Shown here: positions 1 to 64,000 of the stretch, piece by piece
Layout of the letters: every line of letters starts with the position of its first letter
Position numbering within the stretch: the stretch's first letter is position 1
Source: an uncultured Pelagibacteraceae bacterium
GTDB lineage: Bacteria > Pseudomonadota > Alphaproteobacteria > Pelagibacterales > Pelagibacteraceae
Direction: 5' to 3'
Assembly (NCBI GenBank): GCA_902588965.1
Contig: CACIRD010000003.1
Span: 62,001-126,000 of the forward strand
Length of the DNA stretch: 64,000 bases
Program-made: the position numbers and the translations under genes
Notes under the pieces: model-generated
The model's input: only the letters and a program-made list of their open reading frames with translations
Told to the model about the DNA's origin: nothing
The model's database searches: none

Positions 1-362
1 TTATCTATGAAGTTTTAGATTTTGTAAAAAGTAAAATGTCTGGAATGTTAGCCCCAGATGTAGAAGAAAAAGTTACAGGATCAGCCGAAATTCTAGAGAT
101 TTTTAAAGTTTCTAAAGTAGGCAAAGTTGCAGGATCTAAAGTTCTTGAGGGAGAAATTTCTAATGGGTCTAACGTTAGATTAATTAGAGATGGAGCAATC
201 ATATATAATGGCAAGATCGGATCTATTTTTAGAGAGAAAAATCAAACAAAACAAGTTGCAGCAGGTCTTGAATGCGGAATAACTTTGAAGGATTTCAGTG
301 ATTTTCAGAAAAAAGATATAATAGAGGCCTATAATTCAAAGATAACAGAAAGAAGAGTATGA
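1..362 (+). CDS. infB: Translation initiation factor IF-2, C-terminal end (5' truncated by window)
   Basis: This is the last ~120 codons of IF-2, the GTPase that places initiator fMet-tRNA on the 30S subunit. The reading frame is open from base 3, so the ORF-track start at 36 is internal. The C-terminal tRNA-binding domain is recognisable: the SKVGKVAGSKVLEG stretch, the VRLIRDGAIIYNGKI strand, and the GLECGITLKDFSDF signature close to the end. The stop codon overlaps the rbfA start (ATGA), which is the classical infB-rbfA linkage. The GTPase domain lies outside the window. Confidence 0.95.
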   Translation, partial: IYEVLDFVKSKMSGMLAPDVEEKVTGSAEILEIFKVSKVGKVAGSKVLEGEISNGSNVRLIRDGAIIYNGKIGSIFREKNQTKQVAAGLECGITLKDFSDFQKKDIIEAYNSKITERRV

Positions 363-742
363 GAAATAAAAAATTTGGTAGACCTGCAACCCAAAGACAA
401 TTAAGAGTCGGTGAAATGATAAAACAAGCTTTAGGAATTATTTTTGTCAGAGGTGAGGCAAAACTGCCAAACCTAGATACTAACAATATTACTGTGACTG
501 AAGTTAGAATGAGCCCAGATCTAAAAACAGCGAAAGCTTTTGTTTTACCTTTAGGAGGCAAAAATTCAACAGAAGTTATAGATACACTCAAGGAATTTTC
601 TTATATGGTAAGAAAAGTTTTGTCGAAAAAAATTACAATAAAATTTTTACCAAAGTTATTATTTGTGAAAGATGAATCATTTGACTATGCAGAAAAAATC
701 GAAAATTTAATTAAACAAACTAATAGACAGGAAAAATTATGA
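359..742 (+). CDS. rbfA: 30S ribosome-binding factor RbfA
   Basis: RbfA is a small single-KH-fold protein that binds the 30S subunit and helps mature the 5' end of 16S rRNA. At 127 residues it has family length. The family start is visible (RPATQRQLRVGEMIKQAL), followed by ITVTEVRMSPDLKTAKAFV, a strongly conserved RbfA segment. It overlaps infB by 4 bases and rpsO by 4 bases (ATGA at 739). The usual truB gene between rbfA and rpsO is therefore absent here. Confidence 0.93.
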   Translation: MRNKKFGRPATQRQLRVGEMIKQALGIIFVRGEAKLPNLDTNNITVTEVRMSPDLKTAKAFVLPLGGKNSTEVIDTLKEFSYMVRKVLSKKITIKFLPKLLFVKDESFDYAEKIENLIKQTNRQEKL

Positions 743-987
743 TAAAAAAAGCAAAAGAATTAGCAATACATGAAAAAGATGTAGGATCTTCAGAAGTGCA
801 AATAGCTCTATTAACAGAAAAAATTGAAACTCTTTCAAAACATATGAAAGATTTTAAAAAAGATAAACACTCATCTGTTGGATTATTAAAAGCAGTTAAT
901 AAAAGAAAAAAATTATTAGACTATCTAAAAAAAAAAAAATTAGATTCGTATAAAAATGTAATTAGCAAACTAAATATAAGGAAATAA
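739..987 (+). CDS. rpsO: Small ribosomal subunit protein uS15
   Basis: uS15 is a primary 16S rRNA-binding protein of the 30S platform. The protein has 82 residues, a few fewer than the usual ~89, with the N-terminal helix shortened. Family landmarks are VGSSEVQIALLTEKIETL, HMKDFKKDKHSSVGLL and KRKKLLDYLKKK. The start overlaps rbfA by 4 bases. The stop directly abuts the pnp ATG, with no leader between the two genes, which is unlike the enterobacterial rpsO-pnp arrangement. Confidence 0.95.
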   Translation: MIKKAKELAIHEKDVGSSEVQIALLTEKIETLSKHMKDFKKDKHSSVGLLKAVNKRKKLLDYLKKKKLDSYKNVISKLNIRK

Positions 988-3060
988 ATGTTTAAAGTAT
1001 TTAAAAAAGAAATAGAAATAGCAGGAAAAAAAATAAGTTTAGAAACAGGTAAAATTGCAAGACAAGCAGATGGAGCAGTAATAGTACAATGTGGAGAAAC
1101 TATTGTAATGGCAACAGTAGTGGGTGCAAAAAAGGTAAACCCTGAAGTTGATTATTTTCCTCTATCAGTTAACTATCAAGAAAAATATTATGCTGCTGGA
1201 AAAATTCCTGGAGGTTATTTCAAAAGAGAGGCTAGACCTACTGAAAGTGAAACACTTATATCTAGGTTGATAGATAGACCCATAAGGCCGCTATTCCCAG
1301 ATGAATTTAAAAATGAAGTACAACTACTCCCAACAGTCATATCTTATGACAAAGAAAACGAAGCTGATATATTATCTATAATAGCATCATCGGCTGCTTT
1401 AGCTATATCGGGATTACCTTTTATGGGCCCAGTTGGTGCATCAAGAGTAGGTTTTATAAATGGAAAATATGTATTAAATCCATCAAAGATCGAATTAGAA
1501 AAATCCAAATTAGATCTAGTTGTTGCTGGAACAAAAGATGCAGTTTTAATGGTTGAATCTGAAACTAAAGGGTTAACCGAAGAAGAAATGTTAAAAGCTG
1601 TAAAATTTGGTCATGAAAATTTTGTTCCAATTATAAAAATGATTGAAGAGTTGGCTAAGGAGTGTAAAAAACCTGACTGGGTTATTGAAAAGAAAGATCT
1701 TTCTGAAATAAGAAAAAATTTAGAAAAGGAATTTTCAAAAGATCTAAAAAAAGCTTTTTCAACAAGAGATAAACAAGATAGATCTAATCAAATTTCTGAA
1801 ATTACAGAAAAAGCAAAAAAAATATATGAGGATAATGAAAACTATACTGAACTTGATGTTAATTATGAGCTTAAAAATTTAGAGAAAAAAATTGTAAGAA
1901 CAGATATTTTAAAGAATAAAAATCGTATTGATGGTAGAGGCTTATCAGATGTAAGACCCATAATGTGTGAGGTTGGAATTTTGCCTAGAGTACATGGATC
2001 AGCATTATTTACGCGAGGTGAAACGCAGGCAATTGTTACTACAACATTAGGAACATCTGATGATGAGCAAAGAATAGAAAGTCTAGATGGATTACAAAGA
2101 GAGAGATTTATGCTTCATTATAATTTTCCACCTTTTTCAGTTGGAGAAACGGGTAGAATCGGAACTGGAAGGAGAGAAATAGGACATGGTAAATTAGCCT
2201 GGAGAGCAATCCATTCATCATTGCCATCTAAAGAAAGTTTTCCATACACTTTTAGGATTGTATCTGAAATAACAGAGTCAAACGGATCTTCATCTATGGC
2301 AACTGTTTGTGGGGCTTCCTTAGCTTTAATGGATGCCGGAGTTCCAATTAAAGAGCCAGTTGCAGGTATAGCTATGGGATTAATTAAGGAAGGTAAAGAT
2401 TTCAGCGTTTTATCAGATATTCTTGGAGATGAAGACCATCTAGGCGATATGGATTTTAAGGTGGCGGGAACTAAAGATGGAATTACTTCACTACAGATGG
2501 ATATAAAAATAACAGGAATCACTTTTGAAATAATGGAACAAGCATTAAAACAAGCTAAAGATGGTAGAGTACATATATTAGGAGAAATGAATAAAGCTCT
2601 CAATAAATCTAGAGCTGATGTAGGAAAACATACACCTAAAATGGAAAAAATTACTGTTGATAAAAAGGATATAGCAACTGTTATTGGAAAAGGTGGAGCA
2701 ACTATAAGAGAAATAGTTGAAAAATCTGGTGCGAAAGTTGATGTAAATGATGAAGGAATTGTGACTGTTGCTGCTCCTGATGAGGATTCAAGAAACATAG
2801 CAATGCAGATGATTAAAGATTTAACTGCCAAAGCAGAACTTAATAAAATTTATAATGGTAAAGTTATGAAAATCATGGAGTTTGGTGCTTTTGTTAATTT
2901 TTTAGGAAAACAAGATGGTCTTGTTCATATATCTGAACTTGCTGAAAAAAGAGTAGCTAAAGTAACTGATGTTGTTAAAGAAGGTGACGAGGTAAAGGTT
3001 AAAGTCATTGGCTTTGATAGAGGAAAAGTAAAATTATCCATTAAGCAGGCAGTTGTATAA
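988..3060 (+). CDS. pnp: Polyribonucleotide nucleotidyltransferase (PNPase)
   Basis: PNPase degrades RNA phosphorolytically from the 3' end. The 690 residues hold two RNase PH domains (about 10-140 and 310-540), an all-helical linker, a KH domain with [12 protein letters not shown] near 560, and a C-terminal S1 domain ([18 protein letters not shown] to the end). The active-site region of the second RNase PH domain, [19 protein letters not shown], is intact. AAGGAAATAA just before the ATG lies inside the rpsO 3' end and is the ribosome-binding site. The 3' neighbours are convergent. Confidence 0.97.
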
Positions 3061-3074
3061 ATAATTCTTATTAG

Positions 3075-3224
3075 TTATTTAATTTTATATCTAATTTTAT
3101 TAATTAGAAAAATAGCTATTGCGCTTAAGACAGCAAATACCTCCAGTGAATGACCTGAATTTCCTAAAATTAATTGAACAAAATAAAATATAATACAAAC
3201 TACAAACCAAACTAGTATCAACAT
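3075..3224 (-). CDS. Small two-segment membrane protein, unknown function (not in ORF track)
   Basis: I read a 49-codon ORF on the minus strand. It begins MLILVWFVVCIIFYF, has a short polar turn LGNSGHSLE, then a second hydrophobic stretch VFAVLSAIAIFLI and a basic tail NKIRYKIK. This fits a two-helix inner-membrane protein. Its ATG overlaps the stop of the upstream 37-codon ORF as TAATG, the same coupling used by real gene pairs throughout this window. It would be the last gene of the fabA-fabB-fabI transcript. I do not recognise the family, and hydrophobic ORFs can arise by chance in AT-rich DNA. Confidence 0.5.
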   Translation of the reverse strand: MLILVWFVVCIIFYFVQLILGNSGHSLEVFAVLSAIAIFLINKIRYKIK

Positions 3225-3337
3225 TATTTACTCTTTTTTTTTTCTTTTTTTAACTTCCTTTTTTCTTTAAAGGAAAGTTTGGCTTTTTTCATAACACTTG
3301 AATCTTTGAATGACTTACCACTATATCTTTTAGACAT
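3224..3337 (-). CDS. Small lysine-rich protein, unknown function (not in ORF track)
   Basis: This 37-codon ORF starts 4 bases after the fabI stop. It reads MSKRYSGKSFKDSSVMKK and then an almost all-basic helix (KLSFKEKRKLKKEKKKSK). The N-terminal half has a mixed, protein-like composition rather than simple poly-Lys. Its stop forms TAATG with the next micro-ORF. Charge suggests nucleic-acid, ribosome or membrane-surface binding, but no function can be assigned. Position and coupling support expression with fabI. Confidence 0.5.
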   Translation of the reverse strand: MSKRYSGKSFKDSSVMKKAKLSFKEKRKLKKEKKKSK

Positions 3338-3341
3338 AAGA

Positions 3342-4127
3342 TTAAGTTATATTTTTTGGATCTGGCATTCCAACTTTATTATAACCAGCATCTACATAAT
3401 GAATTTCACCTGTAACTCCACCTCCTAATTCACTCAGCAAATATAGAGCTGAATTTCCAACATCATGAATATCTACATTTCTTTTTAAAAATGAGTGATC
3501 CTCATTCCATTTATAAAGAAATTTTGCATCACCTATGGCTGAAGCAGCCAAGGTTTTAATAGGCCCAGCACTTATAGCGTTCACTCTAATTTTTTTTTCT
3601 CCTAAATCTCGAGCAAGATATTTGACACTTGCTTCTAAGGCAGATTTACAAACCCCCATAACATTATAATTAGGAATTGCTTTTGTAGACTCATATGTCA
3701 AAGTTAACATGCTTCCTCCATCTTTCATTATCTTTGAAGATTCTTTTGCAACTTCTGTAAATGAAAAGCATGAAATTAACATACTTTTTAAAAAATTTTC
3801 TCTTGTAGTATTTAAATATTTCCCAGATAATTCTGACTTATCAGAAAAAGCCACAGCATGAACCACAAAATCAATTTCTTTCCATTGTGATTTTATATCT
3901 TCAAAAAGTTTTACTACTTCCTCTTTTTTTTCAACATCACAACTAAATGTAAGTTTTGAATTTAATTTTTCAGCTAATGGAACTACCCTTTTTTTAAGCG
4001 CATCACCCAAGTAAGTAAATGCAAGTTCAGCGCCGGCTTCAGCGAGCTTTTGAGAAATGCCCCAAGCAATAGATCTCTCATTAGCAACACCCATAATTAA
4101 TCCCTTCTTACCTTGCATTAAGTTCAT
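3342..4127 (-). CDS. fabI: Enoyl-[acyl-carrier-protein] reductase (NADH) FabI
   Basis: FabI performs the last reduction of each fatty-acid elongation cycle. It is a short-chain dehydrogenase-type enzyme with the NADH-binding motif GVANERSIAWGIS near the N-terminus and the FabI catalytic Y-x6-K pair in YNVMGVCK. AISAGPIKTLAASAI is also typical. The ORF track begins at 4142 inside fabB. I prefer the internal Met at 4127 (MNLMQGKKGLIMG), which matches the normal FabI start and lies just past the fabB stop. It sits third in fabA-fabB-fabI. Confidence 0.95.
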   Translation of the reverse strand: MNLMQGKKGLIMGVANERSIAWGISQKLAEAGAELAFTYLGDALKKRVVPLAEKLNSKLTFSCDVEKKEEVVKLFEDIKSQWKEIDFVVHAVAFSDKSELSGKYLNTTRENFLKSMLISCFSFTEVAKESSKIMKDGGSMLTLTYESTKAIPNYNVMGVCKSALEASVKYLARDLGEKKIRVNAISAGPIKTLAASAIGDAKFLYKWNEDHSFLKRNVDIHDVGNSALYLLSELGGGVTGEIHYVDAGYNKVGMPDPKNIT

Positions 4128-4128
4128 A

Positions 4129-5340
4129 TTAAACCTTCTCAAATACTAGGGTTGCATTAGTGCCACCAAATCCAAAACTATTCGACATAATAGAATTAAT
4201 TTTTACATCCTTCTCTACAGAAGTTACTATCGGATACTTTTTAGCCTCTTCATCCATATCAACAATATTAACAGAAGCAGCAATAAAATTATTTTTCATC
4301 ATTATTAAACTATATATAGCCTCGTGAACTGAAGTTGCGCCAAGAGAGTGTCCCGCAAGTGATTTTGTTGAGCTAATTTTGGGTTTATAATCTTTAAACA
4401 CTTTTCCAACAGCATTTAACTCTGTAATATCACCTACTGGAGTCGATGTTCCATGGGTATTTATATAATCAATTTTATTTTTTGCTGTGCTAAGAGCCAT
4501 ATTCATGCATCTAACCGCTCCTTCTCCAGATGGAGCTACCATATCATATCCATCAGATGTAGCACCATATCCAGTTATTTCGGCATAAATTTTAGCCCCT
4601 CTCGCTTTTGCATGCTCGTACTCTTCTAATACTACTACTCCCCCACCGCCTGATATAACGAATCCATCTCGTGTTTTATCATAAGGTCTCGATGCTTTTT
4701 CTGGGGTATCGTTATATTTTGATGATAAAGCTGTCATGGCATCAAACATTGCTGTCATTGCAAAGTGAACTTCGTCACTTCCTCCAGCAAAAATAATCTT
4801 CTGCTTTCCTAATTGAATTAATTCCATTGCATTTCCTATACAATGACCACTTGTTGCACACGCTGAACTTATTGTGTAATTAACACCTTTAATTTTAAAC
4901 GGTACGGCTAAGGTTGCTGATGCTGTACTAGACATTGTTCTTGGAACAACAAATGGACCCATTCTTTTAGGACTCTTATCTCTAGTTTTATCTGCAGCTA
5001 AAATTACGTTTTCGATAGAAGGTCCTCCTGAACCCATTATCATACCAGTCGAAATATTACTTATATCTTTTTCCTCTAATCCTGAATCTTTTACAGCTTC
5101 AGCCATAGAAATATAGTTATAAGCAGATCCTGGGCCCATAAATCTTATAAACTTTCTATCAACATGATCTTCCAACTTTATTTTTGGTTTCCCATGAACA
5201 TTACTTTTTAAATTATACTCTTTGTATTCCTCTGAGAAAGTGATGCCTGATTTTGAGTTTAACAAAGATTTGTAAACTTCTTCTTTATTATTACCTAAAC
5301 ATGAAACTATACCAATGCCTGTTACAACAACTCTTTTCAT
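4129..5340 (-). CDS. fabB: Beta-ketoacyl-ACP synthase I (FabB)
   Basis: This condensing enzyme elongates acyl-ACP, and in FabA/FabB organisms it extends the cis-3-decenoyl intermediate towards unsaturated fatty acids. The 403 residues have the thiolase fold with the catalytic Cys in [13 protein letters not shown], the first His in [11 protein letters not shown] and the second in [14 protein letters not shown], plus the C-terminal [14 protein letters not shown]. The start overlaps the fabA stop as TAATG. Pairing with fabA is the reason to call FabB rather than FabF. Confidence 0.93.
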
Positions 5341-5840
5341 TATTGAAATAATCCAACTTTTAGATTTTCTGCACTATAAATTTTTTTCCCATCTGCTAAC
5401 AATATGCCATTAGCCAGACCTACTGTTGTTCCTTCTTTAATTAAAATTCTTTTCATATCTATCTCATAAACTGCCTTCTTGACATTTTTTAGAACCTCAC
5501 CCGTAAACTTAACACTATTTACTCCTAATGCTCGACCTCTACCAGGGTTTCCAAGCCAACCAAGATAAAATCCAACTAATTGCCACATGGCGTCTAACCC
5601 AAGACATCCTGGCATCACAGGATCCTCTTGAAAGTGACAATCAAAAAACCAAAGATTATCTTTTATATCTAACTCAGCTTTTATTAACCCTTTTTTAAAA
5701 ATTCCTTTATTCTCACTAATTTCTGTTATTCTGTCAAACATTAGCATTGGTGGCAAAGGAAGTTTTGCATTTCCAGGCCCAAAAAGACCACCTTTTCCAC
5801 AATTAATTAGTTCGTCATAATTGTAGGAATTCTTTTTCAT
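5340..5840 (-). CDS. fabA: 3-hydroxydecanoyl-ACP dehydratase/isomerase FabA
   Basis: FabA dehydrates 3-hydroxydecanoyl-ACP and isomerises the product, starting anaerobic-type unsaturated fatty-acid synthesis. The hot-dog protein has the active-site His in [16 protein letters not shown] and the acidic residue in [13 protein letters not shown]. The ORF track starts at 5915, but its first 25 residues are low-complexity Ile/Tyr/Leu from the intergenic region. [11 protein letters not shown] at 5840 gives 166 residues, close to the E. coli length. It is divergent from irr across 74 bp that hold an Irr-box-like palindrome. Confidence 0.94.
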
Positions 5841-5889
5841 AATCTTTAACCTTATTACTTGATTTAAATAAATTATAATATAGAAATAG

Positions 5890-5906
5890 TTTAGAATTAT
5901 TATAAA
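5890..5906. promoter_or_regulatory. Irr-box (ICE)-like palindrome between fabA and irr
   Basis: The 17-mer TTTAGAATTATTATAAA is a near-perfect inverted repeat (7-3-7, one mismatch). It resembles the rhizobial iron control element TTTAGAA-N3-TTCTAAA as I recall it. It lies 8 bp before the irr start and 49 bp before the fabA start, so Irr could regulate its own gene and perhaps fabA-fabB-fabI. A TATAAT at 5874-5879 may be a -10 element for irr. The site call rests on similarity alone. Confidence 0.5.
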
Positions 5907-5914
5907 TAACATCA

Positions 5915-6331
5915 ATGAATAAACAAGATTTTATCAATAAATTAAGAAATTCTGGCTTAAGGCCAACAAAACAAAGAATAAAGATCTGCGAAACTTTGTT
6001 CAATACTGAAAAAACTTTCCATTTTACAGTGAACGATCTTGCAAAAATTATCCATAAAAACTTCAGTGAGAATATTTCTTTAGCAACTGTTTACAATACC
6101 ATTCATGCATTTAAAAAAAAAGGCTATCTAAAAGAAATTTCTTTGGGAAATGACAAGAGTTATTTTGATACTAATGTAAGTTCTCACCATCATTTCTTCG
6201 ATACTAAAACTAACGAATTAATTGATATCGATTTAAATAAAATTGAGCTTAAAAATATTCCGAGTCCTCCAAAAGGAAAATCAATAAAAGATATTGATGT
6301 AGTTATAAATATTGAGAACGATTCTCAATAG
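5915..6331 (+). CDS. irr: Fur-family iron response regulator Irr
   Basis: This 138-residue Fur-superfamily protein has a winged-helix N-terminus ([33 protein letters not shown]) and a dimerisation domain. The Irr-specific histidine cluster is present in [23 protein letters not shown]. No CxxC zinc motifs of Fur or PerR are seen. Irr proteins of Rhizobiales sense haem and repress iron-using genes under iron limitation. The irr to fabA-fabB-fabI neighbourhood is a known alphaproteobacterial arrangement. Palindromes before irr and before katG fit autoregulation and katG control. Confidence 0.85.
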
Positions 6332-6348
6332 TTTATAAACATTCTAAA
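6332..6348. promoter_or_regulatory. Irr-box (ICE)-like palindrome upstream of the katG promoter
   Basis: TTTATAAACATTCTAAA begins one base after the irr stop codon. It is a 7-3-7 inverted repeat with one mismatch, and its right arm TTCTAAA exactly matches the ICE half-site. It ends 4 bp before the TTGACT -35 element of katG. Confidence 0.5.
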
Positions 6349-6352
6349 CTAC

Positions 6353-6380
6353 TTGACTTACACTTTAGACTCATTATAAA
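6353..6380 (+). promoter_or_regulatory. Sigma-70-type promoter of katG with an overlapping second Irr-like site
   Basis: TTGACT (6353-6358) and TATAAA (6375-6380) are separated by 16 bp, and the katG ATG follows 30 bp downstream behind an AGGAG-type site. The -10 region lies within TTTAGACTCATTATAAA (6364-6380), a second, weaker Irr-box-like repeat with two mismatches to the half-sites. A repressor bound to the two sites would flank the -35 and cover the -10. Confidence 0.5.
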
Positions 6381-6389
6381 GTACTTTAA

Positions 6390-8618
<2,229 letters not shown>

Positions 8619-8673
8619 CAAAATATGGTAATAAAAAATGGCCAAAGCAAGTTTACAAGATTTCAATTAAAAA

Positions 8674-8916
8674 ATGACTGAAATAACCAAAGGTCTATTT
8701 GGAGCATCAAAAGAAATATTTGATAATAACAAAGGATCAATTTTAAGAACCGTTGTTTATACAGTAGGGCATTTTGGTATTGCAATTACTGTATTAATGA
8801 TGGTAGCAGATGTTTCATTTATAATAGCTCTAACAGATGCAATAGTAGAACCTTTGGCAAATTCTGTTTGGTATTTTATCTTGGATAAGTGGTGGGCCAG
8901 TAAATCAAAAAAATAA
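8674..8916 (+). CDS. Small DUF2061-like membrane protein
   Basis: This 80-residue protein has two hydrophobic segments (VVYTVGHFGIAITVLMMVA and VSFIIALTDAIVEPLANSV) and ends with YFILDKWWASK. The paired helices followed by an aromatic, basic end resemble the DUF2061 family of small inner-membrane proteins, whose function is unknown. It lies 55 bp after katG on the same strand with no clear terminator between them, so cotranscription with katG is possible. The family call is by eye. Confidence 0.6.
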   Translation: MTEITKGLFGASKEIFDNNKGSILRTVVYTVGHFGIAITVLMMVADVSFIIALTDAIVEPLANSVWYFILDKWWASKSKK

Positions 8917-8971
8917 TTTTTTGCGAATGATTACTATTAATTCAAAAAACTAAGTATTTAAATTTTTTTTT

Positions 8972-8986
8972 TGATAACAATTATCA
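8972..8986. promoter_or_regulatory. Fur-box-like palindrome upstream of the Cys-rich small gene
   Basis: TGATAACAATTATCA is a perfect 6-3-6 inverted repeat. It differs at one position from the 7-1-7 Fur consensus TGATAATNATTATCA. It lies 51 bp upstream of the ORF at 9038. It could bind a Fur/Mur/Zur-type regulator. Lying between T and A runs, it could also be a weak hairpin. Confidence 0.4.
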
Positions 8987-9037
8987 TTAGCAAAAAAAAA
9001 AGTTGAAAAAAAAAGATTTTAAAACTATTTCTATAAC

Positions 9038-9217
9038 ATGGAAGTTCAAAATTATAATTGTAAAAAATGTGGTTTAACAATTGCATCTACTTGTTCCAAG
9101 TGTGATAGAACTGTCGACGTTAAAGTTTTAGATGATGGATGTATTGTTCAAATTACAAAGTGCGGAGATTGTGCCAATATACCAGTTATAAAAGATGTTT
9201 GCTCGCAACAAAAATAA
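9038..9217 (+). CDS. Cysteine-rich zinc-ribbon-like small protein (not in ORF track)
   Basis: A 59-codon ORF starts MEVQNYNCKKCGLTI. It has two close cysteine pairs, CKKC and CSKC, then a third pair CGDC after KVLDDGCIVQITK, and single Cys residues near 35 and 55. Paired CxxC knuckles suggest a zinc-ribbon or metal-binding fold. The composition (Asp, Thr, Val, Gly) is not low-complexity, and the ORF ends 2 bp from the convergent peroxiredoxin stop, as expected for a real gene. A Fur-box-like palindrome lies upstream. I do not recognise a named family. Confidence 0.65.
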   Translation: MEVQNYNCKKCGLTIASTCSKCDRTVDVKVLDDGCIVQITKCGDCANIPVIKDVCSQQK

Positions 9218-9218
9218 T

Positions 9219-9710
9219 TCATTCTTTTATTTTAGAAAGTATATTTTCAGCAGCAGAAATTTCGCAGTGTGACGTCTCTTTTTCTGTTCCAAGATAAACT
9301 ACTTTAGCATCTTTTAGAATCATACTATAACGTTTTGATCTAATCCCTAGTCCCCTATCGCTTTTATCTACTTCAGCACCAAGCTTTTTAGTAAATTCTG
9401 CAAATGGATCTGCCAGCATAAGTATTTCATTTTTGGCATTATTTATTTTACCCCATGCATCCATAACAAATGGATCATTTACACAGATACAAATTATATT
9501 ATCAATTCCAACTAATCTAAAATTTTCAAGGTGGTTAATATATCCTGGTAAATGTTTTTGAGAGCAAGTTGAAGTAAATGCACCTGGCATGCCTATTAAA
9601 ATAACTTTTTTATTTTTTAAATAATTAAATATACTTTTTTTTACAGGCTCGTTATCAATCAACTGAAATACATCAGCATCAGGTACTTTATCGTTTATAA
9701 ATAAATTCAT
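9219..9710 (-). CDS. Peroxiredoxin, Prx5-type thiol peroxidase
   Basis: The protein reduces hydrogen peroxide and organic peroxides through a peroxidatic cysteine. The active-site motif PGAFTSTCSQKHLPGY (near residues 43-58) is characteristic of the Prx5/AhpC-TSA group, and NDPFVMDAWGK is also typical of Prx5. At 163 residues it has family length with a single thioredoxin-fold domain. A possible resolving Cys lies in TSHCEIS near the C-terminus. It sits within 1 kb of katG, giving two peroxide-removal genes in one block, though on opposite strands. Confidence 0.9.
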   Translation of the reverse strand: MNLFINDKVPDADVFQLIDNEPVKKSIFNYLKNKKVILIGMPGAFTSTCSQKHLPGYINHLENFRLVGIDNIICICVNDPFVMDAWGKINNAKNEILMLADPFAEFTKKLGAEVDKSDRGLGIRSKRYSMILKDAKVVYLGTEKETSHCEISAAENILSKIKE

Positions 9711-9809
9711 TATGAATTTGTTTATATATATTATATTTAATTAGGCTATAAAAATTTAAAGATGAGACGTTTTAACAAATAAAAAAAAAGAATTTTAGAT
9801 AAAAAAAAA

Positions 9810-10271
9810 TTAATTTTTATTTTCATAACCCCATAAATTTACAGCAGTTATCCATCCCTTAAAGTTATCAGTCTCAACTTTACACCACTCTTTTTCACAC
9901 TTTTTTAAAATTAGCAATCTACCGGTTTTAATTTTTGCCACTGGTTTTGAATACTTATTTGGTTTATTAAAAAGTATTTTTGTATCGTTTAAAATTACAG
10001 AACTATTTTTTTTTAATTGTGAACTATGAATCCAGCCGCTATTTTTTTTATTATCTATTATTTTTCTAAAATTATCTTTTTTATCAATTATTTTAACTGG
10101 CAAATATAACTTTTTATAAATAAACTTAATAGGATGATCTCTTGACGGTCCAAATCTTACATTTACTTTAGAGTATTTCAGCATCATAAAATAGTCTGTT
10201 TCAGATGAGAATGAGATTGATATTAGAGATAAAATAAAAAAAAAAATAATTAAAATTCTGTGCATACGCAA
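9810..10271 (-). CDS. Exported protein with two bacterial SH3 domains
   Basis: A 153-residue protein with an N-terminal signal peptide (MHRILIIFFFILSLISISFSS) and two tandem SH3-like units. The first spans about residues 28-88 (VNVRFGPSRDHPIKF ... GWIHSSQL) and the second about 92-150 (NKPNKYSKPVAKIKTG ... FKGWITAVNLWGY). This arrangement matches periplasmic SH3 proteins of alphaproteobacteria, which are thought to bind cell wall or other proteins. The start may be 10271 or the Met at 10265; both overlap the 3' end of the ThiF-like gene. Confidence 0.8.
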   Translation of the reverse strand: MRMHRILIIFFFILSLISISFSSETDYFMMLKYSKVNVRFGPSRDHPIKFIYKKLYLPVKIIDKKDNFRKIIDNKKNSGWIHSSQLKKNSSVILNDTKILFNKPNKYSKPVAKIKTGRLLILKKCEKEWCKVETDNFKGWITAVNLWGYENKN

Positions 10272-11008
10272 TTTTTTTTCTTAGAAAATTTTACCTTTTT
10301 AAAGGTCAAATCTAGCAAATCTATTATTAATAACTTTCCTTCAAGATTACTATTTAATTGTAAAATATACTTTAAAACTTCATTGGCTTGAATATTTCCG
10401 ACAATTCCTGCAACAGGCCCTAGTATACCCTCAGTTTCACAATTGAGTATATTATCAGATAAATCTGCCTGATAAAAACATTTTAAACATGGATTGTTAA
10501 CTTTTTTAAAATTAAAAGAAAAAATATGTCCATCAAACTTACTGATGGCTCCAGCTATCAAAATCTTTTTATGTTTTATCGAATATTCATTCAGTAAAAG
10601 CTTTGTTTTAAAGTTATCAGAACCATCAACAATAATATCAAAACTTTTAAAAATTTTATCTACATTTTCTTTGTTAATTTTTTCTTTAAATATTTTTGTT
10701 TTTGAAAATGGATTTATTTGATGTATTTTTTTCTTAAGTACCTGAACTTTTGGCTTTCCAATATCTTTTGTATTAAAAAAAGATTGTCTATGGATATTAG
10801 AAATACTTACTTTATCATGATCAATAATACCAATTTTACCAACACCGGCTCGACATAAATAATCCGCTACTGGGCAACCCAAACCACCAGCTCCAACTAT
10901 CAAAACTTTTGACTCTAAAATTTTTCTCTGTCCTAAAATTCCTACTTTTTTAAGTACTATTTGCCTTGAATATCGATCAATTTGTTTTTTACTTAAGATA
11001 TTTTTCAT
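10250..11008 (-). CDS. ThiF/MoeB/HesA-family adenylyltransferase
   Basis: E1-like enzymes of this family adenylate the C-terminal glycine of small sulfur-carrier proteins (MoaD or ThiS). The nucleotide motif GAGGLGCPVADYL lies near residue 40, followed by the Arg-finger region NIHRQSFF and the DGSDNFKTKLLLNE segment. Zinc ligands are CLKCFY in the middle and NCVC at the C-terminus. At 252 residues it lacks the rhodanese domain of MoeZ-type proteins. It overlaps dut by 4 bases. ThiF and MoeB cannot be told apart from the sequence alone. Confidence 0.85.
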   Translation of the reverse strand: MKNILSKKQIDRYSRQIVLKKVGILGQRKILESKVLIVGAGGLGCPVADYLCRAGVGKIGIIDHDKVSISNIHRQSFFNTKDIGKPKVQVLKKKIHQINPFSKTKIFKEKINKENVDKIFKSFDIIVDGSDNFKTKLLLNEYSIKHKKILIAGAISKFDGHIFSFNFKKVNNPCLKCFYQADLSDNILNCETEGILGPVAGIVGNIQANEVLKYILQLNSNLEGKLLIIDLLDLTFKKVKFSKKKNCVCTEF

Positions 11009-11442
11009 TTACCAGTTGATCCAAAGCCACCAATTCCTCTAACAGTTTTAGGTAATTCATTTACCTCTTCAAATTCAATATTTAAAACAGGAACTAATAC
11101 CATTTGTGCAATTCTATCATTATTTTTTATTATAAATTCTTCACTACCATGATTAAATATAATAATTTTTATTTCACCCCTATAGTCGCTATCAATTGTG
11201 CCTGGTGAATTTAATATTCCAATACTAGATTTTGCAGCTAAACCAGATCTAGGTCTTATTTGTATTTCTGTATCTTTTGGTATTGCCAATGATATTCCTG
11301 TTGGTACTAAAATAGATTTTTTTGGTAAAACTTTCATAGGCTCATTTACAAAAGCCATCAAATCCATTCCTGATGATCCATCAGTTTTATATTTTGGTAG
11401 TTTTGCTTCAGGATTAAGCTTTTTAATTAAAACTTTTACCAT
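11005..11442 (-). CDS. dut: Deoxyuridine 5'-triphosphate nucleotidohydrolase (dUTPase)
   Basis: The enzyme hydrolyses dUTP to dUMP, which keeps uracil out of DNA and feeds thymidylate synthesis. All five trimeric dUTPase motifs are visible in 145 residues: DGSSGMDLMA, PRSGLAAKSSIGIL, GTIDSDYRGEI, RIAQMVLVP, and the C-terminal RGIGGFGSTGK arm that closes the active site. It lies between coaBC and the ThiF-like gene on the minus strand, part of the conserved ubiE-ubiB-coaBC-dut run. Confidence 0.96.
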   Translation of the reverse strand: MVKVLIKKLNPEAKLPKYKTDGSSGMDLMAFVNEPMKVLPKKSILVPTGISLAIPKDTEIQIRPRSGLAAKSSIGILNSPGTIDSDYRGEIKIIIFNHGSEEFIIKNNDRIAQMVLVPVLNIEFEEVNELPKTVRGIGGFGSTGK

Positions 11443-11446
11443 TTTT

Positions 11447-12646
11447 TTAATTAATTTGAGAAATTATTCTTTTTACTATTTCTTCTGCTATAATTTTTTT
11501 TTTAGTGATTGGTATTAATTCATTTGTCATATTTTTATAAAAAATATTTACTTCATTATAATCAGAATTAAAACCAATATTAGATTTTGATACGTCATTT
11601 GCAATTATCCAGTCACATCCTTTTTCATCAAGTTTTTTTTTCGAATTTTTTTCTAAATTATCTGTTTCAGCAGCAAATCCAACTACCAACTTTGGTCTTA
11701 AAGAGTTGTGATTAGAAATATGACTTAATATATCAATATTTCTTTCTAAAATAAGATTTAAATTTTTTTCTTTTTTAATTTTTTGTTTACCAACATTATT
11801 GATTTTGAAATCTGCCACAGCAGCAGAAAAAATTGCAACATCTACAGGAAGATTTGATAAAGTTTCATCAAGCATTTCTTTGGCTGTTTTAATTTTAATA
11901 ATTTTTATATCAGCAATATCTTTTAAATTCGTTGGTCCAGTTATTAAAGTTGTATCGAATCCATTATCTCTTAAAGACTCCGCAATAGCAAAACCTTGTT
12001 TTCCACTAGATTTATTTGTTATAAATCGTACTGGATCTAAAAATTCTTGAGTGGGTCCAGCGGTCACAATAGCCTTAAACTTTTGATTTTGATTTTTGTT
12101 ATTAAAAAAAATCTCAATAGCTTTAATTATTTGGTTTGGCTCAGTCATTTTCCCTTCTCCATACTCTCCACAGGCCATGTCACCTATTTCTGGTCCAATT
12201 ATTCTGTAACCTAAATTTTTAATTTTAATTAAATTGTCTTTGTTTGCAGGATGCTCCCACATTCTTACATTCATAGCAGGCGCTAAAAAAATATCTTTAT
12301 TTGAAGCTAAAATAACTGTTGAAGCTAAATCATCTGCTGAACCAGAGCTAATTTTTGAAATTGTATTTGCTGTAGCTGGCGCAATTAATACTATATCAGC
12401 CCATCTCGATAAAGAAATATGATCCATTTCTGCTTCATTATCCTCATCAAATAAATCTGTATAAACCTTTTCTTGAGATAAAGAAGCTGCTGACAATGGC
12501 GTTACAAATTTGGTTGCGTTTCTTGTCAATATCGTTTTGACCTGACAACCTCTTTTTTTAAGCAGCCTTATAATTTCTAAACTTTTATAAGCAGCAATAC
12601 CACCACAAATTATAAGTAATATTTTTTTATTTAAGAAAATATTCAT
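11447..12646 (-). CDS. coaBC: Bifunctional phosphopantothenoylcysteine decarboxylase / phosphopantothenate-cysteine ligase
   Basis: Dfp/CoaBC carries out two steps of coenzyme A synthesis. The FMN-binding CoaC half (about 1-185) shows GGIAAYKSLEIIRLLKKRG, PAMNVRMWEHPA and the flexible-loop Cys in GDMACGEYGEGKM. The CoaB half (about 186-399) starts with VTAGPTQEFLDPVRFI, has AAVADFK and ends with a Rossmann-like region. At 399 residues it is normal length. It is 7 bp from ubiB and 4 bp from dut, so probably one operon. Confidence 0.95.
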   Translation of the reverse strand: MNIFLNKKILLIICGGIAAYKSLEIIRLLKKRGCQVKTILTRNATKFVTPLSAASLSQEKVYTDLFDEDNEAEMDHISLSRWADIVLIAPATANTISKISSGSADDLASTVILASNKDIFLAPAMNVRMWEHPANKDNLIKIKNLGYRIIGPEIGDMACGEYGEGKMTEPNQIIKAIEIFFNNKNQNQKFKAIVTAGPTQEFLDPVRFITNKSSGKQGFAIAESLRDNGFDTTLITGPTNLKDIADIKIIKIKTAKEMLDETLSNLPVDVAIFSAAVADFKINNVGKQKIKKEKNLNLILERNIDILSHISNHNSLRPKLVVGFAAETDNLEKNSKKKLDEKGCDWIIANDVSKSNIGFNSDYNEVNIFYKNMTNELIPITKKKIIAEEIVKRIISQIN

Positions 12647-12653
12647 ATTAAAA

Positions 12654-14222
12654 TTAAAATACTATGAAGCTTAAAAACACAAGCAATAATAAACCAATAA
12701 TACTTTGGTTTCTGAATGATTTTATCTCTAATTCTTTATCTTTTAAAGCAGAATAAGAATTTGAATTATGTGGAATTTGACCACTTGCAAGAAATGTAAG
12801 TGCTTGATTTGCTTTATCCATAATTTTTGGAAAATCAGGTAATCTTCTGAATACTTCAGCAGAGTCTTTTAATGTTTCAGTAAAATTTCCAATTGGATCT
12901 TTAGTTTCTTTAAGCCATTTTTCTAAAACTGGCTTTGAAGTTTCCCATATGTTTGTATCTGGATTTAATTTTCTTGCAACTCCTTCAACTACAACCATTG
13001 TTTTTTGAAGAAGTAATAATTGTGGTTGAGTTTGCATATTAAACTTTTCAGTTATATCAAACAATTGCTTTAGAAGTTTTCCTCCAGAAATATCTTTTAC
13101 AGATTGCCCAAATATAGGCTCACCGATTGATCTTAAAGCTTGAGCAAGTTCATCAACATTTACATTTTTTGGGACTAATCCAGCAATTATATGAACATCT
13201 GCAACTTTTTTGTAATCTCTAACTATAAATCCATATAATATTTCAGCTAGATATTTCCTGTTTAGTTTATCCAATCTTCCCATTATTCCAAAATCGATTG
13301 GAACAATTTTACCACTCTTATCAATAAATAGGTTTCCTTGATGCATATCTGCATGAAAAAAACCATCTCTTACAGCATGTCTTAAAAAATGCTGTATAAC
13401 ATTTGATGCTATATTTTTTATATCTATATTTTTATTTTTAAGTATTTCTTTTTCCCTTATTGAGACACCATCAACCCAATCCAATGTTAATATTTTTTCA
13501 CTGGTATAATTCCAGTATATTTTTGGGATATAAAAACCTGAGTCATTTTTAGTATTTTCAGCAAATTCATTGGCAGCAGCTGCCTCAAATCTTAGATCCA
13601 TTTCGTGATTTGTGATTTCCTTTAAAAGAAATACTACTTCGAGAAGTTTTAGTCTTTTTGTTTTAGTTATTATATTTTCTATAAAGTAAGCTAACAACAT
13701 TAAAGCATCTATTTCTTCATTAAATATTTTTTTAATGTTTGGTCTTAAAATTTTAATAGCTACTTCTTTTACAACACCATTGTCGTTTATTTGCGCTTTA
13801 TGAACCTGGGCTATAGACGCTGCAGCGATTGGTTCACTGATATTCTTTATAGATTTATAAACATCTCCTCCTAATTCTTTTGACAATATTTTTTGAGAAT
13901 CACTTTTGTTAAATGGTGGAACTCTGTCTTGAAGCTTTTCTAGTTGGGATGATAATTTCTCACCTATAATATCTGGTCTAGTTGCTAAAAATTGACCAAG
14001 TTTAATAAACGTAGTCCCCATTCCCTCAATTGATTTGCACAATTTTTGTTCTTCGCTCAGATTTTTTAAAGCTAAATTTTTATTAGAAAAAGATATAGAA
14101 AAGATTGCAAAAATTAATCTAACAATTAAAGGTGGTCGATGAATATTAGATACAACTTTTAATGCATCTGATAGTGCTATTTTTCTTGCTAATTTAAATA
14201 GTATAAAAATTTTCTTTACCAT
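12654..14222 (-). CDS. ubiB: UbiB, ADCK/ABC1-family ATPase of ubiquinone biosynthesis
   Basis: UbiB is an atypical protein kinase-like ATPase needed for ubiquinone assembly. The KxGQ motif occurs in FIKLGQFLATRPDIIG near residue 75, the Ala-rich nucleotide loop in EPIAAASIAQVH, and the catalytic-like loop HADMHQGNLFIDKSG with DFGIMG near 315. The C-terminus has a single hydrophobic segment (IIGLLLLVFLSFIVF), matching the UbiB membrane anchor. The track start is 14234. I prefer Met at 14222, which forms TAATG with the ubiE stop. Confidence 0.92.
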   Translation of the reverse strand: MVKKIFILFKLARKIALSDALKVVSNIHRPPLIVRLIFAIFSISFSNKNLALKNLSEEQKLCKSIEGMGTTFIKLGQFLATRPDIIGEKLSSQLEKLQDRVPPFNKSDSQKILSKELGGDVYKSIKNISEPIAAASIAQVHKAQINDNGVVKEVAIKILRPNIKKIFNEEIDALMLLAYFIENIITKTKRLKLLEVVFLLKEITNHEMDLRFEAAAANEFAENTKNDSGFYIPKIYWNYTSEKILTLDWVDGVSIREKEILKNKNIDIKNIASNVIQHFLRHAVRDGFFHADMHQGNLFIDKSGKIVPIDFGIMGRLDKLNRKYLAEILYGFIVRDYKKVADVHIIAGLVPKNVNVDELAQALRSIGEPIFGQSVKDISGGKLLKQLFDITEKFNMQTQPQLLLLQKTMVVVEGVARKLNPDTNIWETSKPVLEKWLKETKDPIGNFTETLKDSAEVFRRLPDFPKIMDKANQALTFLASGQIPHNSNSYSALKDKELEIKSFRNQSIIGLLLLVFLSFIVF

Positions 14223-14926
14223 TATATTTTCCACCCTGAATGAATAGCTACAATGCCCCCGCTTAGATTTCTATATTTACAGTTTTTAAAACCAATATTT
14301 TTCATACAGATGATCAATTCCTCTTGATTAACAAAATTATCTATACTTTTAATTAAATATTCGTAAGGCTCACTTTTACCAACAATAATTTTTCCTATAA
14401 TTGGTATTAATTTTGAATAATTTTTATAAATGAACTCTAAATTAGAGTTTGTTATTTTTGAAAATTCTAAACATAAAAAACGGCCTCCAGGTTTTAAAAC
14501 TCTAAAAGCCTCCTCCAGAGATTTTTTAATATTTTTAGTATTTCGAAGTCCAAAACTTATAGTGTAATAATCGAATGAATTATCTTTAAAACCAAGTTTT
14601 TCAGCACTTTGTATATACCAATGAATATTTTTTGAATTAATAAATTTTTTTTTCCCTTCTTCAATCATTTTTTTGTTCGGATCAACATTAAAAACATCTC
14701 CATTGTTCTTAATAGATTCTAAATAAATTTTTCCTATATCTCCCGTCCCACATCCAACATCTACCAACTTTCTATTTTCCGCGGGCGACATCATCATTAT
14801 AAAATCCTTTTTCCATTTTCTATGAATTCCGAGAGACATAAAATCGTTCATTAAGTCATATTTATCGTAAACTTTATCGAATACTTCTTTAACTAATCCT
14901 TTTTGATTTTGTAGAAACTGTCTCAT
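14222..14926 (-). CDS. ubiE: Ubiquinone/menaquinone C-methyltransferase UbiE
   Basis: This SAM-dependent enzyme carries out C-methylation of the quinone ring. Family signatures are VFDKVYDKYDLMNDFMSLG and HRKWK at the N-terminus, SAM motif I VDVGCGTGDI, the DYYTISFGLRN segment, and FRVLKPGGRFLCLEFSK. At 234 residues it has standard length. It is followed by ubiB with a 1-base overlap. Its start is 37 bp from the divergent mutM, so the two share a short promoter region. Confidence 0.96.
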   Translation of the reverse strand: MRQFLQNQKGLVKEVFDKVYDKYDLMNDFMSLGIHRKWKKDFIMMMSPAENRKLVDVGCGTGDIGKIYLESIKNNGDVFNVDPNKKMIEEGKKKFINSKNIHWYIQSAEKLGFKDNSFDYYTISFGLRNTKNIKKSLEEAFRVLKPGGRFLCLEFSKITNSNLEFIYKNYSKLIPIIGKIIVGKSEPYEYLIKSIDNFVNQEELIICMKNIGFKNCKYRNLSGGIVAIHSGWKI

Positions 14927-14963
14927 AGTATTTAATTTTTTATATAAGATAATATAGTATTAA

Positions 14964-15827
14964 ATGCCAGAATTGCCAGAAGTAGAAATAGTAAAACAAT
15001 CACTTTATAAGAACATAAAATCCAAAAAAATAAAAAAAATTATTATTAAAAATAGAAATTTGAGATTTAAATTACCCAATAATTTTTCATCTACTTTAAA
15101 AAATCACAAAATAAATCATGTCAATCGTTTTTCAAAATATTTAATTATAAGATTTAATGACAATAAATACTGTTTAATTCATTTGGGAATGTCTGGCACG
15201 ATTCATATTGTAAGAAATAAAGATAAAAACTTAATTACAAATACAAGTTTTTATAGTTCTCCTTCCATTCCCAAGAAACATAATCATATTTTTTTGGTCT
15301 TTGATAAATTTAAGTTAATATATAATGATCCAAGAAGATTTGGTTTTTTTAAAATTTTTTTAAGTAACAAAGAGTTATCTGATTATTTAAAAAAATATGG
15401 ACCAGAACCTTTTGAAAAAAAATTCAATGTAAAATATCTAAAAAAAAAGTTAAAAGGAAAAAAAAAAAATATTAAAAATTATCTATTAGATCAAAATTTT
15501 GTTTCAGGTATCGGAAATATTTATGCAAACGAAATATTATTTTTTTCTAAAATAAATCCGAATAAAAAATCTGGAAGGTTAAATGTTAATGATTATAAAA
15601 ATATAATTTTGTTCTCGAAAAAAGTTTTAAAATTTGCAATTAAAAAAGGTGGATCGACCATTCAAAATTTTTTGAACACTGAAGGAAATTTAGGATTATT
15701 TCAGAATTATTTTAAAGTATATGGCAGAGAAAATTTAAGGTGTTTAAGGTATAAATGCACAGGCACTATAAAGAAAAAAAAAATGTCAAATAGATCAACT
15801 TTTTATTGCAATATGTGTCAAAAATAA
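14964..15827 (+). CDS. mutM: Formamidopyrimidine-DNA glycosylase (Fpg/MutM)
   Basis: MutM removes 8-oxoguanine and ring-opened purines and cuts the abasic site. The start MPELPEVEIVKQSL supplies the catalytic Pro and Glu after Met removal. LIHLGMSGTIHI, NDPRRFGFF and the helix-two-turn-helix segment QNFVSGIGNIYANEILF are conserved. The C-terminus has the zinc finger with STFYCNMCQK; its first cysteine pair is spaced CLRYKC (C-x4-C). It is unusually rich in lysine. rpsT follows on the same strand. Confidence 0.95.
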   Translation: MPELPEVEIVKQSLYKNIKSKKIKKIIIKNRNLRFKLPNNFSSTLKNHKINHVNRFSKYLIIRFNDNKYCLIHLGMSGTIHIVRNKDKNLITNTSFYSSPSIPKKHNHIFLVFDKFKLIYNDPRRFGFFKIFLSNKELSDYLKKYGPEPFEKKFNVKYLKKKLKGKKKNIKNYLLDQNFVSGIGNIYANEILFFSKINPNKKSGRLNVNDYKNIILFSKKVLKFAIKKGGSTIQNFLNTEGNLGLFQNYFKVYGRENLRCLRYKCTGTIKKKKMSNRSTFYCNMCQK

Positions 15828-15877
15828 AAAATAATTGGTTGACCGGCGCTAATTCTATGGCTATACCTCCACCAAAA

Positions 15878-16138
15878 ATGGCAAACACAAAATCAGCAAT
15901 TAAAACTTTAAGAAGAATTAAAAGGCAAACCCTTGTAAACAAATCTAGAAAGACTAGATTTAAAAATGCAATTAAAAAAATGAACGTGCTAATTGAAAAA
16001 AAAAATAAAAAAAACGCATTAGCATATCTACCAAAACTCAACTCCGAGTTAATGAAGATTGCAAAAACAGGAATTATTAAGAAAGAAAAAGCTTCAAGGA
16101 ATCTTTCAAGAATAACTAGAAAAATAAATTCACTGTAA
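15878..16138 (+). CDS. rpsT: Small ribosomal subunit protein bS20
   Basis: S20 is a primary 16S rRNA binder of the 30S body. The true start is MANTKSAIKTLRRIKRQ at 15878. The ORF-track start at 15806 adds a mutM-overlapping, non-family leader. The 86-residue protein is the expected three-helix, Lys/Arg-rich S20 (VNKSRKTRFKNAIK, GIIKKEKASRNLSRI). The mutM - rpsT - dnaA order is common in alphaproteobacteria. Confidence 0.95.
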   Translation: MANTKSAIKTLRRIKRQTLVNKSRKTRFKNAIKKMNVLIEKKNKKNALAYLPKLNSELMKIAKTGIIKKEKASRNLSRITRKINSL

Positions 16139-16401
16139 CAACTGTTAATTGATATTTATATTTCAACTTAAGATTTGTACTATATAAAAGGTTAGAAATT
16201 TTCTTTTTACTAAATATAGATAGTTTTCATTAAATTTTTTCCTTGGAAATATTCACGTTTAAGTTTTAAAAAAGTTCTCCCATAGATTTAATTTTAATAA
16301 ATAAAAAAATACACCTGCAGATTTTATTTTTTTTTAATTATATTAAAATTATTCTTGATAAAATTTTTTCAATAGTCTTTATTCAATTTCTTTTTAAATT
16401 C
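16139..16401. other. Intergenic region between rpsT and dnaA
   Basis: These 263 bp are AT-rich and contain no ORF with family features. I looked for DnaA boxes (TTATCCACA-like). Only a poor partial match (ATATTCACG) is present, so there is no support for an origin here. It presumably holds the dnaA promoter and the rpsT transcript end. No clear hairpin terminator is visible. Confidence 0.6.
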
Positions 16402-17814
16402 ATGAAAAACAAAAATATTTTAAATAAATCTGAAACAGAAAAAATTTCTTGGGAAAAAATCCAAGATCAGATGAGAGCAAAATTTGGGAAAGATATTTAT
16501 GAAAGTTGGCTTAGAAAAATTAGTTTCGTTGATCAGTTTAACGACTATATTTTGCTTTCTGTTACAACGCGCTTTATTCGAGATTGGATTACTTCAAGAT
16601 ATTTGGATCAAATACTTCAGATGGTCCGTTTAAATAAACCTGAAATAGGTAGAATAGAACTCTCTATAATAGATAATAATCATAAATTAAATGATACTAA
16701 CCAGGATCAAAAAGTTAGTTCAAAAAAAGACAATGTATCATTCATAAAAGATTTTGTATTTCAATATAATAGAATAGATCCAAATAAAAACTTTGATAAT
16801 TTTATTACAGGACCAAGCAATAATTTAGCTTTTGAAGCTTCAAAAAAGGTTTCAGAAAACAGCTCTCACTATAACCCATTGTATATTTATGGTGGCGTGG
16901 GAATGGGAAAAACACATCTTTTAAATGCAATAGGTCTTAAATTAAAAGATAAAAATAAAGTAATGTTTATCTCCGCAGAAAGATTCATGTATCAATTTGT
17001 AAAATCAATTAAATCTAACGATATGGTCAAGTTTAAAGAATATTTTAGAAATGCTGATGTATTTTTGATTGATGATATTCAGTTTATGAATGGAAAAGAA
17101 GCTATGCAAGAAGAGTTTTTTCATACTTTTAATGCCTTGCTGGATAAAGGTTCTCAAATTATTGTATCTGCAGACAGACCACCTAATAAACTTGCGAGAA
17201 TACAAGAAAGAATAAAGTCGAGGTTTTCAGGGGGCCTAGTTATAGATATTCAACAAACTAATTATGAGCTTAGAAGCAAAATTATAAAAATAAAAACTGA
17301 AGAATTAAAAAATTATTATTCAGAAGGATTAAATATCACAGAGGATATACAAGATTTTTTAAGCAAAGAAATTATAAGTAGTGTTAGAGAATTGGTTGGG
17401 GCCTTAAATAGAATTGTCTCATTTTCAAGAATATACAACAAAACTCCAAATCTATCAGAAACTAAAGTAATTTTAAAAGATCTTTTAAATTTATCAGAAA
17501 ATAAAGTAACTGTAGAATTAATACAGTCCCTGGTTTGTAAATTTTTCAAAATTTCAAAAAACGAAATGCTTTCTGCACGAAGATCAAGATATTTGGTAAG
17601 ACCAAGACAAACAGCTATTTATTTAACAAAAATTTTAACATCTAAATCTTTACCAGAAATTGGGAGAGAATTTTCTAATAGGGACCATACAACTGTTATT
17701 CATTCTATTAAAACAATTGAAAATTTAAAAAAAAGTGACACTGAACTTTGTAACAATATTGATAATTTAAAAAATCAAATTTTATTTAATAAATCGAATG
17801 AAATTCAGTATTAA
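16402..17814 (+). CDS. dnaA: Chromosomal replication initiator protein DnaA
   Basis: DnaA binds origin boxes and opens the duplex for replication. The 470 residues contain the N-terminal interaction domain (SWEKIQDQMRAKFGKDIYESWL), a variable linker, and the AAA+ domain with Walker A GGVGMGKTHLLNAIG and Walker B FLIDDIQFM. The C-terminal helix-turn-helix DNA-binding domain includes RPRQTAIYLTKILTSKSLP and the signature GREFSNRDHTTVIHSI. Its 3' end overlaps the dnaN start by 17 bases, so dnaA and dnaN are tightly coupled. Confidence 0.98.
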   Translation: MKNKNILNKSETEKISWEKIQDQMRAKFGKDIYESWLRKISFVDQFNDYILLSVTTRFIRDWITSRYLDQILQMVRLNKPEIGRIELSIIDNNHKLNDTNQDQKVSSKKDNVSFIKDFVFQYNRIDPNKNFDNFITGPSNNLAFEASKKVSENSSHYNPLYIYGGVGMGKTHLLNAIGLKLKDKNKVMFISAERFMYQFVKSIKSNDMVKFKEYFRNADVFLIDDIQFMNGKEAMQEEFFHTFNALLDKGSQIIVSADRPPNKLARIQERIKSRFSGGLVIDIQQTNYELRSKIIKIKTEELKNYYSEGLNITEDIQDFLSKEIISSVRELVGALNRIVSFSRIYNKTPNLSETKVILKDLLNLSENKVTVELIQSLVCKFFKISKNEMLSARRSRYLVRPRQTAIYLTKILTSKSLPEIGREFSNRDHTTVIHSIKTIENLKKSDTELCNNIDNLKNQILFNKSNEIQY

Positions 17815-18910
17815 TCAACAAGATCTTCAACAATCATTAAGTTATTGTCAGGGGATAATAGAAAAGAGAAGTACACTACCAATTTTATCAAATGTGCTTA
17901 TAGATGCGAGCAACTCAAAACTTAAAATCCTAGCAACTGATCTTGATTTAATTTTTATAAACGAAATTAAAAATGTCGAAGTTTCAGAGGAAGGAAGAAC
18001 TACAACAACCTCATCAATAATGTATGACATTATAAGAAAGTTTTCAGCAGGAAAAAAAATTAACTTTAATTTAACTAGTGAGAGCAAGGTTCAATTAGAG
18101 TCAGAGAAATCTATATTCAATTTGAATTGTATAAATGCATCAGAATTTCCAATTACAGATGAAAATTTTAGTGGTAATGAATTTGTCTTACAATCAAAAC
18201 AACTGCTTAAACTATTGAACAAATGTAAATTTTCAGTCTCAAATGATGAAACAAGACATTATCTAAGTGGAATATATTTTCACCAAACTCAAATTGAGGA
18301 TAAACATTTTTTAACAGCCGTAGCAACTGATAGTCATAGGATGTCTATATCAAAGGTTTTGCTTAAAAATAAAATTGAATTTGAACCGATAATTTTACCA
18401 AAAAAAACTATATTTCAAATTTGCGCTCTTCTAGAAGATTATGATGGAGACGTTAAAATTTCTAATCAAAAATCAAAAATTAAATTTGAGCTTGAAAATA
18501 GTATTTTAATTTCAAAACTGATTGATGGAAAGTTTCCAAACTATATTCAGGTTATACCAAAAAATAATAAAAAAAAATTAGAAATTGATTTAGAATTATT
18601 TCGAAACTCAGTTGATAGAGTCGCTTCTGTTTCATTAGATAAAAAAGATGGAGTTAAATTTAATTTAATTAAAGATAAATTAAATCTTTCAGTAAACAAT
18701 ACGAGTAGTGGAGATGGAAAAGAAACTTTAAATGTAAAATTTGACCATGAATTAGATATTAGCTTTAATTCTAGATATCTTATGGATATAGCTAGTCAAC
18801 TTGATGGAAATAAAATAGAAATATTTTTGAATGAAACAGGTTCTCCTGCCCTTGTAAAAGATCCTTCAGATTTTGACAGTATATATGTTGTAATGCCTAT
18901 GAAGGGCTAA
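17798..18910 (+). CDS. dnaN: DNA polymerase III sliding clamp, beta subunit
   Basis: The beta clamp is a ring-shaped dimer that holds DNA polymerase III on DNA and recruits repair enzymes. The 370 residues have normal length and three similar domains. Landmarks are QGIIEKRSTLPILSNVLI, FTVs-type segments ISKLIDGKFPNYIQVIP and the C-terminal FNSRYLMDIASQL with VKDPSDFDSIYVVMPM. The ATG lies inside the dnaA 3' end. It runs convergently into plsC with a 4-base overlap of coding ends. Confidence 0.97.
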   Translation: MKFSINQQDLQQSLSYCQGIIEKRSTLPILSNVLIDASNSKLKILATDLDLIFINEIKNVEVSEEGRTTTTSSIMYDIIRKFSAGKKINFNLTSESKVQLESEKSIFNLNCINASEFPITDENFSGNEFVLQSKQLLKLLNKCKFSVSNDETRHYLSGIYFHQTQIEDKHFLTAVATDSHRMSISKVLLKNKIEFEPIILPKKTIFQICALLEDYDGDVKISNQKSKIKFELENSILISKLIDGKFPNYIQVIPKNNKKKLEIDLELFRNSVDRVASVSLDKKDGVKFNLIKDKLNLSVNNTSSGDGKETLNVKFDHELDISFNSRYLMDIASQLDGNKIEIFLNETGSPALVKDPSDFDSIYVVMPMKG

Positions 18911-19608
18911 TTGATATTATCTAACTCTTTATAAATATTTGTTTGAAGTAATTTAAGAAATTCTTTTGCTTCTAAATTTGGGTTTATAGGTTTTAAAATT
19001 GAAACTGTAATATCTTTATTTGATTTTAACATTCCAAATTTGGGCCAAACAAACCCAGAATTTATAGCAACTGGCTGGCATTTTATTTTAAGAATTTCGT
19101 AAATTCTAGAGGCACCCTTTTTAAAATCTGTTCTGTTATCAGGACTCACTCTTGTCGCTTGAGGAAATATAATAATAGGACGATTAAATTTTTCTGAAGA
19201 AATTTTAATCTTATTGTAAAAATCTAAGTTTTCTTTACTAATTTTATTTCTATCTATTGAAATAGATTTGATTTTTTTTAAATACCAACCAAAAATCGGA
19301 ATTTTTAACAGTTCTTTTTTTAAAATAAAAATTGGAGAATTAAAAATAGTCTGTAAAAAAAAAGTCTCAAACATAGACTGATGAGAGCTAGCTATAAAAA
19401 ATTTTTCATCATTAATTATATTTTCTTTACCTTTGACGATTATTTTTGATGACAAAAAAATTAATAGACACAATCTTGTCCAGTAGCCCATTAATTTTCC
19501 ACCAGATAAAACTAATTTATGTGGAAGTATTAAAGATGGCAAATAAGCTATACAAATTAAAGTAATTCCTAGGTAGAAAAAAATTAAAAAAAAAATATTT
19601 CTTATCAT
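18907..19608 (-). CDS. plsC: 1-acyl-sn-glycerol-3-phosphate acyltransferase
   Basis: PlsC-type enzymes add the second acyl chain in phosphatidic acid synthesis at the inner membrane. The protein has an N-terminal hydrophobic segment (IFFLIFFYLGITLICIAYL) and the acyltransferase block I SSHQSMFETFF. In it the usual H-x4-D becomes H-x4-E, a variant I recall in other alphaproteobacterial homologues. Block II lies in SIDRNK and block III in IIFPQATRVSPD. At 233 residues it is normal length. It is 7 bp downstream of lysA on the minus strand. Confidence 0.88.
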   Translation of the reverse strand: MIRNIFFLIFFYLGITLICIAYLPSLILPHKLVLSGGKLMGYWTRLCLLIFLSSKIIVKGKENIINDEKFFIASSHQSMFETFFLQTIFNSPIFILKKELLKIPIFGWYLKKIKSISIDRNKISKENLDFYNKIKISSEKFNRPIIIFPQATRVSPDNRTDFKKGASRIYEILKIKCQPVAINSGFVWPKFGMLKSNKDITVSILKPINPNLEAKEFLKLLQTNIYKELDNIN

Positions 19609-19615
19609 TTTTTAT

Positions 19616-20830
19616 TTAAATTATTTTATTAATATATTCTCTTTTTGAAATTATTTTAAATTTAGAACTATTAACTAAAACTTCTATTGGTTTTGTTCTC
19701 AAGTTGTAATTTGAGGCTAAAACAATTCCATATGCACCAACATCACAAATTGCCAATATTTCATTTTTTTTTAATTTTTGGTATTTTTTAAGCGTTAAAA
19801 ATTTATCAGTACTTTCACAAACTGGCCCAACAAAATCATGAACTTTATTGAGTATATTTCTATTTTTTTTTAAGGGTACTATATTATGTGATGCACCATA
19901 AAGTGCTGGTCTCATAAAATCATTCATTGCGGCATCCAGTATTATGAAGTTTTTGTTATTAGCTGGTTTAATATAAATTATTTTTGTTATTAACAAAGCT
20001 GCATCCCCAATAATTGATCTCCCAGGTTCAAAAATTATTTTTACTCTGTGCTTTTTTAAAAATTTTTTTATTTCAGAATAATATTTTTTATAGTTTAATA
20101 CTTTCTTATTTAGATTGTAGTTGATGCCCATACCGCCACCTAGATCAATATACTCAAATTTATATTTTGATTTATTTATAAAATTATTAATAACTTTAAT
20201 CATTTTTGAATATGGTTTGTGATCTAAAATTTGACTTCCAATGTGGACGCTTAAGCATTTAATTTTTAAATGCTTCGAATTATGAAAAGCTTTTAATATT
20301 TTAAGAAGTTCTTTTTCATTAATACCAAATTTATCCTCATTTCTTCCAGTTGATATTTTTTTTAAAGTTTGAGCATCTATATTTGGGTTTAATCTTAAAC
20401 CTATATTAATTTTTTTTTTATTTTTTTTTGCAATATTTTCAATAGTTTCTACTTCACTATGAGACTCTGCATTAATAAGTAATATTTTCTTTTTAATTGC
20501 AAAATTAATTTCTTCTGGTGTTTTTCCAACTCCTGAAAAAACAATTTTATTTGGGTTAATACCAGCTTTAATAGCCCGTAAAAGTTCACCTTTTGATACT
20601 ACGTCAGCACCTAATCCAAAACTTCTAATTATTTTTAAAATATGAAGGTTGTTATTAGATTTCACAGAAAAACAAATTAATGGTTTTATGGATTTAAAGT
20701 TACTCTTAAATCTATTTATATTATCTTCAATTTTTTTATAAGAATAACAATAAAAAGGTGTTTTAACTTTTTTAGATAATGAGATAGAACTAACTTTCTC
20801 AATATAAAGATTATTTTTTTTATATAACAT
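19616..20830 (-). CDS. lysA: Diaminopimelate decarboxylase
   Basis: LysA is the PLP enzyme for the last step of lysine synthesis. The PLP-binding Lys is in ICFSVKSNNNLHILK near residue 54. SVHIGSQI and YIDLGGGMGINY contribute the phosphate-binding region, EPGRSIIGDAALLIT is conserved, and VGPVCESTDKF carries the catalytic Cys of the partner subunit. At 404 residues it is of normal size. Its ATG forms TAATG with the stop of the small lipoprotein gene upstream, so translation is probably coupled. Confidence 0.96.
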   Translation of the reverse strand: MLYKKNNLYIEKVSSISLSKKVKTPFYCYSYKKIEDNINRFKSNFKSIKPLICFSVKSNNNLHILKIIRSFGLGADVVSKGELLRAIKAGINPNKIVFSGVGKTPEEINFAIKKKILLINAESHSEVETIENIAKKNKKKINIGLRLNPNIDAQTLKKISTGRNEDKFGINEKELLKILKAFHNSKHLKIKCLSVHIGSQILDHKPYSKMIKVINNFINKSKYKFEYIDLGGGMGINYNLNKKVLNYKKYYSEIKKFLKKHRVKIIFEPGRSIIGDAALLITKIIYIKPANNKNFIILDAAMNDFMRPALYGASHNIVPLKKNRNILNKVHDFVGPVCESTDKFLTLKKYQKLKKNEILAICDVGAYGIVLASNYNLRTKPIEVLVNSSKFKIISKREYINKII

Positions 20831-20949
20831 TAAATATTTTTTAATTTAGTAATATTTTTTTTTGATTCTTTAAATTCTGGGTCTCCTTTTTTCCCACAGG
20901 AAAAAATAACCAAAGAAAGGAATAAAATTATAATTATTTTTTTAATCAT
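20830..20949 (-). CDS. LptM (YifL)-like small lipoprotein (not in ORF track)
   Basis: A 39-codon ORF between argH and lysA starts MIKKIIIILFLSLVIFSCGKKGDP. It is a lipoprotein signal peptide with lipobox-like VIFSC, then the C-G-x-K-G-D/P start typical of LptM/YifL lipoproteins, which assist assembly of the LPS translocon LptDE. Small lipoproteins of this kind commonly sit before lysA in proteobacteria. It overlaps the argH end by 8 bases and lysA by 1 base. The gene is too short for the ORF track but well supported by its sequence and position. Confidence 0.85.
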   Translation of the reverse strand: MIKKIIIILFLSLVIFSCGKKGDPEFKESKKNITKLKNI

Positions 20950-22339
20950 TTATTTCTTTTTTATATTTTTTTATCATTTTCTTTATATTGTCGAAAGAAG
21001 TTCCTCCATACGATTTTTTTGTATTTACCGCATTTTTTATATTCATAATATCTAAAATTTTTACACTTATTTTCTTATCTATTGTTTTTATTTCTTCAAA
21101 GGTTAACTCATTAATTTTTTTACCTTTTTTTTCTGCTAAATTCACAATCTTTGCTGTAATTGAATATGCTTTTCTAAAAGGATAATTTAAATCTTTAACT
21201 ATAAAATCGGCAATATCTGTTGAAGTAATATACCCTACATGTGATAATTCAGTCATCCTTTTTTTATTAGGTGTAAAATTAGTTATTACTTCTCTTAAAA
21301 CTTTTAAACAATTTTTAATTTGATCGTAAGAATTAAAAACTAATTCCTTGTCATCTTGTAAATCTTTAAAATAAGATAAGGGCAACCCTTTTAATATTGT
21401 TAGCATTGAGAATAAATTTCCAACTAGAAAACCTGATTTTCCTCTTAGATATTCTAGAGGGTCAGGATTTTTTTTTTGAGGCATTATAGAAGAACCAGTT
21501 ACAACTTTATCATTTAGCTGAATTAGGTTAAATGCATCGGAATTCCATATTATAAATTCTTCAGCAAATCTAGAGATGTGGATTGAGCAAACTGAAATTG
21601 CAAATAAAAAATCTAGAACAAAATCTCGGTCTGCAACAGTATCAATCGAATTTTTTGTTGGTTTTTCAAACTTTAATTTTCTTGTTGTATAAAATCTATC
21701 AATATTAAAAGATGTACCTGACAAAGCAACTACACCCAAGGGATTTTCCATTAGATTATCTAAGTTATTTTGAAATTTTTTTTTATCCCTAGAAAACATT
21801 TCTATATAAGCCATTAAATAATGACCAAATGATATTGGTTGAGCATTTTTTAAATGAGTAAATCCAGGCATGATGGTATTTATATTTTTTTCTGCACATT
21901 TTAAATAAAGTTTCATTGTTTTGTTTAAATCATTAATAACTTCACTAGTGGAATTTCTTAGCCATAATTTAAGATCTGTAAGTACCTGATCATTTCTAGA
22001 CCTAGCAGTATGAATAAAACCGGCATCCTCACCTATTAATTCAAAAAGTCTTTGTTCTATGCTCATGTGTATATCTTCATTTTTATCATTAAAAAAAAAT
22101 TTTTTTTTAAGTATTTCATTTAAAATTTTATTTAGCCCCCATATAATTTTATTTTTTATGGATATGTTAATTATTTTTTGTTTCGCCAACATTTCCACAT
22201 GAACTATAGAAGCACTTATATCTTCCTTGAAAAGTCTCTTATCTATTTTTAACGATGAACCAATTTTTTGAAAGGAAGATGTAGTTTTTTGGTTTATTCT
22301 TGTGCCCCAAACTGGTTTATTGTTTTTATTTTTACTCAT
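20942..22339 (-). CDS. argH: Argininosuccinate lyase
   Basis: ArgH splits argininosuccinate into arginine and fumarate. This fumarase-superfamily protein has 465 residues. The signature GSSIMPQKKNPDPLE (near 280) carries the flexible catalytic loop. HTARSRNDQVLTDLKLWLR, PGFTHLKNAQPISFGHYL and SYGGTSFDNI at the C-terminus are all conserved. It heads the minus-strand argH - lipoprotein - lysA - plsC operon and is divergent from the TlpA-like gene by 23 bp. Confidence 0.97.
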   Translation of the reverse strand: MSKNKNNKPVWGTRINQKTTSSFQKIGSSLKIDKRLFKEDISASIVHVEMLAKQKIINISIKNKIIWGLNKILNEILKKKFFFNDKNEDIHMSIEQRLFELIGEDAGFIHTARSRNDQVLTDLKLWLRNSTSEVINDLNKTMKLYLKCAEKNINTIMPGFTHLKNAQPISFGHYLMAYIEMFSRDKKKFQNNLDNLMENPLGVVALSGTSFNIDRFYTTRKLKFEKPTKNSIDTVADRDFVLDFLFAISVCSIHISRFAEEFIIWNSDAFNLIQLNDKVVTGSSIMPQKKNPDPLEYLRGKSGFLVGNLFSMLTILKGLPLSYFKDLQDDKELVFNSYDQIKNCLKVLREVITNFTPNKKRMTELSHVGYITSTDIADFIVKDLNYPFRKAYSITAKIVNLAEKKGKKINELTFEEIKTIDKKISVKILDIMNIKNAVNTKKSYGGTSFDNIKKMIKKYKKEIND

Positions 22340-22362
22340 GATATGTAACTATACATTTTAGA

Positions 22363-22893
22363 ATGAAATTATTAAGCTATAAATTTTTATTAATACTTAT
22401 ATATTTTTTATCAACAGTTATTTCTTATTCAGACGAGAAACCAGCTATAAAAAATCTAATAATTCATACCAAAAGTAAAAAAGTGCAAAATATTCAATTT
22501 AAAAATAACTTTAATCAAAATATAAAGCTTGAAGAATTCAAAGGAAAATTATTGATTTTAAATTTTTGGGCCACTTGGTGCCTTCCGTGTAGAGATGAAA
22601 TGCCTTCGCTTGATAAACTTCAATCACTTAAAAGTTTTGACAATTTAAAAGTTTTTCCAATAAATGTGGGAAAGGAAAAAAAAGAAAAAGCTGAAAAATT
22701 TTTTCAGGAATATAAAATTGAAAATCTTGATTTATATATTGATGACTCCGTAAATTTGGCAAATAAGTTTAAACTAAGAGGATTACCCACGACAGTTATA
22801 ATAAACAAAGAGGGTGAAGAATTTGCAAGAATCGTAGGCGGAATTGATTTTTCTGATAAAAAATTTATTCAATGGTTAAAACAATTCAATTAA
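22363..22893 (+). CDS. TlpA-like membrane-anchored thioredoxin
   Basis: Proteins of the TlpA/ResA group are membrane-anchored periplasmic reductants used in cytochrome c and oxidase maturation. The 176 residues begin with a signal or anchor segment (YKFLLILIYFLSTVISY) and continue as a thioredoxin fold with the redox motif NFWATWCLPCRDEMPSL. The cis-Pro loop is LRGLPTTVIINKEGEE. It is divergent from argH, an arrangement shared with other alphaproteobacteria, and 6 bp ahead of an esterase gene. Confidence 0.88.
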   Translation: MKLLSYKFLLILIYFLSTVISYSDEKPAIKNLIIHTKSKKVQNIQFKNNFNQNIKLEEFKGKLLILNFWATWCLPCRDEMPSLDKLQSLKSFDNLKVFPINVGKEKKEKAEKFFQEYKIENLDLYIDDSVNLANKFKLRGLPTTVIINKEGEEFARIVGGIDFSDKKFIQWLKQFN

Positions 22894-22899
22894 AAATTA

Positions 22900-23556
22900 A
22901 TGAACCTTGCTTTAAATACTAAAATTATCGAACCAGAAAATAAAAATGAGATAGATAATGCTATAATTCTTCTTCATGGTTATGGTGGCGATGGACAAGA
23001 TATAAGCACTTTAGCTTTAAGTTGGAAAAGATTTTTAACTAAAACAGTTTTTCTTTGCCCTGATGCAAAAGAATCTTGTTCAGTAAATCCTAGTGGATTT
23101 CAATGGTTTGATCTAAGCAAAGATGAGCCAAAATATATTTTAAAAGAAGTAAAAAAAACTGAAACTTTACTTTTTAAGTTTATTGATGAAATAAAAAAAA
23201 AATATAATTTACCGAATTCTAAAATTATAATATCTGGTTTTAGTCAAGGATGTATGATGTCAATTAATTTAGGTTTAGTATCTAAAGAAAACTACAACTG
23301 TGTAGTTGGATTTTCTGGTAAAATTATCGATAAGCAAGACTTAGAAAAAAGGAAACTATCCAATACAAAAATGTTACTAATTCACGGTGATATGGATGAT
23401 ATAGTTGCGCCGTCCAGTTTATTAGAGGCAAATGATTTTTTAGTAAGAAATAAGATAGAAGTAAAAACAAAAATAATAACTGCCTGCGGCCATCATATAT
23501 CTGTTGAAGCATCTAGTTATGCATTAAATTATATTAAAGATAATTTAAAATTGTAA
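22900..23556 (+). CDS. Phospholipase/carboxylesterase-family alpha/beta hydrolase
   Basis: A 218-residue alpha/beta hydrolase of the carboxylesterase 2 (YpfH-like) family. The oxyanion region is ILLHGYGGDGQD. The nucleophile Ser lies in SGFSQGCMMS, the acid in LIHGDMDDIVAP and the catalytic His in ACGHHISVEA. No signal peptide is seen, so it is cytoplasmic. It is probably cotranscribed with the TlpA-like gene. The substrate cannot be named from sequence. Confidence 0.88.
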   Translation: MNLALNTKIIEPENKNEIDNAIILLHGYGGDGQDISTLALSWKRFLTKTVFLCPDAKESCSVNPSGFQWFDLSKDEPKYILKEVKKTETLLFKFIDEIKKKYNLPNSKIIISGFSQGCMMSINLGLVSKENYNCVVGFSGKIIDKQDLEKRKLSNTKMLLIHGDMDDIVAPSSLLEANDFLVRNKIEVKTKIITACGHHISVEASSYALNYIKDNLKL

Positions 23557-23629
23557 TAATTTTTTAATTTAACTTTTTATTTGAAATTATTGATTATTAA
23601 AATTATTTAAGTTAATCTATTATAAAAAA

Positions 23630-24196
23630 ATGACATTTATTGATCAAAACTCATCTTTAGAAAAATGTCCTGCGCTAGTGTTAAACGCAGACTATCGACC
23701 ATTGAGTTATTATCCATTATCTTTATGGAGTTGGCAAGACTCTGTAAAATCTGTTTTTTTAGATCGAGTTTCGATTGTTAATTATTATGATAGAATTATT
23801 AGGAGTCCATCATTTAGTATGAAACTTCCAAGTGTTATAGCTTTAAAAAACTATATTAAACCTTTGTCCAACCCAAATTTTACAAGATTTAATGTTTTCT
23901 TAAGAGATAAATTTACATGTCAGTATTGTGGAAGCAAAAAAGAATTAACTTTTGACCATTTATTGCCAAGATCAAAAGGTGGAAAAACAGATTGGGACAA
24001 TGTGGTTACAGCATGCTCCATGTGCAATGTTAAAAAAGGTGGAAGATTATTGAATAAATCTGGCATGACATTAAATCAAATACCTTACCAGCCTACTACA
24101 GAAGATCTTCATAAAAATGGAAAAAATTTTCCACCTAATTTTCTTCATAAAAGTTGGATTGACTACTTATATTGGGATGTGGAACTTGAACCTTAA
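23630..24196 (+). CDS. HNH endonuclease-family protein
   Basis: A 188-residue protein with a C-terminal HNH domain. CQYCGSKKELTFDHLLPRSK supplies the first zinc knuckle and the His, and KGGKTDWDNVVTACSMCNVK the Asn and second knuckle. The N-terminal ~100 residues (ALVLNADYRPLSYYPLSLW) match the widespread bacterial HNH proteins that stand alone on chromosomes. Their cellular role is not settled. A defence or recombination role is not implied by its neighbours, which are housekeeping genes. It is convergent with coq7 with no gap. Confidence 0.9.
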   Translation: MTFIDQNSSLEKCPALVLNADYRPLSYYPLSLWSWQDSVKSVFLDRVSIVNYYDRIIRSPSFSMKLPSVIALKNYIKPLSNPNFTRFNVFLRDKFTCQYCGSKKELTFDHLLPRSKGGKTDWDNVVTACSMCNVKKGGRLLNKSGMTLNQIPYQPTTEDLHKNGKNFPPNFLHKSWIDYLYWDVELEP

Positions 24197-24730
24197 TTAA
24201 ATTTTTTCTGATATATTAATTGCTAATTTAGAACCAGTTTTTATTATTTTATCAAATATAGAATATATACCATCTTTTGTAGCACCTTTTTCATATGCTA
24301 TATCTTTATGATGAAGTTCGTCCTCTCTGAATTTAATTATTTTCTTTTTAAGATCTTTTTCATCATTTTCAATTTGATCAATTTGATTTTGATAATGTTC
24401 ATCTATTACTTCTTCAACTGAAGCAGTGCATAACATTGCTGCTTTTTTACCTAAAATCGTTGAACCAAAACCTAAACCTATACCCAATAGGTCCCATAAA
24501 GGTAAAAATTTTGTAGGCTTAATGCCTCTTTTTTTTATTTCATTTTCGAAGTAATTTGCATGCTCTCTCTCGTGTTCTTTCATTTCTTCGATAGTTTTTT
24601 TCATTTCATCATCTTTAACCAATGTATTAAGTGCTAATAATTGACCTTCATATATTTTGATAGCACCTCTTTCGCCAGCGTGATCAACCCTTATAAATTC
24701 TTCAATTTTTTTTCTGTTACTTTTTTTCAT
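24197..24730 (-). CDS. coq7: Coq7-type ubiquinone hydroxylase (di-iron)
   Basis: Coq7 hydroxylates the demethoxyubiquinol ring in ubiquinone synthesis. This ferritin-like protein of 177 residues has the di-iron ligand motifs of the family: VDHAGERGAIKIYEGQ, EHEREHANYFENEI, EEVIDEHYQNQ and REDELHHKDIAYEKG. The middle PLWDLLGIGLGFGSTILG is the hydrophobic surface thought to contact the membrane. It overlaps dsbB by 14 bases. Together with ubiE and ubiB it makes a partial quinone pathway in this window. Confidence 0.94.
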   Translation of the reverse strand: MKKSNRKKIEEFIRVDHAGERGAIKIYEGQLLALNTLVKDDEMKKTIEEMKEHEREHANYFENEIKKRGIKPTKFLPLWDLLGIGLGFGSTILGKKAAMLCTASVEEVIDEHYQNQIDQIENDEKDLKKKIIKFREDELHHKDIAYEKGATKDGIYSIFDKIIKTGSKLAINISEKI

Positions 24731-25199
24731 ATTTTGAAAATTTATTAAATGTTATAAGCGATATAACAAACGATACAAATGTATTTATTGTAGCAAGCGA
24801 AAGACCAAATATAGAAAAAGTAATATTTTTGCAACTAATAGGCATTTTTGATAATTCTTTCAGAAGCTGCTCTTTATCAAAAACATCAAGATTTGAATTA
24901 GAAGCACATAGTGAACTTTCTTCTACAAATCCTCTTTCAATACCTACATGATAAAGAGATAAAAATGTTGATAATAAAAATATTATAAAAATAATAAAGA
25001 GTAATATTTTTTCAAATCTTTTAATAATTGATATAAAAACAATAGTAATAATAGTTAAAAAATATGGCACTCTTTCCAACAAGCAAAGATTACATGGTTT
25101 ATGACCTAATACAAATTCTACGTAATAAGCAAATACAATAGAGAAAATACTAAAATATAAGATTAAATTTAAATATTTTTTTTCTTTCAGTTCGTACAT
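24717..25199 (-). CDS. dsbB: Disulfide bond formation protein DsbB-like
   Basis: DsbB re-oxidises DsbA and passes electrons to quinone in the inner membrane. About four transmembrane segments are visible in 160 residues (YLNLILYFSIFSIVFAYYV, FLTIITIVFISII, ILLFIIFIIFLLSTFL, and the C-terminal LSLATINTFVSFVISLI). The first redox pair is GHKPCNLCLLERVPYF. The second periplasmic pair is provided by SSLCASN and ISCKN. It lies between the DedA gene and coq7; a quinone-linked function is consistent with that neighbour. Confidence 0.88.
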   Translation of the reverse strand: MYELKEKKYLNLILYFSIFSIVFAYYVEFVLGHKPCNLCLLERVPYFLTIITIVFISIIKRFEKILLFIIFIIFLLSTFLSLYHVGIERGFVEESSLCASNSNLDVFDKEQLLKELSKMPISCKNITFSIFGLSLATINTFVSFVISLITFNKFSKYEKK

Positions 25200-25200
25200 A

Positions 25201-25797
25201 TTATTTTAAATAAAAAAAAGTAATTAAAAAAACCAATACTATTAAAATACCTATAATTGTAGTCCAAAGTGTCCCCTTCTTTTCTAAAAATTCTACAAAA
25301 ATTTGACCAAATTTAAATGTTAAATATGAAACCAGGAAAAATCTTAAACCTCTAGAAATCAAACATATTAATAAAAAAATTAAAATATTAAATCCGATAA
25401 GTCCACTAGTTATAGTGAAAACCTTAAAAGGCAAAGGAGTAAAGCCTGCTAGAAAGAGTGTCATTAACCAAATATAAATACCTGTTCCTTCAGTGAGACT
25501 CGATTTAAGGTCATTAACCTTATTTTCATAATTGTAAAATTCCACAACAGACATTGCTAAATCTCCAAAAATAAATCCTATTAAGTAACCAAACAATCCA
25601 CCTAAAACTGAAAAAAAAGTTGCATTTATAAAAATTCTTAAAAACCTTTCTTTTTTTGCCATAACCATAGGAACAATCATCACATCAGGAGGTATTGGAA
25701 AAAAGGAACTTTCAACAAAGGACACAATAGCCAAGTAAATTTCAGCACTTTTATGTGCAGCAAGTTGTAAAGACTTTATATACAATTTTTTAAACAT
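25201..25797 (-). CDS. DedA/YqaA-family membrane protein
   Basis: A 198-residue inner-membrane protein of the DedA-related YqaA group (VTT/SNARE-associated domain). Seen are FVESSFFPIPPDVMIVPMVM near the N-terminus, where family members have acidic and proline residues in a re-entrant loop, then GGLFGYLIGFIFGD, TPLPFKVFTITSGL and several hydrophobic helices. DedA-superfamily members transport or flip lipids. The exact substrate here is unknown. It is first in the minus-strand run with dsbB and coq7. Confidence 0.85.
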   Translation of the reverse strand: MFKKLYIKSLQLAAHKSAEIYLAIVSFVESSFFPIPPDVMIVPMVMAKKERFLRIFINATFFSVLGGLFGYLIGFIFGDLAMSVVEFYNYENKVNDLKSSLTEGTGIYIWLMTLFLAGFTPLPFKVFTITSGLIGFNILIFLLICLISRGLRFFLVSYLTFKFGQIFVEFLEKKGTLWTTIIGILIVLVFLITFFYLK

Positions 25798-25866
25798 TTT
25801 TTGGTTTTATTACAATTTAAGTTTTTATACTATTTATATTTAATATAATAACTTATGAAAACCAAG

Positions 25867-25951
25867 GGGCGAATGGCGGAACTGGTAGACGCGCACGACT
25901 CAAAATCGTGTTTCGCAAGAAGTGAGAGTTCGATTCTCTCTTCGCCCACCA
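25867..25951 (+). tRNA. tRNA-Leu (anticodon CAA)
   Basis: The acceptor stem GGGCGAA pairs with TTCGCCC, followed by discriminator A and an encoded CCA. The anticodon arm is CACGA-CTCAAAA-TCGTG, giving anticodon CAA (codon UUG). The extra arm after it and the T arm GAGAG-TTCGATT-CTCTC make it a class II tRNA, as expected for leucine. The acyl-CoA synthetase gene starts 7 bp downstream. Confidence 0.95.
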
Positions 25952-25958
25952 AATATTT

Positions 25959-27662
25959 ATGGAATTAAAAAAATTTAGAAATTTATTAGAATTATTTTTT
26001 GAACAATATAAAAAACAAAAGAAAGATGAGATTTTTTTAACTTCGTTAAAAAATATAGATAAAAGCTTCACATGGGAAAAAACTTTCAGATCAATAATAA
26101 ATTTTTCAAACGAAATTTCAAAGTTCATTAAAAAAGGAGATAGATGTTTATTGATTTCTGAAAATAGACCAGAATGGCTGATATCAGATTTATCTATAAT
26201 GCTTTCAGGTGGTATTACAGTTCCTGCATACACAACATATACAGAAAAGGATTATGAGTACATAATAGATGATTGTAAACCTTCAATCGTTATAGTTTCA
26301 AATTTAGATCAGTATATTAAAATTAAAAATTTTATTAAAAAAAAAATTTTTATAAAAAAAATTTTTTATTTTGAAAATTTGGAAAATTTAAAAGATGATA
26401 ATTTTATTTATTTCGATGAAATTTTAAAAAATTCTAGCTTAAATTATAGCATCATTCCTGAATGCAATATCATAAGAAAAGATCCAGCTTGTATAATTTA
26501 TACCTCCGGTACCCAAGGCAACCCCAAAGGAGTTGTACTAAGTCACGGAGGAATTTTAACTAACTGCGAAGGTGCCTACGACCTACTCTCAAAGCTTATT
26601 ATAAAATCAACTCGTTTTTTAACTTGGCTACCTCTATCTCATTCTTATGAGCATACAGTTCAGTTTGTACAAATATCTGTTGGTGCTAAAATTTTTTACG
26701 CAGAAGGTATTGATAAACTTATAAAAAACATGAATGAGTGTAAGCCACATATTATGACTGCTGTACCGAGATTTTACCAAAACCTGTATCAGAAAATAAA
26801 TTTAAGCTTTAGTAAAGCAACAGGTTTAAAAAAATATCTAATTGAGTCAACTGTAAAACTCGGTTCAAAAAATATGATAGAAAAAAACCTTAGTTTTTTA
26901 GAAAAAATACTCAATAAAATAAATGAAATATTGGTTCGAAAAAAAATAAAAAAACAGTTTGGTGGTTCACTTAAAACATTCGTTTCAGGAGGTGGAGCTT
27001 TAAATAAGGAAGTAGGATTATTTCTTAATTCCATTGGTCTTCCAACTTTGCAAGGCTATGGTTTGACAGAGACATCACCAGTAGTTAGTTGTAACCCAAT
27101 AAATGATATTAGAATTGAAACTGTTGGACCACCATTTAAACAAAATGAAGTAAAAATTGCTCATGATGGTGAAATTTTAGTAAAGGGTGAAAATGTCATG
27201 TTAGGTTATTGGAATAATAAACAAGAAACAGAAAAAATTATTATTAATAATTGGCTTCATACTGGAGATATAGGAAGATTTGAAAATAATTATCTTATTA
27301 TTACAGATAGAAAAAAAGATATTTTAATCACACCAGGGGGAGATAATATTTCACCATTAAAAGTAGAGAATGAACTTACAAATTCAGACTTTATTGAACA
27401 AGCAGTAGTGTTTGGAGATAATAAACCTTATTTAGTTGCCTTAATTGTACCTTCGGAGGATAAAAAAAATAGTTTTAAAGAACAAATTGAAGGTGAAATT
27501 TTAAAAATAAATAAAAACTTAACAAATATTGAAAAAATTAAAAAATATTTTGTAATAAATGAAAAATTTACAATTGAAAATGGAATGTTGACACCAACAT
27601 TAAAACTAAAAAGATATAAAATTATTCAAAAATTTAAAAATAATTTTGAAAAACTTTATTAA
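25959..27662 (+). CDS. Long-chain acyl-CoA synthetase (AMP-binding enzyme)
   Basis: This adenylate-forming enzyme of 567 residues activates fatty acids with ATP and CoA. The P-loop-like motif IIYTSGTQGNPKGVVLSH lies near 180, and TWLPLSHSYEHTVQFVQ follows as in FadD/FAA1-type enzymes. The A5 motif is GYGLTETSPVVSCN, and the hinge TGDIGRFENNYLIITDRKKD and C-terminal LTPTLKLKRYKI complete the fold. It starts 7 bp after tRNA-Leu. The closest group is the long-chain acyl-CoA ligases; chain length cannot be told. Confidence 0.9.
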   Translation: MELKKFRNLLELFFEQYKKQKKDEIFLTSLKNIDKSFTWEKTFRSIINFSNEISKFIKKGDRCLLISENRPEWLISDLSIMLSGGITVPAYTTYTEKDYEYIIDDCKPSIVIVSNLDQYIKIKNFIKKKIFIKKIFYFENLENLKDDNFIYFDEILKNSSLNYSIIPECNIIRKDPACIIYTSGTQGNPKGVVLSHGGILTNCEGAYDLLSKLIIKSTRFLTWLPLSHSYEHTVQFVQISVGAKIFYAEGIDKLIKNMNECKPHIMTAVPRFYQNLYQKINLSFSKATGLKKYLIESTVKLGSKNMIEKNLSFLEKILNKINEILVRKKIKKQFGGSLKTFVSGGGALNKEVGLFLNSIGLPTLQGYGLTETSPVVSCNPINDIRIETVGPPFKQNEVKIAHDGEILVKGENVMLGYWNNKQETEKIIINNWLHTGDIGRFENNYLIITDRKKDILITPGGDNISPLKVENELTNSDFIEQAVVFGDNKPYLVALIVPSEDKKNSFKEQIEGEILKINKNLTNIEKIKKYFVINEKFTIENGMLTPTLKLKRYKIIQKFKNNFEKLY

Positions 27663-27710
27663 ATTTAAGAATTCAAATGGTTTATTATGCGCATAAACTC
27701 TATCTTTTTA

Positions 27711-27770
27711 ACTTAAATTAAAATTAAAATTAAATTTCAATTAAAAAAAAAATTAAATTAAATTTGTATT
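27711..27770. repeat. Low-complexity AAATTAAA-type repeat tract
   Basis: The stretch consists almost only of AAATTAAA, TTAAATTT and A9 units arranged as short direct and inverted repeats. It separates the acyl-CoA synthetase 3' end from the leader of the 23-codon basic peptide gene. It may act as an AT-rich UP-type element or simply be neutral spacer. Confidence 0.5.
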
Positions 27771-27781
27771 CAAATAAGTGT

Positions 27782-27838
27782 TTGACATAAGTTAATAAAA
27801 AAAATAAAAATAATGTTAATAGCGAATCATTTGATTCG
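27782..27838 (+). promoter_or_regulatory. Putative promoter and hairpin leader of the polybasic peptide gene
   Basis: A perfect -35-like TTGACA lies at 27782-27787. The -10 is unclear, with only AT-rich candidates near 27805-27814. Downstream, CGAATCATTTGATTCG (27823-27838) is a perfect inverted repeat that can form a 6-7 bp hairpin in the mRNA leader, 12 bp before the GGGAG ribosome-binding site. It could be an operator, an mRNA stabiliser or a translation control element. Confidence 0.4.
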
Positions 27839-27861
27839 TAAAACAAAACAGGGAGCTAAAG

Positions 27862-27933
27862 ATGGCTAAAAGAAGAAAAAAAGCTAAGAAAAAAGCTAAG
27901 AAAAAAGCTAAAAGAAGAAGAAGAAGAAGATAA
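27862..27933 (+). CDS. 23-residue polybasic peptide (not in ORF track)
   Basis: The ORF starts at 27862 after a good ribosome-binding site (GGGAGCTAAAG). It encodes MAKRRKKAKKKAKKKAKR and then a run of Arg to the stop. Except for the initial Met and four Ala it is all Lys and Arg. AKKKAKKK units resemble the tails of histone H1-like bacterial proteins. It has a leader hairpin, a strong terminator directly after it, and lies convergent to carD. A role in binding nucleic acid or ribosomes is an inference from charge only. I know of no characterised function. Confidence 0.7.
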   Translation: MAKRRKKAKKKAKKKAKRRRRRR

Positions 27934-27952
27934 TTTTTTTTTTTCTATTTTA

Positions 27953-27988
27953 AAAACGCTTCTCATAAATTTTTGTGAGAAGCGTTTT
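27953..27988. terminator. Bidirectional intrinsic terminator
   Basis: AAAACGCTTCTCA (27953-27965) and TGAGAAGCGTTTT (27976-27988) form a perfect 13-bp stem with a 10-base loop. T runs follow in both directions. It can end the polybasic peptide transcript on the plus strand and the carD operon on the minus strand. Confidence 0.9.
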
Positions 27989-27990
27989 TT

Positions 27991-28800
27991 TTATTCTGGA
28001 TTTTCTATATTTTCTACGTTCTCTGAACTTTCTTGAGTTGTTATAGGACTCTTTGTCTCCACTGGTTTAGTTTGTTGTTCTAAATTTCTTTTTAAAGCTT
28101 TATTTAACTTTTTTTGAGTATCTTCTTTAGATAATTTAAGAACTATTTGAAATTCTGACAAAATTCTATCATAAGCTTTTTCAAATAGTTGTCTTTCACT
28201 ATAAGATTGATCAACAAGAATATCGTCTCCTTTATTTAGGTCTCTCACAACTTCCGCTAATTCATAAATTTTTCCAGATGTTATCTTTTGATCATATTCT
28301 TGTGCTCTTCTACTCCACATAGATCTTTTAATCTTAGGTTTACTTTTTAAAATAGATATAGACTTATTAATTTGATTTATAGTGGACAGAGGTCTTAAAT
28401 GTGATTGTTTATTAATTGGCAATAATCCTATTGCTTTATCTTTCTCAAATTTAATATCATAGCATTGTACTTCAATACCGCCTATAGTTTTTGTACTTGT
28501 AGATAAAATTTGACCTACACCATGTTTTGGATAAACAATATAATCTTTAGGTTTGAAAATTTTCTTTTCTGTTTCTTGTTTTTTTATCTTCTTTATTTCT
28601 GGTTTTTGCTCATTTTGTTTAGGTATCCTTAAATTAGGAGATTTTGGCTTTTCTTTTAATACTTGAGCTTTTTTTATTTTTGGCGACTTTTTTTTCTTTA
28701 TATCCTTTACACTTTTTTTTTTAGTTTTTTTTAAAACTTTTTTTTTTATATTTTTTTTGGGTTTTTTTTTATTCAAGATTTTCTTTAAAATATTTTTCAT
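27991..28800 (-). CDS. CarD/CdnL-family transcription regulator with lysine-rich N-terminal tail
   Basis: CarD/CdnL proteins bind RNA polymerase beta and stabilise open promoter complexes, notably at rRNA promoters. The conserved module starts near residue 88 ([17 protein letters not shown]), continues with [20 protein letters not shown], and has the C-terminal helical domain with [17 protein letters not shown] and [23 protein letters not shown]. Before it are about 85 residues, mostly Lys with Pro and Ile ([18 protein letters not shown]), unusual for the family. The start lies 32 bases inside fdxA. No later Met occurs before the CarD core. Confidence 0.9.
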
Positions 28801-29098
28801 ATTTGTTTTCTACATCTTTAAATTTTTCATGATCCTGAGGAGGATCTTTCTTTTCACTTATATTCGGCCAAATTTCAGAATATTTTGTGTTTACCTCTAA
28901 CCATTTTTCGCTTCCCTCAGCTGTGTCTGGAACTATAGCGTCTACTGGACATTCTGGTTCGCAAACGCCACAATCTATACACTCATCAGGTTTAATTACA
29001 AGCATATTTTTTCCCTCGTAGAAGCAATCGACCGGACATACCTCAACGCAATCCATCAATTTACATTTAATACATTTATCATTTACAAGGTATGTCAT
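28769..29098 (-). CDS. fdxA: 7Fe-8S ferredoxin FdxA
   Basis: A 109-residue bacterial ferredoxin with two clusters. The first cysteine set is [18 protein letters not shown], where spacing indicates a 3Fe-4S plus 4Fe-4S type, and the second is [16 protein letters not shown]. The C-terminal extension ([16 protein letters not shown]) is typical of alphaproteobacterial FdxA. It overlaps carD by 32 bases and the TerB gene by 1 base. The helicase - fdxA - carD linkage is widespread in alphaproteobacteria. Confidence 0.95.
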
Positions 29099-29520
29099 TA
29101 TTTATTAAATTTATTTTTTACTTTTTCTTTAATATAGCCAGCGATCGCATTATCAACATAAAGAAGTCCAGTTAATCGTCTCATAAAATTAGATTCATAC
29201 ATGTCAGAAACTCCATCTGAATAAATTATATTCCATAGCATTTCTAATACTTTTTCTTTTATTTTTTCATCTGAATTTTTAATTTCTTTTGTAAAATCAA
29301 GTATTTGATTTGAGTTTTTTTCAAGAATTTCAGCTTTATTTAAAAATTCTGATGTTTTTTCGCTTTTTACTCCAAGTTCTATCAAAGCTTTTATTATAAT
29401 TTTTTTTTCATTTTCAGAGTAATTTTGATCTATTTTGGCGGCATGAATTAAAAGTGCAGCAATTTTAATTTCAAAATTATTATTATTATCTATCTTTTTT
29501 TTTTTTAAAAAATTAAACAT
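29098..29520 (-). CDS. TerB-family helical protein
   Basis: A 140-residue all-helical protein with the TerB pattern: [24 protein letters not shown] (the acidic D-x3-S/T-x2-E metal-type segment) in the first half and [21 protein letters not shown] in the second, a duplicated motif. TerB-like proteins occur as small standalone genes in proteobacteria, mostly without a known role. Tellurite resistance is not implied. It is joined by 1-base overlaps to both the helicase and fdxA, in the slot where other alphaproteobacteria often have an S4-domain gene. Confidence 0.8.
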
Positions 29521-32003
29521 TACTTAAAATTTATTTCACTTAATATATTAAAAGGATTATCCTTTGTTGATCTTCTAGTATTAATAGATTTTTTGCTCTT
29601 CTTGAAAGGTAAATACTTAAAATAAAAATTATTTTCTTTCTCAAATGTTCTATACCCCATTTTTTTTATTAGTTTAATAAAATCATCTTTGCTACACCCC
29701 AATAAATTTAAAAAGTCTGAAGAAAGTTTTACTTCTTTTTCTTTAGTTTGTTCAGAACTCATTATTTTTAGAAATAATCTTTCCAAAATATCAATTCTTA
29801 CAAAGTAATTATCAAATTTTTCGAAACCACATAGTAGCATAAATTTAGAGTTTATTTTATTTTTATCCTCAAAAAAATTTAAGCCAAATTTAGGTGGTTC
29901 AAGTTCAAAATATTTTTGATGAAAATTTTTCCAAAGTAAGATTCTTAAAGAAACTGCAGAGGGTTTAAATAATCTGTGCAGAAAAATATGATATCGACCG
30001 AATTTCACACCTAATTTTCTTAAAATTTTTCTTTCCTCTTGCTTTAAAAATTGAACATAATTTAAAACTTCATCTCTTTTTATTACACCATTATTTTCAT
30101 ATAGTTGATACGCCAAAGCTCTCACTGATGAATTTATTTCTTTTAAGCTTTTTAAATTTATTAAATTTTCTAAATCTTCATTAATTTTATTGTTAATCCA
30201 TGCGTTTAAATATTCGCTGAATTTATTTTGATCTTCATTATCTATCATTTCATCAATTATTAGCTTTATTTCTGGATTAAGATAATCTTTGCCTGGCATA
30301 AGTTGAGCTATAGCAAAATTATTCCAGTATATTTTGAAATCTTCCCTTAAATTTATTAATCCACTTTTTTTAATTTTTTCAATTCTTTTTAAAATTTCTG
30401 GACCAACATTTTGTCTTGCTGCTTTTTTAAGGGATTTAACATCAGTATCTAGAGCTCCTATTTTAAAGTCTAAATCCAACTTTAAACCTTTAAGCTTTCC
30501 TATAAATTGTTTGTTTATCATAACTTTTTCATCATCAAGAATTTTAGTATCGAAAGATATATCTTGTTTTAGACCTCTCGCTAAAACACTAGCTCTTTTA
30601 TCAATGAAACTTTTTGTTAATTCTTCGTGCAATCGATCTGATAATTTATCCTCAATATTTTTTGTTCTTTCTATCCAATAATCTTGATTTTCTACCCAAT
30701 TAACTTTGTTTGAAACGTAGGACCATGTTCTAACATTTGCAATTCTATTTGAAATAGAGTCAATATTTCCATCTAGTTTATCGAGAGAAGATAACTGCTG
30801 CTTCATAAAATTATTAGTAATTTTACACTTATCATTCCTCAAGAAATTAAAGACTTTTCCAACAATTTCCATATGATGTCCATAAGTCTTCTTTACAAAA
30901 TCAGGAATTTGACAACATTCCCATAAAAGCCGCAGTTCATTTTCATCAGTAAAAATTTTCAGATTTTCTGTATCTTTTAAAAGATTTTTTAAAACTTTCT
31001 CATCTTCACATTCAAAAACTCTTTTTAACCAACTTTTTTTCGGTCTTTCATCTAAAGATTTAATTAGCGCTCTTCCATTTTTAAAATTAAGATTTGTATT
31101 TCTCCAAAAAATAGTGTGTATTTCGTCAAATTGATGGTTTTCTAATGAGTTTACCTCATCAGGATTTATTTCGCCACACTCTCCTGTTCTTCCAAAAGAT
31201 CCGTCATTAAGGTAACGGCCAGCTCTTCCTGCAATTTGACCTATCTCAGATAAATTAAGACGTCTAAGTTTTTTGCCGTCGAACTTTTTTAAATTTGAAA
31301 AATAAACATTCTCTAAATCCATGTTAATTCCCATACCAATAGCATCTGTAGCAACTAGATAATCGACATCACCTGATTGATAAAGTGAAACTTGAGAATT
31401 TCTTGTTTTTGGAGATAAAGAGCCCATTACTATTGCTGCACCACCTTTTTGTCTTCTTAAGAGCTCGGCAATGGCATAAACTTCTTCTGCTGAAAAAGCA
31501 ATAATTGCACTTTTTCTCTCTATTCTTGAAATTTTCTTATGACCCGAATAAGATAGTTTAGATAATCTTTCTTTATTTATATAGTGTACATCACCCTCTA
31601 GTTTTTCTATGATGTTTTTAAAAGAGTTAGAACCCATAAACATTGTTGTTTTTTCGCCTCTAAGATTTAAAAGCCTGTCAGTAAAAATGTGTCCTCTTTC
31701 GGGGTCTGAACACATTTGAATTTCATCAACAGCAACAAAATCTAAATTTTTATCAATTGGCATAGACTCTACAGTGCAAAGATAATATTTGGCATTAGAT
31801 GGTATTATTTTTTCCTCTCCAGTAATCAATGCAACTTTACTTGGATCTATTTTTTTAACGACTTTGTCATAAACTTCTCTTGCAAGAAGTCTTAAAGGAA
31901 AACCCATCATTCCAGAATCAAATGAAAGCATAGTTTCAATGGCAAGAAAAGTTTTTCCAGTATTAGTAGGACCTAGAACAGCTACAATTTTGTTTTTTTT
32001 CAT
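29520..32003 (-). CDS. Suv3-like DEAD/H-box RNA helicase
   Basis: An 827-residue superfamily 2 helicase related to mitochondrial SUV3. Walker A is VLGPTNTGKTFLAIE at residues 8-22, motif II is VDEIQMCSDPERGHIFTDRLL, motif V covers VATDAIGMGINMDLENVYF and motif VI is EIGQIAGRAGRYLNDGSFG. The long C-terminal half (after about 300) is helical, with a lysine-rich end. In mitochondria SUV3 works with PNPase to degrade RNA. The pnp gene is in this window but far away. It leads the TerB - fdxA - carD operon. Confidence 0.9.
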   Translation of the reverse strand: MKKNKIVAVLGPTNTGKTFLAIETMLSFDSGMMGFPLRLLAREVYDKVVKKIDPSKVALITGEEKIIPSNAKYYLCTVESMPIDKNLDFVAVDEIQMCSDPERGHIFTDRLLNLRGEKTTMFMGSNSFKNIIEKLEGDVHYINKERLSKLSYSGHKKISRIERKSAIIAFSAEEVYAIAELLRRQKGGAAIVMGSLSPKTRNSQVSLYQSGDVDYLVATDAIGMGINMDLENVYFSNLKKFDGKKLRRLNLSEIGQIAGRAGRYLNDGSFGRTGECGEINPDEVNSLENHQFDEIHTIFWRNTNLNFKNGRALIKSLDERPKKSWLKRVFECEDEKVLKNLLKDTENLKIFTDENELRLLWECCQIPDFVKKTYGHHMEIVGKVFNFLRNDKCKITNNFMKQQLSSLDKLDGNIDSISNRIANVRTWSYVSNKVNWVENQDYWIERTKNIEDKLSDRLHEELTKSFIDKRASVLARGLKQDISFDTKILDDEKVMINKQFIGKLKGLKLDLDFKIGALDTDVKSLKKAARQNVGPEILKRIEKIKKSGLINLREDFKIYWNNFAIAQLMPGKDYLNPEIKLIIDEMIDNEDQNKFSEYLNAWINNKINEDLENLINLKSLKEINSSVRALAYQLYENNGVIKRDEVLNYVQFLKQEERKILRKLGVKFGRYHIFLHRLFKPSAVSLRILLWKNFHQKYFELEPPKFGLNFFEDKNKINSKFMLLCGFEKFDNYFVRIDILERLFLKIMSSEQTKEKEVKLSSDFLNLLGCSKDDFIKLIKKMGYRTFEKENNFYFKYLPFKKSKKSINTRRSTKDNPFNILSEINFK

Positions 32004-32012
32004 TTCAAAGTT

Positions 32013-32115
32013 TTGTGTTTAAATTTTTATGACCACTATATATAGTTATGACCCAAGAACAAAAATGGACTAAAACAGGTCCGAATCGACTTGGTATTAG
32101 TTCTCATTTTTTAGT
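32013..32115 (+). ncRNA. Candidate small structured RNA or 24-codon ORF upstream of the helicase
   Basis: A promoter-like TTGTGT (32013-32018) with an 18-bp spacer to TATATA (32037-32042, inside the perfect palindrome ACTATATATAGT) precedes a locally GC-richer segment. It can fold as nested stems: CCAAG (32053-32057) with CTTGG (32090-32094), enclosing GGAC (32067-32070) with GTCC (32079-32082). A T run follows at 32106. The same stretch holds a 24-codon ORF from 32048 (MTQEQKWTKTGPNRL...). Which reading is right, if either, cannot be decided here. Confidence 0.25.
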
Positions 32116-32168
32116 TTTATAAATTGATTATAGCATATTAATAGCAATTATCCACATTCTCATTTATT

Positions 32169-32573
32169 TTAAGAATTTACTTTTAACATCTTCCATACGC
32201 CCGAAGCACTAGCAACTATCCTTTTTTTTGAATACAAGTGGCAAATTAAAAAAACCATTGATTTTGATTTTTTTAAAATTTTTACAAATCCCTTAATTTC
32301 ATCATATATTTTTGTAGGTGCTATAAATTTAATATCTAAAGAAACTGTTACGCATGGAATATTGTTTGAAATTTTTCTCGCTGCAGTTCCGGAACCAGCA
32401 TCAATTATAGATGCAATGTATCCGCCATGAGTTATCTTAGATTGATTTAGATGGCTTTTACTAATCACAGTTTTAAATTCGTATTCTTTTTCTGAAATAA
32501 CTCGAAAAAGTAAGCCTCCATTATGTTTCATAAATCCAGACTTAATACTTATTTGCTCAAATTTCTTTGACAT
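32169..32573 (-). CDS. PaaI-like hot-dog thioesterase
   Basis: A 134-residue 4HBT/PaaI-family protein that would hydrolyse an acyl-CoA thioester. The core motif LNQSKITHGGYIASIIDAGSGTAA holds the conserved HGG and the acidic residue on the central helix, and VSLDIKFIAPTKIYDEIKG is the following beta-strand pair. The length fits a single hot-dog domain. The substrate is unknown. It lies alone between the helicase and tRNA-Arg, possibly behind the 27-codon ORF at 32579-32662. Confidence 0.85.
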   Translation of the reverse strand: MSKKFEQISIKSGFMKHNGGLLFRVISEKEYEFKTVISKSHLNQSKITHGGYIASIIDAGSGTAARKISNNIPCVTVSLDIKFIAPTKIYDEIKGFVKILKKSKSMVFLICHLYSKKRIVASASGVWKMLKVNS

Positions 32574-32578
32574 AAATT

Positions 32579-32662
32579 TTATAAAAGAAAGGTCAATATT
32601 ATTAAAAATAAAAAAATTATTATAAAGAAATATATAACCGATTTCATTAAAGATATTTTCAT
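32579..32662 (-). CDS. Possible 27-residue membrane peptide (not in ORF track)
   Basis: MKISLMKSV is followed by a single hydrophobic segment (IYFFIIIFLFLIILTFLL) running to the stop, 5 bp ahead of the thioesterase ATG on the same strand. It would be a one-helix membrane peptide. Such ORFs arise easily from T-rich DNA, so support is weak; position just before a coding gene is the only extra argument. Confidence 0.25.
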   Translation of the reverse strand: MKISLMKSVIYFFIIIFLFLIILTFLL

Positions 32663-32675
32663 AAAAACCTTACTC

Positions 32676-32752
32676 TGGTGCGCCTGCTAGGAGTTGAACC
32701 CAGAACCTCCTGGTCCGTAGCCAAGCGCTCTATCCAATTGAGCTACAGGCGC
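32676..32752 (-). tRNA. tRNA-Arg (anticodon ACG)
   Basis: Read on the minus strand, the acceptor stem GCGCCTG pairs with CAGGCGC and is followed by A and CCA. The D arm is GCTC-AATTGGATA-GAGC, and the anticodon arm CTTGG-CTACGGA-CCAGG gives ACG, which is normally edited to ICG by TadA. The T arm is AGGAG-TTCAACT-style with the matching stem CTCCT. Confidence 0.95.
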
Positions 32753-32823
32753 AAATTAATTATTTATAATATATAATTATATTTATTAATGTAAATGTCG
32801 ATAAATAAGTTACTTTTAAAAAA

Positions 32824-32940
32824 TTAATTTTTTTTTGATAGATAGCTTTTATTTAAGAGTATCATTTGTACCCAAAGTCTAGCATCAAGATCACGACAAT
32901 TATTATAATTTTTTAATTTTCTTATAAAAATTTTAAACAT
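32824..32940 (-). CDS. Possible 38-residue small protein (not in ORF track)
   Basis: The ORF reads MFKIFIRKLKNYNNCRDLDARLWVQM and ends LLNKSYLSKKN. Its middle (CRDLDARLWVQ) uses codons and residues not expected from simple AT-rich noise. It lies upstream of tRNA-Arg on the same strand and is divergent from the DMT transporter. I do not recognise it. No ribosome-binding site stands out. Confidence 0.35.
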   Translation of the reverse strand: MFKIFIRKLKNYNNCRDLDARLWVQMILLNKSYLSKKN

Positions 32941-33003
32941 AGTTAATAATCAATTTTAAGATTGACTAAAAAAAGATATAAATGTGTTCTAAATTTAAAA
33001 ATT

Positions 33004-33891
33004 ATGTCAAAATCTTTATCAATGTTCAGTGCACTTTTATGTACTTTAATATGGGGCACAACCTTTATAGCTCAAGACACGGGAATGGACAAAATTGGGC
33101 CATTTACTTTTAATGGAGCTAGATTTTTTGTTGGGTTTTTGGCATTAATACCATTTTTCTTTATTTTTGAGTTTAAAAAATTTAATAAAATTTATAATAA
33201 AAATAAAAAACGATTTTGTTATCTAGCTATTTTAATTGGAATATTTTTATTTTTAGCATCTGCATTACAACAAATATCACTACTTTACACAGATGTTGCT
33301 AATGCTGCATTTTTCACAATATTTTATGTGCCAATGGTTCCTATAACTGTTTTTATTTTATTTAAAAAAAAAGTTCATTGGAGTGTTTGGCCATCGGTAT
33401 TACTTTGTATTATGGGTGGATATTTACTTACCGATTTTTATGATGCTACAGTAAGAACAGGTGATTTATTAGTTATTTTATGCGCGTTATTTTGGAGTTT
33501 GCATATAATCTACATAGGGGAATTAATAATAGATTTTGATTTACCAATTACTGTAGGATTAATACAAACTTTCATAGTATCAATTTTTTCATTTTTTATT
33601 GGTCTGTTTTATGAAAATTTTGTTTTTGAAAATATTTTAAATGAAAAGCTTGAAATATTGTACGCGGGAATTCTTTCTGGAGGTTTTGCTTTTGTTTTAC
33701 AAATTTATGCACAGAAAAATATAAGTCCTGCTCCAGCAGCAATAATTTTTTCTTTAGAGGGTGTGTTTGCTACAGTAGCTGCTTGGATTATACTCGATCA
33801 AATTTTAAATATAAATAATATATTAGGATGTTCATTTATACTTGCTGGTGTATTACTGTCACAATTAGTTCCAGAAATAAAAAGATCTTAA
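33004..33891 (+). CDS. EamA/DMT-family transporter
   Basis: A multi-spanning inner-membrane protein of 295 residues from the start I prefer, MSKSLSMFSALLCTLIWGTTF at 33004. The track start at 32962 adds 14 residues unlike the family. About ten hydrophobic helices form two EamA repeats. Typical segments are GTTFIAQDTGMDKIGPFTFNGARF in the first and APAAAIIFSLEGVFATVAAWIIL in the second. DMT members export metabolites or amino acids. The substrate is unknown. The 3' end overlaps the convergent uppP by 4 bases. Confidence 0.85.
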   Translation: MSKSLSMFSALLCTLIWGTTFIAQDTGMDKIGPFTFNGARFFVGFLALIPFFFIFEFKKFNKIYNKNKKRFCYLAILIGIFLFLASALQQISLLYTDVANAAFFTIFYVPMVPITVFILFKKKVHWSVWPSVLLCIMGGYLLTDFYDATVRTGDLLVILCALFWSLHIIYIGELIIDFDLPITVGLIQTFIVSIFSFFIGLFYENFVFENILNEKLEILYAGILSGGFAFVLQIYAQKNISPAPAAIIFSLEGVFATVAAWIILDQILNINNILGCSFILAGVLLSQLVPEIKRS

Positions 33892-34658
33892 TTATAAATT
33901 ATAACAAATAGTATTAGTGAAAGAACAATTCTATAAACTACAAATAGATTTAATGAAAATTTTTTAACAAATATTAAAAAATATTTAATTGACATATAAG
34001 AAAAAATAAACGATAAAATTATTGAAAATACCACAACTAAACCAAATTCTATACCCTCTTCGAATAAATCTTTTGCCATTAAAAAACTCGCACCCATAAT
34101 TGCTGGAATTGATAGAAATAAAGAAATTTTTGTTGAATCATATCGACTAAAATTTAAAAACCTACCCGCAGTTATAACTATACCAGATCTACTTACCCCA
34201 GGAATTACTGCTAGTGCTTGTAGAATTCCAATTATACAAATAGATTTTAAACTAAGGTTATTACTTATTTTTTTTTTTACTTCAAATTTATCAGCAAAGT
34301 ATAGAAAAAAAGCAAAAATTAATGTTGCATAGGCTACAGTCTCTATATTTCTTAAATAATAAATTAAACCAGAATAATAAGTTATAGCACCTATTACTAC
34401 TAAAGGGATAGATCCAGCAACGAGTAGAATTAATAAGCTTTTATCTTTTGAAATGCTTAATAGATCTTTTCTAAAATAAATAATTATTGCTAAAAGGGAA
34501 CCTAAATGCAGACCAATGTCTACAAACAGCGATTGTGAACTAAAGTTTTTAATTTCAGAGATTAAAAAAATATGCGCAGATGAACTAATTGGTAAAAATT
34601 CAGATATACCTTGAATTGCTGATAAAATAAATATTTCTACAAAATCAAGTTCCATCAA
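33888..34658 (-). CDS. uppP: Undecaprenyl-diphosphate phosphatase (BacA/UppP)
   Basis: UppP recycles undecaprenyl diphosphate to the monophosphate carrier used for peptidoglycan and other glycans. The 256-residue integral membrane protein has the two family motifs: GISEFLPISSSAHIFL near residue 17 and PGVSRSGIVITAGRFL near 150, with the catalytic Glu, Ser and Arg residues. About seven hydrophobic segments are visible. It is a single gene convergent with the DMT transporter. Confidence 0.95.
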   Translation of the reverse strand: MMELDFVEIFILSAIQGISEFLPISSSAHIFLISEIKNFSSQSLFVDIGLHLGSLLAIIIYFRKDLLSISKDKSLLILLVAGSIPLVVIGAITYYSGLIYYLRNIETVAYATLIFAFFLYFADKFEVKKKISNNLSLKSICIIGILQALAVIPGVSRSGIVITAGRFLNFSRYDSTKISLFLSIPAIMGASFLMAKDLFEEGIEFGLVVVFSIILSFIFSYMSIKYFLIFVKKFSLNLFVVYRIVLSLILFVIIYN

Positions 34659-34828
34659 ATGCTTGGTAAACTATATATTCTGGAAATAAAGCAATAACAT
34701 GGAGGAATATTAGGTATGCAAAAATTGAATTTATCACTTATTTATTAACGTTTTTGAAGAAAAAAGGTAACCTATTATGACCTATTTTTATTTTAAATTA
34801 GGTATACATTGGTATATACCACCCAATT
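34659..34828 (+). promoter_or_regulatory. Leader/promoter region of gltDB with repeated TTAGGTAT-type elements
   Basis: The 170 bp hold ATTAGGTATGC (34709-34719) and ATTAGGTATAC (34797-34807), with two intervening ACCTATT copies in the opposite orientation and a GGTATA...TATACC inverted repeat just before the gltD start. This spacing of half-sites looks like a transcription-factor region. A glutamine or glycine riboswitch was looked for but not recognised. No regulator can be named. Confidence 0.35.
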
Positions 34829-36268
34829 ATGTCAGATAAAATGCTAAAATTTATTAATATAGGTCAACAAAACCCACCTAAGAGAAATATTCAGAATAGA
34901 AAAGAGGATTTTAAGGAAATATATGACGAATTTATTAATGCAAAAGCAAAAGAACAATCAAGTAGATGTTCTCAATGCGGGGTTCCTTTTTGTCAGATTC
35001 ATTGTCCCTTGAGCAATAATATTCCTGACTGGTTAAAGTTAACAGCAGAGGGAAGATTAGAGGAAGCATATGAATTATCACAAAGTACAAATAATATGCC
35101 TGAAGTGTGCGGACGTATATGTCCACAGGATAGATTGTGTGAAGGTAATTGTGTGATTGAACAATCTGGACATGGAACAGTAACGATTGGTTCGGTAGAA
35201 AAGTTTATAACAGAAAACGCATGGGCAAATGGATGGGTAAAACCAATAAATGTTAAGACTGAGTTAAAACAAAGTGTTGGAATTATAGGAGCAGGTCCTG
35301 CAGGTTTAGCATGCGGCGAGCAATTAAGAAAATCTGGATATCAAGTAACAATATATGATCGTTATGATAGAGCTGGAGGGTTATTAATTTATGGAATACC
35401 CAATTTTAAGTTAGAAAAGTTTGTAGTTGAAAGACGTACAGAGCTTCTAAAAAAAAGTGGAATAAATTTTGTACAAAATTTTGAAGTTGGTAAAGATACA
35501 ACTCTTGACAAATTGAAAGAAAAACACGACGCAATATTAATTGCAACTGGAGTTTATAAAGCTAGAGAAATAAATATTCCTGGTAGTGATTTAAATAATA
35601 TTTTTCCTGCTATGGAATTTTTAACAGCATCAAATAAAAAAGGATTAGGTGATAGTGTTAAAAAGTTTGATGATGGCACTCTTAATGCTGAAGGAAAAAA
35701 TATAGTTGTAATAGGTGGTGGTGATACAGCAATGGACTGTGTTCGAACTGCTGTGAGACAAAATGCAAAATCTGTTAAGTGTTTATATAGAAGAGATAAA
35801 GAAAATATGCCTGGATCTTCCAGAGAAGTTGCTAATGCGGAAGAAGAAGGTGTAGAATTTGTATGGCTTTCAAGTCCAAAAGAGTTTCATGGGACTAGCG
35901 AAGTAGAAAAAATAAGCGTTAATAAAATTAAATTAGGTGAACCAGATGATTCTGGGAGAAGAAAACCTGAAATACAAGATAATGCAGGTTTTAATTTAGA
36001 TGTTGATATGGTGATAAAATCATTAGGATTTGATCCTGAGGACCTTCCAAAACTTTTTAACAATAATAATCTTCAAGTTTCAAAATGGGGAACAATTAAG
36101 ATAGACTTTGAAACTTTAGAAACTAATATTCCAGGTGTTTTTGCAGCCGGTGATATTGTAAGAGGAGCCTCTTTAGTAGTATGGGCAATCAAAGACGGTA
36201 GAGATGCCGCTGAGTCAATTATTAAACATTTGAAACAAAAAGAAATTACGAAAATAAAAGTCGCGTAA
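34829..36268 (+). CDS. gltD: Glutamate synthase, small (beta) subunit
   Basis: GltD passes electrons from NADPH to the large subunit of glutamate synthase. In 479 residues the N-terminal part has two Cys clusters for 4Fe-4S binding (CSQCGVPFCQIHCPLSNNIPDW and VCGRICPQDRLCEGNC). Two Rossmann motifs follow, GIIGAGPAGLACGEQL for FAD and VVIGGGDTAMDCVRTA for NADPH, and the C-terminal PGVFAAGDIVRGASLVVWAI closes the FAD site. The stop overlaps gltB as TAATG, so the subunits are coupled. Upstream repeats suggest regulation. Confidence 0.96.
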   Translation: MSDKMLKFINIGQQNPPKRNIQNRKEDFKEIYDEFINAKAKEQSSRCSQCGVPFCQIHCPLSNNIPDWLKLTAEGRLEEAYELSQSTNNMPEVCGRICPQDRLCEGNCVIEQSGHGTVTIGSVEKFITENAWANGWVKPINVKTELKQSVGIIGAGPAGLACGEQLRKSGYQVTIYDRYDRAGGLLIYGIPNFKLEKFVVERRTELLKKSGINFVQNFEVGKDTTLDKLKEKHDAILIATGVYKAREINIPGSDLNNIFPAMEFLTASNKKGLGDSVKKFDDGTLNAEGKNIVVIGGGDTAMDCVRTAVRQNAKSVKCLYRRDKENMPGSSREVANAEEEGVEFVWLSSPKEFHGTSEVEKISVNKIKLGEPDDSGRRKPEIQDNAGFNLDVDMVIKSLGFDPEDLPKLFNNNNLQVSKWGTIKIDFETLETNIPGVFAAGDIVRGASLVVWAIKDGRDAAESIIKHLKQKEITKIKVA

Positions 36269-39200
36269 TGAACAGATATTTAAAAAATAAAAAATTACTT
36301 GAAAGAAACAATGCTTATTCACCAGATATGGAACATGATGCATGTGGAGTAGGTCTGGTTGCATCTACTGAAGGAAAGAAATCAAGAAAGGTAGTTGAAT
36401 ATGGAATACAGGCTTTAAAAGCTGTCTGGCACAGGGGAGCAGTGGATGCTGATGGTAAGACTGGAGATGGAGCAGGCATTCATGTTGAAATCCCTAAAGA
36501 ATTCTTTAAGGAAAAAATAGAGGCAACAGGTCATGACTACGACAATTCTGAGATTTGTATTGGTATGATATTTTTGCCAAGAAATAATTACGAGGCTCAA
36601 GAAAATTGCCGAACGTTAGTTGAAAAGGAATTGACCCAAAATGATTTCAATATTTATGGTTGGAGGCAAGTTCCGGTAAATACGAAAGTTTTAGGAGAGA
36701 AAGCAGAACAAACTAGACCTGAAATAACTCAAGTTTTGTTTAGACATAACAATCAAAAATTATCAGGTAAAGCTTTAGAAATAAAACTCTATGAGACAAG
36801 AAGAAAAATAGAGAATAATGTTAGACAAAATCATTTAGATAATTTTTATATTTGTTCTTTCAGCTCTAAATCAATCATTTATAAAGGTATGTTTTTGGCT
36901 GAGGCATTAGCAGATTTTTATCCCGACCTAGCAGACGAAAGATTTATATCAAGGTATGCAATTTTTCATCAAAGATTTTCTACAAATACAGCCCCGAGTT
37001 GGGATCTTGCACAACCTTTTAGATCTTTAGCTCACAATGGTGAAATAAATACTCTTAAGGGAAATGTTAATTGGATGAAAGTTCACGAGCAAGAGATGTC
37101 CAGTGAAGTATTTGAGGATGTTGAAAATTTAAAACCCGTAATTTTACCGGGAAATTCAGACTCGGCATCTTTAGATAATGTTTTTGAATTATTAAATGTT
37201 TCTGGACAACCGGCTCCTTTAGCAAAACTTATGTTAATACCTGATGCATGGTCAAAAAAAAGCGAAGTTCTTCCAAAAGATCATCTAAGATTATTTAATT
37301 TTCTTAACAGTACAATGGAGCCATGGGACGGGCCTGCAGCAATAGCAGCTACAGATAATGAATGGGTCATTGCAGCTACCGACCGGAATGGTCTTAGACC
37401 CCTAAGATATACTGTTACCAAAGATAATTTTTTATTTGCAGGTTCAGAAACTGGAATGATAAATATTGATGAAAATAAAATAGTAATGAAAGGAAGACTA
37501 GGACCAGGTGAAATAATAGGTGTAAGAATTGAAAAAGGAAAATTATTTACAAACGAAAAAATAAAAAATTATTTAGCTAAAGATTATAAACACTTTAACA
37601 ATCAAATTATTGATTTAGATAAAAAATTAGTAATGACTGAGGAAAAACCATTTTTTAAAGGAGATGAACTTAAAAAAAGACAGTATGCATTTGGTATAAG
37701 CCTAGAGGATTTAGAGTTAATACTACACCCTATGGCTGAAGACTCAAAAGAGGCAACAGGATCAATGGGCGATGATACACCCTTAGCTGTACTTTCAGAT
37801 AAATATAGACCCTTATATCATTTCTTTAGACAAAATTTTAGTCAAGTAACTAATCCGCCAATAGATTCTTTAAGGGAAAATAAAGTTATGAGCCTCAAAA
37901 CTAGATTTGGAAACTTAGGAAATATTTTAAATTTTGATAATTTAACAAAAGAAAATATTTATGTTTTAAACAGCCCTATATTATCTAACTCTCAGTTTTT
38001 AAAATTTAATAATTTTTTTAAGAAAAAAATAAAATTCGTAGACTGCACTTTTAAAAATGACGAAAGTCTTGACATTGTTTTAGAAAAAATAAGAAAAGAT
38101 TCTGAGATAGCTGTACGTCAAGGTTCAACACAAATAGTATTATCAGACAAAAATTTATCAGAAGATAGATTACCAATACCTATGTTATTAGCAGTAGGTG
38201 CAATAAACACTTACTTGATAAAACATAAATTAAGAGGATATGTTTCAATAAATGTGCAAACTGGTGAAGCAATGGATACACACTCATTTGCAACACTTAT
38301 TGGAGTGGGTGCTACAACTGTAAATCCTTATCTGGCTTTAGACGGACTATATCAAAGATTTGAGAAAAAACTTTTTGGCAAATTCGAATACGAAGAATGT
38401 GTGAGTAGATATATAAAATCTGTTAATAGTGGACTGTTAAAAATAATGTCTAAAATGGGTATTTCAGTAATTAGTTCTTATAGAGGTGGCTGCAATTTTG
38501 AAACCGTTGGTTTGAGTAGAACGGTAGTTTCAGAATATTTTCCAGGGGTTATTTCAAAAATCTCAGGAATTGGTCTAACTGGTATTGAGAAGAAACTAAG
38601 GTCAATACATGAAAAAGCATTTAGCAATGAAGATAAAGTATTGCCAATCGGAGGTATTTACCGTTACAGAAAGAATGGTGAAGTTCATCAATATCAGGGT
38701 AAATTAATTCATTTGTTACAAAGTGCAGTTACTTCAGGTTCTTATGAAACTTATAAAAAGTATGCTGAAGGAATTTATAACCTACCACCAATTAATTTGA
38801 GAGATCTTATTGATTTCAGAAAAAGATATTTAAACAATCCAATAGATATTTCAGAAGTTGAGCCAGTTGAAAATATACTTAAAAGATTTGGAAGCGGAAG
38901 TATGTCTCATGGAGCTTTATCTAAAGAGGCACATGAGACGCTAGCAATAGGAATGAATCGTATTAAAGGCGCTTCGTGTAGCGGCGAAGGTGGAGAAGAT
39001 GAAGTAAGATTTAAAAAAATGGATAATGGAGATAGTGCGAATTCAAGAGTGAAACAAATAGCCTCTGCAAGATTTGGGGTAACAATAAACTATTTAAATA
39101 ATTGCAATGAAATTGAGATCAAAATTGCTCAAGGTGCTAAACCAGGAGAAGGTGGTCAATTACCAGGATTTAAAGTATCAAAAGAAATCGCAAGATTAAG

Positions 39201-40773
39201 ACACTCAACGCCTGGTGTAACTTTGATTTCACCCCCGCCTCACCACGATATATATTCAATAGAAGATCTTGCACAATTAATTTATGATTTAAAACAAATT
39301 AATCCTAAGGCAAGAGTTGGTGTAAAACTTGTAGCATCTTCTGGAATAGGAACAATTGCAGCTGGTGTTGCAAAAGCAAAAGCAGATATAATTTTAATTT
39401 CCGGCCACAATGGAGGTACCGGAGCGTCTCCACAAACAAGCGTTAAGTACGTGGGGATACCATGGGAAATGGGCTTAACCGAAGCCAACCAAGTCCTAAC
39501 ATTAAATAATTTAAGAGACTCGGTAACCTTAAGAACCGATGGAGGAATAAAAACCGGCAGAGATGTTGTAATTGCAGCCATGATGGGCGCCGAGGAGTAT
39601 GGCGTAGCAACAACTGCTTTAGTGGCTATGGGCTGTATTATGGTTCGCCAATGTCACTCAAATACCTGCCCAGTGGGAGTGTGTACACAGGATGACAAGC
39701 TGAGAGAAAAATTTAGTGGTACCCCGGATAAGGTCGTAAATTTATTTACTTTTATAGCTAAGGAGGTTAGAGAAATCCTAGCGGAATTAGGATTTAAATC
39801 AATTAATGAAGTAATTGGAAGAACTGATTTACTAAGACAGGTAAGCAAAGGATCACCAAATTTAGATGACCTAGATTTGAACCCTTTGTTTGTTCAAGCC
39901 GATAGCGGAAAAAATAAACGTTATTGTGAAGATCAATCAATAAATATAGTCCCAGATACGCTTGATCAAGAAATATGGTCATCTATTGAAAAAAAAATTG
40001 ATAATAGAGAAAAAATAGAAGATATATTTAAAATTAAAAATACACACAGAGCCGTTGGTACAAGAATTTCTCATAATCTTTTTAAAAAGTTTGGTTATGA
40101 AAAGTTAGAAGATGATTTTTTAAATCTAAATTTTGTTGGATCCGCTGGACAATCTTTTGGTGCATTTGGAGGAAAAGGCTTAACTTTAAATTTGCAAGGA
40201 GATGCAAATGATTATGTCGGCAAAGGTTTATCAGGAGCAATATTATCAATTAAACTTTCTAAGGAAAGTAACCTTAAATCTTATGAAAATACCATAATAG
40301 GAAATACAGTTTTATATGGAGCTACTTCTGGGAAATTGTATGCTTCAGGGAAAGCAGGTGAAAGATTTGCTGTTAGAAATTCTGGAGCAATTTCTGTAAT
40401 AGAAGGATGTGACTCTAATGGTTGTGAGTATATGACAGGCGGAGCAGTTGTAATTTTAGGTGATGTGGGTGATAATTTTGCTGCGGGCATGACAGGAGGA
40501 ATGGGTTTTGTCTATGACAAAAATAAATTGTTCAGTAAAAAAGTTAACTCTGAAACAGTAATGTGGCAAATTCCAGAAACAGATTACTGGAAAGATTATT
40601 TAAAATCATTAATTTCAGAGCATTTAAAATATACTGAATCTGAAATTTCAAGAACAATACTAGATAATTTCCAAAACGAATTACCTAACTTTCTACAAGT
40701 TTGTCCCAAAGAAATGTTGGATAAATTGGATAATCCAATTACATTAAAATCTATTATAAAAAAGGTTGTTTAA
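36268..40773 (+). CDS. gltB: Glutamate synthase, large (alpha) subunit
   Basis: GltB uses glutamine and 2-oxoglutarate to make two glutamates, the second half of the GS-GOGAT ammonia route. At 1501 residues it has normal length. After a short propeptide comes the N-terminal nucleophile Cys in EHDACGVGLVAS, then the type II amidotransferase domain, and the FMN domain with SSSGIGTIAAGV-like and LISGHNGGTGASPQTS segments. The 3Fe-4S ligands are in VRQCHSNTCPVGVC. The C-terminal glycine-rich beta-helix (GGAVVILGDVGDNFAAGMTG) is complete. Confidence 0.97.
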   Translation: MNRYLKNKKLLERNNAYSPDMEHDACGVGLVASTEGKKSRKVVEYGIQALKAVWHRGAVDADGKTGDGAGIHVEIPKEFFKEKIEATGHDYDNSEICIGMIFLPRNNYEAQENCRTLVEKELTQNDFNIYGWRQVPVNTKVLGEKAEQTRPEITQVLFRHNNQKLSGKALEIKLYETRRKIENNVRQNHLDNFYICSFSSKSIIYKGMFLAEALADFYPDLADERFISRYAIFHQRFSTNTAPSWDLAQPFRSLAHNGEINTLKGNVNWMKVHEQEMSSEVFEDVENLKPVILPGNSDSASLDNVFELLNVSGQPAPLAKLMLIPDAWSKKSEVLPKDHLRLFNFLNSTMEPWDGPAAIAATDNEWVIAATDRNGLRPLRYTVTKDNFLFAGSETGMINIDENKIVMKGRLGPGEIIGVRIEKGKLFTNEKIKNYLAKDYKHFNNQIIDLDKKLVMTEEKPFFKGDELKKRQYAFGISLEDLELILHPMAEDSKEATGSMGDDTPLAVLSDKYRPLYHFFRQNFSQVTNPPIDSLRENKVMSLKTRFGNLGNILNFDNLTKENIYVLNSPILSNSQFLKFNNFFKKKIKFVDCTFKNDESLDIVLEKIRKDSEIAVRQGSTQIVLSDKNLSEDRLPIPMLLAVGAINTYLIKHKLRGYVSINVQTGEAMDTHSFATLIGVGATTVNPYLALDGLYQRFEKKLFGKFEYEECVSRYIKSVNSGLLKIMSKMGISVISSYRGGCNFETVGLSRTVVSEYFPGVISKISGIGLTGIEKKLRSIHEKAFSNEDKVLPIGGIYRYRKNGEVHQYQGKLIHLLQSAVTSGSYETYKKYAEGIYNLPPINLRDLIDFRKRYLNNPIDISEVEPVENILKRFGSGSMSHGALSKEAHETLAIGMNRIKGASCSGEGGEDEVRFKKMDNGDSANSRVKQIASARFGVTINYLNNCNEIEIKIAQGAKPGEGGQLPGFKVSKEIARLRHSTPGVTLISPPPHHDIYSIEDLAQLIYDLKQINPKARVGVKLVASSGIGTIAAGVAKAKADIILISGHNGGTGASPQTSVKYVGIPWEMGLTEANQVLTLNNLRDSVTLRTDGGIKTGRDVVIAAMMGAEEYGVATTALVAMGCIMVRQCHSNTCPVGVCTQDDKLREKFSGTPDKVVNLFTFIAKEVREILAELGFKSINEVIGRTDLLRQVSKGSPNLDDLDLNPLFVQADSGKNKRYCEDQSINIVPDTLDQEIWSSIEKKIDNREKIEDIFKIKNTHRAVGTRISHNLFKKFGYEKLEDDFLNLNFVGSAGQSFGAFGGKGLTLNLQGDANDYVGKGLSGAILSIKLSKESNLKSYENTIIGNTVLYGATSGKLYASGKAGERFAVRNSGAISVIEGCDSNGCEYMTGGAVVILGDVGDNFAAGMTGGMGFVYDKNKLFSKKVNSETVMWQIPETDYWKDYLKSLISEHLKYTESEISRTILDNFQNELPNFLQVCPKEMLDKLDNPITLKSIIKKVV

Positions 40774-40779
40774 TTTTTA

Positions 40780-41535
40780 TTAAATCAAAGAATAAATAAT
40801 TTTATCAATTTCTTTATTAATTTTATTTAAATTTTTTTTACTTGATAAACTATGATCTCCATTTTTTATAATTATAAGTTTCTTTTTCGCATTTTTAAAT
40901 AAAGATAGTATTTTTTTTGAAAAACTTAAGGGGACAACCTCATCTTTATTTCCATGAAGCATAGTGATAGGTATTTGATTTTTGAATCTTTTATGTAAGA
41001 CTCTATTCAATTTTCCATCTTTTATAAGTTGAAGTGTTATTGGATATTCATATTTTTCTATTTTAAGATAATGTATTTTTTTAGTTAAAATTTCTCTCTT
41101 TATTTTTTTTGTAAATTTATCCCACATTAGTCTTTGAAGAAATTCCGGAGCAGATCCTATTCCAATAAAACCTTTAATTTGTTTTGAAAAATATTTAAAT
41201 TGATTTAAAGCTATCCAAGCACCCATACTAGATCCAACTAAAATAAATTTATTTTTTTTTATAATTTTTTTTATAATTATTTTGGTTTCATTTGACCATT
41301 TTGTTATATTACCACGAGTAAATTTACCCGAAGATTTACCGTGTCCAGAGTATTCCAAAGCTAGGAAGCCAATTTTTTTCTTTTTACAATATCTTTGAAA
41401 GTTTTTAGGTTTTTCACCCTCAAGATCAGACATAAAACCGTGAAGAAAAACTAAATAAATTTTCCTTTTAGGTATAATTGATAAATATCTTAGTTTTTTT
41501 TTATTTTTCAATTTTAAATATTTAAATTTATTCAT
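40780..41535 (-). CDS. Alpha/beta hydrolase
   Basis: A 251-residue alpha/beta hydrolase. The N-terminal oxyanion segment is FLHGFMSDLEGEKP, ALEYSGHGKSSGKF follows as in serine-type hydrolases, the nucleophile is in VGSSMGAWIAL, the acid in LHGNKDEVVP and the catalytic His in IKNGDHSLSS. No signal peptide is seen. Such genes near alphaproteobacterial biosynthetic operons are often esterases or thioesterases of unknown substrate. It is convergent with gltB. Confidence 0.85.
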   Translation of the reverse strand: MNKFKYLKLKNKKKLRYLSIIPKRKIYLVFLHGFMSDLEGEKPKNFQRYCKKKKIGFLALEYSGHGKSSGKFTRGNITKWSNETKIIIKKIIKKNKFILVGSSMGAWIALNQFKYFSKQIKGFIGIGSAPEFLQRLMWDKFTKKIKREILTKKIHYLKIEKYEYPITLQLIKDGKLNRVLHKRFKNQIPITMLHGNKDEVVPLSFSKKILSLFKNAKKKLIIIKNGDHSLSSKKNLNKINKEIDKIIYSLI

Positions 41536-41582
41536 ATAAAGTTTATTTAGTTAGTTAGTTAATTAATGTATATTTTACTTTA

Positions 41583-42737
41583 ATGGCATCAAAATTAAAA
41601 GTCTTACAGGTAATTCCCAGGTTAGGATATGGGGGTGCCGAAACTGGCTGTTATGATTTAGCTCATTATCTGCATGAAGTTGGTTGTAAATCATATGTGA
41701 TCACGAGTGGTGGCGAACTAATAAAATATATTAATAAAAAAAAAGTTACTTTAATTAAACTTCCTGTTCATAGTAAAAATCCAATACTCATTTTATTAAA
41801 TAGTTTCATAATTAGTTTAATAATTTTATTTTTAAATATCTCAATTGTACACGCTAGAAGCAGAGCACCTGCTTGGTCATGTTACATAGCCACTACTATC
41901 ACAAGAAGAAAGTTTGTGACAACTTTTCATGGAACATATAATATTCAAAATTCTGTGAAAAAATATTATAATTCAATAATGTTAAAATCTGACTTAATTA
42001 TTGCTGGTTCAAATTTTATATTTTCACATATTAATAATAATTATAAAAAATATCTTAATAATAAAAAAAAGTTTTTAGTTATTTTTAGAGGAATAAATAC
42101 AGAGTATTTTGATCCAGATAATATTAAGCAAGATGAAATTATAAAAATAAAAAATTTATGGAAAATTGAAGAAGATAAAAAAATTATTTTATTACCTGGA
42201 AGACTCACTTCTTGGAAAGGCCAAGAGATATTCATCGAGTCGATTAACAAACTTAAATCATCTAATTCTGATATTAAATTTGTAGCTATTTTGTTAGGTA
42301 GTGATCAAGGAAGAAAAGTATATCGAAAGAAACTAGAAACTTTGATACATAAATATAGGTTAACAAACGTAATTAAATTTGTTGATAATTGTAAAAAAAT
42401 GCCTGTTGCTTATAAAGTAGCCGATATAATTATTTCATCATCTATTGAACCCGAAGCGTTTGGAAGAGTAGCAGTAGAGGCTCAATCTATGAGAAAACCG
42501 ATTATTGCAAGTAATATAGGAGGATCTTTAGAGACTATTATAAATAATAAAACTGGTTTATTATTTGAAAGTGGTAATTCGCAATCTTTAACAAATAAAA
42601 TAAATGAAATAATTAGTCTTGATACACTTACATTAGATTTAATGGGTAAAGAAGGAAGAAAAAATGTATTAAAAAGATTTAATATTGAAAAAATGTGTTT
42701 AAATACTTATTCAGAATATAAAAAATTAATAAACTAA
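41583..42737 (+). CDS. GT4-family glycosyltransferase
   Basis: A 384-residue GT-B retaining glycosyltransferase. The N-terminal domain begins VLQVIPRLGYGGAETGCYDLA. The C-terminal nucleotide-sugar domain contains ILLPGRLTSWKGQEIFIE and the E-x7-E signature region SSIEPEAFGRVAVEAQSMRKP. Family members act in LPS, capsule or glycolipid synthesis. The stop overlaps the thrS start by one base, which ties it to a translation operon rather than to a glycan locus. Confidence 0.9.
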   Translation: MASKLKVLQVIPRLGYGGAETGCYDLAHYLHEVGCKSYVITSGGELIKYINKKKVTLIKLPVHSKNPILILLNSFIISLIILFLNISIVHARSRAPAWSCYIATTITRRKFVTTFHGTYNIQNSVKKYYNSIMLKSDLIIAGSNFIFSHINNNYKKYLNNKKKFLVIFRGINTEYFDPDNIKQDEIIKIKNLWKIEEDKKIILLPGRLTSWKGQEIFIESINKLKSSNSDIKFVAILLGSDQGRKVYRKKLETLIHKYRLTNVIKFVDNCKKMPVAYKVADIIISSSIEPEAFGRVAVEAQSMRKPIIASNIGGSLETIINNKTGLLFESGNSQSLTNKINEIISLDTLTLDLMGKEGRKNVLKRFNIEKMCLNTYSEYKKLIN

Positions 42738-44653
42738 TGCCAAATATTAAACTACCTGATGGTAAACAAATAAAATTTGATAAGCCTATTAGCGGTTTTG
42801 ATATATGCAATAAAATTAGCAAATCTCTCTCAAAGAATGCTCTTATTATGAGTGTTAATGGCGAACCTAAAGATTTATTTTTTAATATTAAAAAAGACTC
42901 GTCTGTAAAAATATTTACTGCAAAGGACCCTGAAGGACTTGATACAATTCGACATGATACAGCACATATACTTGCAATGGCAGTTCAGGAGCTTTTTCCT
43001 GGTACTCAGGTAACTATTGGACCAGTTATACAAGATGGTTTTTATTATGACTTTTCAAGAAAAGAACCATTTACACAAGAGGATCTTGATAAAATTGAAA
43101 AAAAAATGAGAGAAATTGTTGATAGAGATGAAAAAACAAGAAGAGAAGTTTGGGAAAGAAAAAAAGCTATAGATCATTTCAAAAAAAATGGTGAAATTTA
43201 TAAATCTGAAATAATAAAAAGTATCCCTGAAAATGAAGAAGTTTCACTTTATTTCCATGGAGAATGGCATGATTTATGCAGAGGTCCACATCTTCCATCG
43301 ACTGGAAAAATTGGAAAATATTTTAAACTTATGAAAGTTTCAGGTGCTTACTGGAGAGGAGATTCTAAAAATGAAATGCTTCAAAGAATTTATGGTACAT
43401 CTTGGGCATCACAAAAGGAACTTGATGATTATCTTAAAAGAATTGAGGAAGCTGAAAAAAGAGACCACAGAAAGTTAGGAAAAGAAATGGATTTATTTCA
43501 TTTTAGAGAAGAAAGTCCTGGTTCAGTATTTTGGCATGAAAAAGGTTGGACTCTTTTTCAGAAATTAATTGATTATATGAGATTAAGACAAAAAAGAGCA
43601 GGATATAAAGAAATAAATACACCAGAGATCTTAGATAGAAGCTTGTGGGAAAAGTCTGGACATTGGGAAAAGTTTGGCGAACATATGTATACCTCAACTA
43701 CCCCAGATGAAAAAATTTTTGCTGTAAAACCAATGAATTGTCCAGGGTGTGTTCAGGTTTTTAATCAAGGTTTGAAAAGTTATAGAGATCTTCCATTAAA
43801 AATGTCTGAGTTTGGAAAAGTACACAGATATGAACCATCAGGTGCTCTTCATGGTTTAATGAGAGTAAGAGCTTTCACTCAAGACGATGCTCATATTTTT
43901 TGTACTGAGGATCAAATTACAAGTGAGTCATTAAGTGTAACAAATTTAATTTTAGATATTTATAAAGAATTAGGTTTTAGTGATGTAATCTTAAAGTATT
44001 CAGATAGACCCGATGTGAGGGTTGGAGATGATGAGATTTGGGATAAGTCAGAGTCTGCATTGCTTGAAGCCGTTAAGGCAACTAAACTAGAATATAGTGT
44101 TAACAAAGGTGAGGGAGCATTTTATGGTCCTAAAATAGAATTTGTTCTAAGGGATGCAATTGGAAGAGATTGGCAGTGTGGAACTTTACAAGTTGATCTT
44201 AATTTACCTGAGAGATTAGGAGCATCATATGTTGATAAAGACGGATCAAAGAAAGTTCCTGTAATGCTTCATAGAGCTTTATTTGGATCGCTTGAGAGAT
44301 TTATTGGTATATTAATTGAAAATTATGCTGGTAAATTTCCTTTTTGGATTAGCCCTCTTCAGGTAGTAGTTATACCTGTGTCAGATGAATTTGATAAATA
44401 TGCAAAAGAGATTACTAGTAAGATTAATAGTTCTGGAATAAATTGCCAAGTTGATTTAAAAAATCACAATTTAAATTACAAAATCAGGGAACATTCTTTG
44501 TCTAAAGTACCAATTTTGTTAATATGCGGAAAAAAAGAAGTTGACAGTAATAGTGTAACTATTAGAAGATTAGATTCTAATAAACAAGAAAATATGAAGT
44601 TAAATAAATTTTTAGAAAAATATACTGCTTTAAATAAAGCATCATCGAATTAA
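42737..44653 (+). CDS. thrS: Threonyl-tRNA synthetase
   Basis: This class II synthetase has 638 residues. Order: TGS domain (1-60), editing/SAD domain with HDTAHILAMAVQELFPGTQV, catalytic core from about 240, and C-terminal anticodon-binding domain. The zinc-site Cys is in VKPMNCPGCVQVF, and the other two zinc ligands are His in GALHGLMRVRAFTQDDAH and VPVMLHRALFGSLERF. ThrS charges tRNA-Thr. It heads the conserved thrS-infC-rpmI-rplT-pheS-pheT run. Confidence 0.97.
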   Translation: MPNIKLPDGKQIKFDKPISGFDICNKISKSLSKNALIMSVNGEPKDLFFNIKKDSSVKIFTAKDPEGLDTIRHDTAHILAMAVQELFPGTQVTIGPVIQDGFYYDFSRKEPFTQEDLDKIEKKMREIVDRDEKTRREVWERKKAIDHFKKNGEIYKSEIIKSIPENEEVSLYFHGEWHDLCRGPHLPSTGKIGKYFKLMKVSGAYWRGDSKNEMLQRIYGTSWASQKELDDYLKRIEEAEKRDHRKLGKEMDLFHFREESPGSVFWHEKGWTLFQKLIDYMRLRQKRAGYKEINTPEILDRSLWEKSGHWEKFGEHMYTSTTPDEKIFAVKPMNCPGCVQVFNQGLKSYRDLPLKMSEFGKVHRYEPSGALHGLMRVRAFTQDDAHIFCTEDQITSESLSVTNLILDIYKELGFSDVILKYSDRPDVRVGDDEIWDKSESALLEAVKATKLEYSVNKGEGAFYGPKIEFVLRDAIGRDWQCGTLQVDLNLPERLGASYVDKDGSKKVPVMLHRALFGSLERFIGILIENYAGKFPFWISPLQVVVIPVSDEFDKYAKEITSKINSSGINCQVDLKNHNLNYKIREHSLSKVPILLICGKKEVDSNSVTIRRLDSNKQENMKLNKFLEKYTALNKASSN

Positions 44654-45199
44654 GTGGTAGATCATAAAAAAAATTATTTCCATAGACGAAACAAAGATAG
44701 AGGTCCTAGATCAAATAACAGGATTTACTCTCCAGAAGTTCAAGTAATTTCGAGCAGCGGCGATAACTTGGGTGTATTGAATACAAGTGAAGCACTATCT
44801 ATTGCAAGAGAAGAGGGATTAGACTTAATCGAAATTTCTCCAAACGCAAAACCTCCTGTCTGCAAAATAATGGACATGGGTAAATTTAAGTATGATGCTC
44901 AAAAAAAAGCAAACAAAGCAAAAAAAAAACAAAAAAAAATTGAGCTTAAAGAAATTAAATTAAGACCAGTCACTGAGGTGCATGACTATTCTTTTAAAAT
45001 GAAAAATGCTCAAAAATTTTTGACTAAAGGGGATAAGGTAAAGTTTACAATTAGATTTAAAGGTAGGGAATTACAACATACTCATTTAGGAAATGAACTA
45101 ATGGAAAAAATAAAAGCTGATATGTCTACCTTAGGTAAAATAGAAATGCATCCAAAATTTGATGGTAAACAAATGATAATGGTAATTCAGCCATTGTAG
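44654..45199 (+). CDS. infC: Translation initiation factor IF-3
   Basis: IF-3 keeps ribosomal subunits apart and checks the initiator tRNA. The 181 residues carry the N-domain (SGDNLGVLNTSEALSIAREEGLDL, NAKPPVCKIMDMGKFKY), a lysine-rich linker, and the C-domain (KVKFTIRFKGRELQHTHLG). The start codon is GTG directly after the thrS stop (TAAGTG). Rare start codons are typical of infC, where they allow autoregulation. No ATG occurs earlier in frame. Confidence 0.95.
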   Translation: MVDHKKNYFHRRNKDRGPRSNNRIYSPEVQVISSSGDNLGVLNTSEALSIAREEGLDLIEISPNAKPPVCKIMDMGKFKYDAQKKANKAKKKQKKIELKEIKLRPVTEVHDYSFKMKNAQKFLTKGDKVKFTIRFKGRELQHTHLGNELMEKIKADMSTLGKIEMHPKFDGKQMIMVIQPL

Positions 45200-45252
45200 T
45201 TAATATTTAAGGTTGTAAAATAATTATAAAATTTGTATAAGTTCCGCCATAT

Positions 45253-45459
45253 ATGCCAAAATTAAAAACTAAAAGCTCAGCAAAAAAAAGATTTAAAATT
45301 ACTGCTAAAGGTAAAGTTGTTATGGCCCAAGCAGGTAAAAGACATGGTATGATTAAAAGAACTAACTCACAGATAAGAAAACAAAGAGGAACTACAACTA
45401 TGGCAAAGCAAGATGGAAAAATTGTAAAATCTTATATGCCATATAGTTTGAGGGGATAA
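45253..45459 (+). CDS. rpmI: Large ribosomal subunit protein bL35
   Basis: bL35 of 68 residues, with the family start [20 protein letters not shown] and [20 protein letters not shown] at the end. The upstream gap of 53 bp could carry the L20-binding operator seen in other bacteria, but I see no convincing fold. rplT follows after a single base. Confidence 0.94.
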
Positions 45460-45460
45460 A

Positions 45461-45817
45461 ATGACAAGAGTTAAAAGAGGTGTTACTAGTCACGCTAAAC
45501 ATAAAAAAGTACTTAAAGCTGTAAAAGGTCAATGGGGTAGGAGAAAAAATACTATTCGTATAGCCAGACAAGCTATGGAAAAATCCATGCAGTACGCTTA
45601 CAGAGATCGAAGAAATAAAAAAAGAGAGTTTAAATCTCTTTGGATTCAAAGAATTAATGCAGGAGTAAGATCTCAAGGATTAACTTATTCAAAATTCATA
45701 TACGCTTTAAATAAATCAGGGATCAAATTAGACAGAAAAATTCTAGCACAAATAGCATATGATAACCCAGAGGCATTTAAAACTATAGTTAAAAAGGCTC
45801 AGGCAGCTCTTAACTAA
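45461..45817 (+). CDS. rplT: Large ribosomal subunit protein bL20
   Basis: bL20 (118 residues) nucleates 50S assembly and represses its own operon in several bacteria. [30 protein letters not shown] is the extended N-terminal tail. [24 protein letters not shown] and [24 protein letters not shown] are the globular part. It lies 1 base after rpmI. Confidence 0.96.
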
Positions 45818-45860
45818 TCTTCTCTATTGTTTTTCTGAAGTTAAGAAATAATCTATTCAA

Positions 45861-46928
45861 ATGTCAGATATTATAAAAATTAAAGATGAATATCTTAAAA
45901 AGCTGAATGAAAATTTAGATCTTATTAGTATTAACCAAATTAAATCTGAGCTATTTGGAAAAAATGGTAAAGTTTCTAATGAATTTAAAAAGATGGGATC
46001 TATTCCAGCAGAAGATAGAAAAAAATTTGCATATGATTTAAATTTAGTAAAAGAAGAGTTGCAAAATGTAATTGAAAAAAAACTAAAAGAAATTGAAACT
46101 CATCAAATAAATTTAAAGCTTCAAAATGAAAAAGTAGATGTTACTTTGCCAGAGAGAAATTTTAATCGAGGTAAAATACATCCTGTATCTCAAGTTATAG
46201 ATGAAATATCATCTATATTCTCAGAAATAGGCTTCAGCGTAGAGGAAGGACCAGATGTAGAGAACGAGTATAATAATTTTACAGCTTTAAACACGCCTGA
46301 CAATCATCCAGCAAGAGATATGCATGATACTTTTTATTTAGATAAAAAAAAAGAGTTTTTACTAAGAACTCATACGTCCCCTGTACAGGTTAGAACGATG
46401 TTGGGAGGTAAACCTCCATTTAAGATAATTGCACCAGGAAGAACTTATAGATCAGACAGTGACCAGACACATGCACCGATGTTCCATCAGGTAGAGGGTC
46501 TGCACATTGATAAAAATATTAATATGAGTCATTTAAAAGGGTGTTTAAATTATTTTATAAAAGAATTTTTTGAAGTTGATAAAATTAAGATGAGGTTTAG
46601 ACCAAGTCATTTTCCATTTACCGAGCCATCAGCTGAGGTAGATATTGGTTATGAGTTAAAAGATGGAAAAATTATTATAGGAGATGGTGACAAGTGGCTA
46701 GAAATCCTGGGATGTGGGATGGTACATCCAAATGTTCTTAAAAATGTAAATGTCGATCCCTCAAAGTATCAAGGCTATGCCTTCGGTATAGGAATAGATA
46801 GATTAGCGATGTTAAAGTATGGAATTAATGATTTAAGAGCTTTTTTTGAAACTGATTATAGATGGCTAAATCATTTTGGATTTGATCCACTAGATGTTCC
46901 TTCAAACTATAGAGGGTTAAGTAGATGA
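45861..46928 (+). CDS. pheS: Phenylalanyl-tRNA synthetase alpha subunit
   Basis: The alpha chain carries the class II catalytic core. In 355 residues there is an N-terminal coiled coil (to about 90), then [18 protein letters not shown], motif 2 in [39 protein letters not shown], and motif 3 [17 protein letters not shown]. It overlaps pheT by 4 bases (ATGA), giving equal subunit synthesis. PheS and PheT form an alpha2-beta2 enzyme charging tRNA-Phe. Confidence 0.97.
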
Positions 46929-49333
46929 AATTTACAATTGAATGGCTTAAAGAACATTTAGACACCAAATTTAATGATCAAAAAATAATTGATAAACTAA
47001 CGAATGTTGGTTTAGAGGTTGAAAGTTTTGAAAACCAGACTTCTGAATTAGATGATTTTATAGTAGCTAAAATTGTAAACGCAGAAAAGCATCCCAATGC
47101 TGATAGGTTAAAGTTATGTGATGTAGATATCGGAAAAGATAAAACTGTTAAGGTTGTATGTGGTGCGCCTAATGCAAAGAATAATCTTTATACAGTATAT
47201 GCACCACCAGGAGCAATTATTCCAAAGAATCAAACCAAACTATCTGTCACAAAAATAAGAGGTGTAACTTCACATGGAATGCTTTGTTCAGAATCAGAGT
47301 TGAAACTGTCAAATAAAAGTGAGGGTATAATAGATTTAAATTCAAAGAAGTATATCAATCAAATAGGAAAAAAATTCTTTAAAAACAAAAATCCTAAAGT
47401 TATTGATATTTCAATTACGCCAAATAGAGCCGATTGTCTTGGAGTAAAAGGTGTAGCTAGGGATCTAGCTGCAGCTGGAGTAGGAAAATTAAAAAAAAAA
47501 AATGAGAGTAAAATTAAGTATAAAGGATCACAAAATATTAAGGTCAAAATTATCAATGATAAAAATCAAGGTTGCACCACATTCGGCAGTTGTTTAATTA
47601 AAGGAATAAAAAATACTGAAAGCCCAAAATGGTTAAAAGATAGAATAGTATCCCTGGGCCAAAAGCCAATCTCTGCAGTTGTTGATGTAACAAATTATAT
47701 AATGTTAGATCTTAATAGACCTTTACATGCTTATGACGCAGATAAAATCAAACAAGGTATAATTGTTAGAAATTCAAAAAAAGGTGAAAGCTTTGAGGCT
47801 TTAGATAATAGAAAATATACTTTGGAAGAAAATATGTGTGTAATATCTGACAAGTCTGGTGTTTTAGGCCTTGGTGGTATTATAGGTGGAACTAGATCAG
47901 GAACGGAACTTAAAACTGAAAATATACTTTTAGAATCTGCTTACTTTAAACCAAAATCAATAAGATTAACTTCCAAAAAACTTAATTTAGATTCGGATGC
48001 AAAATTTAGATTTGAGAGAGGCATTGACCCAAATTCAATTGAAGAAGGATTGATTAAAGCGGCAGAGTTAATCCAAAAAATTTGCGGTGGAACAATTAGC
48101 AAACTAGATATTGTAAAAAAAGAAAAATTTAAAAATACTCATATAAAATTCCCAATAGTTTTATTCCAAAATATAACTGGATTTAAAGTGGAATATAAAG
48201 AAATAAATAAAATTTTAAGCAACCTTGGATTTATAATTAAAAAAAATAAAAACAATCTAAACCTTATAGTACCTTCTTGGAGGCCTGATATTGAACAGCC
48301 TATAGATATTGTAGAGGAGATTGCTAGAATTAAAGGCTATGAACAAATTAAAACTAATTTACCAGAAAAAGTTAGAAATAAGCCAACCTTAAATAAAAAA
48401 CAAAAATTATTTCACTTTTTACAAAGGTCCGTCGCTTCAAAAGGTTATTTTGAGACAGTTACCTGGTCTTTCACCGACTCGAAAATAAATCAAATGTTCA
48501 AAGAAAATAAACAAGATGTAGAAATTTTAAATCCTATAAGCTCAGATTTAAATGTTCTTAGAAGCTCAATTTTCTCCAATTTAATTTTTTATTTAAAAAA
48601 AAACCTGGATAGAGATTATAAAGATTTGTCACTATTTGAAATTGGGCCAATATTTAAAGGTAAAAAGCCAGGTGAACAAGAAATTGTAATTGCCGCTTTG
48701 AAATCTGGAATGATGTCTCGACTTAGCTGGAATGAAAAAGAGAGAAAAGTTGATGTATTTGATGCTAAAAGAGATGTTATGCAAACTTTAGTCGAGGCAG
48801 GTTTTGATCAAAGTAAATTATATACAGAAATTAAAACACCAAATTATTATCATCCTGGAAAATCAGGTGCTATTTGTTTATATTCGGACAAAAATGAGCC
48901 AGTGGCTTATTTTGGAGAAATTCATCCAAATATCATTCAAAAACTAGATATAAAAACAGAGGCACTTATATTGTTTGAAATTTATTTAGACAAAATTAAA
49001 GAAAATAATATTAACATTAAGGATCAAAAAACGAAATTCGAATTTTCAGATTTTCAAAAGTCCGAGAGAGATTATGCTTTTATAATTGATAAAAATCTAA
49101 AGGCCCAAGATTTAGTTAAAATTATATCAGAAATAGATAAGAGTATTATAAAGAATGTAAAAATTTTTGATGTGTATGAAGGCCAGAATATTTCAGAAAA
49201 TAAAAAATCAGTTGCACTTAATGTTACTATACAGTCTCCAAATAAAACTTTGACAGATGAAGATTTGGAAAGAATTAATAAAATAATCATTACAACAGTA
49301 GAAAACAAAACTGGTGCAAAACTGAGATCATAA
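46925..49333 (+). CDS. pheT: Phenylalanyl-tRNA synthetase beta subunit
   Basis: The 802-residue beta chain contains the EMAP-like tRNA-binding domain (about 40-150; [21 protein letters not shown]), the B3/B4 editing domain, the B5 domain with [21 protein letters not shown], the inactive synthetase-like core ([12 protein letters not shown]), and the C-terminal anticodon-binding domain starting [14 protein letters not shown]. It overlaps pheS by 4 bases and lepA by one base. Confidence 0.96.
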
Positions 49334-51138
49334 TGTCTGCATTAGATCATATAAGAAATTTCGCAATTATTGCACATATTGATCATGGCAAATCAACAAT
49401 TGCTGATAGAATAATCCAGAGATGCGGAGGACTTAGTGACAGAGAAATGAAGGCACAAGTATTAGATTCTATGGAAATAGAAAGAGAAAGAGGCATCACT
49501 ATAAAAGCACAAACCGTCAAGCTGAATTATAGGTCAAAGAATGGAAAGGAATATATATTAAATATTATAGATACACCTGGACATGTAGATTTTAGTTATG
49601 AAGTTAGTAGATCTTTATATGCTTGTGAAGGTTCAATTTTGATTGTCGATAGTACCCAGGGTGTTGAAGCTCAAACATTAGCAAATGTTTATCAAGCACT
49701 AGATATAAATCATGAAATAATTCCAATTTTAAATAAAATCGATTTACCAGCTTCAAACATTGACAAAACAAAACAACAAATAGAGGATGTAATAGGTATT
49801 GATACTCAAAATGTTGTGCCATGTTCTGGAAAAACTGGTGAAGGAATAGATGAAATTTTGGAACAAATAATACAAACTTTACCACCACCTAAAGGTTTTC
49901 AAAATGAAAATTTAAAGTGTTTGTTAGTAGATAGTTGGTATGATTCCTATTTAGGTGTTGTTACACTTGTCAGGGTTATTGATGGAACTCTAAAAAAGAA
50001 CATGAAAATTAAAATGATGTCGACTAATCAAGAATATGTGGTTGAAAAAGTTGGAGTATTCACGCCTAAACCAAAAGATATAGAAGAATTAAATTGTGGT
50101 GAGATAGGATTTATAATTACTGGAATTAAAAATCTTTCTGATACTAAAGTCGGTGACACAATATGTGACGCAATCAAACCAATTAAAAATGCCTTACCAG
50201 GATTTAAACCTAGTAAACCAGTAGTATTTTGTGGTCTATTTCCTGTTGATAGTTCAGAATATCAAAAATTAAAAGATGGATTAGCAAAACTTCAACTTAA
50301 TGACTCAAGTTTTTCATATGAAGCCGAGTCTTCTTCTGCTTTAGGATTAGGCTTTAGATGTGGGTTTCTTGGACTTTTACATTTGGAAATTATAACAGAA
50401 AGATTAGAAAGAGAGTTTGATATAAACTTACTTACAACTACACCAGGCGTTGTTTATAAGGTTCACCTAAACAAAGGTGAAGTTTTAGACTTGCAGAATC
50501 CATCAAATTTACCTGATCCAACTTTAATTAAATTAATTGAAGAACCTTGGATCAAAGCAACCATTATTACACCCGATCAATATTTGGGTTCTGTTATGAA
50601 ATTATGCCAAAATAAAAGAGGTGTTCAAACTAATTTAAATTATTCAGGAAATAGAGCAGTTTTAAACTATGAAATTCCTTTGAATGAAGTTGTATTTGAT
50701 TTTAACGATAGAATTAAATCCTTAACTAGTGGATATGCAAGTTTTGATTATGAGATAATTGGACACAAGGAAGGAGATTTGGTTAAATTAAGTATTTTAG
50801 TTAACACTGAACAGGTTGATGCACTCTCAATGATGGTGCATAAAGATTTTGCACAATCCATTGGCAGAGAAGTTTGTGAAAAATTGAAAGATTTAATTCC
50901 AAGACATAACTTCATGATACCGGTTCAAGCCGCAATAGGAGGTAAAATAATAGCCCGTGAAACAATAAAAGGTTTTAAAAAAGACGTTTTAACTAAAATT
51001 CATGGTGGTGGAGCAAGAGATAGGAAAAGAAAATTACTAGATAAACAAAAAAAAGGCAAAGCAAGATCCAAACAATTTGGTAAAGTTGAAATACCTCAAG
51101 AGGCATTTATTGGAGTTTTAAGAATTAACAAAGATTAA
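49333..51138 (+). CDS. lepA: Elongation factor 4 (LepA)
   Basis: LepA is a translational GTPase that acts on stalled ribosomes or in initiation. The G domain shows [14 protein letters not shown], the switch [14 protein letters not shown] and NKIDLP. The LepA-specific C-terminal domain ends with [25 protein letters not shown]. The length is 601 residues. It is coupled to pheT (TAATG) and lies 4 bp ahead of the Gfo/Idh oxidoreductase gene, which marks the start of an accessory-type block. Confidence 0.97.
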
Positions 51139-51142
51139 AATT

Positions 51143-52162
51143 ATGGAGAAGGTAAATTGGGGGATAATTGGTCTTGGCAATGTAGCTAATAAATTTGCTG
51201 ATTCATTTAAATTTTCATTAAATGCAAAGTTATTAGGTATTTCTAGCAATTCGCAAGATAAACTTATTAAGTTTAGTGAAAGATTTAAAATTAAAAATCA
51301 GTATTGTTTTAGTAATTACGAAGATATTTTAAAATGCAACAAGATAGATATAATTTATATTGCACTGCCTAATTCTCTCCATTTTAATTTAATTAAAAAA
51401 TGCATAAGTTACAAAAAGAAATTTTTAGTTGAAAAACCGGCTACTATTAATTTTTTTGAAATTAACGAAATTTTTAAGAAATATGAAAAAGAAAACTTTT
51501 TTTTCTCAGAAGCTTTTCCTTACAGATATCATCCACAATTATTGAAAATTATTAATTTAATAAAAAAAAATAAAATTGGAAAACTAGTTTCTATGGAGTC
51601 TTTTTTTGGTAACGATATTTTAACTTCTTTTAACTTTTTTGGATTAAAAATTAAAAAAAAAATTAATAAACTCAATAGATTGTATAATAAAAACTTAGGA
51701 GGTGGTGCCATTTTAGATCTTGGATGTTACCCAGTTTCCTTAAGCACTCTTATTGCACCTTTGTCATCAAAATTTAAAAAAGTTAATTTAGTAAATAAAA
51801 AAAAATTAATAGGTTCATCTGGAGTAGATATAGACTCATACGCTGAACTAATTTTTGATAATGGATTTACCTCAAAAATTGGAGTTTCATTTACGAAAAA
51901 TTTAGGAAGACAAACTAAAATTAAAGGAACAGAGGGTGAGATCATAATACAAGATACATGGTTTTCAGAAATTCCATATCTGATTATAAAAAAGAATAAT
52001 GTTGAAAAAGTTGAAATTGATATTGCTAAAAACCTTTATGCTCATGAAATTGATTTTATAAGCAAATGCGTATTAGATGGAAAAGGTGTAATTGAATATC
52101 CAGGCATAACATTAAATGATACAGTTCAAAATATGAAAATTATAGACGAGTGGATTAAATAA
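51143..52162 (+). CDS. Gfo/Idh/MocA-family oxidoreductase
   Basis: A 339-residue NAD(P)-dependent sugar or inositol dehydrogenase-like protein. The Rossmann motif is WGIIGLGNVANKFADSF, and the family EKP signature occurs as FLVEKPATIN. The second domain (FSEAFPYRYHPQL, GGGAILDLGCYP) is normal. It lies directly downstream of lepA and upstream of a GT17 gene by 2 bp. Gfo/Idh proteins near glycosyltransferases often prepare nucleotide sugars, but the substrate cannot be named. Confidence 0.88.
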   Translation: MEKVNWGIIGLGNVANKFADSFKFSLNAKLLGISSNSQDKLIKFSERFKIKNQYCFSNYEDILKCNKIDIIYIALPNSLHFNLIKKCISYKKKFLVEKPATINFFEINEIFKKYEKENFFFSEAFPYRYHPQLLKIINLIKKNKIGKLVSMESFFGNDILTSFNFFGLKIKKKINKLNRLYNKNLGGGAILDLGCYPVSLSTLIAPLSSKFKKVNLVNKKKLIGSSGVDIDSYAELIFDNGFTSKIGVSFTKNLGRQTKIKGTEGEIIIQDTWFSEIPYLIIKKNNVEKVEIDIAKNLYAHEIDFISKCVLDGKGVIEYPGITLNDTVQNMKIIDEWIK

Positions 52163-52164
52163 AC

Positions 52165-52974
52165 ATGAAAAGTAAAATTTTTGACTGTGTTACCTTTTTC
52201 GATAATAATTTCATGTTCGATTTAAGATATAATATTCTTAAAAATTTTGTTGATTATTTTATTATTTGTGAGTCTATTTTTGATCATAGGGGGAGTCCAA
52301 AAAAAAAAAATTTTATTAAAAAAAAATTTTATGATGAAACAAAAATAAAATATTTCTTATTAGAAAAACCTTTTCCAAAAAATACCTCAATATGGGAAAA
52401 CCAAGCAATTCAGAGAGAATTTTTGTTAAAAAGTACTAATGAATTGGCTAGTGATGAAGATTATATTTTTTTTTCTGACCCTGATGAAATTCCAAACCCT
52501 CATGTATTAGAAAATCTAAATCTAAAAAAAAAATATGGTATTTTTATGCAAAAATGTTTCAACTATAAATTTAACCTTTTTAATCAGTTTGAGAGCCCAT
52601 GGGAGGGCTCCAGAGTTTGTAAAAAAAAAAATCTAAAATCAATTGATTTTATGAGACAAAAAGTGAAAAAAAAAAATTTAAATTATAGATTTTATAGAAT
52701 TGATAAGGAGAGAAGTGTCCAAATTTTTGACAATGCTGGTTGGCATTTTAACAACGTTCTAACTCCTGAAGAAATTTCTTTAAAATTAAAAACTTTTGCA
52801 CATGAAGAGTTTGCTGATAAAAAATTTTCTTCTATATCATCAATTGAAAAAAATATTAAAAATAGAAATGACCTGTTTGGCAGAGGCCATAAATATCAAA
52901 TAGTTGAGCTTGATGATACATTTCCAAAATATATTTTGAATAATTATGAAAAGTTTAAAGATTTTATAATATGA
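52165..52974 (+). CDS. GT17-family glycosyltransferase
   Basis: A 269-residue protein matching the GT17 pattern (related to eukaryotic N-acetylglucosaminyltransferase III): KIFDCVTFFDNNFMFDLRY at the start, YFIICESIFDHRGSPKKKNF, the DxD-like FFSDPDEIPNPHVLENL, and AGWHFNNVLTPEEISLKLK in the C-terminal half. Lys and Asn runs are frequent. It overlaps the next gene by 4 bases, so the two are probably coupled. It likely adds a sugar to a surface glycan or lipid. Confidence 0.8.
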   Translation: MKSKIFDCVTFFDNNFMFDLRYNILKNFVDYFIICESIFDHRGSPKKKNFIKKKFYDETKIKYFLLEKPFPKNTSIWENQAIQREFLLKSTNELASDEDYIFFSDPDEIPNPHVLENLNLKKKYGIFMQKCFNYKFNLFNQFESPWEGSRVCKKKNLKSIDFMRQKVKKKNLNYRFYRIDKERSVQIFDNAGWHFNNVLTPEEISLKLKTFAHEEFADKKFSSISSIEKNIKNRNDLFGRGHKYQIVELDDTFPKYILNNYEKFKDFII

Positions 52975-53819
52975 ATTTACTAAGCTTTTATAAAATTTAT
53001 TATAGGCACAGGATTGTAAAAGCAAATATTTTTCTCAAATTTTATCTGTTTATTATTTTGCCAATTAGATATTTATTAAATTTACCTTTTTTCCCTAAAA
53101 GAATTAATTTGGATATATATTCAAAAAAAAATCAATACCTATTTCAAAAAGATTTAAATTATTTATTTGAGTTTTTTAATAGTGACAAGGGAAATTTTTA
53201 TATTGATCAATATATTCAACCAATTAAAAAAACTTCTTTAAAGATCAATGCTCATGGATATTCCCCATTTTATGAAAAATACTTTGTATTAAAGAAAGAG
53301 GAAAAAATAAATATCCTTGAATTAGGATCTTTTTACGGAAACGCATCAGCAAGCTTATATTACTATTTTAAAAATTCAAAAATTTACTCTGGTGATGTGT
53401 TACCTGACTTGTTTAGATATAAATCAATTAGAATTAAAAATTTTTTAATAGACACCTCAAGTGAAATTTCTATTACTCAAAATTTATTAAATCTAGATAG
53501 AAATTATGATATAATAATTGAAGATGCATCACATTCTCTAAAAGATCAAATAATAAGTTTATTCTTACTTTTTAAAAAAATTAATCCAAATGGTTTATTT
53601 ATATGCGAAGAATTAGACTTCCCCGAGACAAGGAAAGATATGAATCCTAACAATGAATATCCTGATTTAAAAACAATTTTATTGAATATTAAAAATAAAA
53701 AGGATTTTAATTCAAAATATATTAAGCAGGAGGATAAAATATATTTTTTAGAAAATTTTAAAAATATTGAATTATACAAAGGCAAGTATAATGAAGTCGC
53801 TATAATAGAAAAAAAATGA
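52971..53819 (+). CDS. Class I SAM-dependent methyltransferase
   Basis: A 282-residue protein. The N-terminal part has a hydrophobic segment (FYLFIILPIRYLLNLPFF) that might associate with the membrane. The C-terminal part is a Rossmann-like methyltransferase with motif I INILELGSFYGNASASLYY, DVLPDLFR, and the acidic post-motif IIIEDASHSLKDQI. NPNGLFICEELD matches methyltransferases of the macrocin O-methyltransferase-like type often found in glycan clusters. tRNA-Ser follows 15 bp after the stop. Confidence 0.75.
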   Translation: MNLLSFYKIYYRHRIVKANIFLKFYLFIILPIRYLLNLPFFPKRINLDIYSKKNQYLFQKDLNYLFEFFNSDKGNFYIDQYIQPIKKTSLKINAHGYSPFYEKYFVLKKEEKINILELGSFYGNASASLYYYFKNSKIYSGDVLPDLFRYKSIRIKNFLIDTSSEISITQNLLNLDRNYDIIIEDASHSLKDQIISLFLLFKKINPNGLFICEELDFPETRKDMNPNNEYPDLKTILLNIKNKKDFNSKYIKQEDKIYFLENFKNIELYKGKYNEVAIIEKK

Positions 53820-53834
53820 GATAATTCAAACGAT

Positions 53835-53924
53835 GGAGAGATGGCCGAGCGGTTTAAGGCGCACGCTTGGAAAGCGTGTAAACGGGAAACCGTTTCGAGG
53901 GTTCGAATCCCTCTCTCTCCGCCA
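53835..53924 (+). tRNA. tRNA-Ser (anticodon GGA)
   Basis: The acceptor GGAGAGA pairs with TCTCTCC, then G and CCA. The anticodon arm CACGC-TTGGAAA-GCGTG gives GGA (codons UCC, UCU). The long variable arm AACGGG-AAA-CCGTTT identifies a class II serine tRNA. It lies in the middle of the glycan-type block, 15 bp after a methyltransferase gene. Confidence 0.96.
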
Positions 53925-53977
53925 AATTCATATACAATTTGTTAAGGGAATAAATTATTGTATAGTAGGTTTCATTA

Positions 53978-54793
53978 ATGGATAGAGAGATAACTGTAAT
54001 ACTAACACTTTATAAAACACCATATAATTTACTATATTCATTAAGGCAGTATAAAAAATACAAAGTAATAATTTTTGAGCAAGCACCCAATAAAGATTCA
54101 AAAAAAAAAATAGAAAAGGTATCAAATATTAAATTTGATTATTATTCTTCAAAAAAAAATATTGGCTTACCAAAAGCCTCAAACTTTTTATTATCAAAGG
54201 TACAAACTAGATATTTATTATTTACTCAACCAGATATAAAAATTGATAACAAATCTATTATAAATCTAAAAAAATCATTTAAAGTAAATAAAAATGTAAT
54301 TTTATCGAGCCCAACTTATTCAAAAAAAAGAACAAAAATTAAAAAAAGTTTATTGAAAAATTACATCGAAAAGACAAGATTAAACATGGCATGTGTTTTA
54401 TGTGATACAAAAAAACTCAAAAAGATAGGATTTTTTGATGAGGATTTTTTTCTTTACTGGGAAGATGTTTTTTTGATGAAAAAAATAAATTTTTCAAGAT
54501 TTAAAATGATTCAGGTACTCGACTCTTATGCAGTACACTCAGGAAGCAAATCATCAATAAAGGATTATAAAGTTAATTTTATAAGAAACTCTAATTTTAA
54601 ATATGGAGAATTTTTATTTGATTTTAAAACTAGAAAGTTTAGAAGTCTAAAAATGATAAGACAGATAATTCAAAATATTTTATATTCTTTTATAAACTTG
54701 TTATTTTTTAAAAAGGAAAGTTTACTAAATAATTTATCAAATATATATGGCATTTATAAATTTATTATATTTTTTTTAATAAGACATAAATAA
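53978..54793 (+). CDS. GT2-family glycosyltransferase
   Basis: A 271-residue GT-A glycosyltransferase with the N-terminal EITVILTLYKTPYNLLYSL and the NIGLPKASNFLLSKVQTRYL region. The nucleotide-binding acidic motif lies in LLFTQPDIKIDN (Q-P-D replacing D-x-D). IGFFDEDFFLYWEDVFLMKK is the usual catalytic-base ED region of rhamnosyl/galactofuranosyl-like GT2 enzymes. The C-terminus has a hydrophobic segment (FIIFFLI). It overlaps the next methyltransferase by one base (TAATG). Confidence 0.85.
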   Translation: MDREITVILTLYKTPYNLLYSLRQYKKYKVIIFEQAPNKDSKKKIEKVSNIKFDYYSSKKNIGLPKASNFLLSKVQTRYLLFTQPDIKIDNKSIINLKKSFKVNKNVILSSPTYSKKRTKIKKSLLKNYIEKTRLNMACVLCDTKKLKKIGFFDEDFFLYWEDVFLMKKINFSRFKMIQVLDSYAVHSGSKSSIKDYKVNFIRNSNFKYGEFLFDFKTRKFRSLKMIRQIIQNILYSFINLLFFKKESLLNNLSNIYGIYKFIIFFLIRHK

Positions 54794-55974
54794 TGATAAA
54801 AAAATTTTTAGATTTGGGCCTTCAACCTTTAGCAAATTCTTATATTAAAGAAAAAGATTTAAATAAAAGAGAGAGCAAGTTCAGGCTCGAAGTAATGTTT
54901 AATAGTAAAAATTACTTAGTATCGATAAATAAAAAAATTGCGACGAATAAAATGTTTAACTCAGATTATCCATATAGATCTTCACAATCAAATACAATGA
55001 AAAATTCTTTTAAAAAAATTGCTGAAGAAATTAAAAAAAGATTTAAACCAGAATTTATTATTGAAATAGGAAGTAATGATGGAGCATTTTTATTTAATTT
55101 TAGAAGACAAAAAATACTAGGCATAGAGCCATGTAAAAATATAGCCAAAATAACTACTAAAAAAAAATATAAAACTATTGACGAGTATTGGACAAAAAAA
55201 TTAGCAAAAAAAATTACAAAAAAAAATAAAGCAGATCTTATTTATTCAGCTAATACATTAAGTCACATAAAAAATTTAGAGGAAACTTTTGGAGCTATAA
55301 ATCTAGCATTAAGTAAAAGAGGTGTATTGGTAATGGAAGGACCATCTTTGCTACCTTGCGTAAAAAATAATAGCTATGATCAATTTTATTGCGAGCATGT
55401 ATATGTATTTTCTACTATTTCTTTGATAAATATTTTAAAAAAATATGGTCTTGAAATTTTTGATATAAAGAATTTAAAAACTCATGGAGGATCTTCGAGA
55501 TATTTTATAAAAAAAATATCTAATATCGAAATTAAAAAAAAAAAAATAGTTTTTCAAGAAATTAAAAAAGAAAAAAAATACGGATTAAATAGATTTAAAA
55601 CATTTAAAAATTTTGCGAAAAGAGTAAACAAATCAAAAAAAGATTTGATAACAATTTTAAAAAAATTAAAAAAAAATAAAAAAAAAGTAATAGGATATGG
55701 TGCAACAGCAAAATCATGCACAGTCTTGAATTTTTGTAAAATTAACTCTAATCAGATAGATTATTTTATAGATACAACTCCAGATAAAGTAAATAAGTTC
55801 TTACCAGGAAGTAAAATCTTCATTAAAAAATATAAAAAATTACAAAAAAACCAAGTAGATGTAGTTTTTTTAGGAGCTTGGAATTTTAAAGATGAAATTT
55901 TTAAAAAAGAGAAATTATTTAGAAAAAAAGGTGGAAAATTTTTAACACATGTTCCAAAAGTAAGATTAATTTAG
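54793..55974 (+). CDS. C-methyltransferase-like protein with reduced N-terminal zinc domain
   Basis: A 393-residue protein of the sugar C-methyltransferase type (Methyltransf_13/14 pattern). The SAM motif is FIIEIGSNDGAFLFNF. The C-terminal Rossmann-like domain starts KVIGYGATAKSCTVLNFCKI and continues IDYFIDTTPDKVNKFLPGSKI. The usual N-terminal zinc-binding part with CxxC pairs is shortened: the protein starts FLDLGLQPLANSYI and no Cys pair precedes or follows it. It is the last gene of the glycan-type block, before the gyrB promoter region. Confidence 0.78.
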   Translation: MIKKFLDLGLQPLANSYIKEKDLNKRESKFRLEVMFNSKNYLVSINKKIATNKMFNSDYPYRSSQSNTMKNSFKKIAEEIKKRFKPEFIIEIGSNDGAFLFNFRRQKILGIEPCKNIAKITTKKKYKTIDEYWTKKLAKKITKKNKADLIYSANTLSHIKNLEETFGAINLALSKRGVLVMEGPSLLPCVKNNSYDQFYCEHVYVFSTISLINILKKYGLEIFDIKNLKTHGGSSRYFIKKISNIEIKKKKIVFQEIKKEKKYGLNRFKTFKNFAKRVNKSKKDLITILKKLKKNKKKVIGYGATAKSCTVLNFCKINSNQIDYFIDTTPDKVNKFLPGSKIFIKKYKKLQKNQVDVVFLGAWNFKDEIFKKEKLFRKKGGKFLTHVPKVRLI

Positions 55975-56094
55975 TTTTTCACCGTATTTATTAAAACTAG
56001 AAAAAAAAATAACAAAACAGCAAATTATTATTGAAATACAACGCTTATTTAAGGTTGTAGCATAACTGTATTTTATTAAATTTTTAAAAAATGG

Positions 56095-56100
56095 TATACT
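56095..56100 (+). promoter_or_regulatory. Putative -10 element of gyrB
   Basis: TATACT, preceded by TGG in an extended -10-like context, lies 22 bp before the gyrB ATG. No good -35 is seen at the expected spacing, and the leader would be very short. The 148-bp gap from 55975 holds nothing else I can support. Confidence 0.35.
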
Positions 56101-56122
56101 TTTTTTTTTCCAAAAAAAATAA

Positions 56123-58179
<2,057 letters not shown>

Positions 58180-58180
<1 letters not shown>

Positions 58181-59457
58181 TGAGGTTACCTAAGACTTCA
58201 ATAAACTTATATTCACTCAATAAATCTACTTATGTAAAACTAAGATGGATTGCATATACTGGTCAGCTCATCTCAGTTTTGATCGTAGAATTCATATTAA
58301 ATTTTAAATTTAATTATTTTTATTGTATTTCCATTATTTTTTTTAGCGTTCTAACTAATATTTATTTACAATTAAAAATAAAAGAAAATCAAATTAATAA
58401 TTTTACTTCAACTCTTTTTTTAAGCTATGATATTTTTCAATTAGGCCTGCTATTTTTCATCACTGGAGGTATAACAAATCCTTTTATATTTTTAATAATA
58501 GTTCCAGCTGTATTTTCATCTCAATATTTGAGTTTAATGAGTTCGGTAATTTTAGTTGTATTCATAACTTTAGTTTTAATAATTTTATCATTTTTTTATT
58601 TTGAACTTCCTCATCCTGGTCAACTGCATTTTCATATCCCTGACTACTATCTATATTCAATTCCTTTATCTATATTTATAGGATTATTATTTTTAGTTTA
58701 TTTCGGAGTTAAATTTGGTGAGGAAAGCAGAATTAGAAAAAAAGCTTTTGATAAGATTCAAGAATTTGTAGCAAAGGAGAATGAACTTCTTTCGCTTGGA
58801 GGCCAAGCTGCTGCAGCTGCCCATTCACTTGGCACACCACTTTCAACAATTTTATTAACTGTTACAGAATTAAAAAAAGAATTTTCAAACAATAGCAAAA
58901 TACAAAAAGATTTAGATTTATTAGTTAGTCAAAGTAAAAGATGTAGAGAAATTTTAAAAAAATTAACTTTAGAACCAAATATTGATGATAGTTTTATTGA
59001 ATCTAACTTGTCATTACTTGACTACTTAAAAGAAATTGTTAGATCTTATGAAGAAATCAGCAAAAAAAAATTTAAAATTAATTCAGAAAAATATAAATAT
59101 CCAATTAATACTGGAAAATCTTCAGAGATTATGTATGGACTAAGAAACTTTATTGGTAATGCCAATAAATTTAGTAAAAATAAAATTGATATATTTATTT
59201 TAAGTGATCAAAAAATAACTCAAATTATAATCCAAGACGATGGACCAGGTTTTCCAGAGGATTTAATTAATAAACAAAAATTAGGTCAGCCTTATATTAG
59301 ATCAAGTAATGAAAAAGCAGGACTAGGTCTTGGAACATTTATTGGCAAAACTTTGTTGGAAAAAAATTATGCAAATATAAAATTTTCAAATTTCAAAAAA
59401 AGTGGTGGAGCAAAAGTAGAAATTAGATGGATAAATAAAGATTTAAGATTAGTATAA
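58180..59457 (+). CDS. regB: RegB/PrrB/ActS-like redox sensor histidine kinase
   Basis: A 425-residue membrane sensor kinase. About six transmembrane segments lie in the first 190 residues. The quinone-binding GGITNPF motif of RegB proteins sits in FFITGGITNPFIF. The phosphorylated His is in AAAAHSLGTPLSTI. The redox Cys position corresponds to SKRCREILKKL. The ATPase lobe has GNANKFSKN, DDGPGFPEDL and GLGLGTFIGK. RegB controls respiratory and other genes through the regulator RegA, which is not in the window. It is coupled to gyrB (TAATG). Confidence 0.88.
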
Positions 59458-59461
59458 TATT

Positions 59462-61261
59462 TTAATGTAATTTTTTTTTGTAATTGAACAAATCACTTAA
59501 TTGATTAATCATAACATCTCCAAGTTCCTGAACATCTGAAATTTTAATGGCTTTAGTATAGTACCTGGAAACATCATGACCAATACCAATTGCGAGTATT
59601 TCTGTATCACTTTTACTTTCTATAAATTTAACAGTTTTTTTTAAATGTTTTTCTAAAAAATCTCCAGAATTTACAGATAAAGTAGAGTCATCAACAGGTG
59701 CACCATCAGATATTACCATTAGAATTTTTCTTTCTTCTTTACGCTTACGCAATCGATTAAATGCCCACTGAATTGCTTCGCCATCGATATTTTCTTTTAA
59801 TAAACCCTCTTTTAACATTAGTCCTAAATTATTTTTTGAAATTCTCCATTGTGTATCAGCACTTTTATAAACTATATGCCTTAAATCATTTAGTCTCCCA
59901 GGATTTTTAGGTTTATTATTTTTATTCCAATCCTCTCTTGATTGCCCACCCTTCCAATTTTTTGTTGTAAATCCAAGTATTTCAACTTTTACCGAACATC
60001 TTTCTAAAGTCCTTGATAAAATATCTGCACAAATTGCTGCAATAGCAATTGGTCTTCCTCTCATAGATCCGGAATTATCAATAAGCAATGTAACAACTGT
60101 ATCTTTAAATTCTAACTCTTTTTCTTTTTTAAAAGATAAAGAACTATATGGATCCATTATAATTCTTGTTAATTTTGAAGTATCTAACAATCCTTCTTCT
60201 AGATCAAATTCCCAAGCTCTTTTTTGACTAGCTAGCAACTGTCTTTGTAATTTATTAGCTAATTTTGTAATAAGATCTTGAAACGTAATTAATTGTTGAT
60301 CAAGATTTTTTCTTAACTTTATAACCTCCGAAGCACTCTCTAAATTTTCAGCTTTAGATATTTCATCAAATTTATTTGTATAAATTTTGTAATCTTTATC
60401 ATTGTTTTCTAAATTCGACTTTTGTAATACTTTCTCATTACTTTGTTCATCAGAGTCCGTATCAACTAATTGTTCATCAATTTTGTGTTCACTAAAGTCA
60501 TAATCGGTATCAATTCCATTTTGATCTTCTTGTTGCTCTTGTTTTTCTTGCGTCCCTTCAGACTCTGGATTTTGATTATTCATATCTTCATTATTTTGAC
60601 CATCCAAATTTTTTTGTTCATCTTCATTTTCTGCTTCTTCCGAATTATCAAAAATGTTCATATCTTGGAGTATTTCTGAAAATTTTGAATTATATACTCT
60701 TTGATTCTCCATATTTTTTTGTAAAAAATTTAAATGTTTATCTAAAGATTTATCGAAATCTTTAGACCAAAAACTCAAGATATTTTCACACAAACTATTT
60801 AGTTTTAAATTAAAAAATTTTTTAAGCATATAAAGTTCGAATGCTTCTGCTATTCCCACATCATCTTTGGTTTTTAGTTGATCTTTTCTTTTAAAATTTA
60901 TTTGATTAGTGTAATTTTCTACAAAATTATTTTTTACACCTTTAAGAATTTTTGATCCTAATATTTCACACCTAATTTTTTCTGATAATTCATATAATGT
61001 CCTGCATGATGAATTTTTAGGTGCATTTTCTTTATAAATTTTATTATTGGAGAATTTCTTTTTTATTGCTTTAGAGTCAATTTCTGCTCTGTATTTGATA
61101 AAATCGGTTCTACTATTTAGATTATCTAGTTCAAAAAAATCTATATTTTGTGAACTTTTATTTTTTTTATTTATTTTAATCTTATAATCATCAGATATGA
61201 CTTTGGCTGTCGAAACTAATGCTAATTTAAATTTTTCTTTTAAGTTATTTTCTTTACTCAT
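59462..61261 (-). CDS. cobT: CobT-like VWA-domain protein
   Basis: CobT is the VWA partner of the AAA+ protein CobS. In B12 producers both join CobN as the aerobic cobaltochelatase. The 599 residues contain a helical N-terminal half, an acidic low-complexity linker around 205-280 ([18 protein letters not shown]), and a C-terminal VWA domain with the MIDAS motif [18 protein letters not shown] and [15 protein letters not shown]. It overlaps cobS by 4 bases. No cobN or other cobalamin gene is in the window. Confidence 0.9.
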
Positions 61262-62223
61262 TTAAGATTAAGCATGGACTCAGGCAATTCTTCACCAAAA
61301 CATCTTTGATAATATTCTGCAATAATACTTTTTTCTGATTCGTCGCATTTATTTAAAAAAGTTACTCTAAAAGCGTATCCAATATCTTTAAATATTTCAG
61401 TATTTTCGCACCAAAAAATTACTGTCCTAGGAGACATTACCGTTGAAATATCACCTACCATAAAACCCTTTCTTGTAAGAGTTGCCACTTTAATCATATT
61501 AGCAACTTTGTCTTTACCTTTAGAATTATTAAAACTTTTATTTTTTGCTAATACTATTTCCATTTCTTTTTCTAAACTCAAATAATTAAGACTAGTTAAA
61601 ATATTCCACCTGTCCATTTGAGCGGCATTAATTTGATTAACACCAGAGTATATTCCTTTTGTATCACCTAGACCGACAGTATTTGCAGTTGCAAACAGTC
61701 TAAAATGACTATTAGGTTTAATTACTTTATTTTTTTCTAGCAAAGTAAGACCACCTTCTGCCTCTAAAACTTTTGTTAATAAAAAAGCAACGTCAGGTCG
61801 CATAGCATCATACTCATCAAAAATTAGTGCTACAGGATTTTGAATTGACCATGGAAGAATACCTTCTTTAAATTCTGTAACTTGTTTATTATCTTTTATC
61901 ACAATTGAATCCTTACCCATCAAATCTATTCTACTTATATGTGAGTCGAGATTAACTCTTACACATGGCCAATTAAGTCTGGCCGCAACCTGGGTAATAT
62001 GGGTTGACTTACCAGTGCCATGAAATCCTTGTATCATTACTCTTTTGTTGAAGCTGAACCCGCTAAGTATTGCGATTGTTGTTTCTTTATCAAATTTATA
62101 ATCTTTGTCTATTTCAGGTACGTACTCATTTTTTTTTGAGAAAGCTTCTACTTCCATATCAGAGTCTATACCAAAAGTTTGTTTGACAGATAATTTTATA
62201 TCGGGTTTAATTTCCAGGTTCAT
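61258..62223 (-). CDS. cobS: CobS-like AAA+ ATPase
   Basis: A 321-residue MoxR-type AAA+ ATPase. Walker A is [16 protein letters not shown] near 85, Walker B is [15 protein letters not shown], sensor 1 is [14 protein letters not shown], and [12 protein letters not shown] lies in the C-terminal lid. The N-terminal conserved region [17 protein letters not shown] identifies CobS. It works with CobT. The order J-domain gene, cobS, cobT is conserved in alphaproteobacteria, including ones with no B12 pathway, so the role may be other than cobalt insertion. Confidence 0.92.
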
Positions 62224-62746
62224 TATTAGTTTTTTTTCTATAAGTATTTTTTAATTGAGTATAAGCCAAGGTAATTAGCTTGAGCTTTTCCTCAAATTTT
62301 TTATCTCCGGAATTAATATCAGGGTGAAATTTTTTAACAAGTCTTTTAAACTTTTCTTGTATTTTGTCCCACTTTAAACCTACAGTGACACCGAGAATGC
62401 CGAAAGCTTTAATATCATTATGATCAAATTGGAATTTATTACCAGTTTTAAAGTGCGTTTTAAACTTTAATTCCTCGAATCCATCATTAAGTGCATTATT
62501 CCACAAAACTTTAAAAAAGTTGTCAGAAGAACTAAAGCCCTGCGTCGGTTTGTGCCATGTCATATCTGATTTTAGAAAATTGACTACTTCCTTATCATTC
62601 ATTCCTACAAAATAATTCCAGTTTCTATTGAATTCTTTAACATGCTTCAAGCATAGCAGTCTATAATTTCTGCTATTATCTTTTTCAATTGGGGCTTTGT
62701 ATTCTCCAAGCTCAAAACAATTATTCCAGTCGCAAATAGTCTTCAT
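62207..62746 (-). CDS. J-domain protein upstream of cobS
   Basis: A 179-residue protein with an N-terminal region containing a possible zinc site (CDWNNCFELGEYKAP, LLCLKHV) and a C-terminal J domain with the HPD motif in KFKRLVKKFHPDINSGDKKFEEKL. J domains stimulate DnaK-type chaperones. The ORF-track start at 62854 adds 36 low-complexity residues that run over the bolA start. MKTICDW at 62746 is preferred. It overlaps cobS by 17 bases and is divergent from bolA by 25 bp. Confidence 0.88.
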   Translation of the reverse strand: MKTICDWNNCFELGEYKAPIEKDNSRNYRLLCLKHVKEFNRNWNYFVGMNDKEVVNFLKSDMTWHKPTQGFSSSDNFFKVLWNNALNDGFEELKFKTHFKTGNKFQFDHNDIKAFGILGVTVGLKWDKIQEKFKRLVKKFHPDINSGDKKFEEKLKLITLAYTQLKNTYRKKTNNEPGN

Positions 62747-62771
62747 ATTTTGTATTATTATTTTATTATTT

Positions 62772-63032
62772 ATGGATATAAATGAACTAAATGCAATTAT
62801 AAAAAAAAAAATTTGTGACAAGGTTTCTGTTGAAAAAATCACAATTGAGGACAAAACATTTCTTCATAAAAATCATAAAAGCCACCAAGCTGATAAATTT
62901 CATATTAAAATTACTCTAAAATCCAAAGAATTATCAAAAATCAGCAAAATAGACTCAACAAAAAAAATCTATGAAATTTTAAGTGATGAGATAAAAAATA
63001 ATATTCACTCACTTCAAATATTATTTAATTGA
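62772..63032 (+). CDS. bolA: BolA-family protein
   Basis: BolA proteins pair with monothiol glutaredoxins in iron-sulfur handling or act as transcription regulators. The true start is MDINELNAIIKKKI at 62772. The track start at 62697 adds a hydrophobic leader outside the family. At 86 residues it has normal length. The conserved core HKSHQADKFHIKITLKS and KIYEILSDEIKNNIHSLQI is present. It is divergent from the J-domain gene and convergent with aroB, overlapping its end by 19 bases. Confidence 0.9.
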   Translation: MDINELNAIIKKKICDKVSVEKITIEDKTFLHKNHKSHQADKFHIKITLKSKELSKISKIDSTKKIYEILSDEIKNNIHSLQILFN

Positions 63033-64000
63033 TTTTTTAGAAATCCTTTAATTTTTGAAAATTTAAATTGATTTTCGTATGTAGGCTTACCAATTTTTTT
63101 TAACAGAATTAAATTAATATCTTTACTAATATTTTTTTTATCTGAAACCATAAATTTTATTATTTTATTAATATCTTTTTTTTTAAAAAAACTTTTTAAT
63201 TTTAACGAGTTATTTATGTTATTAATATGTTTAAGGATGAGTTCGCATTCTTTTTTATTCAAAATTTTTTCTTCTAAACTAAATAAGGACGCACTTTTGA
63301 TTCCTAAAAGTACAGCTTCGCCATGATTTAATTTTTTTGAATAACCTAACGTTGCTTCATAAGAATGTGCAAATGTATGACCAAGATTAAGTAATTTTCT
63401 TAAGTTTTGCTCTTTTTCATCTTTTTCAACAATATTTTTTTTTATAACACAACTTTCATAAATTGATTTTTGAATATAAGGTTTTTTTAAAGATAAAATT
63501 TTTGAAAAATTTTTAGATAAATATTTGTAAAATTTTTTATTCGAAATTAATGAATGTTTAAATATTTCTGCATAACCACATATAATCTCTCTTTTTGGTA
63601 ACGATTTTAAGAAATTAGTATCTGACAAAACAAGCCTGGGCTGATAGAATGATCCAATAAGATTTTTACCAAATCTTGTATTTATTCCAGTTTTTCCTCC
63701 TATCGATGAGTCAACTTGTGAGAGAAGGGTTGTTGGAACATTTACGAATATAATGCCCCTTTTAAAAATACTAGATGCAAATGCAGCTAGATCACCCAAA
63801 ATACCACCACCAACAGAAATTACACAATCATTTCTATTGAAATTTTCTTTTAATAAAATATCTAAAATTTTTTGAACACTTTTTTGATTTTTATTTTTCT
63901 CATTTGATAAAAATTTTATAACCTTATTTTTAATATTTAAATCTTTAACGATTAAGCTGGAATATTTTTTGGGTACCTTGCTGTCAATTATTACTAAAAA
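63014..64000 (-). CDS. aroB: 3-dehydroquinate synthase, 5' part outside window
   Basis: AroB makes 3-dehydroquinate in the shikimate pathway. Reading on past the ORF-track start (a TTG at 63799) the frame stays open to base 64000. It encodes SNEKNKNQKS and DCVISVGGGILGDLAAF, the NAD-binding region, so the real start lies beyond the window. VNVPTTLLSQVDSSIGGKTG, CGYAEIFKHSLI and LLNLGHTFAHSYE carry the zinc and substrate residues. The C-terminus is complete. Confidence 0.96.
   Translation of the reverse strand, partial: FLVIIDSKVPKKYSSLIVKDLNIKNKVIKFLSNEKNKNQKSVQKILDILLKENFNRNDCVISVGGGILGDLAAFASSIFKRGIIFVNVPTTLLSQVDSSIGGKTGINTRFGKNLIGSFYQPRLVLSDTNFLKSLPKREIICGYAEIFKHSLISNKKFYKYLSKNFSKILSLKKPYIQKSIYESCVIKKNIVEKDEKEQNLRKLLNLGHTFAHSYEATLGYSKKLNHGEAVLLGIKSASLFSLEEKILNKKECELILKHINNINNSLKLKSFFKKKDINKIIKFMVSDKKNISKDINLILLKKIGKPTYENQFKFSKIKGFLKNQLNNI

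Follow-up and report, generated by a model that had tools for sequence, protein, structure and literature searches.

The window analysed here, a stretch of 64,000 nucleotides from the genome of an uncultured Pelagibacteraceae bacterium, contains a genuine gene for a 23-amino acid peptide, MAKRRKKAKKKAKKKAKRRRRRR, in which 18 of the 23 residues are lysine or arginine and the remainder are methionine and four alanines. The frame (27862–27933, plus strand) and its composition are kept across two families, and the gene belongs to the core set of the Pelagibacterales (SAR11), in which it is near-universal. The best explanation of the whole, with a probability of about 0.62, is that the product is a minimal H1-like polycation, a charge-based binder of nucleic acids probably under CcrM/GcrA control.

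SAR11, one of the ocean's most abundant cell lineages, possesses very few regulators. The literature searched makes no mention of a polycation gene that is near-universal in SAR11. The peptide would rank among the smallest conserved bacterial proteins of the H1-like kind, and its promoter would be a strong candidate for a specific target of CcrM/GcrA in the CtrA-less SAR11. The gene is easily overlooked because most members from the same genus are 23–30 amino acids long, the product would not survive tryptic digestion and the spacer is low in GC (20.4%, which falls under the 26% cut-off applied when this organism was screened earlier for structured RNAs; PMC2704228).

A core gene for a very short basic peptide

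The preliminary description of the locus, made from the sequence alone, is confirmed as a whole, in that the TTGACA element, the palindrome CGAATCATTTGATTCG, the AGGGAG sequence, the 23-residue frame and the terminator stem are all present; its wording of an ‘all-basic’ peptide overstates the composition by five residues. In the scan of the open reading frames of the window, this is the sole case with K/R of at least 60% with 15 amino acids. The gene lies between that of an AMP-forming acyl-CoA ligase family protein upstream (25959–27662, plus strand; Pfam AMP-binding) and the convergent carD, encoding a CarD-family protein (27991–28800, minus strand; Pfam CarD_C and CarD_TRCF_RID), an arrangement that is syntenic among the relatives.

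The count in SAR11 genomes proposed in the preliminary description bears out the gene: the DNA from leader to terminator is matched in 375 of the 397 genomes of the family and in 139 of the 140 good ones. Together with the uniqueness of the frame in the window and of the leader motifs in its genome, this shows that the arrangement did not arise by chance. Among the 207 carD-containing loci examined (some genomes are represented more than once), 178 belong to Pelagibacterales, and 172 of these contain a K/R-rich frame between carD and the upstream gene. Five of the other six (L091, L143, L145, L158 and L208) are cut by contig ends or by the ends of the fetched sequence, and in the last, L153, MAKRRKGGKKKKKAKKKKKK is broken by a shift in an A-run, the single frameshifted Pelagibacterales locus, so that all intact loci from this order but one encode a frame-preserved K/R/A peptide convergent with carD. 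The 29 carD loci from other alphaproteobacterial families yield no convincing peptide adjoining carD; a high-GC GTG frame in the non-Pelagibacterales carD locus L102 passes the crude filter. When the leader DNA alone is used as the query against named genomes, the 80 loci listed are all from Pelagibacteraceae, Pelagibacterales or Candidatus Pelagibacter, and 79 of them contain the K/R-rich peptide; in the last one, the frame leaves the end of the locus, so that all 79 uncut loci found in this way are coding. The titles of these loci also assign the window itself to SAR11. Viral contigs, inspected for carriage by phages, contain no match to the leader plus peptide. A 26-nt match at another place in the genome (L003), considered as a possible second copy, was rejected: it resembles the Shine-Dalgarno and start region but has no K/R-rich frame.

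The start pattern, scanned across the class, occurs in 6 of 289 genomes, two of which are the window's own genome and a member of the family; among the remaining genomes, four in number, a comparable H1-like protein is encoded by G555 alone. This 58-amino acid protein (MAKKKKKAAPKKKKKAAP..., L147), from another family outside the order, is encoded about 6 kb from carD and is either a distant relative or a product of convergence; it has no GANTC upstream, which counts against the favoured reading.

The length of the peptide varies from 19 to 58 amino acids in the window's family. At the same locus, genus g12 encodes H1-like homologues of 34–58 amino acids, e.g. MAKKRKKAAKKKVAKKPAKRKVAKKKPAAKKRK, and the sister family f2 encodes proteins of 40–91 amino acids that plainly resemble histone H1 tails, with AAPKKK repeats of the KKAAPKKKRKAA type, e.g. 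MEELKVIFAKARKKAKKKAAPKKKRKAAKRK. The f2 homologues (L126–L144) have in common the N-terminal motif MEELKVIFAKA or MEDLKIIFAAA, which is absent from the window's family. The family peptides of up to 40 amino acids consist of lysine (54.5%), arginine (23.6%) and alanine (17%), and there are 64 distinct peptides among the 122 distinct loci of the family set. The likeness to H1 tails that the preliminary description had proposed is thus explicit in the longer homologues: these are K/A/P-rich, low-complexity, basic chains, with a number of repeats that differs between relatives.

Selection on the encoded protein can be gleaned from the codon changes. Between nearest coding sequences of equal length, single-base changes comprise 146 synonymous and 82 non-synonymous ones, 61 of the latter being K/R swaps, in a set that was pre-filtered on K/R content and a MAK/MPK-type start and therefore favours a coding result; five mutation models predict 18–26% synonymous changes and 57–73% changes to other residues or stops. 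The sets found through carD or through the leader DNA, in which K/R content was not filtered likewise, give the same coding picture. Conservation of the hairpins without the frame had been named as the outcome that would speak against a gene, and the gene stands because the frame is conserved alongside the hairpins.

Neither the peptide nor its long homologues (up to E 1) match a Pfam or NCBIfam family, and the long homologues match none of the curated H1-like models there, including those for chlamydial Hc1/Hc2 (E up to 1). The sequences of solved chains in the PDB contain no match to the peptide. The search for a known Rfam RNA produced sub-threshold matches alone, e.g. rhtB on the minus strand (30.5 bits against the 55 needed), and this candidate was discarded.

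Two side observations concern neighbouring genes. The CarD-family protein carries a very Lys-rich N-terminal extension before the CarD domain (28560–28800, minus strand), and many CarD homologues from other families align from about residue 62 on only. The 188-amino acid protein encoded at 23630–24196 has IscB as its best NCBIfam match, over approximately 60 residues and at 45.7 bits (cut-off, 175 bits), and is probably an ordinary HNH endonuclease domain.

Promoter, leader hairpin and terminator

The signals around the gene are conserved along with it, the control region even more so than the peptide. The −35 element TTGACA (27782–27787, plus strand), noted in the preliminary description, is perfect in 125 of 132 homologous leaders, compared with 0.5% of shuffled leaders reaching 6/6, and is located 37–42 nt 5′ of CGAATC in these leaders; the combination TTGACA-N28-40-CGAATC occurs once in the window's genome. 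The predicted −10 element, TAAAAA (27805–27810, plus strand), is weak, with a 17-nt spacer and four of six matches to TATAAT; of 133 leaders, 104 have their best −10 at spacer 17, mostly with 4/6, and the element reads TAAAAA in about half of the leaders. From the position of the −10, transcription would start at about 27817, with roughly 5 nt preceding the hairpin. The locus goes unmentioned in the text of the paper on SAR11 transcription start sites (PMC5069720). The ribosome-binding site is good, as described earlier: the Shine-Dalgarno sequence AGGGAG (27850–27855, plus strand) lies 6 nt 5′ of the ATG, and GGGAG or a near variant is found in most homologous leaders.

The leader hairpin is perfect, as claimed. 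It corresponds to the palindrome CGAATCATTTGATTCG (27823–27838), of which the 5′ arm is CGAATCA (27823–27829, TGATTCG on the minus strand; GANTC at 27824–27828) and the 3′ arm is TGATTCG (27832–27838, plus strand). In 99% of 133 leaders, and in 97.5% of the 40 that lack the second GANTC (18.9, compared with 8.0 in shuffles), the potential to form the hairpin is above the 95th percentile of shuffled sequences. In g4, pairing is maintained via GATTTG (G-U). In g5, g7, g9 and g12, the register of the stem is shifted to pairs of the ATCACTTAA/TTAAGTGAT type, with compensatory differences, e.g. ATCACATAA/TTATGTGAT; these stems begin 2–3 nt inside GAATC, which leaves the first bases unpaired, and CGAATC is still invariant. 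Since the hairpin is retained in leaders without the second GANTC, the RNA structure is probably under selection in its own right. Additionally, the leaders of g7, g9 and g12 (L065, L072, L075, L070, L084 and L086) contain an upstream CTCC that could base-pair with GGAG in the Shine-Dalgarno sequence and so conceal it, which suggests translational control in these genera.

Downstream of the gene, a predicted bidirectional terminator stem (27952–27989) comprises 17 pairs, a loop of 4 and a T-run; of 202 homologous loci, 198 have such a stem with a T-run and at least 9 pairs, the sequence of the stem having changed. In the window, 2 nt separate the end of the stem from the carD stop codon, and A-runs precede and T-runs follow the stem, so it can serve both genes and is probably common to them. 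Of the transcription unit of its own attributed to the peptide in the preliminary description, the promoter, the leader hairpin and the Shine-Dalgarno sequence are accordingly retained across the order, and the dedicated terminator is not.

A candidate CcrM/GcrA site in the leader

What the preliminary description overlooked is that the conserved leader element, judged by its sequence, is the extended GcrA/CcrM methylation motif. TGATTCG, or more broadly YGAKTCK, has been proposed as the extended methylation motif for activation by GcrA in Caulobacter (PMC7987155). CGAATCA is the reverse complement of TGATTCG and thus fits this motif, at a conserved position; in the window, both arms of the hairpin are copies of it. 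In the distinct family leaders anchored on TTGAC, GAATC is found at a fixed distance in 119 of 119 and CGAATCA in 118, and one further leader, beyond the distance window, carries both the TTGAC and the GAATC elements. The same TTGAC/CGAATC arrangement is found in family f2, and CGAATCA-N2-8-TGATTCG occurs once in the window's genome.

This degree of conservation is not common to the GANTC sites of the neighbourhood. Five such sites in neighbouring coding sequence, employed as a local control, are kept in 0–8% of the relatives, compared with 80 of 80 for the site at 27824; the site at 27833 belonged to the search pattern for those 80 loci, so its retention there proves nothing. The other GANTC sites that are well kept fall within a tRNA gene and within or beside the conserved helicase gene. 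In the window at large, GANTC is depleted (120 sites, compared with 168 ± 13).

Genes for GcrA and a CcrM-like methylase are present in the window's genome. GcrA is represented by a PF07750 match above the cut-off, and there is one N6_N4 methylase (N6_N4_Mtase plus RAMA domains), with CcrM as its best NCBIfam match; neither CcrM nor GcrA attains its equivalog cut-off in NCBIfam, and the assignment therefore rests on domain architecture, E-values and the report of a CcrM homologue in SAR11 (PMC3973325). Methylation of the GANTC sites is almost complete in a cultured SAR11 strain (PMC9516812), and an orthologue of ctrA is lacking in Pelagibacter (PMC2877005).

The closest parallels are the mipZ and ctrA P1 promoters of Caulobacter, with which the leader has in common GANTC within the extended motif TGATTCG, in a genome that contains GcrA and CcrM-like genes. 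At mipZ, two GANTC sites are juxtaposed (PMC3667746), and likewise in the window's leader. The regulatory proposal is specific but has an evident weakness: unlike the Caulobacter GcrA/CcrM promoters, the candidate SAR11 site lies 3′ of the predicted −10, inside the transcribed leader, where it also forms an RNA hairpin, and part of the GANTC conservation may serve that hairpin. The invariant heptamer suggests that the gene is under cell-cycle control, with a promoter probably transcribed under CcrM/GcrA control.

Proposed role of the peptide and its alternatives

We infer the expression, the binding target and the regulation of the gene as follows. A sigma70-type promoter would start the transcript about 5 nt 5′ of the hairpin, which would probably protect the 5′ end of the mRNA or tune translation; the strong Shine-Dalgarno sequence would drive translation of a K/R/A peptide that is expected to be disordered by itself, and the terminator common to carD would end the transcript. 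The peptide would most likely rely on charge alone to bind nucleic acid, in the first place nucleoid DNA and in the second RNA; a disordered, charge-only binder is the best fit because, as in H1-like tails, conservation extends to the composition but leaves length and order free. Lying near +6, the invariant CGAATCA (minus-strand TGATTCG) would be a CcrM methylation site in an extended GcrA motif, and transcription would hence probably be tied to chromosome replication via GcrA. A broader proposal, which we regard as tentative, is that SAR11 couples the synthesis of a histone-tail peptide to chromosome replication, with CcrM methylation and GcrA timing the promoter, so that its streamlined cell cycle, which lacks CtrA, has its own DNA-compacting polycation of 20–30 amino acids.

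The known sequences most similar in kind are the C-terminal domains of AlgP and PhaF and the tails of chlamydial Hc1/Hc2, which are likewise K/A(P)-rich. The tail of AlgP (PMC9239181) and Hc2 (PMC2848022) are disordered and variable in repeat number, and in vitro, the KPAA-repeat peptides of AlgP are DNA binders (PMC9239181). Unlike these proteins, the window's peptide is only 23 amino acids long, lacks a folded domain and has an Arg run at its C-terminus.

Ribosomal, polyphosphate-binding and RNA-binding roles of the peptide are possible as well. The ribosomal mini-proteins, eukaryotic eL41 and bacterial bTHX, are very short and highly basic, and a peptide of this kind fitting into rRNA would also account for the strong Shine-Dalgarno sequence and the near-universal presence in the order. 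Such a role is nevertheless unlikely, given that the likeness ends with small size and charge: a length of 19–91 amino acids with low-complexity repeats and the diversity of the family peptides are unlike a fitted ribosomal peptide of fixed length and sequence, and solved chains contain no match in sequence. Slightly less likely still would be binding of polyphosphate or another polyanion in place of a nucleoid role, by analogy with AlgP, which has an H1-like tail, is located at polyP granules and keeps these spaced (PMC9239181); the N-terminal domain of AlgP is absent from the SAR11 peptide, and no gene nearby points to polyP. The compactness of the unit, with its hairpin and terminator, and the strong overall fold (z = −5.6) could also signify a non-coding RNA with an incidental frame. 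This reading was rejected as highly improbable, since the codons change as in a coding sequence and long homologous proteins are encoded at this locus in relatives; the frame moreover survives many length changes, and the Shine-Dalgarno sequence and start are conserved.

The competing account of regulation, namely that CGAATCA serves solely as an RNA hairpin at the mRNA 5′ end, its likeness to the GcrA/CcrM motif being coincidental, is a serious contender, if on the whole doubtful. It is consistent with the persistence of pairing in the 40 leaders without the second GANTC, with the G-U pairs that do not preserve a DNA palindrome and with the location of the site 3′ of the −10. Pairing alone, however, would let both arms drift jointly, whereas it is the 3′ arm alone that does, and CGAATC is invariant in g5, g7, g9 and g12 even though its first bases are unpaired there.

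Apart from the peptide gene, the window contains a GACTC (GANTC) at 6368, between TTGACT and TATAAAG (6350–6411), upstream of a catalase/peroxidase gene (6411–8618) that adjoins the gene for an Irr-like Fur-family regulator (5915–6331); the 6350–6411 region is a possible second CcrM-sensitive promoter.
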